64,000 nucleotides of DNA from an uncultured archaeon (GTDB lineage: Archaea > Hadarchaeota > Hadarchaeia > Hadarchaeales > WYZ-LMO6). The translations under genes and the position numbers were made by a program. The stretch spans positions 1 to 64,000 of the forward strand of contig CALJER010000003.1 of NCBI GenBank assembly GCA_938074535.1. Direction: 5' to 3'. Every line of letters begins with the position of its first letter. The stretch's first letter is position 1. The notes below the pieces were generated by a model. The model searched no databases and was not told where the DNA came from. It was given only the letters and a program-made list of their open reading frames with translations. Positions 1-64,000 of this stretch are shown here, one piece after another.

Positions 1-402
1 GCGCGGGAGGTGGAGAAGAGATGGGAGGCCTTCAGGAGGAGGGAGGGTCTTCCGCCCCTGGAGGTGCAGCTGACCCCCCTTCCTTCCTCTCCCCCCTGCC
101 GCACCTACTCCTCCCGCCTGCTCCTGGCGGGGGACGCGGGGGGACTGAACGATTCCTTCACGGGGGCTGGCATTTACGCGGCCCTCCTCACGGGTTACCT
201 GGCGGGATCGGTGGCGGCGGAGGCCGTGAGGAAGGGATGCTTCAAGGCCTCTTTCCTGAAGAAGTACGAGGAACTCTGGAGGAAGTTCATGGGAGAGGAG
301 ATAAGGAGGTCCCTTCTCCTCAGGCGCCTGCACCCCCTTCTGGTGCGGGGGGAAGTGGCCCGGTTCCTCCCGCTGGTGGGGGCCAGGAGGGTGGGAGGAT
401 GA
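1..402 (+). CDS. Geranylgeranyl reductase family FAD-dependent oxidoreductase, C-terminal part (truncated by window start)
   Basis: Frame open to window edge; motif LLLAGDAGGLNDSFTGAGIYAALLTGYLAG typical of GGR-family C-terminal FAD site. Confidence 0.75.
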   Translation, partial: AREVEKRWEAFRRREGLPPLEVQLTPLPSSPPCRTYSSRLLLAGDAGGLNDSFTGAGIYAALLTGYLAGSVAAEAVRKGCFKASFLKKYEELWRKFMGEEIRRSLLLRRLHPLLVRGEVARFLPLVGARRVGG

Positions 403-1853
403 GGGTTTTCCTGGTCTCTCCCCCCTCCCTCTCCCTTCCCTCCGCCCTCCGGCTCTCCCCCCCGCTGGGCCTGGCGTACGTGGCTTCCTATCTGGAGGCC
501 CACGGCCACGAGGTCGAAGTGCTCGATGCCGCGCTCTCCGGCCTGAACAGGAGGGAGGAGCGGGGAGGGCTGGTGAGGGTGGGCCTTACCCCCCGGGAAG
601 TCCGGAGGAGGGCGGAGGCCTGGGGGGCGGAGGCGGTGGGGGTGAGCTGCGTCTCCTCGACCCTGGCGGGGGAGGTTGAGGCCCTCGTGAGGGAGCTCGG
701 GGAGACGGGGGCGAGGGTGGTGGTGGGAGGGGTGCACGCCTCGCTGAAGCCCGAGGAGGTGGTGGCGTGGGGGGCGGACTTTGCGGTGGTGGGAGAGGGC
801 GAGGAGACGATGCGGGAGCTGGCGGAGGTGCTGGAGAGGGGAGGTTCGCCAGGCAGGGTGAGGGGGATAGCGTGGAGGAGGGGTAAAAAGATAATCAGGA
901 ACCCGCCGCGCCCCCTTATCCGGGACTTGGACTCCCTCCCCTTCCCCGCCTGGCACCTCTTTCCCCTGCAGGAGTACTCCAGGGTGAAGGGGCACGCGGC
1001 CGCCGTGAGGGGGAGGGCGGCTCCCGTGCTCACGAGCAGGGGGTGCCCCAACCGTTGCCTCTTCTGCTCCGTCCCCTTGGTTTGGGGGTGCTGGAGGGCC
1101 CGCTCCCCGGCGAACGTGGTGGAGGAGATCGAGTGGCTGGTGGAGAGATGGGGGACGGAGGAGGTGCACTTCGAGGACGACAACCTTTCCCTGGACCGGG
1201 AGAGGATGAGAGGGATCTGCAGGGAGATGGTGAGAAGGGGGGTGGAGGTGTGCTGGGCCACCCCCAACGGGATAGACGTGAGGACCCTGACCGCGGACCT
1301 CCTCGAGGAGATGAGGAGGGCCGGCTGCTACTTCCTCAGCTTCGGCCTGGAGCACGGGGATCCCCTCTTCAGGGAGAGAATGGGGAAGCTCTTTTCACCC
1401 TCTCATGTGAGGAGGGTGGTGAGGAAGGCCAGGGAGCTGGGGATCTGGACCCACGCCTTCTTCATGGTGGGCTGGCCCTGGGAGACGAGGGAGAGCCTGG
1501 AGAGAACCCTGAAGTTCGCGGAGGAGGTGGGAGTGGATTTCGCGACCTTCTCTTTCCCCGTTCCCTTCCCCGGAACTCCCCTGGAGAGGCTCTGGGAAGA
1601 ACTGGGATTGGAGAAGCCCAACTTAACCCTCTCCCCGCTTTTCTTCCCGCAGGTGGACCTGGAGAGCCTGAAAGCGGGGGAGCTGAGGAGCTGGCTGGAG
1701 AGGGCGAGCCTGAGGTTTCAGGTCCGCGTGCTCCTCCGCTGGCTCCGCTCCCCGGGTGAGCTGCTGGGGAGGCTCAGATCGGCGGAGGATCTCCGGTTCC
1801 TCTCCCGCCTGGCCGGGCACTTCGGGAAGGAAGTGATGAGGAGGTACGGATGA
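399..1853 (+). CDS. B12-binding domain radical SAM protein
   Basis: N-terminal VFLVSPPSLSLP..PPLGLAYVASYL B12-binding fold; TSRGCPNRCLFCS CX3CX2C motif; ATGA overlap with upstream stop. Confidence 0.88.
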   Translation: MRVFLVSPPSLSLPSALRLSPPLGLAYVASYLEAHGHEVEVLDAALSGLNRREERGGLVRVGLTPREVRRRAEAWGAEAVGVSCVSSTLAGEVEALVRELGETGARVVVGGVHASLKPEEVVAWGADFAVVGEGEETMRELAEVLERGGSPGRVRGIAWRRGKKIIRNPPRPLIRDLDSLPFPAWHLFPLQEYSRVKGHAAAVRGRAAPVLTSRGCPNRCLFCSVPLVWGCWRARSPANVVEEIEWLVERWGTEEVHFEDDNLSLDRERMRGICREMVRRGVEVCWATPNGIDVRTLTADLLEEMRRAGCYFLSFGLEHGDPLFRERMGKLFSPSHVRRVVRKARELGIWTHAFFMVGWPWETRESLERTLKFAEEVGVDFATFSFPVPFPGTPLERLWEELGLEKPNLTLSPLFFPQVDLESLKAGELRSWLERASLRFQVRVLLRWLRSPGELLGRLRSAEDLRFLSRLAGHFGKEVMRRYG

Positions 1854-2581
1854 GCTCCGCCTTCCTCAGGCTGGTGCGGCACTGGTGGTACGGGATCAGG
1901 GATCCCAAGCGTATAAGGGGAGGGGAGTTCTCCACGGGCTTCATGCTGGCGGTAATGTTCTACCTGGGCTTCCTGTACAACACCTTCCACTACTTCCTCT
2001 ACCGCGGCTACATCCTGGAGGAGTTCCACGCCGGCTGGAAGTTCTGGCTGCACTCCCTCTACGGAGGGATCTCGGCCCTCGCCTCCTTCCTCATGGCCGC
2101 GGTGGGTGGATACCTGGGCCTCAGGCTGCTCGGGAAGAAGGTGAGCTACCGGAGGTGGGAGACCCTCCTCTTCTCCCTGAGCTTCCTGGCCGTCCTGCCC
2201 CTCCTCTTCGGGACCCTCTTCCTGCTAGCGGGCCTCACGGGACCCCTCGGGGGGGTGGCCTTCTGGTCCCTTCCCCTCTTCCCCAAGCGGGTGGCCAGCT
2301 GCGTGGTGGTCACGGTGCTCATAGCGCTCCTCCTCTTCCTCAGGCTCTTCAGGTCCCTTGGCCTGGGCTGGAGGGGATTGGCGGTGATGGCACTGGCCGT
2401 TCCCAGCTTCTACATCGCGCTGGAGGGAAGCTTTCGCATGGTGGAGAGGACCACCATCTCGCTGGGGCTGACGAGCATGGAGGCGCAGTTCCTGATGGGC
2501 ACCCTCTGGGGCCTCCTGGAGAGCGCTTTGGCCTGGGCGGTGGGGAGGAGGCTGAGGGGGTCAGCCCCCGGTGCCGGCTAG
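1850..2581 (+). CDS. Yip1-like multi-pass membrane protein (paralogue 1)
   Basis: Several hydrophobic helices; RIRGGEF..GF...FYLGFLYNTFHYF and LLGKKVSYRR shared with ORFs at 7187-7939 and 32158-32862; ATGA overlap with upstream gene. Confidence 0.6.
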   Translation: MSSAFLRLVRHWWYGIRDPKRIRGGEFSTGFMLAVMFYLGFLYNTFHYFLYRGYILEEFHAGWKFWLHSLYGGISALASFLMAAVGGYLGLRLLGKKVSYRRWETLLFSLSFLAVLPLLFGTLFLLAGLTGPLGGVAFWSLPLFPKRVASCVVVTVLIALLLFLRLFRSLGLGWRGLAVMALAVPSFYIALEGSFRMVERTTISLGLTSMEAQFLMGTLWGLLESALAWAVGRRLRGSAPGAG

Positions 2582-4437
2582 CAGAGGGGCTTCTGCCACT
2601 GGACGGCAAGGGCACCTAGCTCGGTCTTCTTTCCCCAGAAGGCGTCGTCCCCTACCAAGTACATGTCGACTATCATGAATTGGTCGTCCATATCCAGCCC
2701 GCAGCTTATGTTGTACAGGTACTTCACTAAGTCGGCGGCGCAGTTCATATTCAGCGTGGCCTTTATCCAATCCCCCCCAGGATTGATGTAAAGGGGGCTC
2801 CTGCTCCAGGTCACCCCCGGTATGGAGAGAAGCTCCCCCCCGTATCTCCCCCTGCCCCCTTCGCCGGTATAGGGGACCCTCAGTCCGGTATATCTGCGGA
2901 AGTAGTCCACGAGGGGATGGTGGTTCTCGGTCAAATCGTAGACCAGGCCCCAGGCCTTGAACCTCTCCACCAGCTGGTGCTCGTCCACCCACCAGTACTG
3001 CCCCTCGCACCTGGTGGGATAGGGGAGGCGGGGCCAGCCGTAGTTCCAGATGAGGTGCTCCCACATGTCCACGGTCTGATAGGTCATGGGCTGGAGTTGG
3101 TTGCTCCAGAACGATGGATCAATCGATATTTTGTAGAAACCCCTGAACCTGGCATCAGTTCCCGTGTTGTTGAAGTACCGGGACGCCCAGGAGGCCTGGG
3201 GCTGGGTCCCCTCATCCCCTCGGCTCGGATAGTTCTCGAGCCACATGTACATCTTGGCCGAGAGGTTTTCCACCCTGGTGGTTCCCAGGTTGTAGATGCG
3301 CAGCGCCAGGCTGAAGCCCCCGTTTATCGACATGGTCTCCACCCAGGGGGTCAGGAAGGGTAGGTACAGGTCCCTGCTGAGGTCCTGGACGAAGCCACCG
3401 GGGATGGCCGTGATGATGCTCATCCTGGCGATCCTCGACGCGTTGGAGTTATCCCTCTCGTTGTCCAGGCAGTACTTGCTGGCCGCCCTCAGGTTCTCCA
3501 CCATGCTCACGTTCTCCAGGATGGCGCGGGAGTGGGCGGCGGCAGCGTTCATCTGAGTCAAGGTCACGGCTTGCAGGAGGGTGGGGTCGTCGGCGTGCAG
3601 GTCCTGGTATATGATGGTTTCTATGAGCTCCAGCGCGTTGATCAGGTGGGGAAGGCACCCCTCGTAGATGACGATGAGGGTCTTGCACAGGTTCTCGGGG
3701 ACCAGGTCCGGCATGTACCGGTGCAGCTCCCAGAGGTTGTTCTCCAGGTACTTGCTGCGGGCCAGGTAGTTTTCGTGCAGGTCCCTGGCTAGGGCCTGGA
3801 GCTCGTAGGCCAGCCTGCGGGCCTCGGAGAAATTCTTGTCCTTCATGGCCTGCACCGTGGCATCCTGCCTGCCCAGCATCCTGGCGGCCCTGAGCTGGAT
3901 GGCCGTGTCCACGTAGGCCCTCCCCGGGGCGGGTTCCACCACCGTGGCCTCCGCCAGCTTGTACCCCATGGGGGTGTAGATCAGCTCCACCTTGTCCCCC
4001 ACCTTCAGGTTCTCCCCTCTGAAGGAGAGGGCCAGGGCCTCACCGGGGCCAGGGAGGTCGTTCATACCCTTCTTCACGGGTCCGGTGATCAGGGCCAGGT
4101 CGATCTCGTTCTCCACCCTCACCCCGTTCACCCTCAGCTCTATGTTCTGCCACCTGATGTTCTCCAGCAGGGTTCCCAGCGGGGTCTCCTCCAGGATGTC
4201 CGCCCTGTACGCCCTGCTTATTCCCTCCCCGCTGGCGTGGACGATGGCTATCCCCCCGTATCCCGGGTAGTTGGTCCAGAGCTGCACCACCGTCTGGGGC
4301 GGGGTGGAGGGTGCCCCCAGTTTCCCCAGACTCTCCACCAGGAGCCCCCCCGACAGCATGGTGGTCACGATGAGGAGGACGGTGGCCACGAGGGGGGAGA
4401 CGCTTTTGCGGTCCAGCTGCTCACCCCGAGCGGGCAT
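2578..4437 (-). CDS. Large type IV pilin/archaellin-like secreted protein (mega-pilin 1)
   Basis: N-terminal KSVSPLVATVLLIVTTMLSGGLLV class III signal; pilin-like head with WQNIELRVNGVRVENE and VELIYTPMGYKLAEA; long ectodomain. Confidence 0.7.
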   Translation of the reverse strand: MPARGEQLDRKSVSPLVATVLLIVTTMLSGGLLVESLGKLGAPSTPPQTVVQLWTNYPGYGGIAIVHASGEGISRAYRADILEETPLGTLLENIRWQNIELRVNGVRVENEIDLALITGPVKKGMNDLPGPGEALALSFRGENLKVGDKVELIYTPMGYKLAEATVVEPAPGRAYVDTAIQLRAARMLGRQDATVQAMKDKNFSEARRLAYELQALARDLHENYLARSKYLENNLWELHRYMPDLVPENLCKTLIVIYEGCLPHLINALELIETIIYQDLHADDPTLLQAVTLTQMNAAAAHSRAILENVSMVENLRAASKYCLDNERDNSNASRIARMSIITAIPGGFVQDLSRDLYLPFLTPWVETMSINGGFSLALRIYNLGTTRVENLSAKMYMWLENYPSRGDEGTQPQASWASRYFNNTGTDARFRGFYKISIDPSFWSNQLQPMTYQTVDMWEHLIWNYGWPRLPYPTRCEGQYWWVDEHQLVERFKAWGLVYDLTENHHPLVDYFRRYTGLRVPYTGEGGRGRYGGELLSIPGVTWSRSPLYINPGGDWIKATLNMNCAADLVKYLYNISCGLDMDDQFMIVDMYLVGDDAFWGKKTELGALAVQWQKPLC

Positions 4438-4440
4438 GCC

Positions 4441-6360
4441 TCAGCACCCTCCCCCACCTCCCCCACCCCCCCCGCTTCCCCCAGGTGGAGGCCTTCCTGG
4501 GGCCCAGTGGACGTTCCAGAAGTACTGTACCTCCCACCGTCCGGTCTTGGGGTGCTGGTAGAGGAAGTAGTAGTCCTCCAGCCATATTTTATTGTCCGCC
4601 GCCGTGGGGGGGGTGATCCTTATGTTGTCCACCCAGTAGCTGCCGGGGGCGAGGTTTCGGTTTTCGGGGGCCCTGTGCTCCGGGCGGTTCTCCAGCCGCA
4701 TGTAGAGCACCACATTGCCGTTGTCGGGGGAGTATGGGACCTGCAGACCGAAGAAGACGAGCTCCGGGCTCAGGTTCTCCAGGTAAGTTTTCCCCTGCAG
4801 CCCCGGCCTGGTCGCCCACCAGTTCCCCAGCCGCAGCCTGGCGGTGTACCGGTAGGTGTTGTGGTAGCCGTTGTCGAAGACCCTCGTGCCCCAGGCGCCC
4901 ACAAGCCGGTTCTCCATGGGGACCAGCCAGTTCTCGGGTGCCACGTAGAGCAGGTTTTCCTGGGTTCCCGTATATCCCAGCTCCTTGGCCCTCCTGAAGT
5001 ACTTGGAGACCCACCACTTGTTGTCCGTGCTGTACCAGAGGGTGGCGTACCTGGTGAAGCTGTTGGCGTTCTCCCCGCCAACATTGTACACATGGATTAC
5101 GAACTCGAAGGTCGTGTTGTTCACCCAGGTGAAGCTCTTCAGGACGGGAACGATGGCGGGGCGGTAGAAGTCCTCGTAGATATCGTCCATCTCCGGCGAG
5201 ACCCCGAAGTAGGTTATGGCTTCCACGGGCACTCCCGGGTAGGGTGGCTGGCTCAGTATGTTCTCTACCTGCCTTATGATGGGGAGCAGATACTTCTTGG
5301 TAATGTTCTCGGCCACATTTTCAATCGTCCCCTTCCGGCTGTTGTTATTCTGCCAGGTGCTCACGTAGGAGGGGTCCCAGGCCCTGATGAGCGAGTGTTC
5401 CATGGTGTAAATGTTTTCCAGCCCATTCACGAGCAAGTAGAGGAGCCTGTTGTCTGGGGGTACCCCCCTCCTCGCCTGATCCCAGCTCTTGTAAGCCATG
5501 CAGAGCTTGTAGTACTCCCGTTCACCCACCATCTCCAGGTAGTAGTCCAGCTCCCTCAGGTCGTTCTCCAGGTACCCGCCCGTGGCCTTGCAGGAGTTCA
5601 GGAGGAGCTGAACCTGCCCGGCCAGGTTCTCGATTCGGGGGACGTAGCTCCTGGCCTTGTCGAAGTTCTCCCTGTACCACCTGTAGTTCTCGTTGTACCT
5701 GACTTCTACTGTGGGGGAGAGGGCACTCACCATTTCCTTCTCCAGCGTGAGCAATTGCAGCCCCCTGAAGGAGATGCAGGAGTCCACCAGGTTCTGCCCC
5801 AGCCAGGCGCTCCCTATCTCGGTGCACTCCAGCGGAGGGGCCATGGTTCTATTGGCCAGGACCCACCCGCTCGGCTTGTGCACCACCGCCACCTCATCCC
5901 CGTTCTTCAGGAAACCCTGGCGGTAGGAAAAGGCGACCAGTCCCCCCCCGGACGGGAAGGGGAGCAGGGAGTTCTTCACCTTGGCGCTGGAGGGGAGGGG
6001 GGAGGCGTAGAGGACGTACTCCAGCTCGTTCTCCACCGCCCGCCCGTTTACCTTTACCTCCAGATTCTTCCACCTCACGTTCTCGAACAGGCTCCCCATG
6101 TCCGTGTCCATCAGGAAGTCGGCGTAGAAGGCCTCTTCCACCTCGTCCCCCGTGACGTTGACCACCCCGACGGCCCCCCTCCCTGGGAAGTTCCTCCAGA
6201 GCTGGAAGAGAACTTCCGGGGCTTGGCTCGGGGTTCCCCTCAGGTTGGGCCCCCCCACCGTACCAGCGATGAAGGAAACTCCTACTCCTAGCAGGAAGAC
6301 CATGGATACGAGCAGGATTGTTCCCAGAAGGGGGGAAACCCCCTTTTTCTTCCTCCCCAT
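4441..6360 (-). CDS. Large type IV pilin/archaellin-like secreted protein (mega-pilin 2) with poly-Gly/Cys C-terminus
   Basis: MGRKKKGVSPLLGTILLVSMVFLLGVGVSF; WKNLEVKVNGRAVENE; ends [16 protein letters not shown]; tandem with 2578-4437. Confidence 0.7.
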   Translation of the reverse strand: MGRKKKGVSPLLGTILLVSMVFLLGVGVSFIAGTVGGPNLRGTPSQAPEVLFQLWRNFPGRGAVGVVNVTGDEVEEAFYADFLMDTDMGSLFENVRWKNLEVKVNGRAVENELEYVLYASPLPSSAKVKNSLLPFPSGGGLVAFSYRQGFLKNGDEVAVVHKPSGWVLANRTMAPPLECTEIGSAWLGQNLVDSCISFRGLQLLTLEKEMVSALSPTVEVRYNENYRWYRENFDKARSYVPRIENLAGQVQLLLNSCKATGGYLENDLRELDYYLEMVGEREYYKLCMAYKSWDQARRGVPPDNRLLYLLVNGLENIYTMEHSLIRAWDPSYVSTWQNNNSRKGTIENVAENITKKYLLPIIRQVENILSQPPYPGVPVEAITYFGVSPEMDDIYEDFYRPAIVPVLKSFTWVNNTTFEFVIHVYNVGGENANSFTRYATLWYSTDNKWWVSKYFRRAKELGYTGTQENLLYVAPENWLVPMENRLVGAWGTRVFDNGYHNTYRYTARLRLGNWWATRPGLQGKTYLENLSPELVFFGLQVPYSPDNGNVVLYMRLENRPEHRAPENRNLAPGSYWVDNIRITPPTAADNKIWLEDYYFLYQHPKTGRWEVQYFWNVHWAPGRPPPGGSGGGGGGGGGC

Positions 6361-6404
6361 CAATTATAGTTTTTCTCCCCTCCTCTATTAACCTTCCTTT
6401 TGGT

Positions 6405-7190
6405 TTAGAGGAGGAGGCCCGCCGCTGCGTAGAGGGCCAGCTCCTCCGCGAAGATCTCCGGCCGCCAGGCCTCTTTCCTGAGCTTCAGGAGTTCTGTTCT
6501 TGCCCCCATTTTCCTCGCGGAGAGGAGTCTCACGCAGGAGGAGAGGACCCCCACCAGGAAGAAGGGGTCGAGCACGGAGAGGAGGGAGGAGAGGAGGAGG
6601 TGGGGGAAGGGGAGGGCCCTGAGCCATTTGACCTCCTTCACCCTTCCCACGTCGAGCAGGTGGAGAACCTCCAGGTGGAGCTGGAGGAGGAAAAGGAGGG
6701 GGAGGAGGAGGAGCACCCTCTGGGAGGGATGGGGTGAGAGGGCGAGGTGGGCCTGGAGCACCAGCAGGGGGGCGCACAGGGGCGGTATCAGGAAGCCCCC
6801 TCTCCCCTCCTTGAGTCTGAAGGGCGGGGCGGAGTAGAGGAGGGTGAGGAGGAGAAGGAGCAGAAGGAGGAGGAGGGTGGGGAGGGTGGTGAGCAGGGAA
6901 AGGGGGAGAAGCAGGAGGGGGAGGAGGGCGAGGGCCAGGGTTTTTCCTTCCCCCATCCTCTCCACCATCCTGGAGGAAAAGTTCTCCTCCCCCCTCAGCC
7001 TGAAGTCGAAGTAGTCGTTGAGGGCGTAGGCGGACATGGAGCCCCCCAGCACCGCCAGGGCGTCGGCCATCACCTCCACAGGCTTGAGGGGGGAGAGGGA
7101 GAAGCCCAGCAGGGGGTAGACCATGAACCTCAGGCAGCTGAGCTTGCTCCTCCACCCCTTCACCCTGTAGAAGAGGAGGAGTTCCATCAT
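6405..7190 (-). CDS. UbiA-like prenyltransferase family membrane protein, degenerate active-site motifs
   Basis: NDYFDFRLRG first motif; multi-TM; ATGATGA overlap with upstream ORF stop. Confidence 0.6.
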   Translation of the reverse strand: MMELLLFYRVKGWRSKLSCLRFMVYPLLGFSLSPLKPVEVMADALAVLGGSMSAYALNDYFDFRLRGEENFSSRMVERMGEGKTLALALLPLLLLPLSLLTTLPTLLLLLLLLLLTLLYSAPPFRLKEGRGGFLIPPLCAPLLVLQAHLALSPHPSQRVLLLLPLLFLLQLHLEVLHLLDVGRVKEVKWLRALPFPHLLLSSLLSVLDPFFLVGVLSSCVRLLSARKMGARTELLKLRKEAWRPEIFAEELALYAAAGLLL

Positions 7191-7939
7191 CCTCCCCACA
7201 CTCTCCTGAGCACGGGCAGGACCTTCCCCCTCCTCCTCCCCGCCGCCCAGAAGAGGAGGGACATCAGGGAAAAGTACACCGTCCAGAGGGCGTACCTGAG
7301 GGGCCTGGAGGTGTGGAAGGCCCTGCGGGTCAGGAAGAGGAAGGCCCCCTTCCCCCCGAAGTACAGGAGGGGGAGCAGGAGGAGGGAGAGGAGGAGGGAG
7401 GAGGGGCGCCCGAAGCCGAAGGACCTGAGGATCCTGAAGGCCAACACCGTCCCCAGGATCCCGGCGAGCAGCACCCCGGCGGGCACTCCCACCCAGCCCC
7501 GGTAGAACTCCAGGTAAATCCAGCCCTTCAGGTTCAGGGCGTGGAGGAGGAAGGCGGGAGGGAGGGGGAGGAGGTAGAGGAACATGCATGAGAAGACCGC
7601 ATGCTGGACCCGGTCGTAGGAGACCCTCTTCCCGAGCAGGTTAACCCCGTAGTATCCCAGCACGCTGGCGTAGTAGAAGAGGGTCACCGCCCCCATCCCT
7701 CCGGAGAGGTGGTGGAGCCACAGCTGAAGGTCCGGCTCATAGACTACCGCGCCGTCGTGGTAGGCGCAGCCGGGGTAGATGAAGTAGTGGAGGGCGTTGT
7801 AGGCAAAGCCGAGGAAGAAGGAAAAGAGCACCATGAAGCCCTCCGTGAACTCTCCCCCCCTGATCCGCCCGGGGTGGAGGAGGGCCCTCCGCCAGGAGCG
7901 CAGGACGGCTCGCAGGACGCTCACAGGTAAACCCACCAT
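7187..7939 (-). CDS. Yip1-like multi-pass membrane protein (paralogue 2)
   Basis: GRIRGGEFTEGFMVLFSFFLGFAYNALHYF ... LLGKRVSYDRVQHAVFS; same family as 1850-2581. Confidence 0.6.
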   Translation of the reverse strand: MVGLPVSVLRAVLRSWRRALLHPGRIRGGEFTEGFMVLFSFFLGFAYNALHYFIYPGCAYHDGAVVYEPDLQLWLHHLSGGMGAVTLFYYASVLGYYGVNLLGKRVSYDRVQHAVFSCMFLYLLPLPPAFLLHALNLKGWIYLEFYRGWVGVPAGVLLAGILGTVLAFRILRSFGFGRPSSLLLSLLLLPLLYFGGKGAFLFLTRRAFHTSRPLRYALWTVYFSLMSLLFWAAGRRRGKVLPVLRRVWGG

Positions 7940-8754
7940 CCCGCGAAGAGGAGCTGGGAGGCCAGGGCCCAGAGCCTCACCAGCCAGAAGGGATCCCTGC
8001 GCAGCAGGCCTTCGGAGAAGAAGAGGGTGGGCAGGAGGAAGGTGGCGGTGCAGACCAGGTAGCTCAGGAACCACTCCGGTCCCCTGGGGTTGAGGAGGAG
8101 GAAGAGCAGCACGGTGAGGGAGACCCCCGAGAGGGAGAAGACCAGGGTCTTCCTCACCCCCAGCCTGGCGGGGAGGGTGGGCTTCCCGCTCCTCCTGTCC
8201 CCCCTCCTGTCCTTCAGGTCCTTCAGGGGGGAGAGGAAGAGGGAGAGGAGGGTGAAGAGGAGGGCCACCCCCACCGCCCCACCGGTCAGGGGGGAGAGGG
8301 AGAGGTGGCCGGCGAGGAAGGGGAGGAACACGTATCCCAGCGAGGAGGTGGGGTAGGAGGTATACCACCTACCCAGGGGGAAGGGGGGAAGGGAGTAGAG
8401 CAGGCCGAGCAGGACCCCAAGCAGGCTCAGGAGGAGGACGGACGGTCCCAGGAGGAGGGAGAGGGCGGAGAGGGAAAAGAGGAGGGCGGAGAGGAGGAGG
8501 AGCCTTCCGCCCCCCACCCTCCCGCGGGGGAAGGGCCTCTCTGGGTGGCTCATCCTGTCCAGCTCCAGGTCGAAATACATGTTGAGGGCCTGTGCTCCCC
8601 CCGAGATCCCCGTTCCCACCGCGCAGAGGAGGAGGAACTCGGGGAGGGGCACGGCCAGGCTGTTCCCCCCCAGGACCATCCCCAGGTAGAGGGAACCCAC
8701 CACCGCCAGGGAGCTGCCAGGCTTCACGCACCCGAGGTAATCCCGCGCAGACAC
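7921..8754 (-). CDS. UbiA family prenyltransferase
   Basis: NMYFDLELDRMSHPERPFPRG and DLKDRRGDRRSGKPTLPARLG motifs, multi-TM. Confidence 0.82.
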   Translation of the reverse strand: MSARDYLGCVKPGSSLAVVGSLYLGMVLGGNSLAVPLPEFLLLCAVGTGISGGAQALNMYFDLELDRMSHPERPFPRGRVGGGRLLLLSALLFSLSALSLLLGPSVLLLSLLGVLLGLLYSLPPFPLGRWYTSYPTSSLGYVFLPFLAGHLSLSPLTGGAVGVALLFTLLSLFLSPLKDLKDRRGDRRSGKPTLPARLGVRKTLVFSLSGVSLTVLLFLLLNPRGPEWFLSYLVCTATFLLPTLFFSEGLLRRDPFWLVRLWALASQLLFAGWWVYL

Positions 8755-8840
8755 ATCTTACTGGGGGTTGCGGGCATTTAGAGTATTGTTGCCGCGTCCC
8801 TGGTTCTAGCTTTTATCCCCTTCGGAGAAAAAGGGATTGA

Positions 8841-9347
8841 ATGCCCCCGGAGCGGGGGGTTTCCCCCCTCGTGGCCACCATCCTGCTTCTCACCCTAGCC
8901 ATAGCCTTCGGCATCACCATCCTGGCCGGGTACCTGGCGGCCCTGGCCCCCGGCGCCCCGCCCAAGAGGGTCTCCCTCTCCCTCTCCTACGAGAACTCCC
9001 CTCCCAGGCTCACCCTGAAGCACCGGTGGGGGGACTACCTCTTCGGGGCCTTCCAGACGAGGCAGGAGGCCAGGGTGGATGCCAGGACGGCCAGGGGGCG
9101 ACTGGAGAACTGGAAGGCGCTGGAGGTGAGGGTGGACGGGGTGAGGCTGGGCAAGGACAGGGTGGAGAACGTGGTGCTGGTGCAGGAGAACCTCTACTAC
9201 CAGCCCCTGGCCTCCGTCGTCGTGAACCTGGGACCGGGGGACGAGGTCAGGCTGGAGGGCTGGAAGGTCCCGCTCATGGTGGGAGAAGTGGTGACGGTGG
9301 TGTACCTCCCCACCGGGCAGACGCTGGTGGAGCTGGTGGTGGTGTGA
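8841..9347 (+). CDS. Type IV pilin/archaellin-like protein
   Basis: MPPERGVSPLVATILLLTLAIAFGITIL; WKALEVRVDGVRLGKD; VVTVVYLPTGQTLVELVV. Confidence 0.7.
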   Translation: MPPERGVSPLVATILLLTLAIAFGITILAGYLAALAPGAPPKRVSLSLSYENSPPRLTLKHRWGDYLFGAFQTRQEARVDARTARGRLENWKALEVRVDGVRLGKDRVENVVLVQENLYYQPLASVVVNLGPGDEVRLEGWKVPLMVGEVVTVVYLPTGQTLVELVVV

Positions 9348-9766
9348 GGGGGGTCTCCACCCTCATCGGGACCGTCTTCCTCCTTGGTCTTACCCTTCTC
9401 GTTTTCGGGGTCTACGTCTTGGGCGTGGTGGGAAGGGGGGGCGCTGCGCCCGTTCGGCCCCTCCAGGCGGCGGTGAGGGTGGAGAGCGAGGAAGGGATGC
9501 TGGTGGTGAGGCACGTGGTGGGGGAAACCGTGCCGAAGGCCTTCAAGCTGTACAACGGGGCGGTCACCTGGCTGAACCTGGTGGTGAAGCTGAACGGGGA
9601 GAACCTGAGCGTGACCGGGGGGGCAAGGGTGGGTGCCCTCACCACGGGGATGGTGGACTTCGGCCCGGGGAGCAGGCTGGAGCTTCCGGTGAGCGTGGGG
9701 AGGGGAAGCACCGTCACGGTGGTTTACGTCCCCGCGGGACAGATCCTCGGCGAGAAGGAGTTCTGA
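9344..9766 (+). CDS. Type IV pilin/archaellin-like protein
   Basis: GTG start overlapping previous stop; RGVSTLIGTVFLLGLTLLVFGVYVLG; VTVVYVPAGQILGEKEF ending. Confidence 0.65.
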   Translation: MRGVSTLIGTVFLLGLTLLVFGVYVLGVVGRGGAAPVRPLQAAVRVESEEGMLVVRHVVGETVPKAFKLYNGAVTWLNLVVKLNGENLSVTGGARVGALTTGMVDFGPGSRLELPVSVGRGSTVTVVYVPAGQILGEKEF

Positions 9767-9853
9767 TTCTTCGGGCGGGGATGGACCGGAGCTGGCGAAG
9801 GGGCTGGGAGAAGGAGTTTGGGATCATCTCCCCTGCCCTTCCATCCGCGGAGG

Positions 9854-9875
9854 ACGGCGGCCCCCCAGCCGCCGT
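9854..9875. terminator. Hairpin between convergent pilin genes (possible terminator)
   Basis: acggcggc-cccccA-gccgccgt, 8-bp perfect stem followed by ttt. Confidence 0.4.
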
Positions 9876-9929
9876 TTGTGTGCTGGGGCTGACTGGGAGA
9901 AGTAAAAAAGGAAAAAATGTGGAGGCAGC

Positions 9930-10406
9930 TCAGTACGTTACCTCTACCGACACGAGGGTTTGGTTCTTGGGCACCCACTTAAGCGACACCGTGTCACCTA
10001 TCTTCAAGCCTGTGTCGTATTTTACTCTTATCAGGTCCCCCACCACCATCGATTTGGATCCACTAATTGTGCTGCCAGGATAGATTCTAGTTCCTTCCGA
10101 AATGAACTCCACTAAGTTGTCCCCCGCAATCGATGCGATTACCCCGTTTATCCTGAGTTCCAAGTTCTTCCACTTGAGCGTGCCAGCCGCATTCTCAATC
10201 ACGTCGGGCGCCCTCTCCCCATAGACGTGCTTGATGGTGATCATCTTCCTTCCGCTCTCTATGTTCTCCAGGGAAAGCTGTCCGCTGAAGGGTGTGGCCG
10301 GCTGGGGGGCTGAGGCGAGTGAAAGCGCCAGAATGGCTGCGACGGCGAACACTATGGCTATCAGCACGATGGTCGCTATCATGGGTGAAACTCCTCTGCT
10401 GTCCAT
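9930..10406 (-). CDS. Type IV pilin/archaellin-like protein
   Basis: MDSRGVSPMIATIVLIAIVFAVAAILALSLA; WKNLELRINGV; Shine-Dalgarno-like ggaggtg upstream of ATG and cttttTAAG box further upstream. Confidence 0.75.
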   Translation of the reverse strand: MDSRGVSPMIATIVLIAIVFAVAAILALSLASAPQPATPFSGQLSLENIESGRKMITIKHVYGERAPDVIENAAGTLKWKNLELRINGVIASIAGDNLVEFISEGTRIYPGSTISGSKSMVVGDLIRVKYDTGLKIGDTVSLKWVPKNQTLVSVEVTY

Positions 10407-10549
10407 TTCTTCACCTCCTTTTTTCTGAGGAATACTCGGGAGGGAGGCTTAAAAAGGTTTGGGAGAACTGCTCAGGGAAGCACGGGAGGGTACCACACGG
10501 GGATGGGTGCATCCTCATCCTTTAACTCCCCTGGAGGGAAGTTAGGGAG

Positions 10550-12331
10550 ATGGGGCCCTGCAGGGGAGTCTCGGTGATGGTGAGCGTGGTGCTCATCCTC
10601 CTGGTGCTCATCCTGGCCGGCTCCGCCCTCCTGGTCCTCTACGGCCGCTCGGCCACGAGGAGTTCGGAGGGCAGGCTGCTCAGCTCCCTCCAGACGGAGT
10701 TCCTGGACCTCCAGTCCTCCCTCTGGAGCCTGAAGGGGGGGGAGGAGGTGCGGGCGAACCTCAGGCTGAGCGCCGAGGAGCCCCTCCTCTCCGCCTGGAA
10801 GGGGAGGGCCGGGAGTCTACGCCTGGTTCCTTCCGGTGCTCTGTACATGAGGAGGATTGCCATCACCAATCCCAAGAGCTACCCCCTTTACTATTTCCCC
10901 GTAAAGATAGAGCTCAACACCTCCAACTTCGACTTCAGCAGGGTGAGGAAGGACGGGGGGGATATAAGGTTCTACAGGGGCGAGGTTCCCCTGAGGTACT
11001 ACGTGGAGAGATGGGACTATCCCAACAGCGCCGTGATATGGGTGAACGTGCCCTACCTTCCTCCGCGCCCTGGGACCGAAAACGTGGAGATGTACTACGG
11101 GATGGTGGATGTGGAGAGCACCAGCGACCCCCGCGTCCTCTGGCTGATCATGGAGGACATGAGCGCTCCTCCCTCGGGAACCCTGAAGAGGGTCGCCACC
11201 GGCTGGTATGCGAGAACCGCCCTTCCGGAGTACGTGGGGGGGAGAGGCTATGTGAGACTCACTGCTAACAGGAAGTGGCAGAACGGGCAGCTAGAGTACC
11301 AGCTCGGGTACCAGCTCAACCCGGTGGAGGGCTTCCTGGCGAGGTTCGAGTTCTGGGCGGGGCTCACCACCACCTCCCTGCCGGGTAGTGAGGGTGCCGA
11401 CGCCACCTGGCTGTATGCCTACTGTACCTCCACCCCTCAAGAGGAGCTCTCAGCTGCGGGAGGCTATCACTTCGTCTTCGACGAGTACGACGATCAGCTC
11501 CAGCTCTTCTGGAACGGTTCCTCTCTAACCGCCGTGGGGAGGACCGACATAGACAACATGAGCTGGCACTCCGTAGAGATAAGGCACTGGAGGGAGGCCA
11601 CGGGGGAGAACATCCAAATCTGGTACGACGGGTCCCTGGTGCTCTCCTACCTGGACTCGATTAGGAACAAGACCGGGACCCTCTTCGGCTGGGGGGCCAG
11701 GACGGGGGAGAACACCAACGAGCACAGGATCAGGAACCTGTACGTTCGGAAGTACACCAACCCCGAGCCCCAGGCCTGGGTGGGTGCGGAGGAGAGGGTC
11801 TCCGGGGGGCCCTTCTTGGGCATGGGGGGCATGGGCTTCGGTTCCCTTGAGGTGGAGGCCAGGGGCTGGTTCACCCCCGCCACCACCTTCATCCTGGAGG
11901 GGGGGGCGGTGCTGGTGGAGGATGCGGGGGGGTGCCGCATGCTCTCCCCTCCCCACCTCCTCGTGGTGGGAGGGGAGAACACCCTCACCGTGACCCATGT
12001 TCTGGTGGGAGGACCCTCCCTCAGCCTCTCCTGCCTGGGGGGGAAGAAGCTCAGGTTGAGGTGCACCGGCGCCTGGTACAGGGAGAGGCCTTTGGAAGGT
12101 CCCAACAGGGAGAACGTGGTGCTGGACCTGAGCACCAGGGTGAGGCCGGGGCACAGGGGGGCCTGGCAGAGGTACCTGGAGGGGCTGAGGGACGAGCTGA
12201 ACTCCAGGGGGCTGAACGCCACCCTCTCGGGACTGACGCTCGCCGTGCTGGGGAAGAACACGTCCGCCGGTGTCAAGGATCTCTACTACTACGAGAGAGT
12301 GGTGGAGGTGGAGGTTGAAGCCCTCTCTTAG
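10550..12331 (+). CDS. Pilin-like protein with DUF2341 and ConA-like lectin-type domains
   Basis: CRGVSVMVSVVLILLVLILAGSALLVLY; MRRIAITNPKSYPLYYFPVKIELNTSNFDFSRVRKDGGDIRF (DUF2341-like); FLARFEFWAG...GGYHFVFDEYDDQLQLFWNGSSL (lectin-like); C-terminus shared with next two genes. Confidence 0.65.
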   Translation: MGPCRGVSVMVSVVLILLVLILAGSALLVLYGRSATRSSEGRLLSSLQTEFLDLQSSLWSLKGGEEVRANLRLSAEEPLLSAWKGRAGSLRLVPSGALYMRRIAITNPKSYPLYYFPVKIELNTSNFDFSRVRKDGGDIRFYRGEVPLRYYVERWDYPNSAVIWVNVPYLPPRPGTENVEMYYGMVDVESTSDPRVLWLIMEDMSAPPSGTLKRVATGWYARTALPEYVGGRGYVRLTANRKWQNGQLEYQLGYQLNPVEGFLARFEFWAGLTTTSLPGSEGADATWLYAYCTSTPQEELSAAGGYHFVFDEYDDQLQLFWNGSSLTAVGRTDIDNMSWHSVEIRHWREATGENIQIWYDGSLVLSYLDSIRNKTGTLFGWGARTGENTNEHRIRNLYVRKYTNPEPQAWVGAEERVSGGPFLGMGGMGFGSLEVEARGWFTPATTFILEGGAVLVEDAGGCRMLSPPHLLVVGGENTLTVTHVLVGGPSLSLSCLGGKKLRLRCTGAWYRERPLEGPNRENVVLDLSTRVRPGHRGAWQRYLEGLRDELNSRGLNATLSGLTLAVLGKNTSAGVKDLYYYERVVEVEVEALS

Positions 12332-13118
12332 GCAGGAAGGCCTCTCCCCCATAGTGGGGGCGGTGCTGGTGATAGGGATCTTCACAGGTCTGGCCGTGAC
12401 GGTTTACTCTTCCTACTCCAGGGCCGCTTCCAGGAACGAGGAGGGGGAGACCCTCTCCTCCCTCCTCCGGAGCTTTCTCCAGGTGAAGGAGGGGATGGTC
12501 GGTTTGGAGAACGGGGAGACCTTTTCGGTGCAGTTCAAGCTCAACGTGGGGGGGAGGGCGGGTGGAACGCTCTGGGCGAAATCGAACTGGGGGGGAAGCG
12601 GGGGGGTGGGCTTCACCTCCAGGGGCATGGAGACGGGGGATGTGACCCTCCTGCTGGAGGAAGGCTGCCTCATCAGGCTCTCCAGGGAGGGAGCGGATAT
12701 GCTTTCCCCCCCGGCCATGCTCAAGATAAGCGGGGTCAGGGTGGAGAACATGGTGAGGTGGCTGAGGGTGGACGTGCACCACCTGGTGGTGGAGAACTGC
12801 TGGCTCCAGCTGGCCTCCACCTCCCCCCTGAACCTCCGTTTCGTATGCACCTCCGACAACTACAGGGTGGCTCCCGAAAACGGGAGACCCAACCGGGAAA
12901 AGGTGGTCCTGAACCTGGAGAACCTGGTCTCTTCGGAAACCAGAAGGGCGTGGAGGGAATACCTGCAGTACGCGGCCTCCCTCTATCCCCCCCACTACGG
13001 GATCTCCCTTTCCCCCGAAACTCTCACCCTGACGGTGGAGGGCTTCGAAAACACCCCGGGGATTAACGATCTCCTGTACTACGAGAGGTGGACCGGGGTG
13101 AGGGTGGAGGTGGCCTGA
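12315..13118 (+). CDS. Pilin-like secreted protein
   Basis: RQEGLSPIVGAVLVIGIFTGLAVTVYSSY; homologous C-terminus (NDLLYYERWTGVRVEVA); probable TTG start overlapping upstream gene. Confidence 0.6.
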   Translation: MKPSLRQEGLSPIVGAVLVIGIFTGLAVTVYSSYSRAASRNEEGETLSSLLRSFLQVKEGMVGLENGETFSVQFKLNVGGRAGGTLWAKSNWGGSGGVGFTSRGMETGDVTLLLEEGCLIRLSREGADMLSPPAMLKISGVRVENMVRWLRVDVHHLVVENCWLQLASTSPLNLRFVCTSDNYRVAPENGRPNREKVVLNLENLVSSETRRAWREYLQYAASLYPPHYGISLSPETLTLTVEGFENTPGINDLLYYERWTGVRVEVA

Positions 13119-13906
13119 TGGAGAGGGGAGTGGTAGCGGTGGTGGCGGCCACGCTGCTGGTCCTGCTCCTGGTCATGGCCCTCCTCCTCTTCCTCCCCCC
13201 CTTCCTGGAGTCGCAGGCCAAGACCAGGGAGATGGCCCAGATGGAGGAGGTCAGAGAGGCCTTCTCCTCCGTTCAGGCCGGGCTTTACCGGATGGCTCAG
13301 GGCGACTCCCTCAGCTTCGCCCTCCCCATGTCCCCCGCTTCCTTCTTCCTCTACCCCACCGGGGAGGCCGCCTGCCTTTCCTTCGGGGTGAAGCGGACGG
13401 AGAACGACCTGGGGAGGGTGAGGTACTCCATGCACACACGCTCTTATCCCCGCTACACCCTGGCCCTGGAGGGAGGGGGGGTGGTGCTGGAGCAGGGGGG
13501 TGTTTCCCTCATGACCCTTCCTCCCCTGCTGGTCAGGGCCGTGGACCTGGGAGAGAACAGAGTGAGGGTGGATGTGGAGTGGGTCTACCTGGTGGGGGAA
13601 AACCTCAGGCTCTCCAAGAGGAGCCCTGCCGCCCTCACCCTGACCTGCCTGGAGGAGGGTTACTCCGTGTGGGCGGAGGAGAACTGCAATGCCGAGAACG
13701 TGGTGGTGGACCTGACGGGGAGGGTGGAGCACGAGAATGCCTGGAAAAGGTACCTTGGGGAGCTGAGGGACGAGCTGAACTCCAGGGGGCTGAACGCCAC
13801 CCTCTCGGGACTGAGGCTCACCGTGCAGGGCAAGGTCACGACGGCTGGCACGAAGGACCTCTACTACTTCGAGCATGTGAGAAAAGTGGCGGTATGGTTG
13901 GCATGA
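13118..13906 (+). CDS. Pilin-like secreted protein
   Basis: MERGVVAVVAATLLVLLLVMALLLFLPPF; C-terminal DELNSRGLNATLSGLRLTVQGK..KDLYYFEHVRKVAVWLA shared with 10550-12331. Confidence 0.6.
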   Translation: MERGVVAVVAATLLVLLLVMALLLFLPPFLESQAKTREMAQMEEVREAFSSVQAGLYRMAQGDSLSFALPMSPASFFLYPTGEAACLSFGVKRTENDLGRVRYSMHTRSYPRYTLALEGGGVVLEQGGVSLMTLPPLLVRAVDLGENRVRVDVEWVYLVGENLRLSKRSPAALTLTCLEEGYSVWAEENCNAENVVVDLTGRVEHENAWKRYLGELRDELNSRGLNATLSGLRLTVQGKVTTAGTKDLYYFEHVRKVAVWLA

Positions 13907-14346
13907 GAGAGGAAGGGGTTTCCGTGATGGTGGGGGTGATGACCCTCATAGCCATGGCAGTGGCGCTGGCGGCCGCTTTTTCCCTGGCCATGCGGGGGTG
14001 GGAGGTGAAGAGTCCCTCCCAGGTCCTGCTGGAGCTGAGGATGGAGAAGGACAGGTACGGAAGGGACAACCTGATCCTCACGCACCTGGGCGGTGATCCC
14101 CTCCCTGAGGCCTTCAGTCTCTCCAACGGGGCCATTTCCTGGAAGAACCTGGAGGTGAGGGTGAACGGGGTGAGGGTGGAGGTTGGCTCTGGGGCTCTCC
14201 TCAACGGGCAGGGCTCCACGAGCGGGACGGTGCGGTTCCTCAGGGGGGACGAGCTCTCCTTTCCCCTCTCGGGGCTGCGGGAGGGTGACTCTCTCTCCGT
14301 GATCTACAGACCTGCCGGACAGGTGCTGCTGGAGATCAGGATATGA
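13903..14346 (+). CDS. Type IV pilin/archaellin-like protein
   Basis: MREEGVSVMVGVMTLIAMAVALAAAFSLA; ISWKNLEVRVNGVRVEV; LSVIYRPAGQVLLEIRI; ATGA overlap with upstream stop. Confidence 0.7.
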   Translation: MREEGVSVMVGVMTLIAMAVALAAAFSLAMRGWEVKSPSQVLLELRMEKDRYGRDNLILTHLGGDPLPEAFSLSNGAISWKNLEVRVNGVRVEVGSGALLNGQGSTSGTVRFLRGDELSFPLSGLREGDSLSVIYRPAGQVLLEIRI

Positions 14347-14621
14347 GTTATTTTTGTGTGAGGCGAGAGATGGGCGCCCGTGGAGCGAGGAAAACCGTGG
14401 GGATTGAGCCTCGCCTCTCGATAATTCACCCCGGGCGGTGCGGCGGTGGGCAGGGCCCTGAAGACGCTGGCTATTTCCCTCACCTTCCATCCTGCGGAGG
14501 AAGTCCTCATGGGAGGAGGGGGAAAGAAGCTTCCTGAGGTTAGCTTGGACTCCCACCTTTGAAGAGGGTGGAGGGAGGAGTTTAACTCGGGGGTCCCCCC
14601 GGCGGACCAAATGAGGGGATC

Positions 14622-15377
14622 TCAGAGCTCGCTCTTGAGCACGATGGGCTCCCTCACCCTTCCCTGCCTTATCTCGTGCAGCCCCTCGCTGGCCAGCAGG
14701 GCGGCCCTCTCCGCCGTCCTCGCCACCCCCACCCCGGCCTTGAGCCCCACCCCCAGCCTCCTCTTGACCCGGGAGAACACGGAGGAGAGGCCCTCCAGGG
14801 CCAGACCGTTGGAGGGGACCATGAAGTTGTCCCCTCCCGTGTAGAACACCAGGCACTTCTTGGGGAGGAGGAGCTCCATCAGGGCCAGATGGGTGCGCTG
14901 GATCAGGAGATGGGTGTCGTAGATGGGCCTGGTGTCGGTGAGGCGCGTGGAGTGGTTGAGGTCCAGGTGGGCGATCTGCACCACCCCCTCCTCCAGGGAC
15001 CTCAGGGCCTCCCCGGCCACCTTCCCCCTCCTCCCCCCGGAGCGGCTGCTTCCCAGGCCCTGAAGGATCCTGCTGGCCCTGCGCTGGGCCTCGTAGGGGG
15101 TCCTCGCCACCCCCACCCCCATGCTGACCGTCACGGGGAACTTCCTGTTGATCCTCCTCGCTATCTCCACATGCTCCTGGAGGGAGATCCCGTTGGAGAG
15201 GGCAAGCAGGTTGTCCTGTCGGGTCTGGAAGACCAGTCCCTTCCTCTTCTTGAACTCCCTCTCGAGGGAGGAGAAGATCTCCGCCTGGAGCACCTGGAGC
15301 TCCGCCTCAGGGCGGGGCCCGGGGGTGACCGTCCAGGGACCGTAGTTGTCCAGCTGGATCAGGGTGAGCTGGAGCAT
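14622..15377 (-). CDS. gch3: GTP cyclohydrolase III
   Basis: MLQLTLIQLDNYGPWT...; internal duplication with MGVGVARTPYEAQ / AGVGVARTAERAA and YTGGDNFMVPSNG. Confidence 0.9.
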   Translation of the reverse strand: MLQLTLIQLDNYGPWTVTPGPRPEAELQVLQAEIFSSLEREFKKRKGLVFQTRQDNLLALSNGISLQEHVEIARRINRKFPVTVSMGVGVARTPYEAQRRASRILQGLGSSRSGGRRGKVAGEALRSLEEGVVQIAHLDLNHSTRLTDTRPIYDTHLLIQRTHLALMELLLPKKCLVFYTGGDNFMVPSNGLALEGLSSVFSRVKRRLGVGLKAGVGVARTAERAALLASEGLHEIRQGRVREPIVLKSEL

Positions 15378-15458
15378 CTTTTTACTCTTTCCCAGGCTTT
15401 TTTACCGTTTCGGAGCCCGGCAGGAAAGACCCTTTTTCCCTCCCGCCGAGTTCTCCTG

Positions 15459-16733
15459 ATGAGGGTCTACCTGGAAACGCACGGCTGCACGGCCAACAGG
15501 GGAGACGGGGAGATCCTGGCGGGCCTCCTCTCGGGGCGGGGGTGCTCGCTCGCGGGGAGACCGGAGGAGGCGGAGGTCCTCCTCCTGAACACCTGCGTGG
15601 TGAAGGGGGAAACCCGCAGGAGGATGCTGCGCAGGATGGCGGAGCTGGCCGGGACGGGCAAACCGCTGGTGGTGGGGGGCTGCCTTCCGCTGGTGGATCT
15701 CCCTTCGGTCCTGAAGGAAAAGCCGGCCGCCGTGATCTCCTGCCGCTCCCTTCCGCGCGTGGTGGAGGCGGTGGAGAGGGTGGGGAGGGGGGAGAGGGGC
15801 CTGCTCCTGCTCCACGGGGAGCCGGCCGAAAAGCCCGGCCTTCCCAAGCTGCGCTCCGGCCCCGTCAGCGCCATCGTGCAGATAGGGGAGGGGTGTCTCT
15901 CCTCCTGCACGTACTGCTCCGTGAGGCTGGCCAGGGGGAGGCTGAGGAGCTTCCCTCCCGAAAAGCTGGTGGAGGAGGTGAGGGAGGCCGTGGGAAGGGG
16001 GTACAGGGAGATCCTCCTCACCTCCCAGGACAACGCGGCCTACGGCAGGGACAGGGGCTGGGACCTCCCCTCCCTCCTCAGGAAGGTGGTGGGGGTGGAG
16101 GGAAGGTTCAGGGTGAGGGTGGGGATGATGAACCCTGAGAACGTTAGGCCCCTCCTCCCGGAGCTGCTCCAGGCCTACCGGGACGAGAAGGTCTACCGCT
16201 TCCTCCACCTCCCCCTCCAGTCGGGGGACGACAGGGTGCTGGGGGCGATGGGGAGGGGATACACGGTGGAGGAGTTCCTGGAGGTGGTGGGGGCCTTCAG
16301 GGCGGAGTTCCCCGAGCTCTGCCTGGTGACGGACGTGATCGCCGGCTTCCCCACGGAGACCGAGGAGGAGTTCGAGCGGACGGTGGAGGTCCTGACGGAG
16401 CTCAGGCCGGACAGGGTGAACCTCTCCCGCTTCTCCCCCATGCCGGGGACTCCCGCCTCCCGCCTTCCCCCCCTTCCGGGAAGGGAGGTGGCCAGGAGGT
16501 CCAGGATCCTCACCTCCCTCTGCCTCTCCCTCTCCCTGGAGGGGAACAGGAGGTACGTGGGGTGGGAGGGGGAGGCCCTGATCACGGAGGAGGGATGGAA
16601 GGGGGGGTGGGTGGCCAGGCTTCCCAACTACAAGCTGGCGGTCCTGTCTGAGGGCAGGCCGGGGGAGTTCGTGAGGGTGAGGGTGAGGGAGGCCAGGCCC
16701 ACCTATTTAGTGGCGGAGAGGGTGGAGGGATGA
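15459..16733 (+). CDS. tRNA (N6-threonylcarbamoyladenosine-37) methylthiotransferase (archaeal CDKAL1-like)
   Basis: [50 protein letters not shown] radical SAM motif; TRAM-like C-terminus. Confidence 0.92.
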
Positions 16734-18064
16734 TGGAGCGCCCACCCTGCGCCCTGACCATAGCGGGCTCCGACTCCGGGGGAGGGGCGGGGATCCAGGC
16801 CGATCTGGCCACCTTCAGGGCCCTGGGGGTTCACGGGGCGTGCGTCCTCACCGCCCTCACCGCCCAGAACACCAGAGGGGTCCGTGGAATCCTGGAGGTC
16901 CCACCGGAGTTCGTGGAGAGGCAGCTGGAGGCGGTGCTGGAGGACCTGCCCTTGGAGTGGGGTAAGACCGGGATGCTGTACACGGAAGGGGTGAGGAGGG
17001 CGGTGGTCTCGGGGGCGAAGAGGCACGGGCTGAGGCTGGTGGTGGATCCGGTGAGGAGGGCCTCCACGGGAGCCGAGCTTTCCAGGGGGGGAATGGAGGA
17101 GCTGCTGGCGGTGGCGGAGGTGGTCACTCCCAACGTACCCGAGGCGGAGGAGCTCTCGGGCCTGAGGATACGCTCCCTGGAGGGAATGAGGAAGGCGGCG
17201 GAGAAGATCGCGGAGAGGGGGGCGAAGGCGGTCCTGCTCAAGGGGGGGCACCTGAGGGGCTCCAGGGTCTCGGACCTGCTCTACCTGGAGGGGAAGGTGA
17301 GGGTGTTCGAGGCCCCCCGTCTGTCCCCCTCCTTCCACGGAACGGGCTGCGTCCTCTCCGCGGCCCTCACCGCCGAGCTGGCGAAGGGGAAGGGGGTGGA
17401 GGAGGCGGTGGAGGCTGCCCTGGCCTTTCTGAGGGGATTGCTGGGAAGAGGGCTGAAGGTGGGGAGGGGGGAGCTGCTGGTGCTGGATCCCGTCCTTCCC
17501 CTCAGGGAGGAGGCGGAGAGGGGGAGGGCGGTGGAGGAGGTCTGGAGGGCGGCGCAGCTCCTATGCTCCGAGCCCCGCTTCGCCTCCCTCCTCCCGGAGG
17601 TGGGGACGAACGTGGTGATGGTCCCCGCGGGGGCGAAGGAGCTCTCCCAGGTGGTGGGTCTTTCCGGGAGGATAGTGGAGGTGGAGGGAAGGCCGCACCT
17701 CACGGGCTTCCCCAAGGCCGGGGGCTCCGAGCACGTGGCCAGGCTGGTGCTCACCGCCAGCTCCTTCGATCCCTCCCTCCGGGCCGGCCTCAACCTCCGC
17801 TTCTCCCCCTCCCTGGTGAGGGCCTGCAGGAGGCTGGGCCTGGAGGTGGGGGAGTTCAGGAGGGAGGAGGAGCCCAGGGGGGTGAAGACCATGGCTTGGG
17901 CGGTTAAGTACCTGGCAGGGAAGAGGGGTAAGGTGCCCAGGGTGATCGTGGACAGGGGAGGGAGGGGAAAGGAGGCCATGGTCAGGCTGCTGGGGAGGAC
18001 GCCCGCGGAGGTGGCGGAGCTTGCCCTGCGCCTCCTCAGGGAGGTGGAAGAACGGGAAGGGTGA
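16730..18064 (+). CDS. thiDN: Bifunctional hydroxymethylpyrimidine kinase / thiamine-phosphate synthase (ThiD-ThiN)
   Basis: [29 protein letters not shown] ThiD signature; C-terminal ThiN domain. Confidence 0.93.
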
Positions 18065-18246
18065 GGCAGGTCTACGTGAAGAGGGCGGCCAGACAGCTCC
18101 TGGAGCTGTACCCAGACCGCTTCACCGCCGACTTCTCCAAGAACCGGGAAGTCCTGGACGAGCTGCTGGAGGTGGAGAGCAAGCCCCTGAAGAACCGCAT
18201 AGCGGGCTACCTCACCTCCATGGTGAAGCGGAGGAGCACGGACTGA
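18061..18246 (+). CDS. rps17e: Ribosomal protein eS17
   Basis: VKRAARQLLELYPDRFTADFSKNREVLDELLEVESKPLKNRIAGYLT. Confidence 0.92.
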   Translation: MRQVYVKRAARQLLELYPDRFTADFSKNREVLDELLEVESKPLKNRIAGYLTSMVKRRSTD

Positions 18247-18634
18247 GCCGGTCCGAAGGCCTTCCCTGGATTTTGGGAAAAGGGAGCAAAAAATCGGCAC
18301 AGGACACAGGTCCGGAGGGTCGAGAAGGGTTCGGGCGGTTAGTGCCGGTGGGCTGAGCACCTCGCCCTTTCGGGCTCGATGCGTACACCCCCGGTCTATC
18401 AACGGGGTCTTCTAGCCCCAGCCCTTCGCCTCCCGCCCCTTTCGGAGCGGAAGGACACGGTGCCTGTTTTCGGGGGTCGCTTCGGCCTTAGATGCTTTCA
18501 GGCCTTATCGACTGGCGCGTGGCTACCCGGCGATGCCCTGTCGGACAACCGGTACACTAGAGGCGCCGGCGTCCCGTTCCTCTCGTACTAGGGACACCTT
18601 CCCCTCAGGCACCGAGCACCCCCGAAAGATAGCA

Positions 18635-18676
<42 letters not shown>

Positions 18677-18743
18677 TTTTGATGGGCGAACAACCCCACC
18701 CTTGGCCGCTTATGCACGGCCAGGATAGGAAGAACCGACATCG

Positions 18744-19514
18744 CAGAGCTCTGGCTCCGGACTATTTCTCCACCCCGCTCTCCGCGGGGGCCGACGTGTG
18801 TCGGGACGCACCTGCGCCCCGACTCATCTGCCTTCCGGCATCAGTCTCTACGGGGTGGGAAGCTTGTAAGAGAACTCGGGCAGAACGTGGGGCCGGACCA
18901 GCTCCAGGAACCTCCCGTTGCACCTCTTGAGGAGGCGCAGCCTGTGGCACTCGCCGTCCCTGTTCAGGTTGGCTATGAGGTAGAACCTGCGGAGCGCCCT
19001 GATCAGTCTGAACTGCTCCTCCACGCCGAACGCCTGGGTGTTGAAGTAGACGGCGTTCCTCGAGAGGCTGCCTCTGTCCATGAACCAGACCGCGAGGGCG
19101 AAGGGAGTCAGCATCTTCCCTATTCCCTCCGGAACGGTCTTCCTTCCGCCCCTGTAGAACTCCAGGTAGAGTCTGTCCAGCTCAGGATGGGTCCTCGTGA
19201 CGAGCTCGCAGCACTCCTTCCCGTTGCGGTGGTAGCTTCCCGGGCGGGCAAGGTCTCCCAGCATCCTGCGCTTCCATTCCACGTAGAAGGCCCTCCTGGA
19301 ACTCTGCGAGAACTCGAACACCACCTTGTTCCCTTGCTTCCGCAGGTGCCCGTCTCCGAGCAGCGAGCCTATCAGCAGCTCCCTCTGGGTCTCCGTGAGT
19401 TCCATCTTCCCACTTCCCTCGGAGTCACCCCCTTTATTCCCTTCCCCGCGGGGGGCTTCTCCGATATCAGTCGGTGCTCTGGCCGGCATTGCTGCCGCCA
19501 TACCCCAAAGGCTG
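18744..19514 (-). other. Group I intron (771 nt) in 23S at E. coli 2500/2501
   Basis: 5' exon ..UACCU|CAGCCUUUGGGGUA (U.G pair at splice site), intron ends ..CUCUG| (omega G), exon CGAUGUCGG; S-like element GAAAUAGUCC, R-like CCCCGUAGAGACUG. Confidence 0.82.
18848..19405 (-). CDS. LAGLIDADG homing endonuclease in 23S-2500 intron; second motif degenerate
   Basis: MELTETQRELLIGSLLGDGHLRK; second motif ALAVWFMDRGSLS. Confidence 0.85.
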   Translation of the reverse strand: MELTETQRELLIGSLLGDGHLRKQGNKVVFEFSQSSRRAFYVEWKRRMLGDLARPGSYHRNGKECCELVTRTHPELDRLYLEFYRGGRKTVPEGIGKMLTPFALAVWFMDRGSLSRNAVYFNTQAFGVEEQFRLIRALRRFYLIANLNRDGECHRLRLLKRCNGRFLELVRPHVLPEFSYKLPTP

Positions 19515-20034
19515 AGGTAGCAAACCGCGGGGTCGATATGGACTCTCGCCCGCGACCACTCTGTTATCCCCGGGGTACCTTTTCTGTCATCCGGAGCCCT
19601 CACCAAGAGGGACATCCGGGTTCGCTAGGCCCGGCTTTCGCCCCTGCGCGCCTTGGTAGTGAGCGCGCAGTCAGACCGGCTTTTGGCCTTGTCCTTGGCG
19701 GCGGAGTTCTGACCCGCCTAAGCCGATCTTTGGACCCCCTCGATATCCTTTCGAGGGGCTGCCGCCCCAGCGAAACTGCCCACCTGCCGTTGTTCCCCTG
19801 GCGGGGTTAGGGGCGTGGTCGTGGATGGGCGGTGTTACATCGGCGCCTCCACCGGGCCCGAAGACCCGGCTTCGAAGGCTCCCGCCTACCCTCTGCACCC
19901 GCAACCGCGTCCCAGCGACAGGCTGCAGTAAAGGTCCACGGGGTCTTCGTTTCCCTTCGGGGGACCCCGGCATGTTCGCCGGCAAGCGGGTTCACCGGGT
20001 TCCAGGTCGGGACAGTGGGGGACTCGTTGATTCC

Positions 20035-20066
<32 letters not shown>

Positions 20067-20081
20067 TTACGCTACCTTAAG

Positions 20082-20921
20082 CTCCCCTTCTTCAGGGGTG
20101 GACCATATCATCGCACCGTTTCCCGGTGCGCCTGGCGTATGGTCTCTGAGGATCTCCCTTCACGAGCCCATCCAGCTTCTTCATCTTCTCCGGGTGTCTG
20201 AAGCCCACGGTTTCTCTGAACTTTTGGACCCGCTCCAAACCTTTTATGACAAGTGAGAACTGGGGGTTTTTCCCCCACGCCCTGGGTTTCTTGACCCAAA
20301 CCGTGCTTTCGATCCCGAGCTGCTCAAGGATTTCCTGGAGCTGTTTTATCAGCGGCTTGGCGATCATATCGATTCCCACGTAGGGATGGGCGTACGCCCT
20401 TCCTCCGTGCACCTCTCTGTCGGCTCCGCAGTAGCCCTCCGCATCGAAGAGCCCTTTGGCGACCTCCAGCCTGGAGCCGGCGTCCACCGCGAACATCCTG
20501 GGTATCCTGAGGGTCGTGAGCTTCCTGCCCTTCGGATACCCGAGTTCGATGAGGAAGTCGTGCACGTCCCTGCGGTTGGTGCTGGCCACCCAGCGGTTCG
20601 GTGAAGCTCTGCTGATTCTGGGTTTGAAGCCGAAGATCCTTTCCACTCTCTCCGCCACCATCTTCACGAACTCCTCGCTCCCGTCCCTGCAGAACACCGT
20701 GTAGGAGCTTCCGTAGACGCCCCCATCGCCGAGCATCACTCCCACGAGGTAAGCCAGGGACTCCGCCATCGCTGTGTTTAAGAGGGACTCTGTATAAATC
20801 AGGGGCTTGCTCAGGGATTTCCTGCGGGTCGACCACATCCTTCCGGGCTCTGTTACCCTTCCGGGTGTCCCGGGCTTCCGGTCTTCCCCGCATACAGCCA
20901 GGTTTTACAACCCCCTTCCCG
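20082..20921 (-). other. Group I intron (840 nt) in 23S at E. coli 1923/1924
   Basis: 5' exon AACCCU|CGGGAAGGGGGUU (P1 with U.G), intron ends GGGGAG|CUUAAGGUAGCG; S-like element GAUAUGGUCC. Confidence 0.8.
20092..20769 (-). CDS. LAGLIDADG homing endonuclease in 23S-1923 intron
   Basis: MAESLAYLVGVMLGDGGVYGS and EVAKGLFDAEGYCG motifs. Confidence 0.88.
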   Translation of the reverse strand: MAESLAYLVGVMLGDGGVYGSSYTVFCRDGSEEFVKMVAERVERIFGFKPRISRASPNRWVASTNRRDVHDFLIELGYPKGRKLTTLRIPRMFAVDAGSRLEVAKGLFDAEGYCGADREVHGGRAYAHPYVGIDMIAKPLIKQLQEILEQLGIESTVWVKKPRAWGKNPQFSLVIKGLERVQKFRETVGFRHPEKMKKLDGLVKGDPQRPYARRTGKRCDDMVHP

Positions 20922-23061
20922 AGGGTTATAGTTACCCCCGCCCATTGGCGGCGCTTCGACCGGTTGGGCCCGGCTTTCACGTACCGCCTGTAGGCAGAAT
21001 TCAGCTCCCGTACTCACCCTTTCGGGCTAGCGGGAACCTACGTTTTTATTAAACAGTCGGTCCCCCCTGGTCACTGCGACCTGCCCTCCGCAGGGCAGGC
21101 ACCCCTTCTCCCGAAGTTACGGGGCCAACTTGCCGAATTCCCTGACCTGGTGTCTCCCGTCACGCCTTAGGCTTCTCACCTAGGGGCACCTGTGTCGGAT
21201 CTAGGTACGGTCACCCAGGGTCCCATTTCCGGTTCCCCTTTTCACGGGCCCCGGAGATGAACCGAACCCGCCTAACGGCAGGCCCATCCCGCCCTCCTCC
21301 GGTTCTCTCCATTACGGAACTCCCCGGACTTCGACGGTTGGATGGAGCGACGACCCCACTCGGTCTGCCCCGAGGCGTCGGAGAACCGGCCTGCGTTGCC
21401 GCGGGTACCTGGGTGGTTCCGGAATATTAACCGGATTCCCTTTCGATGGCCTCTGGTTGAGGGCCACCTCAGGACCGACTAACCCTCGGCTGACGACCAT
21501 TGCCGAGGAACCCGGGCCCCTTCGGCGGTGGGGATTCTCACCCCACTAGGCTGTTACTACCACCAGGATCCTCATTCCCACGCGGTCCACCCGACCTCAC
21601 GGCCGGGCTTCTCCCCACGCGGGACGCCCTCCTACCGGATCAGGCTACTCAGCTTCGCCTGCCCCGGGGTCTCGGCAGCTGGCTTGAGCCCCGTCCATCT
21701 TCGGTGCCCCCACCCTCGACGGGTCCGCTTTTACGCGTTGTTTAAAGGATGGCTGCTTCTGAGCCTACCTCCCCGCTGTTTCAGGGTGGAGACGCCCTTT
21801 GGATTTCTGCACTTAGCCAGCATTTGGGGGCCTTAACCCCGGTCTGGGTTGTTCCCCTCTCGGAGCGGGAGCTTACCCCCCGCACCCCGTCTCCGGCGGT
21901 CTACGGCGCCGACCGCTTCGGAGTTCGACAGCGAGGGCAAGGGTTTCCCCCTGTCACCCCGCAATCGGTGCTCTACACGGCCGGCAGCCTCGCGCCGGGC
22001 CTGACTGCGGCCAGCTTCGGAGGGAACCAGCTGTCACCGGGCTTGATGGGTCTTTCGCCACTAGCCCAGGGTCATCCGACCGAATTGCACATCAAGACCG
22101 GTTCGGCCCTCCACCCCACAGAGGGGCTTCAGCCTGCCCTGGACTAGATCGCCCGGTTTCGGGTCTCACCGCCGTGACTCCGGGCGCTGTTAACACCCCG
22201 TCCCTCGCCCTTTCGGGCTGCGGACCGTTGCTTTCGCTGCGGCTCCGGGGTTCCAACCCCTTAACCTCGCCACGACGGTGAACTCCCTGGCCCGTGATTC
22301 AAGACGGACGGTACGACCCCGATCCCCCTCCCTCGTACCACCGCCTCGCGACGGCTTCCTTCGGGAGGGATCAGCTCTTTCGGGCCGTACCTTACTGTCG
22401 CCACCTGGTTTCAGGCTCTTTTCACCCCCCTTCCGGGGTGCTTTTCAGCTTTCCCTCGCGGTACTGCGTCCGCTATCGGTCTCGAGACGTATTTAGGGTT
22501 GGGAGTTGGTGCCTCCCGGCTTCGGACGCCAATCCCGAGGCGCCCTACTCAGGATCCCTCCCCTCGTATCCTGCACAGTTGCCCCTACGGGGCTTTCACC
22601 CTCTCCGGCGCGCCTTTCCAGGCGACTTCGGGTTCCCGTGCGAGGAATTGGAGGAGGTCCTGCAACCCCACATCCCCGACGGCTTTCGCCGCCGGGTTCG
22701 GTTTGCCCTGTGCCCTCTTCACTCGCCGTTACTGAGGGCATCGCTCTTGCTTTCTCTTCCTCCCGGTACTGAGATGTTTCACTTCCCGGGGTTCCCGTTC
22801 GCAGCCCTCTGAGGAGCCGCGAACGCAGGGGGTCAACCCCCCTGCGGGATTCCCATTCGGTCATCCCGGGTTCTAAGGCTGCCTGCGCCTCGCCCGGGCT
22901 TTTCGCAGCTTGCCACGACCTTCTTCGGCGCTCGAGCCGAGCCATCCCCCAGGTGGCTTGGTTCCCCGCTCGACGGCTTCCGGACCTGTGCCTGGCCTCA
23001 TCAGCTCTTTTGAGCCTGAGCCCTTCGCGCGAAGAGCGCTCCCTCTCCCCGCGCTGCATCC

Positions 23062-23136
23062 TGGTGGACCCGCCGGGACTCGAACCCGGGACCTTCGGCT
23101 TGCAAAGCCGACGCTCTACCGCTGAGCTACGGGCCC
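23062..23136 (-). tRNA. tRNA-Ala (anticodon TGC), CCA encoded
   Basis: GGGCCCGTAGCTCAGCGGTAGAGCGTCGGCTTTGCAAGCCGAAGGTCCCGGGTTCGAGTCCCGGCGGGTCCACCA full cloverleaf, between 16S and 23S. Confidence 0.97.
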
Positions 23137-23182
23137 AAGAGAAGTCCGGGCCTCCGCCGGATATATACGTAGGAGGTGATCG

Positions 23183-23221
<39 letters not shown>

Positions 23222-23291
23222 CCCCAGTCGTCCACCCCGCAAACGACGCCCCCAACCTGGAAGCGCCTATTGCGGAGCGAACTTCCGTGGC

Positions 23292-23334
<43 letters not shown>

Positions 23335-23751
23335 GGATAGTGGCCCGCGATTACTAGGGATTCCACCTTCACGAGGGCGAGTTTCAGCCCTCGATCCGAA
23401 CTAAGCGCGGGTTTAGGGGATTGGCTCCCCCTTACGGGGTGGCATCCCATTGTCCCGCGCATTGTGACCCGCGTGTAGCCCAGGAGTTTCGGGGCATACG
23501 GACCTACCGTCGCCCTCTCCTTCCTCTGGCTTAGCGCCAGCGGTCTCCCTAGAGTGCCCGGCTCTCCCACCGATGGCAACTAGGGACGAGGGTCTCGCTC
23601 GTTGCCTCACTTAAGAGGACGCCTCACGGTACGAGCTGACGACGGCCATGCACCACCTCTCAGCTAGTCGAGCAAGGTCTTCAGCCTGGCCTTCATCCAG
23701 CTGTCTCCCCTGGTGAGTTGTCCGGCGTTGAATCCAATTGAACCGCAGGTC

Positions 23752-23794
<43 letters not shown>

Positions 23795-23907
23795 CCTTGC
23801 GGCCGTACTCCCCAGGCGGCGGGCTTAACGGCTTCCCTCCGACACTGGGAGCCCTCGAGGGACTCCCAACATCTGGCCCGCATCCTTTACTGCTGGGACT
23901 ACCGGGG

Positions 23908-24630
23908 TCAGGGACCCTCACGTTGCCGTGAGGCCTGGACTATGTCTTCATCTGAGATAGCGAACTTGACGAGCCCTGCTATCTCAGATGCCCAGCGTTG
24001 GCGTGATGAGGGCTTGCGGTAGAGGAGAATCTTTCGCTTCATGCACTCCGGCACGAAAGGGGCTATGAGCTTCAGGAAGCTCTTGGTCTCGTTGGTGGAA
24101 CGCAGCCAGAGCCTGTATCTCCCCGTCCCCCTTTTTGCCGGGGCTATCCTGAAGTGCAGCCCCCACACCTTCAGGAAGTACCTCCTGGCGACCCTCACCT
24201 CCCGCGGGGAAAAGCTGTCGGTGCAGAGAACTGCCTGTGTCCTGTTCCTGACCAGGCTTCCGTCGTCAAGCCACCAGACGCAGAGACCGAGGGGGCGGAG
24301 CTGGTTGAGCCATTTCCTCCTCACCCCCTTAGAGATTAGCTCGAAGATCTCGAGGAGCTTTGGACTGGCCGAACTCACGTAGACCGCTTTTCTCCTGCCT
24401 TTGGACGCGGCGTCCTGCACTTCCACGATCCTTCCCCCCAGCTCCTTCAGGAGGAAGCCCGCCTTCCACTCCAGGTACTCCTTTTGCTCGGCGCCGTGCC
24501 TGATCACGAGCCTTGGATGGGCGTATCCTCTGTACTTCCTGAGGGATCCGTCTCCCAGCAGGGTTCCGAGGATCACCTGTTTCGCCTCCTCCGACAAAGG
24601 GGCGGGCTGCCCCTTCTGTCCGGCCCTCAT
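23908..24630 (-). CDS. LAGLIDADG homing endonuclease in 16S-793 intron
   Basis: EEAKQVILGTLLGDGSLRK and LGLCVWWLDDGSLV motifs. Confidence 0.88.
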   Translation of the reverse strand: MRAGQKGQPAPLSEEAKQVILGTLLGDGSLRKYRGYAHPRLVIRHGAEQKEYLEWKAGFLLKELGGRIVEVQDAASKGRRKAVYVSSASPKLLEIFELISKGVRRKWLNQLRPLGLCVWWLDDGSLVRNRTQAVLCTDSFSPREVRVARRYFLKVWGLHFRIAPAKRGTGRYRLWLRSTNETKSFLKLIAPFVPECMKRKILLYRKPSSRQRWASEIAGLVKFAISDEDIVQASRQREGP

Positions 24631-24784
24631 CACTAGTCTCTACGGGGTCGGGAGTATTTACCCCCGACTTCCCTCGGCGTTACCCCTGTGGGGCTTCGCC
24701 GATACAGCTGGGTCGCAGCGGAACCTAGGGCCGATTCCGCTGCTTACACCCTGCCGTCGCCGGCAGGGGAGACACCTTTGAGGT
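23909..24784 (-). other. Group I intron (876 nt) in 16S at E. coli 793/794
   Basis: GGAUUAGAU|ACCUCAAAGGUGUC (P1 GAUACC/GGUGUC with U.G at splice site); intron ends CCCUG| then ACCCCGGUAGUCC; R-like GUAGAGACUA, S-like AAGACAUAGUCC. Confidence 0.85.
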
Positions 24785-25814
24785 ATCTAATCCCGTTCGC
24801 TCCCCCAGCCTTCGCCCCTCACCGTCGGGTCCGTTCTCGTCCGGCGCCTTCGCTACGGGTGGTCCTCCGAGGATCAACGCATTTCACCGCTACCCCCGGA
24901 GTACCCCGGACGTCTCCCGGCCCCAAGACCGGTAGTTTCCCCCGCAAGCCGAACCGTTGGGCGGTCCGATTTCACGGGGGACTTGCCGGACCGGCTACGA
25001 GCGCTTTAGGCCCAATAATCGCGACCACCACTTGGGCTGCTGGTATTACCGCGGCGGCTGGCACCAGCCTTGCCCAGCCCTTATTCCCGGAGCTTTTTAC
25101 ACTCCGGAAAAACCGCCGATCGTGAGACCAGCGGCACTGGGGGTTCCCCCGTCACGCTTTCGCGCATTGCGGAGTTTTCGCGCCTGCTGCACCCCGTAGG
25201 GCCTGGGGCCTTGTCTCAGTCCCCATCTCCGGGCTCCGACTCCCATCGCCCGTACCCGTCGTAGGCTTGGTGGTCCGTTACACCACCAACTACCTGATAG
25301 GCCGCAGTCCCATCCTCGGGCGCCGTGGCTTTCAGTGAGGGCGCCTTCCAGCCTCCCTCACCTATGGGGTATTATCCTCAGTTTCCCGAGGTTATCCCCC
25401 ACCCGAGGGTAGGTTGACCACGTGTTACTGAGCCTTGCGCGGGGCCACGGTCAGAGACCGCGCCCTCCACTTGCATGGCTTAGCCGAACCCCCACAGCAG
25501 TGGCCTCCGGCAGGATCAACCGGAGTTAGGGTGGCCGCAAGTGCCTTGGCGGAGGCCTCGGACCTCTCTCGGACCCGAACTCTCCAGTGGCCTGGGTTTT
25601 TCGGGCCCACATGCTGATTCCACACCCGGAACCCGACCCCTCATCGCTGGTCAAACACCGGCTCCCGGCCGACGCCTTTCTTCAGGGGTGTGGAGCCAAT
25701 ATTATATGGGGATGAAGGCTTACTTAAGGCTTGTCCTTGGGGGGACGGCCACCCCCTTCGGCTTTCTCCCCTTAAGGACGGGCTCTTTATCCTTCAGGGG
25801 GAAAAAGAAGGGAG

Positions 25815-26516
25815 ATGAATAAAAAAATAGACGTTTCTGTGGTCGTTCCTACCTACAACGAGGCTAAAAACCTCCCCCTTCTGGTCAGGCGGCTGGCCAG
25901 AGCCTTCAGGGGCAGGAAGTGGGAAGTGGTGGTGGTGGATGATGGCTCCCCGGACGGGACGGGGAGGGTGGCGGAGGCCCTGGCAGGGAGGTATCCCCTC
26001 AGGCTGGTTCAGCGTGGTAGGAAGGGGGGTCTCGCCTCAGCGGTGGTGGAGGGGTGGCGGCACGCGAGGGGGGGGATCCTGGTGGTGATGGACGCCGACC
26101 TCCAGCACCCGCCCGAGCTGGCCCCTGAACTCGTCCGCTGTATAGAGGGGGGGGAGGAGATGGCCATAGCCTCCCGGTCCAGGTGGGAGGGGTGTAGAGG
26201 AGCAACGTCCAGGGTGGCGAGTGCCTTCGTCAGAGTTCTCCTGGTCCCAGGCGTCGAGGATCCACATGCCGGGTTTTTTGCCATCCGCAGGGAGATGCTT
26301 CAAGGGGTGAAGCTCAGGCCGAGGGGATACAAGATCCTGCTGGAGTGCCTGGCTAGGACGAAATGCCCCAGCATCGTGGAGGTTTCCTACTCCCCAGGGA
26401 AAAGGAGGTGGGGGAAGAGCAAGTGGGGCTGGAGGGAGGGGGTGGAGTATTTGGTTCAGTTTTTTTCCCTTCTGCGGAGCAGGAGACCCAGCTTTCGGTT
26501 AAAGATTTATGGGTGA
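25815..26516 (+). CDS. GT2 glycosyltransferase, dolichol-phosphate mannosyltransferase-like
   Basis: VSVVVPTYNEAKNLPLLVRRL..VVVDDGSPDGTGRVAEAL..MDADLQHPPE. Confidence 0.9.
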   Translation: MNKKIDVSVVVPTYNEAKNLPLLVRRLARAFRGRKWEVVVVDDGSPDGTGRVAEALAGRYPLRLVQRGRKGGLASAVVEGWRHARGGILVVMDADLQHPPELAPELVRCIEGGEEMAIASRSRWEGCRGATSRVASAFVRVLLVPGVEDPHAGFFAIRREMLQGVKLRPRGYKILLECLARTKCPSIVEVSYSPGKRRWGKSKWGWREGVEYLVQFFSLLRSRRPSFRLKIYG

Positions 26517-26641
26517 GAGAAAGTTTGGGGGTGCAGAGGAATGGAGAGCCGGGGAGGCTTTGCGGGTGAGAGGGGGTTTGGAGAAAAATTTCCCCCCCCG
26601 CTCCACTTCTCTGGCTTTGCCGGTGGCCTGCAGGGAAGCGG

Positions 26642-27775
26642 ATGAAGCTCGCAGTGGTCCACAACGTGCTGAACGTGAGGGGCGGTGCCGAAAGGGTGAT
26701 GCTCGTCCTGGCCCGGGCCTTCAGGGCGGATTTTTTCACGCTCATTTACGAGCCGGAGAAGACCTTTGAGGAGGCCCGTGGGCTGAGGATCGTGGAGCTC
26801 ACCAAAGGGTTTAGGATGCCCGAGAACAGGGCTTTCCACCCCTGGATCTATCCCCTCTTCGACCTCTTTGGAATGATGAAATTCCTGACCCTGGACCTTC
26901 AGGATTACGATCTTACCATAACGAGCGGCAAACTCGGTCTTTTCGCCAGGGGGAAAAGGACGATTCACTACTCCCATACCCCCACGAGGGTTCTGTACGA
27001 TTTGAGGCCGAGGATTTTAGAGTATCTCGAGAGAACCCACGGCCTGAAGGCGAGGCTCCTGGCCGCCGCCTGGTTTGAGGTTTGGAGGAGGCTCGATCGC
27101 TGGGCTGCTCAGAGGCCGGATGTGATGGTCGCCAACTCGAAGTTGGTGCGGGAGAGGATCAAAAAGTACTACGGAAGGGATTCCGTTCTCATCTACCCCC
27201 CTGTGGAGATAAAGAAGTTCAGAGAGGGGGAAGCGGAGGATTATTTCCTGGCGGTTCAGAGGATCAGCCCGGAGAAAAGGATTGAGGTGCTCCTCGAGGT
27301 TTTCAGGAGGCTCCCCCAGCAAAAGCTGGTTTTGGTGGGCGATTACGTGGATGAGGACTATAAGTTCAGGATCTCTAGGATGATGGAGGGACTGGAGAAT
27401 GTGACTTGGTACAGGAATGTAAGCGACCGAGAACTGGCTGACCTTTATTCCCACTGCAGGGCGGTGCTTCAGACCTCAGAAAATGTGGATTTCGGCATGG
27501 TGCCCGTGGAGGCGATGGCAAGCGGAAAGCCGGTGATAGCGGTGGACGAGGGAGGGTTCAGGGAAACGGTGGTGGATGGAGAAACGGGCCTGCTCGTGGG
27601 AAAGCCCTATGTGGAGAACTTCGTTAAGGTTCTTGAGAGCTTCGATTCCTTCAAGTTCTCTCCCACCGCCTGCAGGAGGAGGGCGGAGAATTTCTCTGAG
27701 GAGAGGTTCATAGAGAGGATGAGGGCCCTCGTGAAAAGAGTGCTGGAAAATTCCTTCCCCGGAAGGGATTTATGA
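26642..27775 (+). CDS. GT4 family glycosyltransferase
   Basis: MKLAVVHNVLNVRGGAERVMLVL..; C-terminal FGMVPVEAMASGKPVIAVDEGGFRETVVDGETGLLV. Confidence 0.9.
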   Translation: MKLAVVHNVLNVRGGAERVMLVLARAFRADFFTLIYEPEKTFEEARGLRIVELTKGFRMPENRAFHPWIYPLFDLFGMMKFLTLDLQDYDLTITSGKLGLFARGKRTIHYSHTPTRVLYDLRPRILEYLERTHGLKARLLAAAWFEVWRRLDRWAAQRPDVMVANSKLVRERIKKYYGRDSVLIYPPVEIKKFREGEAEDYFLAVQRISPEKRIEVLLEVFRRLPQQKLVLVGDYVDEDYKFRISRMMEGLENVTWYRNVSDRELADLYSHCRAVLQTSENVDFGMVPVEAMASGKPVIAVDEGGFRETVVDGETGLLVGKPYVENFVKVLESFDSFKFSPTACRRRAENFSEERFIERMRALVKRVLENSFPGRDL

Positions 27776-28755
27776 GGGTAAGAAAGCTTCTAAAGCTGAG
27801 AGCCTGGAGCTTTGCCTTTTTCAAGATGATGATATATCCCTTGACCTTCCTCCTCTACTCAGCATGGGTGCAGGAGACCTTCTCCCTGGAGAAGCTTCGG
27901 GAGTTCCTCCTGCTCCTTCTCTCCATAGGGCTGTATTTTGTCGGGGGAACCCTTTTGAACGATTTCTGCGACAGGGAGTATGACCTGAGGACGGGGAAAG
28001 CTACCGGTGTGGAGAGCCTCTCGGGAGTGGAGGTGTTCCTCCTCCTCTCCACCTCCATCTCCTCCTGCCTGCTCCTTGCCTGGATCGCGGCAGGAGGGTG
28101 GGCGCTGGTTTTGGGAATGGGATTGATATTCACAGCTCTCTATTCCCACCCCACCCCTAGGTTAAAGGAAAGGGGCAGCTTCGGTCTTCTTTCCAACACC
28201 CTGGCCGAGCTCTCACCCTTTCTCCTCATCCAGCTCTCCCAGGGGCATTTTGCCCTGGCTTCAGCTTTTTTCCTCCTGTTCTACTTCTTCTTCAGCCTGG
28301 CGGGCATACTGAACCACCAGCTGGATGACTACGCGGCGGACAGAGAGGTGGGGGTGAAAACCTTCGTGGTTGGGGTAGGTTACGAAAGAAGCCTCTCCCT
28401 TCTAAAGGGACTCTCCGCCTTGACCGGCTTTTTGTTCTTTCTCCTCTCTTTCTTTCTCTTCGAGTTGCCGTACTTTTCCTTGTTCTTTTTTTCCCTGCTC
28501 CTTCTCTACTTCCTGGACCGGTTCGGCTTTCTCTCCCTTCACAGGGAGCCTTTGAGGTGGCCCCTCTATTTCGTGGACTTCATTTACTTGGGCATGTTCG
28601 GCCTCTTCCCCCTCTACCTCTCGTTTGTGCTGGCAGTTTCCTACCCCACCTATTCTCTTCTCTTGATCTTCACGCTCTTTTGCGAGTGTGTGTTTCTTCG
28701 CAAAGTCTCGGATAGGGTTTTAAATTGGGTTCGGAAACTTGAGGAGAGAAGCTAG
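27772..28755 (+). CDS. UbiA family prenyltransferase
   Basis: LLNDFCDREYDLRTGKATG and NHQLDDYAADREVGVKTF Asp-rich motifs, multi-TM. Confidence 0.85.
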   Translation: MRVRKLLKLRAWSFAFFKMMIYPLTFLLYSAWVQETFSLEKLREFLLLLLSIGLYFVGGTLLNDFCDREYDLRTGKATGVESLSGVEVFLLLSTSISSCLLLAWIAAGGWALVLGMGLIFTALYSHPTPRLKERGSFGLLSNTLAELSPFLLIQLSQGHFALASAFFLLFYFFFSLAGILNHQLDDYAADREVGVKTFVVGVGYERSLSLLKGLSALTGFLFFLLSFFLFELPYFSLFFFSLLLLYFLDRFGFLSLHREPLRWPLYFVDFIYLGMFGLFPLYLSFVLAVSYPTYSLLLIFTLFCECVFLRKVSDRVLNWVRKLEERS

Positions 28756-30138
28756 ATGAAGACCCGGGTGATGTTCGTAAACGCTGTGGACCCGACTAGG
28801 GAAGGTGAAGTGTACCTCCCGCCGCTGGGGCTGGGCTATCTCGCGAGCTACCTGCGAAAGGAGTTCGGTTCAGACTCCATAAACTTCAAGATCGTCAATC
28901 GGAACGTGGAACGGGAGATAGAGAGCTTCAAACCCGATCTGGTGGGCATTACCTCCCAGACCCAGAACTACGCGAGAGCGGTAGAGTACGCTCAGACGGC
29001 CAAAAGGTACGAGATCCCGGTGGTTGTGGGGGGACCTCACATCTCCATGCTTCCTTCCTCGCTGGCGGACGCCATGGATGTGGGTGTAGTTGGGGAGGGG
29101 GAGAGAACGATGGCTGAACTTTTTGAGCTATTTGAGCGTGCAGGAGGATTTCCTGAAAGGGAGTTGGAGGGAGTTGATGGGATAGTCTTCAGAAATGGGT
29201 GCGGAAAGCTGGTCTTCACGAAGAAAAGAGCCCCCATCGAACCTTTGGATGAGATACCCCCGCCCGCCAGAGACCTGCTCGGAATAGGCCCATACACCTC
29301 AATGATTACCTCCAGGGGATGTCCATACAGGTGTGTCTACTGCGTCTCAACCCGTTTTTGGGGAGGGAGGGTCAGGTTCCATTCTGCCGAGTACGTGGTG
29401 GATGAAATCAGGGAGATGGTTGAGGAATATGGAGTGAAAACCATCAATATTTTTGACGACAATTTTCTCCTAGACAGGAAAAGGGTAAGAAAAATAATAA
29501 GACTGCTCGAAGAAGAAGATCTGCTTGAGAGGGTTTATTTTGAGTGTATGACAAGAGCTGATTTTGTTGACGAGGAAAGCGTCCTTCTGTTGAAGAGGAT
29601 GGGTGTTAGGTATGTTCAGCTAGGATTGGAGTCGGGAAACCCTGAGACTTTGAGGTATCTCAAGGGGGATGTTAAAGTGGAGAACAACAAAGCCGCTGTT
29701 GAATTTTTGAAAAGGGCAGGGATGGAGTGCGGAGCTTCTTTCATCATAGGCGCCCCGGAGGAAACCGAGGAAGACATCCTAGAAACTTTGAGGTTCGTAA
29801 AAGAGAGTCCGCTGGAGAGGTTTGGAGTCTATGTTTTGCTCCCCTATCCAGGTACTCCCTTGTGGGAGCTGGCAAAGGAAAGGAGACTGGTGGACGAAAA
29901 TATGGACTTTGGAGCCCTCAGCGCGGACTTCGCCAGGAACAAGCGGCCCGTGATTCTCTCAGAAAAAGTTTCGGAGAAAAGACTGCGCGAGCTATATTCG
30001 CAGTTTCAAAAAGAACTGAAGAAAAGGAGGGTGAAAGTGGTTGTTCTCAAGGGGCTGAAAAGTCCCGGAAGAATTCCACGATTTTTGGTGGAGAGGGCCT
30101 TGGCCCATCTGAGGTTTCGGACTTGCCTGATGGAATGA
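28756..30138 (+). CDS. B12-binding domain radical SAM protein
   Basis: PPLGLGYLASYL..VVVGGPHISMLP; ITSRGCPYRCVYCVSTRFWG. Confidence 0.9.
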   Translation: MKTRVMFVNAVDPTREGEVYLPPLGLGYLASYLRKEFGSDSINFKIVNRNVEREIESFKPDLVGITSQTQNYARAVEYAQTAKRYEIPVVVGGPHISMLPSSLADAMDVGVVGEGERTMAELFELFERAGGFPERELEGVDGIVFRNGCGKLVFTKKRAPIEPLDEIPPPARDLLGIGPYTSMITSRGCPYRCVYCVSTRFWGGRVRFHSAEYVVDEIREMVEEYGVKTINIFDDNFLLDRKRVRKIIRLLEEEDLLERVYFECMTRADFVDEESVLLLKRMGVRYVQLGLESGNPETLRYLKGDVKVENNKAAVEFLKRAGMECGASFIIGAPEETEEDILETLRFVKESPLERFGVYVLLPYPGTPLWELAKERRLVDENMDFGALSADFARNKRPVILSEKVSEKRLRELYSQFQKELKKRRVKVVVLKGLKSPGRIPRFLVERALAHLRFRTCLME

Positions 30139-31175
30139 CTCGGAGGCTGAACAAGCCTAGTCTCAGGCCCAGGACCTGGACCAAGATTCTCCTCGACTTT
30201 CTGGAATACAAACTTGGAGATCCCAGGCTTTCCTTCTGTCCTTTTTTCGTGACATGGAAGTGTAATCTCAGATGTGGCTACTGCCCCTACGTAACGGATA
30301 CGGGGTCAGAACTCTTCAGTTACGCCCTGGGAGTTCGTGATGAAATGAGCACGGAAGAGGCAAAGTTGGCGGTGGATCAGCTGAGCGAGCTGGGTGTTGT
30401 GTGGATGTCTTTCACCGGGGGGGAGCCCCTCTTCAGGAGGGACCTGGAAGAAATAGTGTCCCACGCGAGAAAAAAGGGGATGATTACCATCCTGGATACC
30501 AACGCCGCTTTAGTAACACAAAGCAGGAGCAAATCGCTTGGTGAGGTTTTTGACAGGGTGGTTGTTTCGCTGGAAGGCCTGGAGGAAAAGAACGACGAGC
30601 TGAGGGGGAGGGGGAGCTTCAGAAGAACGATGAGGGGGGTGGAGCTCCTGAGGAAGAACACGGACTGCAGAATAGGGATCAACTTCGTCGTCAACAGGCT
30701 CAACTATCAGGAGGTAGAAGACACAGTGAATTTCTTGAGGGGAAAGGTGGACTCCATTACTTTCCAGCCCGTCCATCACGCAAGCGAGTTTCTTCTGGAG
30801 AAAGAGGCTGCGTACTGGGTCCAGGAAAAATTGCTGGAGCTGAAGCGGAAGTATCCTGCCTTCATCCTGAACACGGTTTCTCACCTCAAGCTTTTTGGAG
30901 ACCACCTAGCAGGCGGGAGGCGCTGGCTTGAGTGCGATGCTTTCGATCTCTATGTGGGATTGATGCCAAACGGTGATCTCTGCGGGTGTTACTATCCCTA
31001 TGTGGTCGGCAACGTGCTGGAGAGGCCCATGAGAGAACTTAGGGAGCTGGGCAGAAGGAGGAAAGAAGAGCTGCTTGCTAGGTGCGGGGGATGCACTCAT
31101 TCCAGCTTCTTCAACTTTTCCCAGGTTTTCAGACGTTCTTTTCCAGCCGGATTTTTGCACGCTTTGCTTTCTTAA
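30135..31175 (+). CDS. Radical SAM/SPASM-type protein
   Basis: TWKCNLRCGYCPYVT; FTGGEPLFRRDLEEIV; C-terminal Cys-rich CDAFDLYVGLMPNGDLCGC..CGGC. Confidence 0.87.
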   Translation: MTRRLNKPSLRPRTWTKILLDFLEYKLGDPRLSFCPFFVTWKCNLRCGYCPYVTDTGSELFSYALGVRDEMSTEEAKLAVDQLSELGVVWMSFTGGEPLFRRDLEEIVSHARKKGMITILDTNAALVTQSRSKSLGEVFDRVVVSLEGLEEKNDELRGRGSFRRTMRGVELLRKNTDCRIGINFVVNRLNYQEVEDTVNFLRGKVDSITFQPVHHASEFLLEKEAAYWVQEKLLELKRKYPAFILNTVSHLKLFGDHLAGGRRWLECDAFDLYVGLMPNGDLCGCYYPYVVGNVLERPMRELRELGRRRKEELLARCGGCTHSSFFNFSQVFRRSFPAGFLHALLS

Positions 31176-31198
31176 GGGCCCTAGCAGAGAGGTAAAGA

Positions 31199-32146
31199 GT
31201 GGAAGAGGTTACCATCGTGGGTGCGGGCCCAGCTGGTCTTGCTTGCGCGAAGGGACTGGCGGACAGGGGAATTAAACCCTTGGTGCTCCACAAGGACTGG
31301 TTTGGGCAGAAGGCGTGCGGGGATCTGGTGGAGGAGGAGTGGTTCGGTCACCCCGTTTTCCCCTACTTGACTCCACGTGCTGTTGAAAGGAACTTCGACA
31401 GGTTTACCATCAATTTTTACGGGAGGAACTTCGCTCGGAAGGGGAGGTGGGTTTCGATCGACAGGGGGGAGTTTGAGCGGGCTCTGTGCGAGGAAGCAAA
31501 AAGGAGGGGGGCTAAGTTCAGGCTTGAGAGGGTTGCCAGGATCAGAAGGAAGGGAAAGACTTTCTTGATAAACGACAGAATAGAAACCAAATTCTTGGTG
31601 GGTGCTGACGGTGCGGACTCGGTGGTCAGAAGCTTTCTCGGGCAGGAAATAGAAAAGGCCTTTGCCATCAGAGGGTACGTGAAGGGGGATAGGGAGAGTC
31701 CCACCCTCTATGTGGACAGAGGGATAATCGAGGGGGGATATGCTTGGATTTTCCCCAAGAGGAAGCTGCTCAACGTGGGGGTCGTGGGTAGAAGAGTGGA
31801 GGAGGTGAAGAGGGGATGGAGAAAGTTCACCAGAGGAATGGAGGTGAGGGATGCAAAGGGATCGTTCGTCCCCTGCTCTCTTCCCTGTAAAACCGAGTTC
31901 GAAAACGCCATCTTGGTGGGGGACGCGGCGGGCCAGATAAACCCCCTCAGTTTCGCGGGGATCAACCTTTCCCTCCTCTGCGGAAGTCTGGCGGCCGAGG
32001 CGATTGCCTCTTCGAGGAGCTACGAGGGGCTGTGGAGGAAGGAGGTCTACCGGAGATTAAGGATTTTCCACCTGAAGGGGAAGATATTTTGGGGTTCTCT
32101 GATGAAGCAGAAGTGGGCCGGACATCTGCTGAGGTGGTTCTTCTGA
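31199..32146 (+). CDS. Geranylgeranyl reductase family FAD-dependent oxidoreductase
   Basis: VEEVTIVGAGPAGLACAKGLADRG; FLVGADGADSVVR; AILVGDAAGQINPLSFAGINLSLLCGSLAAEAI. Confidence 0.88.
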   Translation: MEEVTIVGAGPAGLACAKGLADRGIKPLVLHKDWFGQKACGDLVEEEWFGHPVFPYLTPRAVERNFDRFTINFYGRNFARKGRWVSIDRGEFERALCEEAKRRGAKFRLERVARIRRKGKTFLINDRIETKFLVGADGADSVVRSFLGQEIEKAFAIRGYVKGDRESPTLYVDRGIIEGGYAWIFPKRKLLNVGVVGRRVEEVKRGWRKFTRGMEVRDAKGSFVPCSLPCKTEFENAILVGDAAGQINPLSFAGINLSLLCGSLAAEAIASSRSYEGLWRKEVYRRLRIFHLKGKIFWGSLMKQKWAGHLLRWFF

Positions 32147-32157
32147 GTTCGAAGGGA

Positions 32158-32862
32158 GTGGCGAAAAACTGTTTTAGGGTGATGATCAAACCAGGAGAAG
32201 TGTTCGAACAGGTTAGGGCTGGAGTTCCCCTCCGCCTTTCACTACCCCTCCTGTTTTTCCTCAGGCAGCTTCACATCTACTCGCATGTTTGGCTGGTTCA
32301 TCGGGAATTTTATCTCGAGGAATACCGCCGTTTTTCCGACTTCCTGGTGGATAGATTTTCAGTCAACGGTGGGTTTGAGGTGATATGGATGTGGTTTTTT
32401 GGATGCATGATGATTTACCTGCTCGGAGTTTTCTTGGGAAAGAGGGTGAGCTACGAAAGGATAGAACACGGGTTCTTCTACATTTTCATCGCTTCCTTTT
32501 TTTTGCTCGCCCTCGACGTTCTTCACCTCTTCCTACCCCCCACTTATTTCCATGGTTACTGCATGCACGCAGCTTTGGCTGCACAGCTTTTCCTGATTCC
32601 GATATGGGTGAGTTTCATGGTGGAAAGGTTCCTGGGGGTGAGGAAGAGGTACACGGTCTTGCCAGCCAGCTTCTTCCCGATTTCGATCAAATACTTTTGG
32701 GGGGAAGTCTTCTCCCTTCCCATCGTTGTGGCAGGGCTGTGCGCGCTGATGTTTTTCTTCCTTCTCAAGCGGATGAACTCAAGAACGGTTTTTCTCTTCT
32801 CCTCCATAATTTGTGTTGCGGCCTTCCTAGCGGTGCCGGAGCTGAGGGGTTTCATAGATTGA
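32158..32862 (+). CDS. Yip1-like multi-pass membrane protein (paralogue 3)
   Basis: LLGVFLGKRVSYERIEHGFFYIF like LLGKRVSYDRVQHAVFS; multi-TM. Confidence 0.55.
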   Translation: MAKNCFRVMIKPGEVFEQVRAGVPLRLSLPLLFFLRQLHIYSHVWLVHREFYLEEYRRFSDFLVDRFSVNGGFEVIWMWFFGCMMIYLLGVFLGKRVSYERIEHGFFYIFIASFFLLALDVLHLFLPPTYFHGYCMHAALAAQLFLIPIWVSFMVERFLGVRKRYTVLPASFFPISIKYFWGEVFSLPIVVAGLCALMFFFLLKRMNSRTVFLFSSIICVAAFLAVPELRGFID

Positions 32863-32899
32863 GACCAACTAAATTAAAATAAAGAGAAAGAATGAAAGT

Positions 32900-33856
32900 G
32901 TGGGGTGCGGAGGAATCTTCTGGCGTCTGGCTTTGAGATGGGGAGCAAGAAGGCCAGTAGCCAAGCTCCTTTTCAATCCTGTTCGGGAGCTGCAAAAATT
33001 CTTCAGGCCTAAACTCCATTGCATGGTGGTGCCCACTTTCAGGTGCAACTACTACGGCCTATGCAAGTACTGCCATGTTCCGGACCTGGGCCTCCCCGAG
33101 CTCTATCCCGGAGACTTCCGGTGGAAGAAACTGGTGGAGCGCCTGGAGGAGTTCCCTCCGTGCCTGCTGGACATCACAGGGGGTGAGCCCTTCATGGCGA
33201 AGGGCTTTCGGGAGTTCATCCAAAGTCTCCCTGGAAAGCACATGGTGGGGGTGAGCACTAACCTTTCCTTTGAAATAAGCGAGGTGGAGGAGCTCCTCCC
33301 CAGATTTTGCTGGATAACCGCCAGCTTTCACCCCTTTGCCGCAGACTTGAACGAGTTCCTGGAGAAGGTGAGGCGGGTTCGGGCCATCAACCCCAGGGTG
33401 AAGATAAACATGGTGGCACATCCGCAGGTGTTGCCGAAGCTGAGCTTCTACGTGAGAACCTTTGAGAAAAACGGACTTCTCACCAACGTCGATCCCTATC
33501 TGAGCTTATCTCCATACGCGGAGGAGGAGGAAAAACTTGTGAGAGGGCTCCTGATAAGCAAGCGGGTAACGACCCCTCCCTTCGTAGAGGAGCCCACGCT
33601 CTGCAATGCCGGTGTCAGGCATTTTGTCGTTTTGCCCAACGGGGACGTCTACACCTGTTGGAACGGAATGAACATAAGGCACTTTTTGGCAAGAGCAGAT
33701 GGAACGGATCCGCGGGAGGGGCCCTATTACCTAGGGAACATGGTCGGGGGAACTTTCAAGCCCAGGCAGGGGTGGATTAAGTGCGATTTCCCCTGCCCAC
33801 CACCCTGCGATTCCGACTTCACTGAAAGGAGGTCTTGGTCCACCCATCGGGGCTGA
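32900..33856 (+). CDS. Radical SAM-like protein with non-canonical CX5CX2C cluster motif
   Basis: FRCNYYGLCKYCHVPDLG; LLDITGGEPFMAKGFREFI; C-terminal Cys residues. Confidence 0.75.
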   Translation: MGCGGIFWRLALRWGARRPVAKLLFNPVRELQKFFRPKLHCMVVPTFRCNYYGLCKYCHVPDLGLPELYPGDFRWKKLVERLEEFPPCLLDITGGEPFMAKGFREFIQSLPGKHMVGVSTNLSFEISEVEELLPRFCWITASFHPFAADLNEFLEKVRRVRAINPRVKINMVAHPQVLPKLSFYVRTFEKNGLLTNVDPYLSLSPYAEEEEKLVRGLLISKRVTTPPFVEEPTLCNAGVRHFVVLPNGDVYTCWNGMNIRHFLARADGTDPREGPYYLGNMVGGTFKPRQGWIKCDFPCPPPCDSDFTERRSWSTHRG

Positions 33857-33881
33857 ATCCAGCCCCCATACCTAAATGCTC

Positions 33882-33891
33882 ATATTTAAAG
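33882..33891 (+). promoter_or_regulatory. TATA-box-like element upstream of surface protein gene
   Basis: atatttaaag ~25 nt upstream of in-frame GTG at 33909. Confidence 0.5.
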
Positions 33892-33908
33892 AAAATCAAC
33901 ATTTACGT

Positions 33909-36860
33909 GTGAAGGTTCCGCGGGGAGGGTGGGAAAAGGGGCTGAAGGGCGGGATGGCCCTGCTGCTCTGCCTCCTCTTCCTCCTCCCCCCGGCGTGCGC
34001 CCTCACCTTCACCGACACCACCAACGCCGACTTCGCGCAGGGGGTGCACGAGAACACGGAGAACGTGAGCGACGACCTCAGGCTCAGGACCAACTACCTG
34101 CAGGGCAGGTTCACCTCCAGGGCCTTCGACGCCCTGCAGACGCAGGTGTGGGGCACCCTCTCCTGGAACGCCACCCTTCCCTCCCTTGCGGTGAGCGTGG
34201 AGAACGACAACGTGGGGGCCGAGCCCACCACGCTGGCGGACGGGACCCCCAGGATAGGGAGGATCACGGGGGGTTCCGTCCTGAACACGAGGATCTCCGA
34301 CGGAGTCTACGAGAACATAGTGGAGGAGGCCGGCGCCCCCTACGGGGGAAGCGTGAACCTCATCCTCTTCTGGGACGGGGCCACCATACCCTCGGGCTGG
34401 ACCTGCATCTCCGATGACCCCGGGGAGCCCTTCTACTACAGGTTCCCCATGGGGGGGTCCTCCTACGGGAGCACGGGGGGTGCGGAAAACCATACCCACC
34501 CCACCACCTCCTCCTGCGGGGGACCCTCCGCCACCCTACAGAGGAACTCCGGGACCAACGTGACCACGGCGACCAGCACCCACACCCACACCCCCACCGT
34601 CACCGTGGCGACCGTAAGCCACCTCCCGCCTTACTACGACCTGAAGGTGATCAGGTACAACTCGGGAATCCCGTCCACCCTTCCCGCCGGTGTGATAGCC
34701 CTCTTCCCCTCCACCTCTGTTCCTTCCGGCTGGAGCCTTTACACGGCGGCGGACAACCGCTTCCTCAGGGGTGCTCCCTCGGCCGGGGGAACGGGGGGAG
34801 GCACCACCCACACCCACAGCGTGAGCGTGAGCACGGGCGGTCCCTCCCATACGGTGCAGCTGAGGACGGACCCCTGTGGTGCGTCCGTTGCCTACCCCAC
34901 CAGTACCCACACCCACTCCGGTTCTGGCACCAGCTCGGCGGCCGCCAACCTCCCCCCCTACCTCACGGTGGTCCTGGCCAAGGCCTCTGCCGACACCCCC
35001 ATCCCGGGCGGAATGATAGGGATGTTCGACGGCGTGCCCGGGGGGAACTGGTCCCTCCTCTCGGCCTTCAACGGAAGGTTCCTGCTGGAGAACCTAACCG
35101 CGGGATATGGGGCCACGGGGGGGACCTCCTCTCACACCCACTCCGATCTCAGCATCACCACGGGTACGGGCGCCACCTCCTCGGCCAACCTGGATGTGGG
35201 GACCGCCGTCACTTTCGCCAGCGGCACCCACACCCACACCGTCACGGTTTCCTTCCAGGAGAGTTCCCACCTCCCCCCCTACGTCACCGTCCTCTTCGCC
35301 CAGGCCACCTGCGGGCTCCGCTGGCAGCACAACATCGAGAACGTGGCGGCGGGCTACGCCAGCTACCAGCTGCGCGTGAAGGGCAGGACGAGCGGTGACT
35401 CCGAGACCGTGGGGGTCTACGTGTGGAAGAGCAGCGCCAGCTCCTGGGAGTACCTGGGGAACCTCACGGGGACCGAGGCAACCCTCACCAAGATCCTCTC
35501 CGGGGCCGAGCTCCCCTCCTACCTGAGCGGGACCAGCCTGCTGGTCAAGTACGAGTCGGCCGATGCCAGCGACCTAACCCCCACCGCCCTCCACGTGGAC
35601 CTCTGCATCCTGGAGGAGGGCCAGCTCTACAAGAGCTATGTGAAGTTCAGGGTGAGGGTGAGCGCGAACGGCTCCACCTGGAGCCAGGAGCTGGGCCCGG
35701 ACGGTACCCCCAACACCTACTTCACCTCCTCCCCCGCCAGCCTGGGGAACATCCCGGAGAACCGGTACATCCGCTACGTCGCGTACCTCTCCAGCGAGCA
35801 CTCCCAGCTCACCGGGGCCAACGGCCCGAAGGTGCACGACGTGACCATCACCTCCTTCACCCCAGGACAGGCCGAGGTTTTCACCCTGGGAGCTGAGAAC
35901 GTGGGCTGGGGGGGCGCCATCCTCACCGCCAGGCTCCTCTACGTGGATCCCTGGGCGGCGGTGAGGTTCCAGTACATGCCGGAAGGGGGGGTCTGGGAGA
36001 GCACCCCCTGGGAGGGCTGGGAGAAAAGCTGGTACTGGCGCCCCGTCTCCGGCCTGCAGGAGAACAAGACCTACTACTTCCAGGCGCAGGTGAAGTACGG
36101 CGGACAGATATACGGCGGCGGGATCAGGACCTTCAGAACCCTTCCCAGCAAACCCTATGCCGTCACCCTGAGGGCCACCGAGGTGGACAACTCCTCCGCC
36201 GTGCTCAACGCCAGAATATACTACGGCAGCTACGACAACGTGAGCATAAGGTTCTGGTATCAGCCCGAGGGAGGGAGCTGGTCGGCCACCACGTCCGTCC
36301 AGGGCTACAGGGGCCCCACCTACAGCACCAGGATCACGGGCCTGACCGCAAACAAGCTTTACTCCTTCAGGGCTGAGATCACCTACGGTACCACCTCCGA
36401 GAACGCCAACGTGGAGACCTTCACCACCTTTACTTCCAAGTCCACGGGCATGGCCTACGACGGGACCCTCGGGTTCGGCTCCTCCCCCCCCGGCTGGCAC
36501 GGGGTGAGGATGACCCCGCCCTCCGGCACCAAGGGTCTGAAGCTGGAGCTCCTCACCTCCTCCCCCCTCCCCGCCCACTACTCCCTGCGGGTGGTGAGGG
36601 ACAACGGGGAGCTGCTCTACGCCGGCCACATCCTCTCCGACAACGGGAAGAGCAAGGTGGTGAGCGTGAGGCTCTGGAAGAGCACGGCCGGGGAGAGCGT
36701 GTACGTGGAGCTCTACGATCCCTACGGCTTCGCCTACAGGACGAGGGGCACCAAGCCCTCCTTGGGGGATGCCGCGTACTCCTACCTGGACCGCACCGGA
36801 AAGAACCTCAGGTACTACGACAGGGCCTGCGGCGTGAACGTGCTGGAGAGCTACGCCTGA
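33909..36860 (+). CDS. Secreted surface protein with three phage tail-collar-like repeats and FN3-like domains
   Basis: Signal peptide MALLLCLLFLLPPACA; repeats of [IV]PSGW..RF..G...GG..HTH...LPPY; GLTANKLYSFRAEITYG FN3-like. Confidence 0.65.
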   Translation: MKVPRGGWEKGLKGGMALLLCLLFLLPPACALTFTDTTNADFAQGVHENTENVSDDLRLRTNYLQGRFTSRAFDALQTQVWGTLSWNATLPSLAVSVENDNVGAEPTTLADGTPRIGRITGGSVLNTRISDGVYENIVEEAGAPYGGSVNLILFWDGATIPSGWTCISDDPGEPFYYRFPMGGSSYGSTGGAENHTHPTTSSCGGPSATLQRNSGTNVTTATSTHTHTPTVTVATVSHLPPYYDLKVIRYNSGIPSTLPAGVIALFPSTSVPSGWSLYTAADNRFLRGAPSAGGTGGGTTHTHSVSVSTGGPSHTVQLRTDPCGASVAYPTSTHTHSGSGTSSAAANLPPYLTVVLAKASADTPIPGGMIGMFDGVPGGNWSLLSAFNGRFLLENLTAGYGATGGTSSHTHSDLSITTGTGATSSANLDVGTAVTFASGTHTHTVTVSFQESSHLPPYVTVLFAQATCGLRWQHNIENVAAGYASYQLRVKGRTSGDSETVGVYVWKSSASSWEYLGNLTGTEATLTKILSGAELPSYLSGTSLLVKYESADASDLTPTALHVDLCILEEGQLYKSYVKFRVRVSANGSTWSQELGPDGTPNTYFTSSPASLGNIPENRYIRYVAYLSSEHSQLTGANGPKVHDVTITSFTPGQAEVFTLGAENVGWGGAILTARLLYVDPWAAVRFQYMPEGGVWESTPWEGWEKSWYWRPVSGLQENKTYYFQAQVKYGGQIYGGGIRTFRTLPSKPYAVTLRATEVDNSSAVLNARIYYGSYDNVSIRFWYQPEGGSWSATTSVQGYRGPTYSTRITGLTANKLYSFRAEITYGTTSENANVETFTTFTSKSTGMAYDGTLGFGSSPPGWHGVRMTPPSGTKGLKLELLTSSPLPAHYSLRVVRDNGELLYAGHILSDNGKSKVVSVRLWKSTAGESVYVELYDPYGFAYRTRGTKPSLGDAAYSYLDRTGKNLRYYDRACGVNVLESYA

Positions 36861-36958
36861 TGGGGCCAGGGCCGGGAACTCCGCCGGCTCGGGGCCGGAT
36901 TCGAACCCGGGTCACGGGATCCACAGTCCCGGATGCTGACCGCTGCACCACCCTGGCC
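36861..36958 (-). tRNA. tRNA-His (anticodon GTG) with 22-nt T-loop intron (36878-36899), CCA encoded, G-1 encoded
   Basis: GCCAGGG..CCCTGGC acceptor, CGGGACTGTGGATCCCG anticodon arm; CCGGGTTCGAA|TCCGGCCCCGAGCCGGCGGAGT|TCCCGG forms bulge-helix-bulge. Confidence 0.92.
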
Positions 36959-37034
36959 ATTCCCCTTGGGAGGAAGAGGTAAAAAGGAGAGGGGGGTGAG
37001 CATGCCCCCTCCACGCCTGGAGCAGCTTCAGTGC

Positions 37035-39053
37035 TCAGCGTTTGTCTCCCGGAGGGGAGCTCAGGGAGAGGGTTGGGCTGAGGGCTTCTGAGCTAATCGG
37101 TCCAGGCCCGGCCTTTCCCGCCACGATTTTCTTGAGGGTCTCCACGGCTTCTGGGTTCAGGAGGGTGGAGGTGTCCCCCACCGGCGCGTTGATCAGGAGG
37201 GACTTCAGGATCCTGCGCATGATCTTCCCGCTCCTGGTCTTCGGGAGATCGGGGGCGAAGATGATCTCCTCGGGCACGGCGGTGGGACCTATCCTCTCCC
37301 TCACCAGCGCCTTCAGCTCGGCCTCCAGCTCCCTGGAGGGGGTCCTTCCCTCCTTCAGGACCACGTAGGCCACGGGCACCTCCCCCTTCAGGTCGTGCGG
37401 TCTGGGAGCCACGGCGCTCTCCGCGACGAAGGGGTGGGTGTTGAGGGCGTCCTCCACCTCCGCGGTGGAGAGGCGGTGGCCGGCCACCTTCATCACGTCG
37501 TCCACCCTCCCGGTCACCCTTATGCAGCCATACAGGGTTCGGAGGGCTCCGTCTGAGGGGAAGTAGTAGCGGTAGTTGTACCTCAGCCAGTAGGTCTCCC
37601 TGTACTTGTCGTCAGCCTTGTACAGCCCCCTGAGCATCCCGGGCACGAGGGGGGGCACCTGCACCAGGTAGCCCGAGTCCGCCGGGTTGCCCTCCTCGTC
37701 CACGATCTCCAGCTGGGCTCCCGGGAAGGGCCTGCCCGCCACCGTGGGAATGAAAGGACCTATCCCCGGGAGGGACGTGATCAGGGTGCCTCCCGTCTCC
37801 GTCTGCCACCAGGTGTCGGTGATGGGGCATCTCCCTCCCCCTATGTGGTGGAAGTACCAGAGCCAGGTCTCCCTGTCTATGGGTTCTCCCACCGTTCCCA
37901 GCAGTCTCAGGGAGCTCAGGTCGTGCTTCTTCACCCACTCCTCTCCCCACCTCACGAACATCCTGATGGCGGTGGGGGCGGTGTAGAAGATGGTCACCTT
38001 GAACTTCTCTATGATCTCCCAGAAGCGGTCCGGGGCGGGGTGGTCGGGGGCCCCCTCGTAGACCAGGAGGGTGGCCCCGTTGAGCAGGGGGCCGTAGCAG
38101 GCGTAGGTGTGCCCCGTCACCCACCCTATGTCGGAGGTGCACCAGAAGAGATCCTCGTCGTGCAGATCGAAGACCCACTTCGCCGTCCAGCAGGCCTGGG
38201 TGAGGTACCCTCCGGTGGTGTGGATGACGCCCTTGGGCCTTCCGGTCGTCCCGCTGGTGTAGAGGAGGAAGAGCATGTCCTCGCTGTCCATGTGTTCGGG
38301 GGGACACCAGGGGTCGGCCTCTTCCATCACCTCGTGCCACCAGAGGTCCCTCCCCCTCTCCATCCCCACCTCGTTTCCCGCCCTCCTCACCACCACCATC
38401 TTCTCCACCCTGGTGCCCCTGACGGCCTCGTCGGCGCTGGACTTCAGGTCGATGAGCTTGCCCCTGCGGTAGTAGCCGTCGCAGGTGATGAGCACCCTCG
38501 CCTCCGAGTCCTCCAGCCTCACCCTCAGGGCTTCCGGAGCGAAGGCGGAGAAGACCACGGTGTGCGGGGCCCCTATCCTGGAGCAGGCCAGGAGGGCGGG
38601 GTAGAGCTCCGGGATCATGGGCAGGTAGATCCCCACCCTGTCCCCCTTCTTCACCCCGAGGCTCTTCAGGGCGTTGGCGAACTTGTTGACCTGGAGGAAG
38701 AGTTCGTTGTAGGTGAGCACCCTGGGCTGCTCGGCGGGCGGCTCCGGGACCCAGACCACCGCCCTCCTGTTCCCCCTTCCCGCCTTCACGTGCCTGTCCA
38801 CCGCGTTGTAGCTGGCGTTGAGCTTTCCCCCCACAAACCACTTCACGTAGGGCGGGTTCCACTCGTAGGGCTTGTCCCAGCGCTTGAACCACTCCAGCCC
38901 CTCTGCGGCCAGCTTCTCCCAGAAGGCTATCCTGTCCCTGGCCGCCTCCTCGTAGATGCCTGGGTCGCTCACCCACGCCCTCCTCCTCATTTCCTCGGAG
39001 GGCCACCAGACGTTCTTTTCCTTGGGGTCCTCCACCACCCAGCGGGTTGGCAT
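37035..39053 (-). CDS. acs: Acetyl-CoA synthetase (AMP-forming)
   Basis: LYTSGTTGRPKGVIHTTGGYL; DTWWQTETGG; GRVDDVMKVAGHRLSTAEVE; LPKTRSGKIMRRIL. Confidence 0.95.
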   Translation of the reverse strand: MPTRWVVEDPKEKNVWWPSEEMRRRAWVSDPGIYEEAARDRIAFWEKLAAEGLEWFKRWDKPYEWNPPYVKWFVGGKLNASYNAVDRHVKAGRGNRRAVVWVPEPPAEQPRVLTYNELFLQVNKFANALKSLGVKKGDRVGIYLPMIPELYPALLACSRIGAPHTVVFSAFAPEALRVRLEDSEARVLITCDGYYRRGKLIDLKSSADEAVRGTRVEKMVVVRRAGNEVGMERGRDLWWHEVMEEADPWCPPEHMDSEDMLFLLYTSGTTGRPKGVIHTTGGYLTQACWTAKWVFDLHDEDLFWCTSDIGWVTGHTYACYGPLLNGATLLVYEGAPDHPAPDRFWEIIEKFKVTIFYTAPTAIRMFVRWGEEWVKKHDLSSLRLLGTVGEPIDRETWLWYFHHIGGGRCPITDTWWQTETGGTLITSLPGIGPFIPTVAGRPFPGAQLEIVDEEGNPADSGYLVQVPPLVPGMLRGLYKADDKYRETYWLRYNYRYYFPSDGALRTLYGCIRVTGRVDDVMKVAGHRLSTAEVEDALNTHPFVAESAVAPRPHDLKGEVPVAYVVLKEGRTPSRELEAELKALVRERIGPTAVPEEIIFAPDLPKTRSGKIMRRILKSLLINAPVGDTSTLLNPEAVETLKKIVAGKAGPGPISSEALSPTLSLSSPPGDKR

Positions 39054-39166
39054 CTTAACCCCTCGAGTGAACCCCTTTAAAAAGGTTGCTGGGGGACGGC
39101 CTTCTCACAGAGGAAGATCGCACCTTCCGCGGAGAAGTTATATCCCGGAAGGGGGAAAAATAAAGA

Positions 39167-39472
39167 GGTGCCGGCGAGCTGGTGGGCAGCTGCCGGGCGG
39201 CAACGCCTGAGGAAATCCCACCCCTCAAGCGGGTACCGCGAGTCCGCGAGGACTGGGTCGAGAGACCCGACCCTGGCACAGAAACGACACCCGCCGGCCG
39301 CTCGAGGAGGATGGGGCGGAGACGCCGAGAGGGGGCCGGGGGATGAAACGGCCAGTCCGCGGGAGGCAAGGGCAAAAGACCGTCGAGGAGCACCCGCTCG
39401 AGACGGGTGGTAGCCCGCTAAGCCCAATGCTGCCTAGAACAGAAGGTGGATTACGGCCAGGACGCCGGCACC
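39167..39472 (+). ncRNA. rnpB: RNase P RNA (archaeal)
   Basis: Terminal helix GGTGCCGGCG/CGCCGGCACC; conserved GAGGAAA..CCC, GGCAAGGGCAAA, AGAACAGAAGGTGGATTACGG blocks; upstream ttatat box and downstream T-run. Confidence 0.88.
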
Positions 39473-39507
39473 TCCCTTTTTATCCCCCGTGCAGGAAGGT
39501 GGATGGT

Positions 39508-39729
39508 ATGGGAAAGAAGTGGGGACACTACGCGGTGGGAGGCAGGAGCCAGCCCGTGACCTGCCTTTACTGCGGGCGCCTGACCCCCAGGGTGAAGGCC
39601 GTGCCCGTGAGGAGGGGCTCCTGGCTCGACACCAAGGTGGTGCCGGGTCTGGACCGCAGGAAGGTCTTCATCCCCTCCAGGAAGGCCTATGCCTGCATCT
39701 CCTGCGCCAAGCACCGCGGGATGCTCTGA
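39508..39729 (+). CDS. Ribosomal protein eS26-like
   Basis: QPVTCLYCGRLTPRVKAVPVRRG..AYACISCAKH; Zn-ribbon pattern of eS26. Confidence 0.65.
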   Translation: MGKKWGHYAVGGRSQPVTCLYCGRLTPRVKAVPVRRGSWLDTKVVPGLDRRKVFIPSRKAYACISCAKHRGML

Positions 39730-39876
39730 TCAGGCCCTCCTTTCCCTGGCCTTGGGCCTGAGCTTGGTGTAGCCGCACTTCCTGCACTTGGTGGCCTTCC
39801 AGGCGTTGTGTGCGTTGCACCTCATGCAGATCTTCACGTTGAAGAGCCTCCTCTCCGCCACCTCGAATTTGGCCAT
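39730..39876 (-). CDS. rpl40e: Ribosomal protein eL40
   Basis: Manual translation [48 protein letters not shown]. Confidence 0.9.
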
Positions 39877-39877
39877 C

Positions 39878-40750
39878 TCATCCCTCCCTCAGGGCCTTGA
39901 AGACGTAGGGCAGTTTCCCTATTAAATCTGAGGCGGTGAAGCCGTATCCCTTCTCCCTCAGGCAGAGGTCCCCTGCCAGCCCGTTCACGTAGGCTCCCGC
40001 CCAGGCTGCTTCGAAGGGACCCAGCCCCTGGGCCATCAGCCCCCCCACCACTCCCGAGAGGACATCTCCCGTTCCGCCCACCGTCATGCCGGGGTTTCCC
40101 GTCCGGTTGAGGAGGACCTCCCCCGCGGGGGAGGAGATGACGTCGATCCTCCCCTTCAGGAGGATCACGCAGCCCAGTTTCCTGGCCTCCTCCGCGACCA
40201 CCCCCGCCCTTTCCTCCAGCCCCGCCGGCGCCTCCCTCCCCGTCACCGCCCTGAACTCCCCGGCGTGGGGGGTGAGCACCATGCTCCTGCCCTCCAGCTT
40301 CCTGCCCCCCACGGCCTTCAGGGCGTCCGCATCCAGGAGGACGGGAAGGGAGGGACGTCTCCTCCCCACCTCCTCCAGCAGGGAGACCACCGCCTTCTTC
40401 GTCTCCTCCAGCCCGCCCAGCCCCGGGCCCACGATCAGCGCCTCGCACCTCTCCAGCTCGGGCAGGAGGTGGGGAAGGGCAGCCGGCACCAGGTCCTCGC
40501 AGGGAAGCTTCAGGGTGATGAGGTCAGGTGAAAAGGTGTTTATGAGCCTGGCCGTTTCCCTGGGGGAAGCCACGGTGGCCAGGTCCGCCCCCGACCTGAG
40601 GGCGGAGAGGGCGGCCAGGGCGGGGGCCCCCACGTACCTAGAGCTGCCTCCCACCACCAGCACCCTTCCGTTCTCCCCCTTGTGGGAGTCGGGCCTCCGC
40701 CTGGGCAGCACCCTTCTGACCCTTTCCCTGCTCACGTACCTGAGGGCCAT
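39878..40750 (-). CDS. nnrD: ADP-dependent NAD(P)H-hydrate dehydratase
   Basis: [62 protein letters not shown]. Confidence 0.9.
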
Positions 40751-40853
40751 CTCCTCCCCTTTTCGGCGGGAGATATAACCCTGGTTACCGGTTCGCAAAG
40801 GATAAATACCGAGGGAGGAAAGGGAGGGGGTAAAAAAGAAAAGGAGGGATGAA

Positions 40854-42062
40854 ATGGATTTTGAGCTGACCGAGGACCAGCGGATGTTCAAGGACACCCT
40901 GAGGGAGTTCCTGCAGAAGGAGTTTCCGGAGTCCTACGTGAACAAGAGGGACAGGGAGGGACCGCTCACCAGGCAGGAGGCCGTGGAGATCATGAAGAAG
41001 TTCAAGAGGCTGGGGATAGGCCTTGACCCGGAGAACCTCAGGTCGATGATGGACCCAATGATCTTCTGCATTTTCGCGGAGGAGGTGGGGAGGGTGTGGC
41101 CCAGCCTGCTTCCCCTCTTCGGGATGGGGGCCATCCCGGCCCTCTTCGCACCCTTCGCCGACGAGGACGTGAAGGACAGGATCCTGCGCCGGATGGAGAG
41201 GTGTGAGTTCATAGGGTGCTTCGCCGAGACGGAGCCGGAGGCCGGCTGCGACACCTCCAACATCAAGACCACGGCCAGGCTGGAGGGGGACTACTACATC
41301 ATCAACGGGAGGAAGACCTGGATAAGCAATGCCACAATTGCCGACACCGCCTGGGTGGGGGCCAAGAGCAGCGAGACGGGCGCGGAGACCTTCTTCCTGG
41401 TGGAGAAGGAGGTTTCGGGCTGGGAGACGAGCGAGCTGCACAAGATAGGGTGGAAGGCCTCCCCCACGGGGGAGATGTTCTTCGACAACAGCAAGGTGCC
41501 CAAGAACAACGAGATGATGGTGCTGGTGCAGAGGGCCTTCGAGCAGGGGGGGCTTCCGGTCTCGGAGGGGTATATGAAGCTCCTGACCTCGGTCTCCCCG
41601 GTCACGGCCATGCTCACCATGCCCAGGGCGGGGATGTGCCTGATGTCCGTGGGGATAGCGGAGGCGGCCTTCGAGAAGGCGGTGGAGTACGCCAGGGAGC
41701 GCGTGCAGTTCGGGAAGCCCATAGGGAAGTTCCAGCTGATTCAGGAGATGCTGTACAAGATGAACGTGCTGATAGAGACGGCCAGGCTGCTGGGGTACAA
41801 GGCGGTCTACGCCATCACCAAGGGTGACCCGGATGCCAGGAGGCTCTCCGCCATGGCCAAGGTCTACGGTGCGGAGGCTGCGGTGAAGGTGACCTACATG
41901 GCCATGCAGATCTTCGGAGGCAACGGGCTTTCCGACGAGATGCCCCTGGAGAGGTACTTCCGCGACGCCAGGATGCAGACGGTTCCGGACGGAACCAGCG
42001 AGATCATGAAGCTGATCACGGGGTACTCCATCCTCGGCAAGGGCTTCTCTGCGTACGCCTGA
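40854..42062 (+). CDS. Acyl-CoA dehydrogenase
   Basis: MDFELTEDQRMFKDTLREFLQKEF; CFAETEPEAGCDTS; QIFGGNGLSDEMPLERYFRDARMQTVPDGTSEI. Confidence 0.93.
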   Translation: MDFELTEDQRMFKDTLREFLQKEFPESYVNKRDREGPLTRQEAVEIMKKFKRLGIGLDPENLRSMMDPMIFCIFAEEVGRVWPSLLPLFGMGAIPALFAPFADEDVKDRILRRMERCEFIGCFAETEPEAGCDTSNIKTTARLEGDYYIINGRKTWISNATIADTAWVGAKSSETGAETFFLVEKEVSGWETSELHKIGWKASPTGEMFFDNSKVPKNNEMMVLVQRAFEQGGLPVSEGYMKLLTSVSPVTAMLTMPRAGMCLMSVGIAEAAFEKAVEYARERVQFGKPIGKFQLIQEMLYKMNVLIETARLLGYKAVYAITKGDPDARRLSAMAKVYGAEAAVKVTYMAMQIFGGNGLSDEMPLERYFRDARMQTVPDGTSEIMKLITGYSILGKGFSAYA

Positions 42063-42240
42063 GCTCCCCCCCATAATTTTTTTCTTCCACCGCCCCAGTT
42101 TTTCCCTTCTCCTGGGTCCGGGAGGCCGGCTTTATGGCGGCGCAGGTTGCTCATCGCCTTCCGCGTTGGGGGGAAGGGCCCCTTTGCGGTAGGGTTAAAT
42201 AAGGAAAGGTGGGTATAAGTTGTAATTTTCGGGGAGAGAA

Positions 42241-42771
42241 GTGATCGAGGTAAGGTTCCACGGAAGGGGGGGACAGGGGGCTGTTACGGCGGCCCGGATG
42301 CTTGCCGAGGCCGCTTTTCTGGAGGGGAAGTACGCCCAGGCCTTCCCCTTCTTCGGGGCGGAGAGAAGGGGGGCGCCCGTGGTGGCCTTCGCCAGGCTCG
42401 ACACCAGGCCCGTGAGGCTCAGGAGCCAGATCTACGAGCCCGACCACGTGGTGGTGCTGGACCCCACCCTCCTGCGCGCCGTGAACGTCACGGAAGGTCT
42501 GAAGCCAGGCGGCCTCCTCGTCCTGAACGCCAGGGAGAGACCGGGGAAGCTGGAGGCGGGAAGGGTGGTGTGGGTGGACGCCACCTCCATAGCGGTGGAG
42601 GAGATGGGGGCCCCCATCACCAACATGGCCATGCTGGGGGCCTACGTGAGGGCCTCGGGAGAGGTGAGCCTGGAGTCGGTGCTGAGGGCGGTGGGGGATT
42701 ACTTCAGGGGCAAGATGGGGGAGAGGAACCTGAGGGCCATAAGGAGGGCCTACGAGGAGGCGAGGGAATGA
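42241..42771 (+). CDS. porG: Pyruvate/2-oxoacid:ferredoxin oxidoreductase gamma subunit
   Basis: VIEVRFHGRGGQGAVTAARMLAEAAFLEGKYAQAFPFFGAERRGAPV. Confidence 0.93.
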   Translation: MIEVRFHGRGGQGAVTAARMLAEAAFLEGKYAQAFPFFGAERRGAPVVAFARLDTRPVRLRSQIYEPDHVVVLDPTLLRAVNVTEGLKPGGLLVLNARERPGKLEAGRVVWVDATSIAVEEMGAPITNMAMLGAYVRASGEVSLESVLRAVGDYFRGKMGERNLRAIRRAYEEARE

Positions 42772-43928
42772 GCAGGCTTCTGCCGGGGATAGTGATAGAC
42801 CGTCCGGGGAGCAGCTCGGACTACCTTACCTCGGGATGGAGGTACCTCCGTCCGGTGAGGGAGGGAAGGACCGCCCCCTGCGCCTTGGCCTGTCCCGTGG
42901 GCAACGACCTCCCCAGGATCCTCTACCTGGTGGAGAGGGGGAGAGTGGAGGAGGCCTGGAGGACCCTCAAGCGGACCAATCCCTTCCCTTCCGTGTGCGG
43001 GAGGGTGTGCTACCGCTTCTGCGAGGCCGCCTGCAACAGGGGCGGCTTCGACGAGGCCCTGGCCGTGAGGAGCGTGGAGCGCTTCCTGGGAGATCTGGGG
43101 AGGGAGAGGGGCTGGAGGGTGCAGCCCGGAGGGGAGACGGGGTACAGGGTGGCGGTGGTGGGCGCGGGTCCGGCCGGCCTCTCATGCGCTTACCACCTCA
43201 GGCTAAGGGGACACGGGGTGGTGGTCTTCGAGGCCAGGGAGAGGGAGGGCGGGCTGCTGGCTTGGGGCATGCCCGAGCACCACCTCCCCCGCAGCGTCCT
43301 GGAGGGGGAGCTCTCCCAGCTGAAGGAAATGGGGGTGGTGGTGAAGGGGGGAAGGGAGGTGAGGGAAAGGGAGGAGCTCGCCGGTTACGGGGCCGTGGTG
43401 CTGGCCACGGGCAGGAACCCCCTTCCTGAGGGGCTGGCGGGAGGGCTGGTGAGAAGGGGGGAGAAGGTGGAAGCGGACGAATGGGGCAGGACGGGGGTGA
43501 AGGGGGTCTTCGTGGCGGGGGAGCTGGCGGAGGGCGTGGGGAGGGGAGTGGCCTGGGCCATAGGCTCGGGGAGGAGGACCGCTGAGGGCGTGGACGCCTT
43601 CCTGAGGGGGGAGGAGCCGAGGAGGGTGCCCCCATCCCCGGTGCTGGGCCTGGAGGAGGTGAAGCTGGATTACTTCACTTTCTCCAGAAGGGTGGGAGGA
43701 CCGGCCGGGCCCGGCTCCGAGGAGGAGGTCAGGGCGGAGGCGGGGAGGTGCTTCAGCTGCGGCACGTGCAACGGCTGCGACAACTGCTGGATCCTCTGCC
43801 CCGAGGGCTGCATCGTGAAGGAGGGGGAGACCGAGTACCGGACGGACGAGGACTACTGCAAGGGGTGCGGGATCTGCGCCCAGGAGTGCCCCAGGGGCGT
43901 GATAAGGATGGTGGAGGAGGGAGCGTGA
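42768..43928 (+). CDS. Fusion: GltD/NfnB-like NAD(P)-binding Fe-S flavoprotein + PorD-type 2[4Fe-4S] ferredoxin
   Basis: CGRVCYRFCEAACNRG; VAVVGAGPAGLSCAYHL; C-terminal CFSCGTCNGCDNCWILCPEGCI..DEDYCKGCGICAQECPRGVI. Confidence 0.85.
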   Translation: MSRLLPGIVIDRPGSSSDYLTSGWRYLRPVREGRTAPCALACPVGNDLPRILYLVERGRVEEAWRTLKRTNPFPSVCGRVCYRFCEAACNRGGFDEALAVRSVERFLGDLGRERGWRVQPGGETGYRVAVVGAGPAGLSCAYHLRLRGHGVVVFEAREREGGLLAWGMPEHHLPRSVLEGELSQLKEMGVVVKGGREVREREELAGYGAVVLATGRNPLPEGLAGGLVRRGEKVEADEWGRTGVKGVFVAGELAEGVGRGVAWAIGSGRRTAEGVDAFLRGEEPRRVPPSPVLGLEEVKLDYFTFSRRVGGPAGPGSEEEVRAEAGRCFSCGTCNGCDNCWILCPEGCIVKEGETEYRTDEDYCKGCGICAQECPRGVIRMVEEGA

Positions 43929-45100
43929 GGCGGCTGCTCAACGGGAACGAGGCTGCCGCCCTGGCGGCCAAGCTGGCAAGGGTCCAGGTGGTCTCCGCCT
44001 ACCCCATCACCCCCCAGACGGTGGTGGTGGAGACCCTGGCGAAGTACGTGGCCGACGGGGAGCTGGAGGCGGAGTTCGTGAAGGTGGAGTCGGAGCACAG
44101 CGCCCTCAGCGTCTGCCTGGGGGCCTCCGCCACCGGTGCGAGGGCCTTCACCGCCACCTCCTCCCAGGGGCTCATGCTGATGAGCGAGATCCTGTACGTG
44201 GTATCGGGCATGAGGCTCCCGGTGGTGATGGCCAACGCCAACCGCTCCCTCTCCGCTCCCCTGAGCATCTGGAACGACCAGCAGGACTCCCTCGCCGTGA
44301 GGGACAGCGGCTGGATCCAGCTCTACTGCGAGAGCAACCAGGAGATCCTGGACCTCCTGCTCCAGGCCTTCCTGCTCGCTGAGCGCGTCTCCCTTCCCGC
44401 CATGGTCTGCTACGACGGGTACATCCTCTCCCACACCGCCGAGGCCGTGGAGGTGCCCGAGCAGGCGGAGGTGGACGCCTTCCTCCCCCCCTACTCCCCC
44501 TCCCTCAAGCTCGACCCTGACCGCCCCCTCACCATGGGCCCGGTGGGGGTGCCGGAGGTCTACATGGAGGCCAGGTACATGCAGCACCGGGACACGAGGA
44601 GGGCAAGGGAGGAGTTCCTCAGGGTGGCGGAGGAGTTCGGGAGGAGGTTCGGCAGGAGGTACGGAATCCTGGAGGAGTACAGGACGGAGGGTGCGGAGCT
44701 CCTCCTCCTCACCATGGGCTCCCTGGCCTCCACGGCCAAGGAGGCCGTGGACAGGTGCAGGGAGAGGGGGGAGAAGGTGGGTCTGGTGAAGCTCACCCTC
44801 TACCGCCCCTTCCCAGACGGGGAGGTGGTGGAGGCCCTCAAGCGGGCGAAAGTGGTGGGGGTGCTGGAGAAGGACATTTCCACCGGGTGGATGGGGGCCC
44901 TCTACACGGACACCGTGGCGGCCTTCGCCAACGAGAGCAGGAGGCCCCTCTTCCAGAACTTCATCCTGGGGCTGGGGAGCAGGGACGTGAGGCTGGAGGA
45001 CCTGGAGGGAATAATAGGGGCCCTGCGGAAGGCGGCGGAGGAGGGAAAGGTGGGCGAGAACCCCCGCTGGGTGGGGCTGAAGGGGGAGATGGTGGAGTGA
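43925..45100 (+). CDS. porA: Pyruvate/2-oxoacid:ferredoxin oxidoreductase alpha subunit
   Basis: [28 protein letters not shown] start overlapping previous gene. Confidence 0.93.
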
Positions 45101-45972
45101 TACCCGCGCAGGAGCTGCTGGCCCCCGGGCACCGCGCCTGTCCGGGCTGCGGCGAGGTGATGGCGCTGAGGCTGATCCTGAAGGCGCTGGGGAAGGAGGT
45201 GATCGTGGTGGAGGCCACGGGCTGCATGGAGGTCGTCACCACTCCTTACCCCCAGACCGCCTGGAGGGTCCCCTGGATCCACGGGGCCTTCGAGAACGCG
45301 GCGGCCGTGGCCTCGGGGGTGGAGGCGGCCCTGAAGAGGCTGGGGAGGAAGGGGGTGAAGGTGGTGGCCATAGGCGGGGACGGAGGGACGGCGGACATAG
45401 GACTGCAGGCCCTTTCCGGGATGATGGAGAGGGGCCACAGCGTGATGTACGTGTGCACCGATAATGAGGCCTACATGAACACGGGCATACAGCGGAGCGG
45501 GACCACCCCCTTCGGCGCCTGGACCACCACCACTCCGGCGGGGAAGGTCTGGAGGGGTGAGGACAGGCCCAAGAAGGACGTGCCGTCCATAGCCCTCGCC
45601 CACCGCATCCCCTACGTGGCCACGGCCTCCGTGGGGTACCCCAGGGACCTCCTCTGGAAGGTCAGGAAGGCGGCGGCGGTGGAGGGGCCCTCCTACCTCC
45701 ACGTGCACTGCCCCTGCCCCACGGGCTGGAGGTACGACTCCGCCCTCAGCGTGAGGCTGGCCAGGCTGGCGGTGGAGACGGGCTGCTGGATCCTCTGGGA
45801 GGCGGAGGGAGGGAGCATCAGGCTGACCTTCAGGCCGGAGAGGAGGAAGCCGGTGGTGGAATACCTGAGGCTGCAGGGAAGGTTCTCGCATCTCACGGAG
45901 GAGGAAGTGAGGCGGATCCAGCAGGAAGTGGACGAGCGCTGCAGGGAGCTTGGCCTGGGCTGGTACGGGTAG
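45097..45972 (+). CDS. porB: Pyruvate/2-oxoacid:ferredoxin oxidoreductase beta subunit
   Basis: [69 protein letters not shown]. Confidence 0.93.
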
Positions 45973-46025
45973 CCCCCTCTCTCCCGCGGCTGGGAAGGAC
46001 CGGAGCCACCTCGGCTTTGCAGGGC

Positions 46026-47873
46026 CTAGGAGCCCACGAAGATGGGGCGCAGGGAGAGCCTGCTGGGAAGGGACAGGGGACGGTGGGGAAAGCCCTCACA
46101 GAGCTTCCTCACCTCCTCCGCGAGCTCCTCCACCCCGTACTCCCTCACGCCCGAGCCCCTCACCCTCACCGACAGCTTTCCGCTCTCGAGCTCCCTGTCG
46201 CCCACCACGGCTATGTAGGGGACCCACTCCCTCTCCGCCTCCCTGACCTTCTTGGCCACCGTCCAGCCCCTGTCGTCCACGTCCACCCTCACTCCCTTCC
46301 CCTCCAGGGTTCCGGCGTCCCTCAGGCAGCGCTCCAGGTGGCGGTCGCCCACGGGGACCAGCCTCACCTGGGTGGGGGAGAGCCAGAGGGGCAGGGAGGG
46401 TGTCTCTCCCCCCCTCCTCTTCCTCTCCGCGTTCTCCAGCAGGGCGTAGATCCAGCGCTCTATGGAGCCCATGGAGGAGTGCAGGATCACGCATCCCCTC
46501 TTCCTTCCCGCTTCGTCCGTGTACAGGATCCCGTACCTCTCCGAGTCCTCCAGGTCCAGCTGGACGGTGGAGAGCTGGGAGCTCCCTCCCTGCGGGTCCA
46601 GGAACTGGAGCTCGTGCTTCATCACCCAGTAGTGCTTCCTCTGGGGGAGGACCTCGACCAGGGCGGGCCTTCCCTCCTCCCTCACCAGCTCCAGCACGAA
46701 CTCCCTTTGCTCCCTGTAGAACTCCTCCTCCGCCCTGAACACCAGGGCATAGGGGAGCTCCATCCGGCGCAGGGGTTCAAGGAAGAGGCGGAAGAGGAGA
46801 CGGTACTCCTGCAGGGCCTGGGGCAGGTCGGAGCAGAAGCAGTGGAGGTCGGGCATGGTGAAGGAGCGCAGCCGCTTGAGCCCCACGCACTCCCCGCTCT
46901 GCTCCAGCCTGAAGGAGGGGGAGAGCTCAAAGACGCGGAGGGGCAGCTGCCTGTAGCTGAGCTGGGCCTCCTTCATCATCCTGAAGAGGCCGAAGTCGCC
47001 CGCGAACCTCAGCAGGAGGGTCTTCCCCGGGAGCTTCACCCTGTAGTCCTTGGCCAGGAACCTGGCGGCCTGGGCTCCCACGTCCTTCTCCTCCAGCCTG
47101 TACAGGAGGGGGGTCTGGATGAAGAGGGCCCCCACGCTCCTGGCGAGCTGGGCGGCGTAGTCCTCCAGCAGGGACTTGAGGAGCTCGCCCTTCGGGTAGA
47201 AGCGGAAGTGCCCCACGTCGCTGGCAGGCTCGTAGTCCACCAGCTCCAGCCTGCGCATGAGGGAGAGGTGGGCGGGCTCCTCCCCGGCCCCCCCTCCCCT
47301 CTCGGCGAGCAGGTACTGTTTGAGAAGGGGGTTCTCCCCCAGCAGCCTGCAGGCCTCGAGATCCTCCGGGTTCACCTCCTCCTCCTCACCGCCGGGGGAA
47401 AGGACCACGAGCCTGCCCTCCTCTTCCTCCCCCCGAGGGGGGGCGGAGGGCTCTGGGGAAATCACCCTGGAGAGCTCGCTCAGGGGGTGGCCCTTGCACC
47501 TCAGGGTGAAGGCCTTGTACCATCCGAAGGGGACGTGCAGGACCTCCAGTCCTTCCTCCGACAGCCTCTCCCTCATCCCCTTCAGCACCCGCACGGCCAC
47601 CTCGGGGGAGGAGAGGGAGGGACTGAGGTGGGCGTAGGGGTAGACCGCCACCCTCCTCACCCCCAGCCTCCCGCAAAGGTCCAGGATCTCCTCCGAGGCC
47701 CTGGAGACCACCGCCTCCGCGTTCTTCCCGTCCTCCTCCTCCACGGCGGTGAAGGCCACCAGCACCTCCTCCGCCCTACCCTCCCTCTTCCCCTCCTCCA
47801 CCTCCTCCGCGGCGGGGGTCCGCTGGAGGGCCCTGAACTCCAGCAGGTCGGCGTGGATCAGGAGCAGGCGCAT
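46026..47873 (-). CDS. thrS: Threonyl-tRNA synthetase (archaeal type)
   Basis: MRLLLIHADLLEFRAL archaeal N-terminal editing-domain start; class II motifs. Confidence 0.93.
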   Translation of the reverse strand: MRLLLIHADLLEFRALQRTPAAEEVEEGKREGRAEEVLVAFTAVEEEDGKNAEAVVSRASEEILDLCGRLGVRRVAVYPYAHLSPSLSSPEVAVRVLKGMRERLSEEGLEVLHVPFGWYKAFTLRCKGHPLSELSRVISPEPSAPPRGEEEEGRLVVLSPGGEEEEVNPEDLEACRLLGENPLLKQYLLAERGGGAGEEPAHLSLMRRLELVDYEPASDVGHFRFYPKGELLKSLLEDYAAQLARSVGALFIQTPLLYRLEEKDVGAQAARFLAKDYRVKLPGKTLLLRFAGDFGLFRMMKEAQLSYRQLPLRVFELSPSFRLEQSGECVGLKRLRSFTMPDLHCFCSDLPQALQEYRLLFRLFLEPLRRMELPYALVFRAEEEFYREQREFVLELVREEGRPALVEVLPQRKHYWVMKHELQFLDPQGGSSQLSTVQLDLEDSERYGILYTDEAGRKRGCVILHSSMGSIERWIYALLENAERKRRGGETPSLPLWLSPTQVRLVPVGDRHLERCLRDAGTLEGKGVRVDVDDRGWTVAKKVREAEREWVPYIAVVGDRELESGKLSVRVRGSGVREYGVEELAEEVRKLCEGFPHRPLSLPSRLSLRPIFVGS

Positions 47874-47935
47874 CCCGGCACCGGCAGGAGTTCCCGGGAA
47901 GGAATATTTACTTATCGGCCCGACCAAGCCTGAAG

Positions 47936-49090
47936 ATGGCGGGAGGAAGGAAGAAAGGAGAGGTGCCGGTGATCGGGCTGGAGTGCCTCTCCTGCGGGCA
48001 CGCCGAGTACCAGATGTCCTCGCTGGGGCTGGGGGAGCTGCTGAAGGGGAGGTGCCCCAGGTGCGGGGGCGACCTGGCGGTGACGGGGAAGGAACTCCCG
48101 AAGGAGTGGGGGGAGGTGCTCTCGGTGCTGGAGAGGGAGTTCTCGGTGGTGGACTTCGTGCTGGGGAGGGAAGGGGGGGAGTTCGAGGTGGAGGCCGGAC
48201 CAGGTTCCTCCTTTCCCAGGCTGCTGCGCGGGCTGAGGTCCCTGGGAAAGGTGGGCGCCCTGCGGAGGAGGGGAGGTGCCCTCTACCTCAGGGTCCTCTC
48301 CCTTCCGCCCAGGAGGGAAGGGAGGCCCTACCTCCCCCTGCTGCTCCTGGGTTTAACGCTCCTCTCCACCCTCGGGTTCAGCTACCTCTTCCTCTTCGGT
48401 GAAGCGGTGGAGGCCCTCCTCTTCTCCGTGAGCCTGATGGCGATCCTGGCCTCCCACGAGCTCGGGCACGGGCTCGCCGCCAGGAGGAACGGGGTGGAGG
48501 CCTCCCCTCCCTACTTCATCCCGGCACCCACCTACCTGGGCACGCTGGGGGCGGTGGTGAGGGTGAGGAGCCCCATTCCCACCAGGGACGCGCTGGTGGA
48601 GATGGGGGCCTCTGGACCCCTCCTGGGCTTCGCCGTCGCCCTCCTGGTCAGCTCCGTGGGGCTGGCGCTGGGAGGAGCGGGAGGAGCCCGGCTCTTCACC
48701 ACCCCCATCCTTCTCCTCCTGAGGTCCGCGCTGGGAGGGGGGCTGGACAACCCGCTCGTCCTCTCGGGCTCGGTGATGATGGTCATAACCTTCCTGAACC
48801 TCCTGCCCGCGGGGCAGCTGGACGGGGGGCACTTGGCCAGGGGGCTCCTGAGCGCCGAGGGCCACAGCACCCTCACCAGGGGGATGGGCCTGGGCCTGCT
48901 CTTCTCCGGCCTGCTGCTCCCCGGCTATCCCTTCTGGATCTGGGGCCTCCTCATCCTGCTCTTCTTCGGGCGCCCCCACGCTGGGGTGCTGGACGACCTT
49001 TCTCCCCTCTCCTCCTCCCACCGCCTCCTGGCCTTCTCGACCTTCCTCCTCCTGCCCCTCACCTTCCCCCTCCCCGGGGTGCCGGCATGA
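47936..49090 (+). CDS. Site-2 protease-like M50 metalloprotease with N-terminal Zn-ribbon
   Basis: CLSCGHAEYQ..CPRCGG; ILASHELGHGLAARRNG; LLPAGQLDGGHLARGLL. Confidence 0.88.
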   Translation: MAGGRKKGEVPVIGLECLSCGHAEYQMSSLGLGELLKGRCPRCGGDLAVTGKELPKEWGEVLSVLEREFSVVDFVLGREGGEFEVEAGPGSSFPRLLRGLRSLGKVGALRRRGGALYLRVLSLPPRREGRPYLPLLLLGLTLLSTLGFSYLFLFGEAVEALLFSVSLMAILASHELGHGLAARRNGVEASPPYFIPAPTYLGTLGAVVRVRSPIPTRDALVEMGASGPLLGFAVALLVSSVGLALGGAGGARLFTTPILLLLRSALGGGLDNPLVLSGSVMMVITFLNLLPAGQLDGGHLARGLLSAEGHSTLTRGMGLGLLFSGLLLPGYPFWIWGLLILLFFGRPHAGVLDDLSPLSSSHRLLAFSTFLLLPLTFPLPGVPA

Positions 49091-49674
49091 GGGGAAGGCT
49101 GCTGTGCGTGGAGGGTCTGGATGGCTGCGGCAAGAGCACCCAAACCTCGCTGCTGGTGAGGTGGCTGCGCTCCCTGGGGTACAGGGTCCTGCGCACGGCC
49201 GAGCCCACCCGGGGGCCCGTGGGAAGGCTGATCAGGAGGGGGCTGAGGGAGGGCATGCCCGCGGAGGTGGAGGCCCTCCTCTTCGCCGCCGACCGCATGG
49301 AGCACGCCTCCCGCGTGGTCCTGCCCGCCCTCAGGAGGGGCGGGATGGTGGTGAGCGAGAGGGGCCTCTACTCCTCCATCGCCTACCAGTGCGCCAGGGG
49401 GCTGAGGGAGGAGTGGGTGAGGGAGATCAACAGGTTCTCCCCCCTTCCAGGTCTGACCCTCTTCCTCGACCTCCCTCCCGAGGAGTGCCTGAGGAGGATG
49501 GGGGGGAAGGACCTGGACCTCTTCGAGAGGGACCTTTCGTTCCAGAGGAGGGTGAGGAGGAAGTACCTGGAGCTGGCCGTCAGGGGTGAGGTGGAGAGGG
49601 TGGAGGGAAGGGGGTCGGTGGAGGAGGTGCAGGGGAGGATGAGGGAGAGGGTCCTCCGCTGGCTGGGGAGGTGA
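49087..49674 (+). CDS. tmk: Thymidylate kinase
   Basis: LLCVEGLDGCGKSTQTSLLVRWL; RTAEPTRGPVGRLIR; DRMEHASRVVLPAL. Confidence 0.92.
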   Translation: MRGRLLCVEGLDGCGKSTQTSLLVRWLRSLGYRVLRTAEPTRGPVGRLIRRGLREGMPAEVEALLFAADRMEHASRVVLPALRRGGMVVSERGLYSSIAYQCARGLREEWVREINRFSPLPGLTLFLDLPPEECLRRMGGKDLDLFERDLSFQRRVRRKYLELAVRGEVERVEGRGSVEEVQGRMRERVLRWLGR

Positions 49675-49677
49675 GGG

Positions 49678-51030
49678 ATGGTCCTGGAGAAGCTGGGGAA
49701 GGCCCTGCACGGGGCGCTCCAGAAGCTGGCCAGGGCCCCGCACGTGGACGAGGAGACGGTGAGGGAGCTGGTGAGGGACCTGCAGAGGGCCCTCCTGCAG
49801 GCGGACGTGAACGTCCAGCTGGTCCTGGACCTGACGAGGAGGCTGGAGGAGCGCCTGAGGAAGGAGAGCCCTCCCCCCGGCATGAGCAGGAGGGAGCACG
49901 CGGTGAAGCTGGTTTACGAGGAGCTCTCCGGTCTGCTGGGGAAGCCCTCCTCCTTCGAGCTGAAGAAGGGGGCCCCCACGGTGGTCCTGATGGTGGGTCT
50001 GCAGGGGAGCGGGAAGACCACCTCCGTGGCGAAGCTGGCCTACCACTTCAGGAAGAGGGGCCTCAGGGTGGGGGTGGTGTGCGCCGACACCTTCAGGGCG
50101 GGGGCCTACGAGCAGCTCTCGCAGCTGGGGCAGAGGGCGGGGGTGGAGGTGTGGGGGGAGCCCGGGGCCGACGATCCCGTGGCGCTGGCCAGAAGGGGGG
50201 TGGAGGAGCTGGGGAGGAGGTGCGATCTGGTCCTGGTGGACTCGGCGGGGAGGCACAAGGAGGAGAAGGGACTGATGGAGGAGATGAGGAGGATGGCGGA
50301 GGCGATCGGGCCGGACGAGGTCATGCTGGTGGTGGACGGCACGCTGGGCCAGCAGGCCAGGGACCAGGCGGAGGCTTTCAGGAAGGTCACCCCTCTGGGC
50401 TCCATCCTGGTGACCAAGCTGGACGGAACGGCCAAGGGGGGAGGGGCCCTCTCGGCGGTGGCGGCCACCGGAGCCCCCATCAAGTTCATAGGGACGGGGG
50501 AGCACCTGGAGGACCTGGAGCCCTTCTCCCCCCCCAGGTTCATGGCCAGGCTCCTGGGGATGGGCGACCTGGAGACCTTCCTGAGGAGGGTGGAGGAGAC
50601 GATGGGGGAGAGGGGGGAGGAGGGGGTGAGGGAGGCCCTCAGGGGGAAGCTCACCCTGAGAACGGTCTACGAGCAGCTGGAGGCCATGAGCAAAATGGGT
50701 CCCCTGAGGAAGATCGCCGGCCTCATCCCAGGGCTGGGAGTTTCCCTCTCGGAGGATCAGCTCAGGGTGGGGGAGGAAAAGCTGAAGCGCTTCAGGGTGA
50801 TCATGCAGTCCATGACCCCCCAGGAGCTGGACAACCCCGAGATCCTGAACGCCTCCAGGATCAGGAGGGTGGCGAAGGGCTCGGGGACGAGCGAGGCCGA
50901 GGTGAGGGAGCTCCTGAAGCAGTACGAGCTCATGAGGAGAATGCTGAAGACCCTGGGGAAGGGCAGGCTCCCCAGGGCCGGCCCGCTGGGGAAGCTGGTG
51001 AGGGAGCTGGAGAGGGAGAAGAGGGGATAG
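49678..51030 (+). CDS. srp54: Signal recognition particle protein SRP54
   Basis: VVLMVGLQGSGKTTSVAKLAYHF; VCADTFRAGAYEQL; VDSAGRHKEE; TKLDGTAKGGGALSAVAATGAPI. Confidence 0.96.
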   Translation: MVLEKLGKALHGALQKLARAPHVDEETVRELVRDLQRALLQADVNVQLVLDLTRRLEERLRKESPPPGMSRREHAVKLVYEELSGLLGKPSSFELKKGAPTVVLMVGLQGSGKTTSVAKLAYHFRKRGLRVGVVCADTFRAGAYEQLSQLGQRAGVEVWGEPGADDPVALARRGVEELGRRCDLVLVDSAGRHKEEKGLMEEMRRMAEAIGPDEVMLVVDGTLGQQARDQAEAFRKVTPLGSILVTKLDGTAKGGGALSAVAATGAPIKFIGTGEHLEDLEPFSPPRFMARLLGMGDLETFLRRVEETMGERGEEGVREALRGKLTLRTVYEQLEAMSKMGPLRKIAGLIPGLGVSLSEDQLRVGEEKLKRFRVIMQSMTPQELDNPEILNASRIRRVAKGSGTSEAEVRELLKQYELMRRMLKTLGKGRLPRAGPLGKLVRELEREKRG

Positions 51031-51090
51031 CTTTTTGAGGTCCCCGGCTCCACTCTCTCCGGTGGGAAGCTGACCAAGGCCAGGAAGAAG

Positions 51091-51336
51091 ATGTCGAAGA
51101 GGAGGGGAGAGGCGGTCACGGCCGGGAGGATGATGGGAGGGTTCGAGGAGGGGGAAAGGGTGGTGCTCAAGATAGAGCCAAGCGTGCAGAAGGGAAGGCC
51201 CCACCCGCGCTACCAGGGGAGGGTGGGAGTGGTGAGGGGGAGGAGGGGGAGAGCGTACGAGGTGGAGATCACGGACGGGGGCAAAATGAAAAGAATTATT
51301 ACGCTGCCGGAGCACCTCAGGAAGGTGGGCCCATGA
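51091..51336 (+). CDS. rpl21e: Ribosomal protein eL21 (5' end uncertain)
   Basis: GGFEEGERVVLKIEPSVQKGRPHPRYQGRVGVVRGRRGRAYEVEI. Confidence 0.9.
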   Translation: MSKRRGEAVTAGRMMGGFEEGERVVLKIEPSVQKGRPHPRYQGRVGVVRGRRGRAYEVEITDGGKMKRIITLPEHLRKVGP

Positions 51337-51671
51337 TAGGTTCGGGAGTGGTTTCGGAGAGGCCTGTCACCCTGGCCGAGGTCCTGCAGGTGCTGGAGGG
51401 AATAAAGAAGGAGAGGGAGCTCAGGTACGAGCAGCGCCTGGACTACGACTACGCCCAGAAGTTCGTCAGGGTGAAGCCCGAGGAGGCCGCGAAGCTGGTG
51501 GAGGAGCTGGTGAAGACCTTCGAGCTCAGGGAGGCCGCCGCGGTGCAGCTGGTGGACCTCATGCCGGAGAGGGCGGAGGAGGTGGAGCTCCTGCTCTCCA
51601 AGGAGAGGAGGAGGCTCACCCCGGAGGAGATAGGGAAGCTCCTGGAGTTGCTGAACCAGCACAGGAAGTGA
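51333..51671 (+). CDS. rpoF: DNA-directed RNA polymerase subunit F (Rpo4)
   Basis: RPVTLAEVLQVLEGIKKERELRYEQRLDYDYAQKF; position between eL21 and DUF655. Confidence 0.92.
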   Translation: MIGSGVVSERPVTLAEVLQVLEGIKKERELRYEQRLDYDYAQKFVRVKPEEAAKLVEELVKTFELREAAAVQLVDLMPERAEEVELLLSKERRRLTPEEIGKLLELLNQHRK

Positions 51672-51684
51672 GGAAGGGAGGTCT

Positions 51685-52287
51685 TTGGCCCAGAAGAAGT
51701 TTGAGGATTATGGGATAGTCCTGGACTTCCTCCCCCAGGGCCACCCCAACGACCCCAGGCCCGTCCACCTGAGGGAGCCCGTGGTTCAGCTGCTGGGGGA
51801 GGACTTCTTCACCCTGCTGGAGGTGGTGCCCAAGAAGGAGGCGAGGTTCGAGCCGGGGGAGAGGGTGTTCATAGGGAAGGGGGAGAGGGAGAAGGTGGAG
51901 AGGATCAGGAGGAGGATCGGGTACGGGGAGCTCACTTCTGCGGCCAGGTCCGAGCTGCCCATCGCGGTGAGGCGCCTGGTGGAGGGTCATCCGGAGAGGT
52001 TCCTGGAGTTCTTCAACAAGGCCGGCCCCGTCACCACCAGGTTCCACCAGCTGGAGCTCATCCCCGGAATAGGGAAGAAGCTCATGTGGAGCATCCTGGA
52101 GGAGAGGGAGAAGGCCCCCTTCTCCAGCCTGGGGGACCTGAAGGAGAGGGTGAAGGGCCTGGGAGACCTAAGGGAGATGATCGCGAACAGGATCGTGCGT
52201 GAGCTCCAGGGGGAGGACAGGTACAGGATCTTCGTCAGGCCCCCCTCCAGGAAGGCCGAGGAGGAGGAAGAGGAGAGGAAGCCCTGA
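51685..52287 (+). CDS. DUF655 family protein
   Basis: FEDYGIVLDFLPQGHPND..; HHH-like LIPGIGKKLMWSILEERE; conserved synteny after rpoF. Confidence 0.92.
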   Translation: MAQKKFEDYGIVLDFLPQGHPNDPRPVHLREPVVQLLGEDFFTLLEVVPKKEARFEPGERVFIGKGEREKVERIRRRIGYGELTSAARSELPIAVRRLVEGHPERFLEFFNKAGPVTTRFHQLELIPGIGKKLMWSILEEREKAPFSSLGDLKERVKGLGDLREMIANRIVRELQGEDRYRIFVRPPSRKAEEEEEERKP

Positions 52288-52335
52288 GGGCCCAGGCTGG
52301 GCCGGGCCGGGGGAACGGTTGCCCGCCGAGAAGGT

Positions 52336-52599
52336 TCACTCCCGCACGGTCTCCAGCAGGCTCAGGAGGTTCCAGATGGAGGTCCTGGCATGCATGGGAA
52401 TGTTGGGGTCGTTGCTGGCCTCCTCCAGCATGCTGGCGGCGAGGGCGGCCCTGACGGAGGGCTCCTCCCCCTTCTTCATCAGGGTCTCCTTCGCCTGGGT
52501 GGCGAGCCTCCTGATGTTCCTGGGCACCGAGGGGTCTCCCGCCAGGTTCGAGAGCAGCTCGCTGGCTTTCCTGAGCTTCGCCTCTGTCTCGGAGGACAA
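52336..52599 (-). CDS. UPF0147 family protein
   Basis: ASELLSNLAGDPSVPRNIRRLATQAKETLM..SNDPNIPMHARTSIWNLLSLLE. Confidence 0.9.
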   Translation of the reverse strand: MSSETEAKLRKASELLSNLAGDPSVPRNIRRLATQAKETLMKKGEEPSVRAALAASMLEEASNDPNIPMHARTSIWNLLSLLETVRE

Positions 52600-52650
52600 G
52601 GGACATCACCACCGATAATAAGGTGGGAGGGTTAAAAGAGGAGGGGGTGG

Positions 52651-52950
52651 ATGCCGGAGAAGAAAATCGACAAGGCGGTGGAGGCCCTCTTCTCGGGCGC
52701 CAGGATGCTTTCCATCCACTGCGCGGAGTGCAGGGGTCCCCTCTTCGAGAAGGACGGAAAGGTCTTCTGCCCCACCTGCGGGGTGAGGGGAGGGGAGGCC
52801 CCGGACGAGGGACTGGAGGGGACGCTGAGGAGGAAGCTGGAGGAGCTGAAAGCCAGGCTGGAGACGGAAAAAGATCACGAGCAGCTCATGAGGACCCTGA
52901 AGGAGATCGATGCACTCGTGGAGGTGCTGAGGAAGCTGAGGAGTACCTGA
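52651..52950 (+). CDS. Sjogren's/scleroderma autoantigen 1 family Zn-ribbon protein
   Basis: LFSGARMLSIHCAECRGPLFEKDGKVFCPTCG. Confidence 0.85.
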   Translation: MPEKKIDKAVEALFSGARMLSIHCAECRGPLFEKDGKVFCPTCGVRGGEAPDEGLEGTLRRKLEELKARLETEKDHEQLMRTLKEIDALVEVLRKLRST

Positions 52951-52977
52951 GGTCCTGAGTGTGGAGGGTGTGCTGCC

Positions 52978-53592
52978 TCACTTCCTCAGGAGCCCGTCCA
53001 CCTCTTCGTCCGTGAGCTCCGCGTATCCCCTCTCGTCCACGACCGAGACCACCACCTTGTCACCGGTGGCCGCGTCCCTCTCTATGGCGGTTCTTATGGC
53101 ATCCACCGCCAGCTTCTTCCCCTCCTGAAGGCTCAGTTCCTTCCTGTAGTTCTTTTCCAGCACCCCGTAGGCCACCTGGGCTCCGGTCCCTCCCGCGTAG
53201 AAGTCCTCCTCCTCCACCCTCCCTCCGAGCGGGTCCAGGGTGAGGAGGGAGACCTTTCCCTCCTCCAGGCCGCAGAGGACACCTTCCAGCAGGTAGGGGT
53301 ACCACCTCCTGCTCTGGAGCACGTTGGAGGCCACCTGTGCCAGTCCCCTCGTGGAGATGGACCTTCCGTGCTCCAGCCTGTAGAGGTTCGCCTCCGCCTG
53401 CAGGAGGCTCACCAGGGTCTGGATGTCCCCGGGAGCCCCCGAGAAGGCGGCCCCTATCCTCTCCTCCAGCCTGAAGAGCTTGCGGGCCCTCTTGCTGAGC
53501 ACCAGGTAGTAACCCACGGCCCTGGTGTCGGAGGCCAGCACGGCCCCCCCCTCCGTCTTGAGGCCCACGATGGTCCCCGCGAAGTACTCCAT
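52978..53592 (-). CDS. Proteasome beta-subunit-like Ntn hydrolase, atypical N-terminus
   Basis: MEYFAGTIVGLKTEGGAVLASDTRAVGYYLVLSKRARKLFRLEERIGAAFSG. Confidence 0.82.
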   Translation of the reverse strand: MEYFAGTIVGLKTEGGAVLASDTRAVGYYLVLSKRARKLFRLEERIGAAFSGAPGDIQTLVSLLQAEANLYRLEHGRSISTRGLAQVASNVLQSRRWYPYLLEGVLCGLEEGKVSLLTLDPLGGRVEEEDFYAGGTGAQVAYGVLEKNYRKELSLQEGKKLAVDAIRTAIERDAATGDKVVVSVVDERGYAELTDEEVDGLLRK

Positions 53593-53849
53593 CCTAACCC
53601 TTCGCTCCCCCCCGCTTTTAATCCTACCGAAGTCCGGCGGAGGTGCGCCCCGGGGAAGCACCCCTTTCGGTGACCCTCCCCCACCGCCGGTTCAAAACGG
53701 GCGTAAACCTTCCGGTCCCCGATGTGGAGAGGGTTGGGGGAGGAACCAGGCAAGTGCTTGCTGAAGGGCGGGGTCTCCGGAGCCCGCCGCTGGAAGTGGC
53801 GGATGCACAGCCGGATATCTCCTTAAGCAGCTACGCAGAGGAGAGAGGG

Positions 53850-54794
53850 ATGGGGGTGCTGGCGGGTGTGGACCTGGGGGCCTCCAACCTCAGGATGGCC
53901 CTCTCGGACGGAAAGAAGCTGCTGGCGGAGAGAAGGGAGAGGACCCTCCTCACGGACCCCCTCTCCCCCTCCCGCCAGATCTCCTCCCTCCTGCGCTCCA
54001 TGCTCTCCGGGAGGAGGCTGGAGGGAATAGGCTTGGCCTGCGTGGGTCCCCTGGACCTGGGGAGGGGGGAGGTGAGGGACTCCCCCAACCTCCCCTTCAG
54101 GCGCGTCCCGCTGGTGAGGCCCCTGGAGGAGGAGTTCGGGGTCCCGGTGGTTTTGATCAACGACTGCTCCGCCGCCGCCGTGGGGGAGAAGGAGTTCGGG
54201 GCGGGCAGGGGGGTGGACGACCTGGTGTACGTGGGGATGGGGACGGGGATAGGGGGAGGGGCCTACGTGGACGGGCACCTCCTGTGGGGGAAGGAGGGAA
54301 ATGCGGTGGAGATAGGGCACCTGACCGTGGATCCGTCGGGAAGGCTGGAGTGCGGTTGCGGGAAAAGGGGGCACTGGGAGGCCTACTGCTCCGGAACGGG
54401 TCTCCCCAGGCTGGTGGAGTGGAGGCTGAAGAGGGGCGAGGGAAAGGAGAGCCCGCTCAGGAGGAGGTGGGAGGAGGACCGGTCGAGCCTGAGGGCGGAG
54501 CACCTCTTCGCGGCGGCCAGGGAGGGAGATGCCTTCGCCCTGAAGGTGCTGGAGGAGGTGGGAAGGCTGAACGGGATAGGCTTCACCGACCTGGTGGAGG
54601 CCTACGATCCCGCCCTCCTCACCGTGGGGGGTTCCGTGGCCCTGAGGAACGCCAGGTGGATCCTCCCGCCGGTGAGGAGGTGGATGAGGGAGAGAGCCTA
54701 CAACCGTCCCCCCCTCCTGAGGCTCACTCCCCTGGGGGAGAGGGCGGGTTTATACGGGGCGGTGGGGCTCATCAGGGAGGAGGTGAGGAGGTGA
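53850..54794 (+). CDS. ROK family sugar kinase
   Basis: VLAGVDLGASNLRMAL; INDCSAAAVGEKEFGAG; GTGIGGG; EIGHLTVDPSGRLECGCGKRGHWEAYCSG. Confidence 0.92.
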   Translation: MGVLAGVDLGASNLRMALSDGKKLLAERRERTLLTDPLSPSRQISSLLRSMLSGRRLEGIGLACVGPLDLGRGEVRDSPNLPFRRVPLVRPLEEEFGVPVVLINDCSAAAVGEKEFGAGRGVDDLVYVGMGTGIGGGAYVDGHLLWGKEGNAVEIGHLTVDPSGRLECGCGKRGHWEAYCSGTGLPRLVEWRLKRGEGKESPLRRRWEEDRSSLRAEHLFAAAREGDAFALKVLEEVGRLNGIGFTDLVEAYDPALLTVGGSVALRNARWILPPVRRWMRERAYNRPPLLRLTPLGERAGLYGAVGLIREEVRR

Positions 54795-55801
54795 AGGTGG
54801 AGGAGATAGGGAAGGTGGACAGGGGAGGGATGCTGAGGGAGCTTCTGGGCTTCCCCGAGAGGTGCGGGGAGGCCCTCTCCCTTCCCGTGAGGGTGGGGAG
54901 GAGGAGGGTGAGGAAGGTGGTGCTGGCGGGAATGGGTGGCTCGGCCATCGCGGGGGACCTCCTGAGGGACTGGCTGGATCCTCCCTTTCCCCTCGAGGTG
55001 AGCAGGGGCTACCACCTCCCCGCCTGGGTGGGAAGGGACACGCTCGTGCTGGCCGTGAGCTACTCGGGGAACACCGAGGAGACCCTGAGCTGCTTTTCGG
55101 AGGCCCTGGAGAGAAAGGCGGAGGTGGTGGGGATCTCCTCCGGCGGGAGGCTGGAGGAGAGGTGCGGGGAGGGGAGGCTCCCGCACGTGAAGGTCCCCGG
55201 GGGGATGGCCCCCAGGGTGGCCCTGCCCTTCCTCCTCTTCGCCTCCCTGAACGTGCTCCTGGCGAAGGGCCTGGTGAGGGTGGAGGGGGAAGAGGTGGAG
55301 GAGGCCCTGGAGGCCCTGAAGGGGCTGAGGAGGAGGCTGGCCCCGGGCGTGCCCAGGAACCCCGCAGAGGAGGCGGCGGAGAGGCTGAAGGGCACCCTTC
55401 CCTTCATCTACGCCCCGAAGGAGCTGGCGGGGGCGGCCCTCAGGCTCAAGACCCAGCTGAACGAGAACAGCAAGGTGCCGGCGAAGGTGGAGCTCCTCCC
55501 CGAGCTCTGCCACAACGAGATCGTGGGGCTGCGCTCCTGCCCGGAGTCCGTCTCCTTCGTCCTCCTGCACAGCGGGGGGGAGGACAGGAGGATGGGGGCC
55601 AGGATGGGGTTCGTGAGGGACCTCCTGAGGGGAAGGAGGGTGGTGGAGCTGGCGGGGGAGGGACGGGGGAGGCTGGCGCGCCTCCTCACTCTGGTCTACC
55701 TGGGCGACTTCCTCTCCTTCTACCTGGCCGTGAAGAGGGGGGTGGACCCAACGCCCGTTCCGGAGATAGAGGAGCTGAAGAGGAGGCTGGCCGACCTCTA
55801 G
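54791..55801 (+). CDS. Bifunctional phosphoglucose/phosphomannose isomerase
   Basis: VVLAGMGGSAIAGDLLRDW; VSYSGNTEETLSCFSEAL; LKTQLNENSKVPAKVELLPELCHNEIVG. Confidence 0.92.
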   Translation: MKVEEIGKVDRGGMLRELLGFPERCGEALSLPVRVGRRRVRKVVLAGMGGSAIAGDLLRDWLDPPFPLEVSRGYHLPAWVGRDTLVLAVSYSGNTEETLSCFSEALERKAEVVGISSGGRLEERCGEGRLPHVKVPGGMAPRVALPFLLFASLNVLLAKGLVRVEGEEVEEALEALKGLRRRLAPGVPRNPAEEAAERLKGTLPFIYAPKELAGAALRLKTQLNENSKVPAKVELLPELCHNEIVGLRSCPESVSFVLLHSGGEDRRMGARMGFVRDLLRGRRVVELAGEGRGRLARLLTLVYLGDFLSFYLAVKRGVDPTPVPEIEELKRRLADL

Positions 55802-56319
55802 AGGAACTCCACCCTCTTCCCCCTCTCGCTGGGCAAGATCCTCTTCCTTCCACCCCGGAACTCCCTCCTAAGTTCCTCCCCCCCGAAGAGGCGGTCCAGG
55901 AAGACCGCGAGGGCGGCCACCTCGGAGTGGGGCTGGTTCCCCACCGCCACGTTGTGGTCCGCGAGCTCGAACATCTCGCCGGGGACCTTCTCCGCCCCCA
56001 CCGCCACCAGCAGGTCGTGGCCCCGCAGGAGGGGGAGGACCTCGTCCAGCGGTCTGCCGTACATGGTGAGGTGCACGACCTTTCCCCCCTTCTTCCTCCA
56101 CTCCTCCACCACCTCCCTCCAGGGCCTCCCTCCCTCCACCCAGAAGCTCCCTCCCCACTCCCTCCCCACCTCCTCCACCACCCTCTCCAGCTCCGCGTCC
56201 CTGCGCTCGGCCAGGATCATGCCCTCCGCCCCCAGGGCCCTGGCGGTGAGGGCCACGTGGGTGGTGAGCCGCTGGTCCCTGAAGGGGCGGTGGCCCAGCC
56301 TCAGCACGACCACCCTCAT
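55798..56319 (-). CDS. trm56: tRNA (cytidine(56)-2'-O)-methyltransferase
   Basis: VVVLRLGHRPFRDQRLTTHVALTARALGAEGM; ADHNVAVGNQPHSEVAALAVFLDRL. Confidence 0.92.
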   Translation of the reverse strand: MRVVVLRLGHRPFRDQRLTTHVALTARALGAEGMILAERRDAELERVVEEVGREWGGSFWVEGGRPWREVVEEWRKKGGKVVHLTMYGRPLDEVLPLLRGHDLLVAVGAEKVPGEMFELADHNVAVGNQPHSEVAALAVFLDRLFGGEELRREFRGGRKRILPSERGKRVEFL

Positions 56320-56363
56320 CCTCTTCCCCCTGACAACCTTTTTTGTTCCCCCCGCCGTTAAGG

Positions 56364-57107
56364 ATGATGCTCGGCCCCCTCTCCCGCTACTTGAGGGCCC
56401 TCTCGGAGCTCTCCCGCCTCAGGAGGGAGGGGGGTACGCTGCGTTTCGGCCTTCCCGCGGTGAGCGCCTCCGACATCGCCTCCCAGTTCTACTGCGAGCG
56501 GAAGGTGGAGTTCAGGTACACGGTGGGGAGGATCAGGACGCCCGAGATGGCGGAGGGGGAGAACAGGCACGCCAGACTCCTGGAGAGGGCCGTGCCCAGG
56601 TCCCCGGAGGAGATCCTGCGCTCGGCGCTGGAGGGACAGCCCGTTTGGGCGAACGAGCTCTTCCTGGCCTCCAGCTTCGGCAGGGTCTTCGTGACGGGCA
56701 AGCCCGACGCGCTGGTGTTCGAGGGGGGAAGGCCGATAAGGGTGGTGGAGTACAAGTTCACGGGCTCCAGGGTCCCGGCGTACTACCACCACGTGCAGGC
56801 CAGGGTCTACTGCCTGCTCCTGCGTCAGCTTGGGATGGACACCTCCCATCTCAGGTACGTCATCCTCCTCCTTCCCCCTTCCTCCTCCCCCGACTTCGGC
56901 CTGCTTTCGAGGATGGTGATGGAGGGGACGGGGGAGGAGGGAGTCTTCGTGTGCGAGCCGGACTGGGAGAGGGCGAGGAGGGAGCTCTCCTGGGCCCTGC
57001 AGTACTGGACGGGGAGGAGGGAGGCCCAGCCCACCGCCACCAGGACCAGGTGCGACTACTGCGAGTACAGGGAGAGGTGCCTGCAAGGGCCTGCGGGGGG
57101 AGAATAG
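56364..57107 (+). CDS. Cas4-like PD-(D/E)XK nuclease with C-terminal Cys cluster
   Basis: VSASDIASQFYCERKVEFR; GKPDALVFEGGRPIRVVEYKFTG; CDYCEYRERC. Confidence 0.82.
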   Translation: MMLGPLSRYLRALSELSRLRREGGTLRFGLPAVSASDIASQFYCERKVEFRYTVGRIRTPEMAEGENRHARLLERAVPRSPEEILRSALEGQPVWANELFLASSFGRVFVTGKPDALVFEGGRPIRVVEYKFTGSRVPAYYHHVQARVYCLLLRQLGMDTSHLRYVILLLPPSSSPDFGLLSRMVMEGTGEEGVFVCEPDWERARRELSWALQYWTGRREAQPTATRTRCDYCEYRERCLQGPAGGE

Positions 57108-57752
57108 GTGCACCCCCTCCTGCAGCTCCCGGTGGGCTTCTTCGTGGGGCTCTCCGGTTCCCTCCTCCCGGGCCCCATGCTGCTGTACGTGGTGGCCAAG
57201 TCCTCCGTGGAGGGGAGGGGAGTGGGGCCCAGGGTGGTGGCGGGGCACCTCCTCACCGAGGCCCTCTTCCTCCTGCTCTTCCTGGCCTGCCTGGAGCTCT
57301 TCCTCAGGCCCTCCGTCCACACCTTCCTGGGCCTGGTGGGGGGAAGCCTCCTGGTGGCGCTGGGAGGGGTGAGCGCCAGGAGGGCTGCCGGGAGGCTTGG
57401 GGCGGGGAGCGTCCCGCTGGTCTCCCTTCCCCCCCTTCCAGGCGGGGTGATGTTCAGCAGCCTCCTGAACCCCAGCGTCCCCCTCTGGTGGGTGACGGTC
57501 GGCTTCTCCACCCTGCTGGAGGCCTTCTCCCTCTCCTCCTACGCGGGGGTGGCCTTCTGGCTGGTGGGGCACGGCCTCTCCGACCTGACCTGGTTCTCGC
57601 TGGTCTCGAGCCTTGCCTCGAGGGGAAGGAGGATCGTGGGGACGAGGGCGCACAGGTCCCTGCTAGCCGTGTGCGGGCTCTTCCTCCTCCTCTTCGGCTC
57701 TCTCCTCCTCCTCAAGTACCTTCCCCGGGTCCTGTCCTGGGGCAGCGGTTGA
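57108..57752 (+). CDS. LysE-like transporter family membrane protein
   Basis: GFFVGLSGSLLPGPMLLYVVAKSSVEGRGVGPRVVAGHLLTEALFLLLFL; GTG start adjacent to upstream stop. Confidence 0.75.
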   Translation: MHPLLQLPVGFFVGLSGSLLPGPMLLYVVAKSSVEGRGVGPRVVAGHLLTEALFLLLFLACLELFLRPSVHTFLGLVGGSLLVALGGVSARRAAGRLGAGSVPLVSLPPLPGGVMFSSLLNPSVPLWWVTVGFSTLLEAFSLSSYAGVAFWLVGHGLSDLTWFSLVSSLASRGRRIVGTRAHRSLLAVCGLFLLLFGSLLLLKYLPRVLSWGSG

Positions 57753-57953
57753 GAGCGGGGAAAAGGGAGGGTGCGGGCTTCGCCCAACGGGCGAAGGAGG
57801 ACCGCGGAAGCTGGGAGGATGGCAGGGATGGGCAGTCGATGGGCCAAGAGAAGCCCGCACGGATTAAGAGCCTAAGCACGCCGGTTGGAGGCCCATTCAA
57901 GGGGTCTGAGCGGACTTGCTCTCACGGCAAACTCTGGAAAAACTTCCCGTACC

Positions 57954-59019
57954 TCAGCTCTTTAAAGCTCGTGCCATGTACTCGACCACAGGGTCGGGGA
58001 TGCTGAAGGAACCGTCTTTTGACCTCTCGAGATAACCGAACCGCACAAGCCTGTCCAGGAGGTAGGTCAGGTCGGATTTGGAGAGGGGGCCCAGCTTCGT
58101 GCTGGCTCTCTCGTATATCTCCGACCACCTGGAAGCGCCGCCCGCCACAGCCCTCAGCACCACTTGGTAGCGGTCGCTCCACCGCAGAATTTTCCTGCTT
58201 TCCTCGGCTGCTAGTTTCGCCGCCTTTTTCAGGAAGTGCTCGAGTTCGGGTTTTTCCCCGAAATGTAGGCATGGCCGTAGAGGGTCGGCCATCCTATCAG
58301 TCCATCGAGGGCCTCCACCACCTCCTCCAGCTCGGGCGGCTGTTTCACGCCGGCTTCCCTGAACCCCCTTCTCAAAAAGTCTGGGGACTGCCCGCGTTCG
58401 AGCCTGGCGAGGTGAACGAGCTTGATGTGCCTGCCATAAAGAGGGGAGCGGGGGTCTTCCACCCCCAGGAAATCCTGCAGTATGCCCACTTGAGACCCGG
58501 TCGAGGCGAAGGTCAGGCTGCTTAGGTTGTCGATCGCCCAAGCCAGAAGTCCGTCGTAGCTCGTTCTGCCGGCCAGCCGCAGGTGCTGTGCTCCGTCGAT
58601 GGCTACAACAACTCTCCTTCCACCCGCCGAAGCCCATTCATCCATGGCTCTGAGGACGTCGGTGAGTGGGGCTCCCTTTTCCCTCCAGTCGAGCAGGACC
58701 TCAAGTCCGGCGATTTTGATTCCCCTCACTCTCCAGCCATGAGGCGAGGCGGTGGGTCCTGCTCAACCTCGAGAGTTCCCCGGAGAGCAAGCGGTACAGG
58801 TGAAATCTTGATACTGAGCCGTGGGCGAAGTAGACTTCCCGCAGGTCCAGCTTGATGAAGGGGTGTTTGCCAGTGCAACGCTGAGCAGCGAAGACTTGCC
58901 CAACCTTCTTATCCCCTGTATCACCACGAGTCTCTTTCGAAGGCTCTGAGCGCTTCACGCAGCTCGACTTCCCTGTCGTAGAAGTCCTCCTTTTTCTTGG
59001 GCTCGGGATCGAACAGCAT
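57954..59019 (-). pseudogene. Archaeal AAA-type ATPase, frameshifted remnant
   Basis: Pieces in different frames: MLFDPEPKKKEDFYDREVELREALRAFERDS / VVIQGIRRLGKSSLLSVALANTP (Walker A) / PFIKLDLREVYF / RRVVVAIDGAQHL (Walker B) / C-terminal winged-helix RWSEIYERASTKLGPLSKSDLTYLLDRLVRFGYLER. Confidence 0.75.
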
Positions 59020-59020
59020 C

Positions 59021-59056
59021 GTTCTACCCCTTGAACTAGTTCTACCCCTTGAACTC
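59021..59056. repeat. Two tandem 18-bp units
   Basis: gttctaccccttgaacta / gttctaccccttgaactc. Confidence 0.85.
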
Positions 59057-59245
59057 AAGAATATCTTCGCCTTTCCCGGACCTCCAAGGCGGCAGGGTGC
59101 GGGACCACAACGATGGGGCCGTTTTCGTTTTCGCCGAACCCCCCTGAGCTTTCAGGCGGCAGGGAGCCGAGAAGGGCCTTTCCCCTCAGGCACCTCGCCC
59201 AGCCTGGGGCAACGGTTAAGACCGCGGGAAGAAGAAAGTGAAAAT

Positions 59246-59333
59246 GCGGGGGTGGCCGAGCCAGGTCAAAGGCGCCAGACTCAAGATCTGGTCCCGAAGG
59301 GGTTCGGGGGTTCAAATCCCCTCCCCCGCACCA
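59246..59333 (+). tRNA. tRNA-Leu (anticodon CAA), CCA encoded
   Basis: GCGGGGGTGGCCGAGCCAGGTCAAAGGCGCCAGACTCAAGATCTGGTCCCGAAGGGGTTCGGGGGTTCAAATCCCCTCCCCCGCACCA. Confidence 0.95.
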
Positions 59334-59437
59334 TGCCGGTAGAGTATTTGAGCCGCCGAATCGAAATTGTATGAAATGGGGAGCGAAATTAGCAAGCGGG
59401 AAGGGTGCCGGGGATACCGGCATAGGATGGGATTAGG

Positions 59438-59926
59438 ATGGATCAGGAAGTCAAGAAGAAAATCGGCGACACGGCTTCTAAATACGAGGAGGAGTTCCAT
59501 GGTTGTTCTCAAGCCGTGCTGCTCGCCTTCCAGGAGGCCTTGGGATTGAAAGATGATCCTTTGTTCAGGGCGGCAGGTCCCCTGGCGGGCGGCATGTACT
59601 CCGGGCTGACCTGCGGAGCGCTTGCCGGGGGTTTGCTGGTCATCGGCCTCAGGGTGGGGCGCCGTAAAATCGAGGAGGGACTGGAGGGACTCCTGGAAGC
59701 CTTTGAACCGGCCCAGAGACTGGTTAAGTGGTTCGAAGCCGAGTACGGGACCACCTCATGTCGGGAGCTCACAGGAACGGATTGGTTTGATGTGAACCAG
59801 GTGATGCTCTTTCTGCGGTCCCCAGACAGGCTAAAAGAGTGCGTCAAGCGCGTGGGGAAAACTGCCGAGAAGGTGGCTGAGATAATAGCCGAGATAGACA
59901 GTCGTTCGGGGAGTCAAGAGGGTTGA
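59438..59926 (+). CDS. C_GCAxxG_C_C family redox protein
   Basis: EEFHGCSQAVLLAFQEALG; AGGMYSGLTCGALAGGLLVIG; TTSCRELTG. Confidence 0.85.
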   Translation: MDQEVKKKIGDTASKYEEEFHGCSQAVLLAFQEALGLKDDPLFRAAGPLAGGMYSGLTCGALAGGLLVIGLRVGRRKIEEGLEGLLEAFEPAQRLVKWFEAEYGTTSCRELTGTDWFDVNQVMLFLRSPDRLKECVKRVGKTAEKVAEIIAEIDSRSGSQEG

Positions 59927-60135
59927 GCTGGTAGGGATTCAAAATTGGGGTTTTGAGCAACTCGCGCACTTCGTTTTTCCTGTCTTAGAGATACCGCTTC
60001 TTCAGCCTTCCCCGCTTCCTGGGAAGGCATTTTTCGATGCCCGGGCCCTCCCAGCGATCGAGGTGCGAAAGGGTGGCCGTCCGCGTTTCCCGCGAAAACA
60101 GGTATGCCCTCGGGTGAGCGCATCCGAGGGAGGGT

Positions 60136-62031
60136 TCATCCCTCCTCCGGCAGGTGCTCCGGAGAAACCGTGTCCCCGAACTCCCTCCTGGTTTCCTCCA
60201 GCCTCCTCCTGGTCTCCTCCAGCACCCGGAAGAGCTCGGGAGGAGCCTCCGGCTCTTTCTTCCAGAACTCCTCCACCCTTCCCACCTTCTTCAGGAGCCA
60301 CTTCGCCCTGATGGAGAACTGCTCCTCGTACTCCTCCTCCGTGTACTCCCTTCCCCGCACCTCCCTGAAGAGCTTCACCAGATCCTCGTACCTGGGGATG
60401 AGCCCCGTGGGGGAGACCAGGGCGCCAGCCTCCCCGTGGATTCTCCTCTCCATCCACTTCACCCACACGTGCTTGTCCAGCCTGTGGTTCAGGTACTCCC
60501 CCGTCTTCGGGTGGCGCAGGAAGTAGTTCACCCCGAAGACCAGCGGTGCCTTTCTCAGCCTCCTTCCGAACTCCAGGTAGTTCCTGAGGTACTCGCCCAA
60601 GGGGATGGAGAGGAAGTCCTGGAGGCTCATCACGTTGATCTCGAACTTCGGCTCCTCCACGATGGCGAAGGTGGTTTCCGTCTCAAGCCCAGCCCCGTAC
60701 AGGACGACGCCGTGCTCCCAGCTGAAGCCTTGCTGGACGGGAACGAAGGCCCTGTAGTCCCTCCCCCCGAACATGATTCCCCCCAGCTCCACCCCTTTCG
60801 GGTTCTCCAGTTCGGGATCGCAGTTGGGGAGGGTGGAGAGGCTGACGGTGTACCTGGCGTTGGGGTGGGCTGGAGGAACGGGCTTTCCGTCCGGCCCCTT
60901 CATTCCCTCCCTCCACTCCCCGCAGAAGTTGAGCCCCCGCTTGGGCAGCTCGCACCCCATCCCCAGCCAGTAGGGTTTTCCGTCCTTCACCAGCACGTTG
61001 GAAAAGATGATCTCCCCAGGACTGGTGAGGACCTGGTAGATGAGGGGATCGCTCTTCGGGCTCACGTCCTGCAGGATGCCCAGGATTCCGCTTTCCACGT
61101 TTACGCCCCTGCACTGCCCCTCCAGGTTCCTGACGTAGGCTATGTCATCGGCCAGGATGGTCTCCCCCGGCAGCATGGCGGTGGAGGTCTTCCCGCAGGC
61201 GCTGGGGAAGGCCCCGGCTAGGTAGGTCTTCCTCCCGCCAGGCCCCCTCACCCCTATGATCATGAAGTGCTCGGCCAGCCATCCCTCCCTGTGGGCCTTT
61301 CTGATGGCCAGCCTGAGGGCCAGCTTCTTGAAGCCCACCGAGTTCCCCGCGTACTGGGTGTTCACGCTGTAGACGGTGTTGGTGACGTAGTCGATGTAGA
61401 TCCTCTTCTTCTCCGGCTCCGCGCTGATCATCCTCCCGTCCAGCTCCCCCGCCGAGTGGAGGGTCTTGAAGAGCTCCGCCTTCGGGTCCAGCTTCAGGAA
61501 GGTGTCGTAGCCCCTGCGGTAGAGGAGGGTGACGGAGTGGGCCACGTACCAGGAGTCCGTGCACTCCATGCAGGGGATGGTGAAGGGCGAGTGCCTGGGG
61601 CCGAGGGTGAGGAAGCGCACGATCATGGTCTTCCCCCTCATGGAGCCCCTCAGCAGGCCCAGGATCTCGGAGAGGCCCTCCTCCCTCTCCACCTGGTTCA
61701 GTCTCGGGCTCAGGTAGTCGCCCTTCGGCACCAGGAACTTGGTGGCCTGCCTGTCCCTCCCCTGGTCGAAGTAGCCGTCGAAGTGGTAGGTGTGGCCAGG
61801 CAGGGAGAGGGGCCCCTCCTCCCCGCTCTCCACGGCCATAGACCTGATGTGGGTCAGGTCCTCGGGGGAGTCGTCGCAGACGAAGACCCTGTCCGGCTGG
61901 CAGAGCTCCACCGCCCGGCAGACGAACTCGTGCACCTCCGGGTGGGGGATGGCCAGGAGCTTTTCCACTTCCCTCTCCCCAGCCTTCCTCCGCACCTTCA
62001 GGAGCAGCCTCTCCGCTTCCTCTCTTGACAT
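60136..62031 (-). CDS. pckG: Phosphoenolpyruvate carboxykinase (GTP)
   Basis: AGAFPSACGKTSTAMLPGETILADDIAYV; GGIMFGGRDYRAFVPVQQGFSWEHGV. Confidence 0.96.
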   Translation of the reverse strand: MSREEAERLLLKVRRKAGEREVEKLLAIPHPEVHEFVCRAVELCQPDRVFVCDDSPEDLTHIRSMAVESGEEGPLSLPGHTYHFDGYFDQGRDRQATKFLVPKGDYLSPRLNQVEREEGLSEILGLLRGSMRGKTMIVRFLTLGPRHSPFTIPCMECTDSWYVAHSVTLLYRRGYDTFLKLDPKAELFKTLHSAGELDGRMISAEPEKKRIYIDYVTNTVYSVNTQYAGNSVGFKKLALRLAIRKAHREGWLAEHFMIIGVRGPGGRKTYLAGAFPSACGKTSTAMLPGETILADDIAYVRNLEGQCRGVNVESGILGILQDVSPKSDPLIYQVLTSPGEIIFSNVLVKDGKPYWLGMGCELPKRGLNFCGEWREGMKGPDGKPVPPAHPNARYTVSLSTLPNCDPELENPKGVELGGIMFGGRDYRAFVPVQQGFSWEHGVVLYGAGLETETTFAIVEEPKFEINVMSLQDFLSIPLGEYLRNYLEFGRRLRKAPLVFGVNYFLRHPKTGEYLNHRLDKHVWVKWMERRIHGEAGALVSPTGLIPRYEDLVKLFREVRGREYTEEEYEEQFSIRAKWLLKKVGRVEEFWKKEPEAPPELFRVLEETRRRLEETRREFGDTVSPEHLPEEG

Positions 62032-62183
62032 TTTGTTAATTCTCCTCAGTTTTTTCGAAACACTTGTTTCATTACTTTAAAAACCTTGTCCTCCACCTGT
62101 AAAAGTTGGGCTGAGAGCTCGATCCCGGCGATCAGCACGAGCCCGAAGATGGGGTCAGAGCCACCGCGCCCGCCCCCCCTTGG

Positions 62184-63197
62184 TTAGGACCTCTGAAAGG
62201 ACCTCTCGTATCTTTCCAGCTCCTTCAGCCTCTCCTCCTTCTCCCTCCTCCCCAGAAAGGAGGCCTCGAAGGAGTTCCGGGCCAGCGTCACCAGTTCCCT
62301 CCTCCCCAGCCCCAGGGCCTCCCGCACGGCCAGGTAGTTTTCGTTCACGTAGCCGCCGAAGTAGGCTGGGTCGTCGGAGTTCACCGTTACCTTCATCCCC
62401 CTCACCATCATCTCCCTCAGCGGGTGCTCCTTGAGGTCCCTCACCACCCCCAGCCTCAGGTTGGAGAGGGGGCAGAGGGTGAGGGGGATCCCTCTCCTGG
62501 CCAGCTCCTCCACCAGTGCGGGGTCCTCCATGGCCCTGTTCCCGTGGTCTATCCTGATCACCCCCAGCTCCAGCGCCTCCCGCACGTACTCCGGGGGACC
62601 CTCCTCCCCGGCGTGCGCCACCAGCAGGAACCCCTCCTCCCTCGCCCTCTCGAAGACCCTCCTGAACTTGGAGGGAGGGTGCCCCACCTCCGCTGAGTCG
62701 AGCCCCACCCCCACCATCAGGTCCCTGTAGGGGAGGGCCTCCTCCAGCGTCCTCGCCGCCTCCTCCTGCGGAAGGTCCCTCAGAAAGCACATGATGAGCC
62801 CGGTGCTCATCCCCCTCCCCTCCGCCTCGAGCAGGGCCGAGTGGATCCCCTCTATCACCGTCTCAAACTTCACCCCCCTGCGCGCGTGTGCTTGGGGGTC
62901 AAAGAAGACCTCGGCGTGGAGAACGTTCTGGGAGCGCGCCTTCTCCAGGTAGGAGAGGGTGAGGTCGTGAAAATCCTCCTTTTCCCTGAGCACCTCCACC
63001 CCCTTGTAGTAGAGGTTCAGGAAGTCCTGGAGGTTTTTGAACCTGTAGGCCCTCCTCACCTCCTCCACGGAGCCGTACCCCAACCTCACCCCCCTCTTCC
63101 TCGCCAGCTCGAACATGAGCTCCGGCTCCAGGGTCCCCTCCAGGTGCAGGTGGAGTTCGGCCTTGGGCAAACCCTCCACGAAGGCCCGCTCGGTCAT
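62184..63197 (-). CDS. add: Adenosine deaminase family protein
   Basis: LPKAELHLHLEGTLEPEL; VAHAGEEGPPEYVREALELGVIRIDHGN; VTVNSDDPAYFG. Confidence 0.92.
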   Translation of the reverse strand: MTERAFVEGLPKAELHLHLEGTLEPELMFELARKRGVRLGYGSVEEVRRAYRFKNLQDFLNLYYKGVEVLREKEDFHDLTLSYLEKARSQNVLHAEVFFDPQAHARRGVKFETVIEGIHSALLEAEGRGMSTGLIMCFLRDLPQEEAARTLEEALPYRDLMVGVGLDSAEVGHPPSKFRRVFERAREEGFLLVAHAGEEGPPEYVREALELGVIRIDHGNRAMEDPALVEELARRGIPLTLCPLSNLRLGVVRDLKEHPLREMMVRGMKVTVNSDDPAYFGGYVNENYLAVREALGLGRRELVTLARNSFEASFLGRREKEERLKELERYERSFQRS

Positions 63198-64000
63198 CTG
63201 TACCAGGGGAGACACTTGGTGAGGTACTCGGAGAGGAAAGAGGTGAAGTCCTCTTCGCGGCAGAGCCCCAGGATGGCCCTCCCCCGGTGGACCCTGAAGC
63301 CCTCCGCCAGGGCCTCCCCCAGGTGTTTCCCCAGTCCCTCCCTCCTCTTCAAAACCCCCTCCAGCACCTCCTCGGCCTCCCTCTTCCTCCTCTCCACTTC
63401 AAAGACCAGCCTTCCTTCCATGTCCACGTAGGGTCCTGCCCAGGTCCCCCTCTTCCCCAGGTACTTCCGCAGGAAGCTCTCCTCGGGGGCGGAGGGGGGA
63501 GGACCCTTCCTCACCTCGAGGGGAGGAAGGGAGGAAGGGAAGACCTCCAGGAGGAGGGCCGAGAGGCGCTTTCCGGACCATACCTCGCTGCCCATCACCT
63601 GGAAGCCCCTCTCCCCGAGCGCGAAGCCCAGGGCCCTCTCCGCCTTCCTGAGCTGGGGGTAGAGCACGTCCTCCGCCACCGGAGGGGTTCTGAAGGTCAC
63701 GCAGAAGAGCTCCGTTCCCCTCCTCCTCATGAGCCTCCACAGCCTTCCCCTCCCGAGCACCCGTCCCGGCCTTGGGAAGAAGAAGCGCTCGGAGGGCCTC
63801 CTCAGGAACTCCCTGCAGGCCAGCACGAAGGTGGAGAACTTCTGGATGGAGACGGCGGCCGCCACGTTCCTGGTGCGGTCCACGGGGTCCACCACCACCA
63901 GAGGCTGGTCGGGGAAGAGCAGCCTGAGCTTGGAGGGGTCGGGATAGAAGCCCTCCAGGTCTATCACTTGCCCTGGCTTCCACCCTCTGGCCTCCCTCAC
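63194..64000 (-). CDS. cca: CCA tRNA nucleotidyltransferase (archaeal), C-terminal part truncated by window end
   Basis: LVVVDPVDRTRNVAAAVSIQKFSTFVLACREFL; archaeal CCA-adding enzyme C-terminal domain. Confidence 0.88.
   Translation of the reverse strand: MREARGWKPGQVIDLEGFYPDPSKLRLLFPDQPLVVVDPVDRTRNVAAAVSIQKFSTFVLACREFLRRPSERFFFPRPGRVLGRGRLWRLMRRRGTELFCVTFRTPPVAEDVLYPQLRKAERALGFALGERGFQVMGSEVWSGKRLSALLLEVFPSSLPPLEVRKGPPPSAPEESFLRKYLGKRGTWAGPYVDMEGRLVFEVERRKREAEEVLEGVLKRREGLGKHLGEALAEGFRVHRGRAILGLCREEDFTSFLSEYLTKCLPWYR

Follow-up and report, generated by a model that had tools for sequence, protein, structure and literature searches.

A 771-nucleotide insertion with the conserved fold of a group IA3 intron and a LAGLIDADG gene between positions 2500 and 2501 of a Hadarchaeota 23S rRNA gene

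The 64,000-nucleotide stretch of DNA analysed here (the window) contains, on its minus strand, a 771-nt insertion (19514 to 18744) which splits the 23S rRNA gene precisely between positions 2500 and 2501 (E. coli numbering). With very high confidence, this element is a self-splicing group IA3 intron at LSU/2500, for which splicing is predicted and whose LAGLIDADG endonuclease, encoded in the P6 loop, has probably lost its cutting activity. The intron type, the site and the host phylum were already published in 2018 (PMC6125680), and the window intron, from another genus, joins this known family. New details are the Arg found in place of D145 in its endonuclease and a 221-nt relative without an ORF, accompanied by a free-standing endonuclease gene.

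Insertion site and borders

The host gene is an archaeal LSU (23S) rRNA gene with two introns (18321 to 22973, minus strand; Rfam RF02540, 2440.6 bits). It belongs to a minus-strand rRNA operon with an archaeal 16S gene (25526-23171), tRNA-Ala and the 23S gene (22973-18321), and both the 16S and the 23S genes exceed the length of their models because of insertions. For the E. coli numbering the joined exons were aligned to K-12 rrlB, the last base of the 5' exon being 2500, which places the insertion in the peptidyl-transferase region, as an earlier note on this DNA had proposed. The order along the minus strand is ...GUUUGCUACCU / CAGCCUUUGGGGUA ... GAAAUAGUCC...GCUCUG / CGAUGUCGG... (slashes, here and below, mark splice sites), and the coordinates and exon sequences claimed in that note were found as described. 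The first base of the intron is 19514 and its last is the omega G at 18744; these borders are established directly by the exon mapping, the empty sites and the homologous introns.

A 200-nt query made of the joined exons is uninterrupted in ten related Hadarchaeota genomes, with 98% identity in one of the same family (G025), and is split into two halves at the same point in six genomes, that of the window included. The ten empty sites therefore indicate a clean insertion. A sequence search with the same query found no uninterrupted 23S gene in the source assembly. Since the assembly shows no second, uninterrupted copy, splicing should be essential for the production of an active 23S rRNA. We infer that the ribozyme core of the precursor rRNA (P3-P9) would bind guanosine in P7 and that this guanosine would attack on the 3' side of U2500, which provides the U of the U.G pair in P1. 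The free 3' OH of U2500 would then attack after the terminal G, joining U2500 to C2501, and this exon ligation would restore the peptidyl-transferase loop.

Fold of the intron and alternative readings

The window intron and five relatives, which were found via their endonuclease and excised at identical exon borders, were compared after removal of the ORF by hand and alignment of the six cores. P1 (19501-19519) is formed by UACCU/CA (19519-19513) with UGGGGUA (19507-19501) and has a U.G pair at the splice site; the pairing of UACCU/C with GGGGUA, reported in the earlier note, is common to all six introns, and the seventh pair changes from A-U to G-C in two relatives. It is followed by the P2 hairpin with a GCAA loop (19480-19500), placed by the alignment of the six cores, and by the 5' strand of P3 (CCGAC, 19470-19474), whose partner is GUCGG at 18795-18791 and in which two of the five pairs covary. 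P4 (19463-19459/19424-19420) and P5 (19456-19451/19432-19427) together span 19420 to 19463, with covariation in P5 and an invariant P4. The 5' strand of P6 (19408-19418) has its partner at 18860-18852, beyond the body of the ORF, the end of which encodes this 3' strand; the assignment is based on the pair alignment and on the comparison with the ORF-less relative (L007), where P6 is closed as a short hairpin. The stop codon is situated in J6/7 and extends onto the first base of P7.

The 5' strand of P7, the R element GAGACUG (18842-18848), has an A bulge like that of the guanosine-binding site. Downstream of it, the pair alignment places the P7.1 hairpin (18829-18840), the 10-bp P7.2 hairpin (18800-18823), in which five pairs are changed on both sides, the 3' strand of P3 (GUCGG, 18791-18795) and the P8 hairpin (18773-18789). 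The 3' strand of P7, the S element UAGUCC (18759-18764), was located by the alignment of the six cores, and the P9 hairpin (18745-18758), with two covarying pairs, adjoins the omega G at 18744. Both this G and the S-like GAAAUAGUCC had been pointed out in the earlier note, and the terminal G is the same in all six introns. The core pairs of P3, P4, P6, P7 and P8 are formed in 6/6 sequences, including the P3/P7 pseudoknot. The presence of P7.1 and P7.2 between the 5' strand of P7 and the 3' strand of P3 is a group IA trait. Both hairpins are found here at that place, and the intron is therefore of group IA, which agrees with the published subtype.

The group I class claimed in the earlier note is borne out by this complete fold: when the structure was fitted by hand to the same six related introns, its 71 pairs were formed in 98.1% of the cells. 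Compensatory changes on both sides occur in 15 of the 71 pairs, compared to a mean of 6.7 in shuffled alignments, none of which (0/500) reached 15, and sliding the partners by 1-3 columns left only 36-45% of the cells paired. Such changes are present in each of P1, P3, P5, P6, P7.2, P8 and P9; the pairs of P4 and P7 are invariant across the six introns and hence contribute no covariation support. RNAalifold, which cannot draw the P3/P7 pseudoknot, recovered P1, P2, P4-P6, P7.1, P7.2, P8 and P9 unaided. Folded as a single sequence, the intron is more stable than shuffled sequences (z = -4.9), with a minimum-energy structure that is not group I throughout. A covariance model built on the 3' half, with the window sequence among its members, scored 147 bits at the intron and 13 bits at the next match in the window.

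The Intron_gpI scan proposed in the earlier note gave a divided result. The Rfam model does not match the focal intron because of the ORF in P6 and the weakness of the model on archaeal introns, but it matches the ORF-less intron of genome G017 from end to end with a score of 37.2 bits (E=3.3e-8), short of the gathering score of 50. RF00028 also gave no significant archaeal match in the 2018 study, whereas IA3 and IB4 models did (PMC6125680). As Intron_gpI misses archaeal members, a match at the gathering score is diagnostic rather than defining.

Archaeal rRNA introns are usually of the bulge-helix-bulge (BHB) type with LAGLIDADG genes (PMC6125680), which speaks for an intron cut by the tRNA splicing endonuclease and joined by a ligase. 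Because a C is repeated at the junction, two registers had to be considered; the cut was placed after the second bulge base, and a central 4-bp helix flanked by 3-nt bulges was taken as the criterion. The central helix and the flanking helices are absent at both registers in 6/6 introns, whereas the group I fold is fully formed and shows covariation. A better-supported BHB fold, named in the earlier note as the refuting structure, is thereby excluded at both registers which the exons allow, and the BHB intron, whose motif can be formed at neither register in any of the six introns, was rejected on sequence as having virtually no chance of being correct.

Excision of the intervening sequence with no joining of the ends, which would leave the 23S rRNA in fragments (fragmented rRNAs occur in other organisms), is hardly credible, as the cut would fall in the peptidyl-transferase loop, without base pairing to hold the fragments, and the conservation of P1, P7 and the omega G points to ligation. 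An unspliced degenerate or assembly-chimaeric insertion, for example in a pseudogene copy, would suit a source assembly in several contigs, probably a metagenome bin, and an endonuclease without one catalytic Asp. It is nevertheless highly improbable, because five other genomes carry the same intron at the same site, the intron core is fully conserved and no further 23S copy was found in the assembly.

The LAGLIDADG protein and the spread of the intron

The P6 loop of the group IA3 intron contains an ORF for a 185-aa homing endonuclease of the LAGLIDADG_2 family (18848 to 19405, minus strand; Pfam PF03161, E=1.8e-32). The closest solved relative is I-SceI (E=1.1e-10 over the whole protein), which is encoded by the yeast mitochondrial omega group I intron, thus, like the window protein, in a group I intron of the LSU; the omega intron is located at a different site, LSU/2449. 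Two LAGLIDADG motifs are present in the ORF product. The first, LLGDG, keeps its acidic residue, whereas the second reads MDRG, compared to MDDG in four relatives, and the acidic residue which ends this motif is absent from the window protein. The position of I-SceI D145 is thus occupied by Arg in the window, by Asn in G026 and by Asp in the other four, and I-SceI, unlike the window protein, has Asp at both catalytic positions.

The D145A mutant of I-SceI is completely defective in cleavage (PMC3928301). Pairwise dN/dS values are ~0.2 or less among the endonuclease ORFs, with saturation of synonymous sites in the more distant pairs, and the ORF is, judged from the sequences, under purifying selection. 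The window protein has eight private changes at otherwise invariant positions, compared to one and two in two congeners, which suggests a relaxed constraint on it. In view of the Arg at the D145 position, the defect of D145A I-SceI and the eight private changes, we infer that the window endonuclease is probably inactive and no longer a double-strand cutter. With Arg replacing the second catalytic Asp, homing is probably dead in the source genome, where the intron would persist through splicing and not through homing.

Close relatives of the endonuclease (E <= 1e-8) occur in the six genomes with the intron and in none of the ten with an empty site. Among named genomes, the gene has its closest relatives in Hadesarchaea assemblies, which assigns the source genome to the Hadarchaeota (Hadesarchaea). 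A structure model (R2) applied to 299 relatives detected the same six Hadarchaeota and no others, under strict filters by which weak matches may be lost. Relatives of the P6-loop protein would cleave 23S genes that lack the intron and would thereby spread it, and this patchy distribution would fit homing and loss. In genome G017, the LSU/2500 intron is only 221 nt long and without an ORF (L007 750-970, G017:C28), and a free-standing gene for the cognate endonuclease lies ~0.5 kb past the end of the 23S gene (L007 1501-2049). Its product is 60% identical to the window protein and keeps both catalytic Asp, an arrangement that may represent homing in trans.

The related introns resemble stages of a homing cycle, with the endonuclease intact, a catalytic residue lost, the gene outside the intron or the site empty. 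Such stages are useful for asking how introns persist in a single-copy essential gene. It is conceivable, if rather unlikely, that the LAGLIDADG protein has lost cutting and been kept as an RNA-binding maturase aiding the folding of the ribozyme, and that, among the related introns, the endonuclease gene standing next to the 23S gene in G017 mobilises the ORF-less intron in trans. To our knowledge, neither a maturase role nor mobilisation in trans would have a precedent among archaeal group I introns.

Related introns and further insertions in the operon

Comparison with catalogued rRNA intron positions, also suggested in the earlier note, showed that LSU/2500 is a published site of IA3 introns in Hadesarchaea (PMC6125680). 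These are IA3.2 (LQMQ01000054.1, 4017-4815) and IA3.3 (LQMP01000030.1, 66091-65273), both at LSU/2500 and both drawn by Nawrocki et al. (2018) from the Hadesarchaea study cited there as reference 34; a homologue was assigned to IA3 at E=4.6e-8 (PMC6125680). One of our six introns (L006, G019:C52), at contig positions 4017-4815 and 799 nt long, is almost certainly IA3.2 itself, since coordinates and length coincide. The window intron shares phylum, site, subtype and endonuclease type with IA3.2 and IA3.3 and is of similar length (771 nt compared to 799 and 819 nt). The LAGLIDADG proteins of the window and of L006 are 66% identical. The window intron belongs to a different genus than IA3.2, and further differences are its shorter P5 region and the change of the second catalytic Asp to Arg. 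The archaeal IA3 introns at LSU/2593 share the subtype but occupy a different site in the same 23S domain, and IA3.1 of that group also has its endonuclease gene in P6 (PMC6125680). With the window intron, the few archaeal group I introns gain a well-supported case, and the IA3 fold at LSU/2500 gains covariation support.

The earlier note had counted this intron as the third, and two further ones with group I hallmarks are indeed present in the operon, at 16S 793/794 and 23S 1923/1924. The 16S intron (23909-24784, minus strand, 876 nt) contains a LAGLIDADG_2 ORF, a hairpin AGAU/ACCUCAAAGGUGUCU with U.G at the cut, an R element GAGACUA, an S element ACAUAGUCC and a terminal G. Its core strings are similar to those of the 2500 intron, it matches Intron_gpI weakly (31.3 bits), and 16S 793/794 is absent from the sites of the 2018 archaeal list (PMC6125680). 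The other 23S intron (20082-20921, minus strand, 840 nt), at a known archaeal IB4 site, contains a LAGLIDADG_3 ORF, AACCCU/C paired to GGGGGUU with U.G, an R element GAGACCAU, an S element AUGGUCC and a terminal G.

In G026, the same 23S gene contains another group I intron, 218 nt long and ORF-less (L045 about 1501-1721, G026:C230), near E. coli 2584/2585, with GCUGGGU/GCCCAGC pairing and U.G at the cut (49 bits with model R2). A 2750-bp circular 'plasmid' (L036, NZ_AP027888.1), annotated entirely as E. coli 23S rRNA, differs from K-12 23S rRNA and probably reflects an artefact of assembly or foreign rRNA.

Follow-up and report, generated by a model that had tools for sequence, protein, structure and literature searches.

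A tRNA-His gene interrupted in the T-loop

Can a tRNA-His gene whose T-arm and acceptor stem do not pair as encoded be the working gene of its host, and if so, how would its transcript be repaired? Such a gene lies on the minus strand of the window, by which we mean the whole 64,000-nt stretch of DNA analyzed here (Table 1). The original prediction described a 22-nt intron at position 59/60, with the T-arm and acceptor stem unpaired before splicing and a complete cloverleaf afterwards, and its coordinates, sequence and structure proved correct. On the unspliced gene, ARAGORN (36885-36958) and Rfam (36886-36957) both end the minus-strand tRNA-His within the intron, leaving its acceptor stem mispaired; the hit scores 37.4 bits, third-lowest among the 38 tRNA hits of the genome. 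Taking out TCCGGCCCCGAGCCGGCGGAGT yields a 76-nt tRNA-His in which the acceptor stem pairs 7/7 and the T-stem 5/5, and the ARAGORN score rises from 110.4 to 124.3. A covariance model of hadarchaeal tRNA-His (model R1) gives 88.5 bits over 36864-36958. A repeated T makes 60/61 (intron 36877-36898) an alternative reading of the boundary, with an identical spliced product. Tools restricted to anticodon-loop introns will assign a wrong 3' end to this gene.

The tRNA gene is convergent with a plus-strand gene (33876-36860) for a protein of 994 aa that has repeats, an apparent signal peptide and no Pfam match; the stop codon of this gene directly abuts the tRNA 3' end.

Table 1. Features of the tRNA-His gene and of the rRNA introns in the window (positions within the 64,000 nt; arrows mark intron boundaries).
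Feature	Position	Strand	Basis
tRNA-His(GTG), precursor form, G-1 and CCA encoded	36861..36958	-	ARAGORN, Rfam RF00005
5' exon, G-1 to A59	36900..36958	-	sequence; intron offset 59 in the 98-nt precursor
Intron, 22 nt, TCCGGCCCCGAGCCGGCGGAGT, 59/60	36878..36899	-	strict hBHBh', spliced cloverleaf, absent from G002, G017 and G022 orthologues
3' exon, T60 to CCA	36861..36877	-	sequence
BHB 5' side: h CCGGG, central helix TTCG, first two bulge bases AA	36900..36910	-	
BHB 3' side: central helix CGGA, bulge GT↓T, h CCCGG	36872..36883	-	
16S rRNA intron, 876 nt, LAGLIDADG gene inside	24784-23909	-	insert absent from G001
23S rRNA intron, LAGLIDADG gene inside	about 20921-20082	-	T↓...G↓ boundary type
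23S rRNA intron, LAGLIDADG gene inside	19514-18744	-	T↓...G↓ boundary type

The junction reads CCGGG-TTCG-AA↓T-CCGGC-CCCGA-GCCGG-CGGA-GT↓T-CCCGG. A 4-bp central helix, TTCG/CGGA, stands between two 3-nt bulges, AAT and GTT, and all the pairs of the predicted textbook hBHBh' motif are present (h 5/5, H 4/4, h' 5/5). When the intron letters were shuffled 200,000 times, H arose in 5% of cases, and H together with a 5-bp h' in 0.07% (probability 0.0007). Folded on its own, the host's arm has a minimum-energy structure in which h and h' persist but the central helix is only partly formed.

Distribution among Hadarchaeota

The host is a Hadarchaeota MAG of 1.2 Mb, 93.6% complete, and the relatives that carry the same gene are by name Hadesarchaea, Hadarchaeum and Hodarchaeaceae MAGs, that is, Hadarchaeota. 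Our sample comprised 27 genomes of the order including the host (G000); tRNA-His was readable in 20 and was not found in the other seven, all of them incomplete MAGs. An intron of 16-26 nt at 59/60 interrupts the gene in 8/20 (G000, G001, G003, G006, G007, G011, G014 and G015; all found by BLAST), the gene is uninterrupted in another eight (G002, G004, G005, G008, G010, G017, G018 and G022), and in four the interruption is a 37/38 intron in the anticodon loop (G016, G021, G023 and G024). It is also uninterrupted in G027, a phylum-mate from outside the order.

The best sequence evidence for a discrete intron with the predicted ends is provided by empty sites in close relatives. G015, with the intron, and G017, without it, share 95% DNA identity over 2.25 kb, and the intron is absent to the base; the same exact absence separates G014 from G022, at 90% identity over 1.6 kb. 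The congener G002 likewise lacks the intron exactly when compared with the host, its T-arm being uninterrupted as predicted. That relatives this close differ in having the intron suggests that it has been gained and lost repeatedly. Within the host's own family the intron is found in G003, G001 and G000, so loss in G002 would be the simpler reading; the direction of change was not read from the EndA tree because most of its forks are weak.

Covariation and same-position introns in other phyla

The central helix is complete in all eight hadarchaeal 59/60 introns. In each of them R57, the T-loop purine, forms a Watson-Crick pair (G-C or A-U) with its intron base, never G-U or A-C, and this extends to 14/14 when six same-position introns from other archaea are added (three from Thermoplasmata, one from Bathyarchaeota, one from DPANN and one from another archaeon). 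The type of pair was not built into the search for these six, because the pattern, which required YGRR in the intron, left C or T free opposite R57. When partners were shuffled among sequences, the R57 result was obtained at p 0.0001 for the 14 rows and 0.03 for the eight hadarchaeal ones, the rows being partly related and not fully independent. L106 and L100, whose h' is offset or short, were retained for the central-helix count. Taken with the exact intronless orthologues, the covarying helices bear out a 22-nt intron at 59/60. Introns of this kind had been thought to be known mainly from Thermoproteales. This proved too narrow, as tRNA-His introns at 59/60 also occur in MAGs of Hadarchaeota, Thermoplasmata, Bathyarchaeota and DPANN.

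Three further candidates for same-position introns were rejected: L111 forms no strict motif, the L123 gene has no intron and matched by chance further downstream, and in L101 (Heimdallarchaeota) inspection indicated that the matched CTGTGGA apparently lies within the intron of another tRNA. This last tRNA (L101 438-502), apparently not a tRNA-His, seems to carry an anticodon-loop intron together with a strict T-loop intron at 59/60.

A single tRNA-His gene and its proposed splicing

A second intact tRNA-His gene would have spoken against the original prediction; it was searched for with the hadarchaeal tRNA-His covariance model, and neither a second nor a split gene was found in the 93.6%-complete host genome, where the next-best match to the model is a tRNA-Asp with a D-loop intron. 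The congener G001 (95% complete, 4 contigs) also has no tRNA-His besides its interrupted gene, whose intron is 20 nt long and at the same position. The tRNA-His gene occupies the same locus in G000, G001 and G002, with the end of the same convergent gene downstream and a T-rich, TATA-like stretch upstream in each. The small host genome has two genes for tRNA-Cys(GCA) (C17:5457-5527, L048, and C9:49177-49248, L094); a study of RNA-dependent cysteine biosynthesis covered Bacteria and Archaea, Hadesarchaea among them (PMC5424206).

In the precursor, the T-stem would act as the outer helix h, T-loop positions 54-57 (TTCG) would pair with CGGA of the intron to form the 4-bp central helix, and the intron would close its own hairpin h'. 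EndA would then cleave each 3-nt bulge between its second and third bases and RtcB would join A59 to T60, whereupon the T-loop would refold as TTCGAAT; until splicing it would be unable to dock on the D-loop. We infer transcription, cleavage and ligation of the precursor from the sequence. Ligation by RtcB is an established archaeal pathway, and the genes for EndA (contig C39) and RtcB (contig C12) are both present in the host genome. Cleavage by EndA is also an established archaeal pathway (PMC4090602). The T-arm, which contributes a complete helix plus one half of a second, may represent a ready-made landing site for introns. Nothing about the intron itself points to a function other than its being removable.

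Two other accounts of the locus have to be weighed. The gene could be a decayed tRNA-His with a chance insertion of 22 nt, the cell relying on another tRNA-His gene. It is indeed a poor tRNA when unspliced, and a second gene could lie in the missing ~6% of the MAG; however, removal of the intron restores a perfect cloverleaf, the position and motif are conserved in eight genomes with covarying helices, and G001 likewise has the interrupted gene only, all of which makes decay very improbable. Alternatively, the insert could leave by a route that bypasses EndA, if it were, say, a self-splicing RNA or a very small mobile DNA element. Its presence and absence in 95%-identical DNA, and a group I intron in the rRNA of the same genome, would be in keeping with this, but neither a ribozyme nor a coding element would come close to fitting into 22 nt, EndA has a textbook substrate in this junction, and both enzymes of the EndA-RtcB route are encoded; we give this account even less credence than decay. 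We are highly confident that this hadarchaeal tRNA-His gene is single and functional and that a bulge-helix-bulge (BHB) intron interrupts it at 59/60.

EndA type and relaxed D-loop introns

A heteromeric EndA had been expected in the genome; it was not found, and a single alpha-type gene is present instead. It encodes a protein of 178 aa with an N and a catalytic domain (PF01974/PF02778) that can be aligned over its full length to 1A79, the alpha4 enzyme of M. jannaschii; it shows no extra loop and has the active-site Y/H/K of that enzyme, in the motifs FRVY, AHSRY and VRK. Every Hadarchaeota genome with a hit, incomplete as these genomes are, has one EndA gene over the Pfam cut-off, and a search with a beta-type profile returned no second credible EndA gene in these incomplete genomes. 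Neither the 15-18-residue loop relative to 1A79 nor the beta subunit of crenarchaeal (alpha-beta)2 EndA was found. On these sequences, the hadarchaeal EndA is most likely alpha4. This type is listed as a narrow-specificity class (PMC6379350), and the strict hBHBh' at 59/60 suits such an enzyme.

The genome also contains introns in the D-loop of tRNA-Asp (L174, C17:61122-61225) and of two adjacent tRNA-Gln genes (TTG and CTG; L098, C41:10332-10560), all with a relaxed HBh' motif and no helix h. In relatives, D-loop introns occur in tRNA-Asp, tRNA-Gln and tRNA-Glu, with HBh' only; in their tRNA-Asp copies the central helix covaries, GGTC being found with GACC, GGCC or GGCT. Efficient removal of relaxed motifs is ascribed solely to (alpha-beta)2 and epsilon2 enzymes (PMC6379350). 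Going by the sequences, either the hadarchaeal EndA would be broader than its class, or the rule would be softer than stated, or a subunit may have been missed.

If a subunit was missed, EndA would be heteromeric, in the usual crenarchaeal pattern, with a beta subunit too divergent to detect. The incompleteness of the genomes leaves room for it, the short beta subunit PAE0789 matches the host EndA only weakly, and relaxed HBh' introns are usually tied to heteromeric enzymes (PMC6379350). Yet in several other archaea the second subunit was picked up, at 1e-12 to 1e-23, while no Hadarchaeota genome yielded a second gene by either the Pfam or the beta-type search, and the sole EndA spans the full length of the alpha4 enzyme; we therefore consider a hidden subunit unlikely. 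We propose, tentatively and aware that it may well prove wrong, that a homotetrameric alpha4 EndA devoid of the known specificity loops splices both the T-loop intron and the relaxed HBh' D-loop introns of tRNA-Asp and tRNA-Gln, breaking the published rule, and that 59/60 of tRNA-His is a recurrent landing site across archaeal phyla, the T-arm supplying half of the motif.

Introns in the rRNA genes of the same window

The 16S insert follows ...GGGATTAGAT and has the boundary type T↓...G↓. It matches Rfam Intron_gpI at E = 5.5e-6 (31.3 bits, under the gathering score of 50). A BHB intron was considered for this site and rejected, there being no strict motif at the junction and group I being matched instead. 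The insertion site, after GATTAGAT, is one that we take to be near E. coli 788. The two 23S introns are, presumably, at LSU/1923 and LSU/2500, the E. coli numbering being taken from flanking motifs. LSU/1923 and LSU/2500 are known archaeal group I sites, and in a 2018 table of archaeal group I introns the sole SSU site is 1498, the hadarchaeal 16S site not being listed (PMC6125680). With the 23S inserts, no Intron_gpI match in Rfam reached E = 1; they are probably group I-like, judged by position and boundary only. The window had been predicted to hold two mechanistically different RNA splicing systems. The Intron_gpI match upholds this for the 16S, position and boundary being what points the same way for the 23S, and two splicing chemistries do appear to coexist in the window.

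Comparison with known systems

Position 59/60 is a published tRNA intron site (Yoshihisa 2014, PMC4090602; Sugahara 2008 as cited there), and one survey catalogues more than two thousand introns in archaeal tRNAs, including 673 non-canonical ones (PMC8450103). Among the titles and abstracts searched for Hadarchaeota together with introns or tRNA, none reports a 59/60 tRNA intron in the phylum. What was already known is the type of intron and its position; what gives the case its value is the hadarchaeal host, the pairs of genomes with and without the intron, the recurrence at tRNA-His 59/60 and the question about EndA. T-loop tRNA introns now extend to Hadarchaeota. The natural pairs, one of them with loci 95% identical, lend themselves to the study of intron gain and loss, and with the hadarchaeal EndA and its introns one can test directly whether, as proposed, the subunit type of an EndA is linked to the introns that it can remove.

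Like the non-canonical BHB introns of other archaea, the hadarchaeal intron is short, has a BHB junction and restores the tRNA when removed; those introns, however, have intron-rich Crenarchaeota as hosts, whereas the host here belongs to Hadarchaeota and apparently has an alpha4 EndA. At a single tRNA locus, very closely related genomes have also gained or lost an intron in Caldiarchaeum, whose tRNA-Thr shows intron and split-gene heterogeneity (PMC3293823), although no mobile element or splitting was seen at the hadarchaeal tRNA-His locus. The archaeal group I introns of rRNA (Nawrocki 2018, PMC6125680), found in the 16S and probably the 23S of the same window, are self-splicing ribozymes with homing-endonuclease genes and are unrelated to the tRNA-His intron. 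The canonical 37/38 BHB introns, such as those in the tRNA-His genes of G016, G021, G023 and G024, are of the same intron class and are presumably removed by the same enzyme; in contrast to them, an intron in the T-loop blocks the mature contact between D-loop and T-loop until it is spliced.
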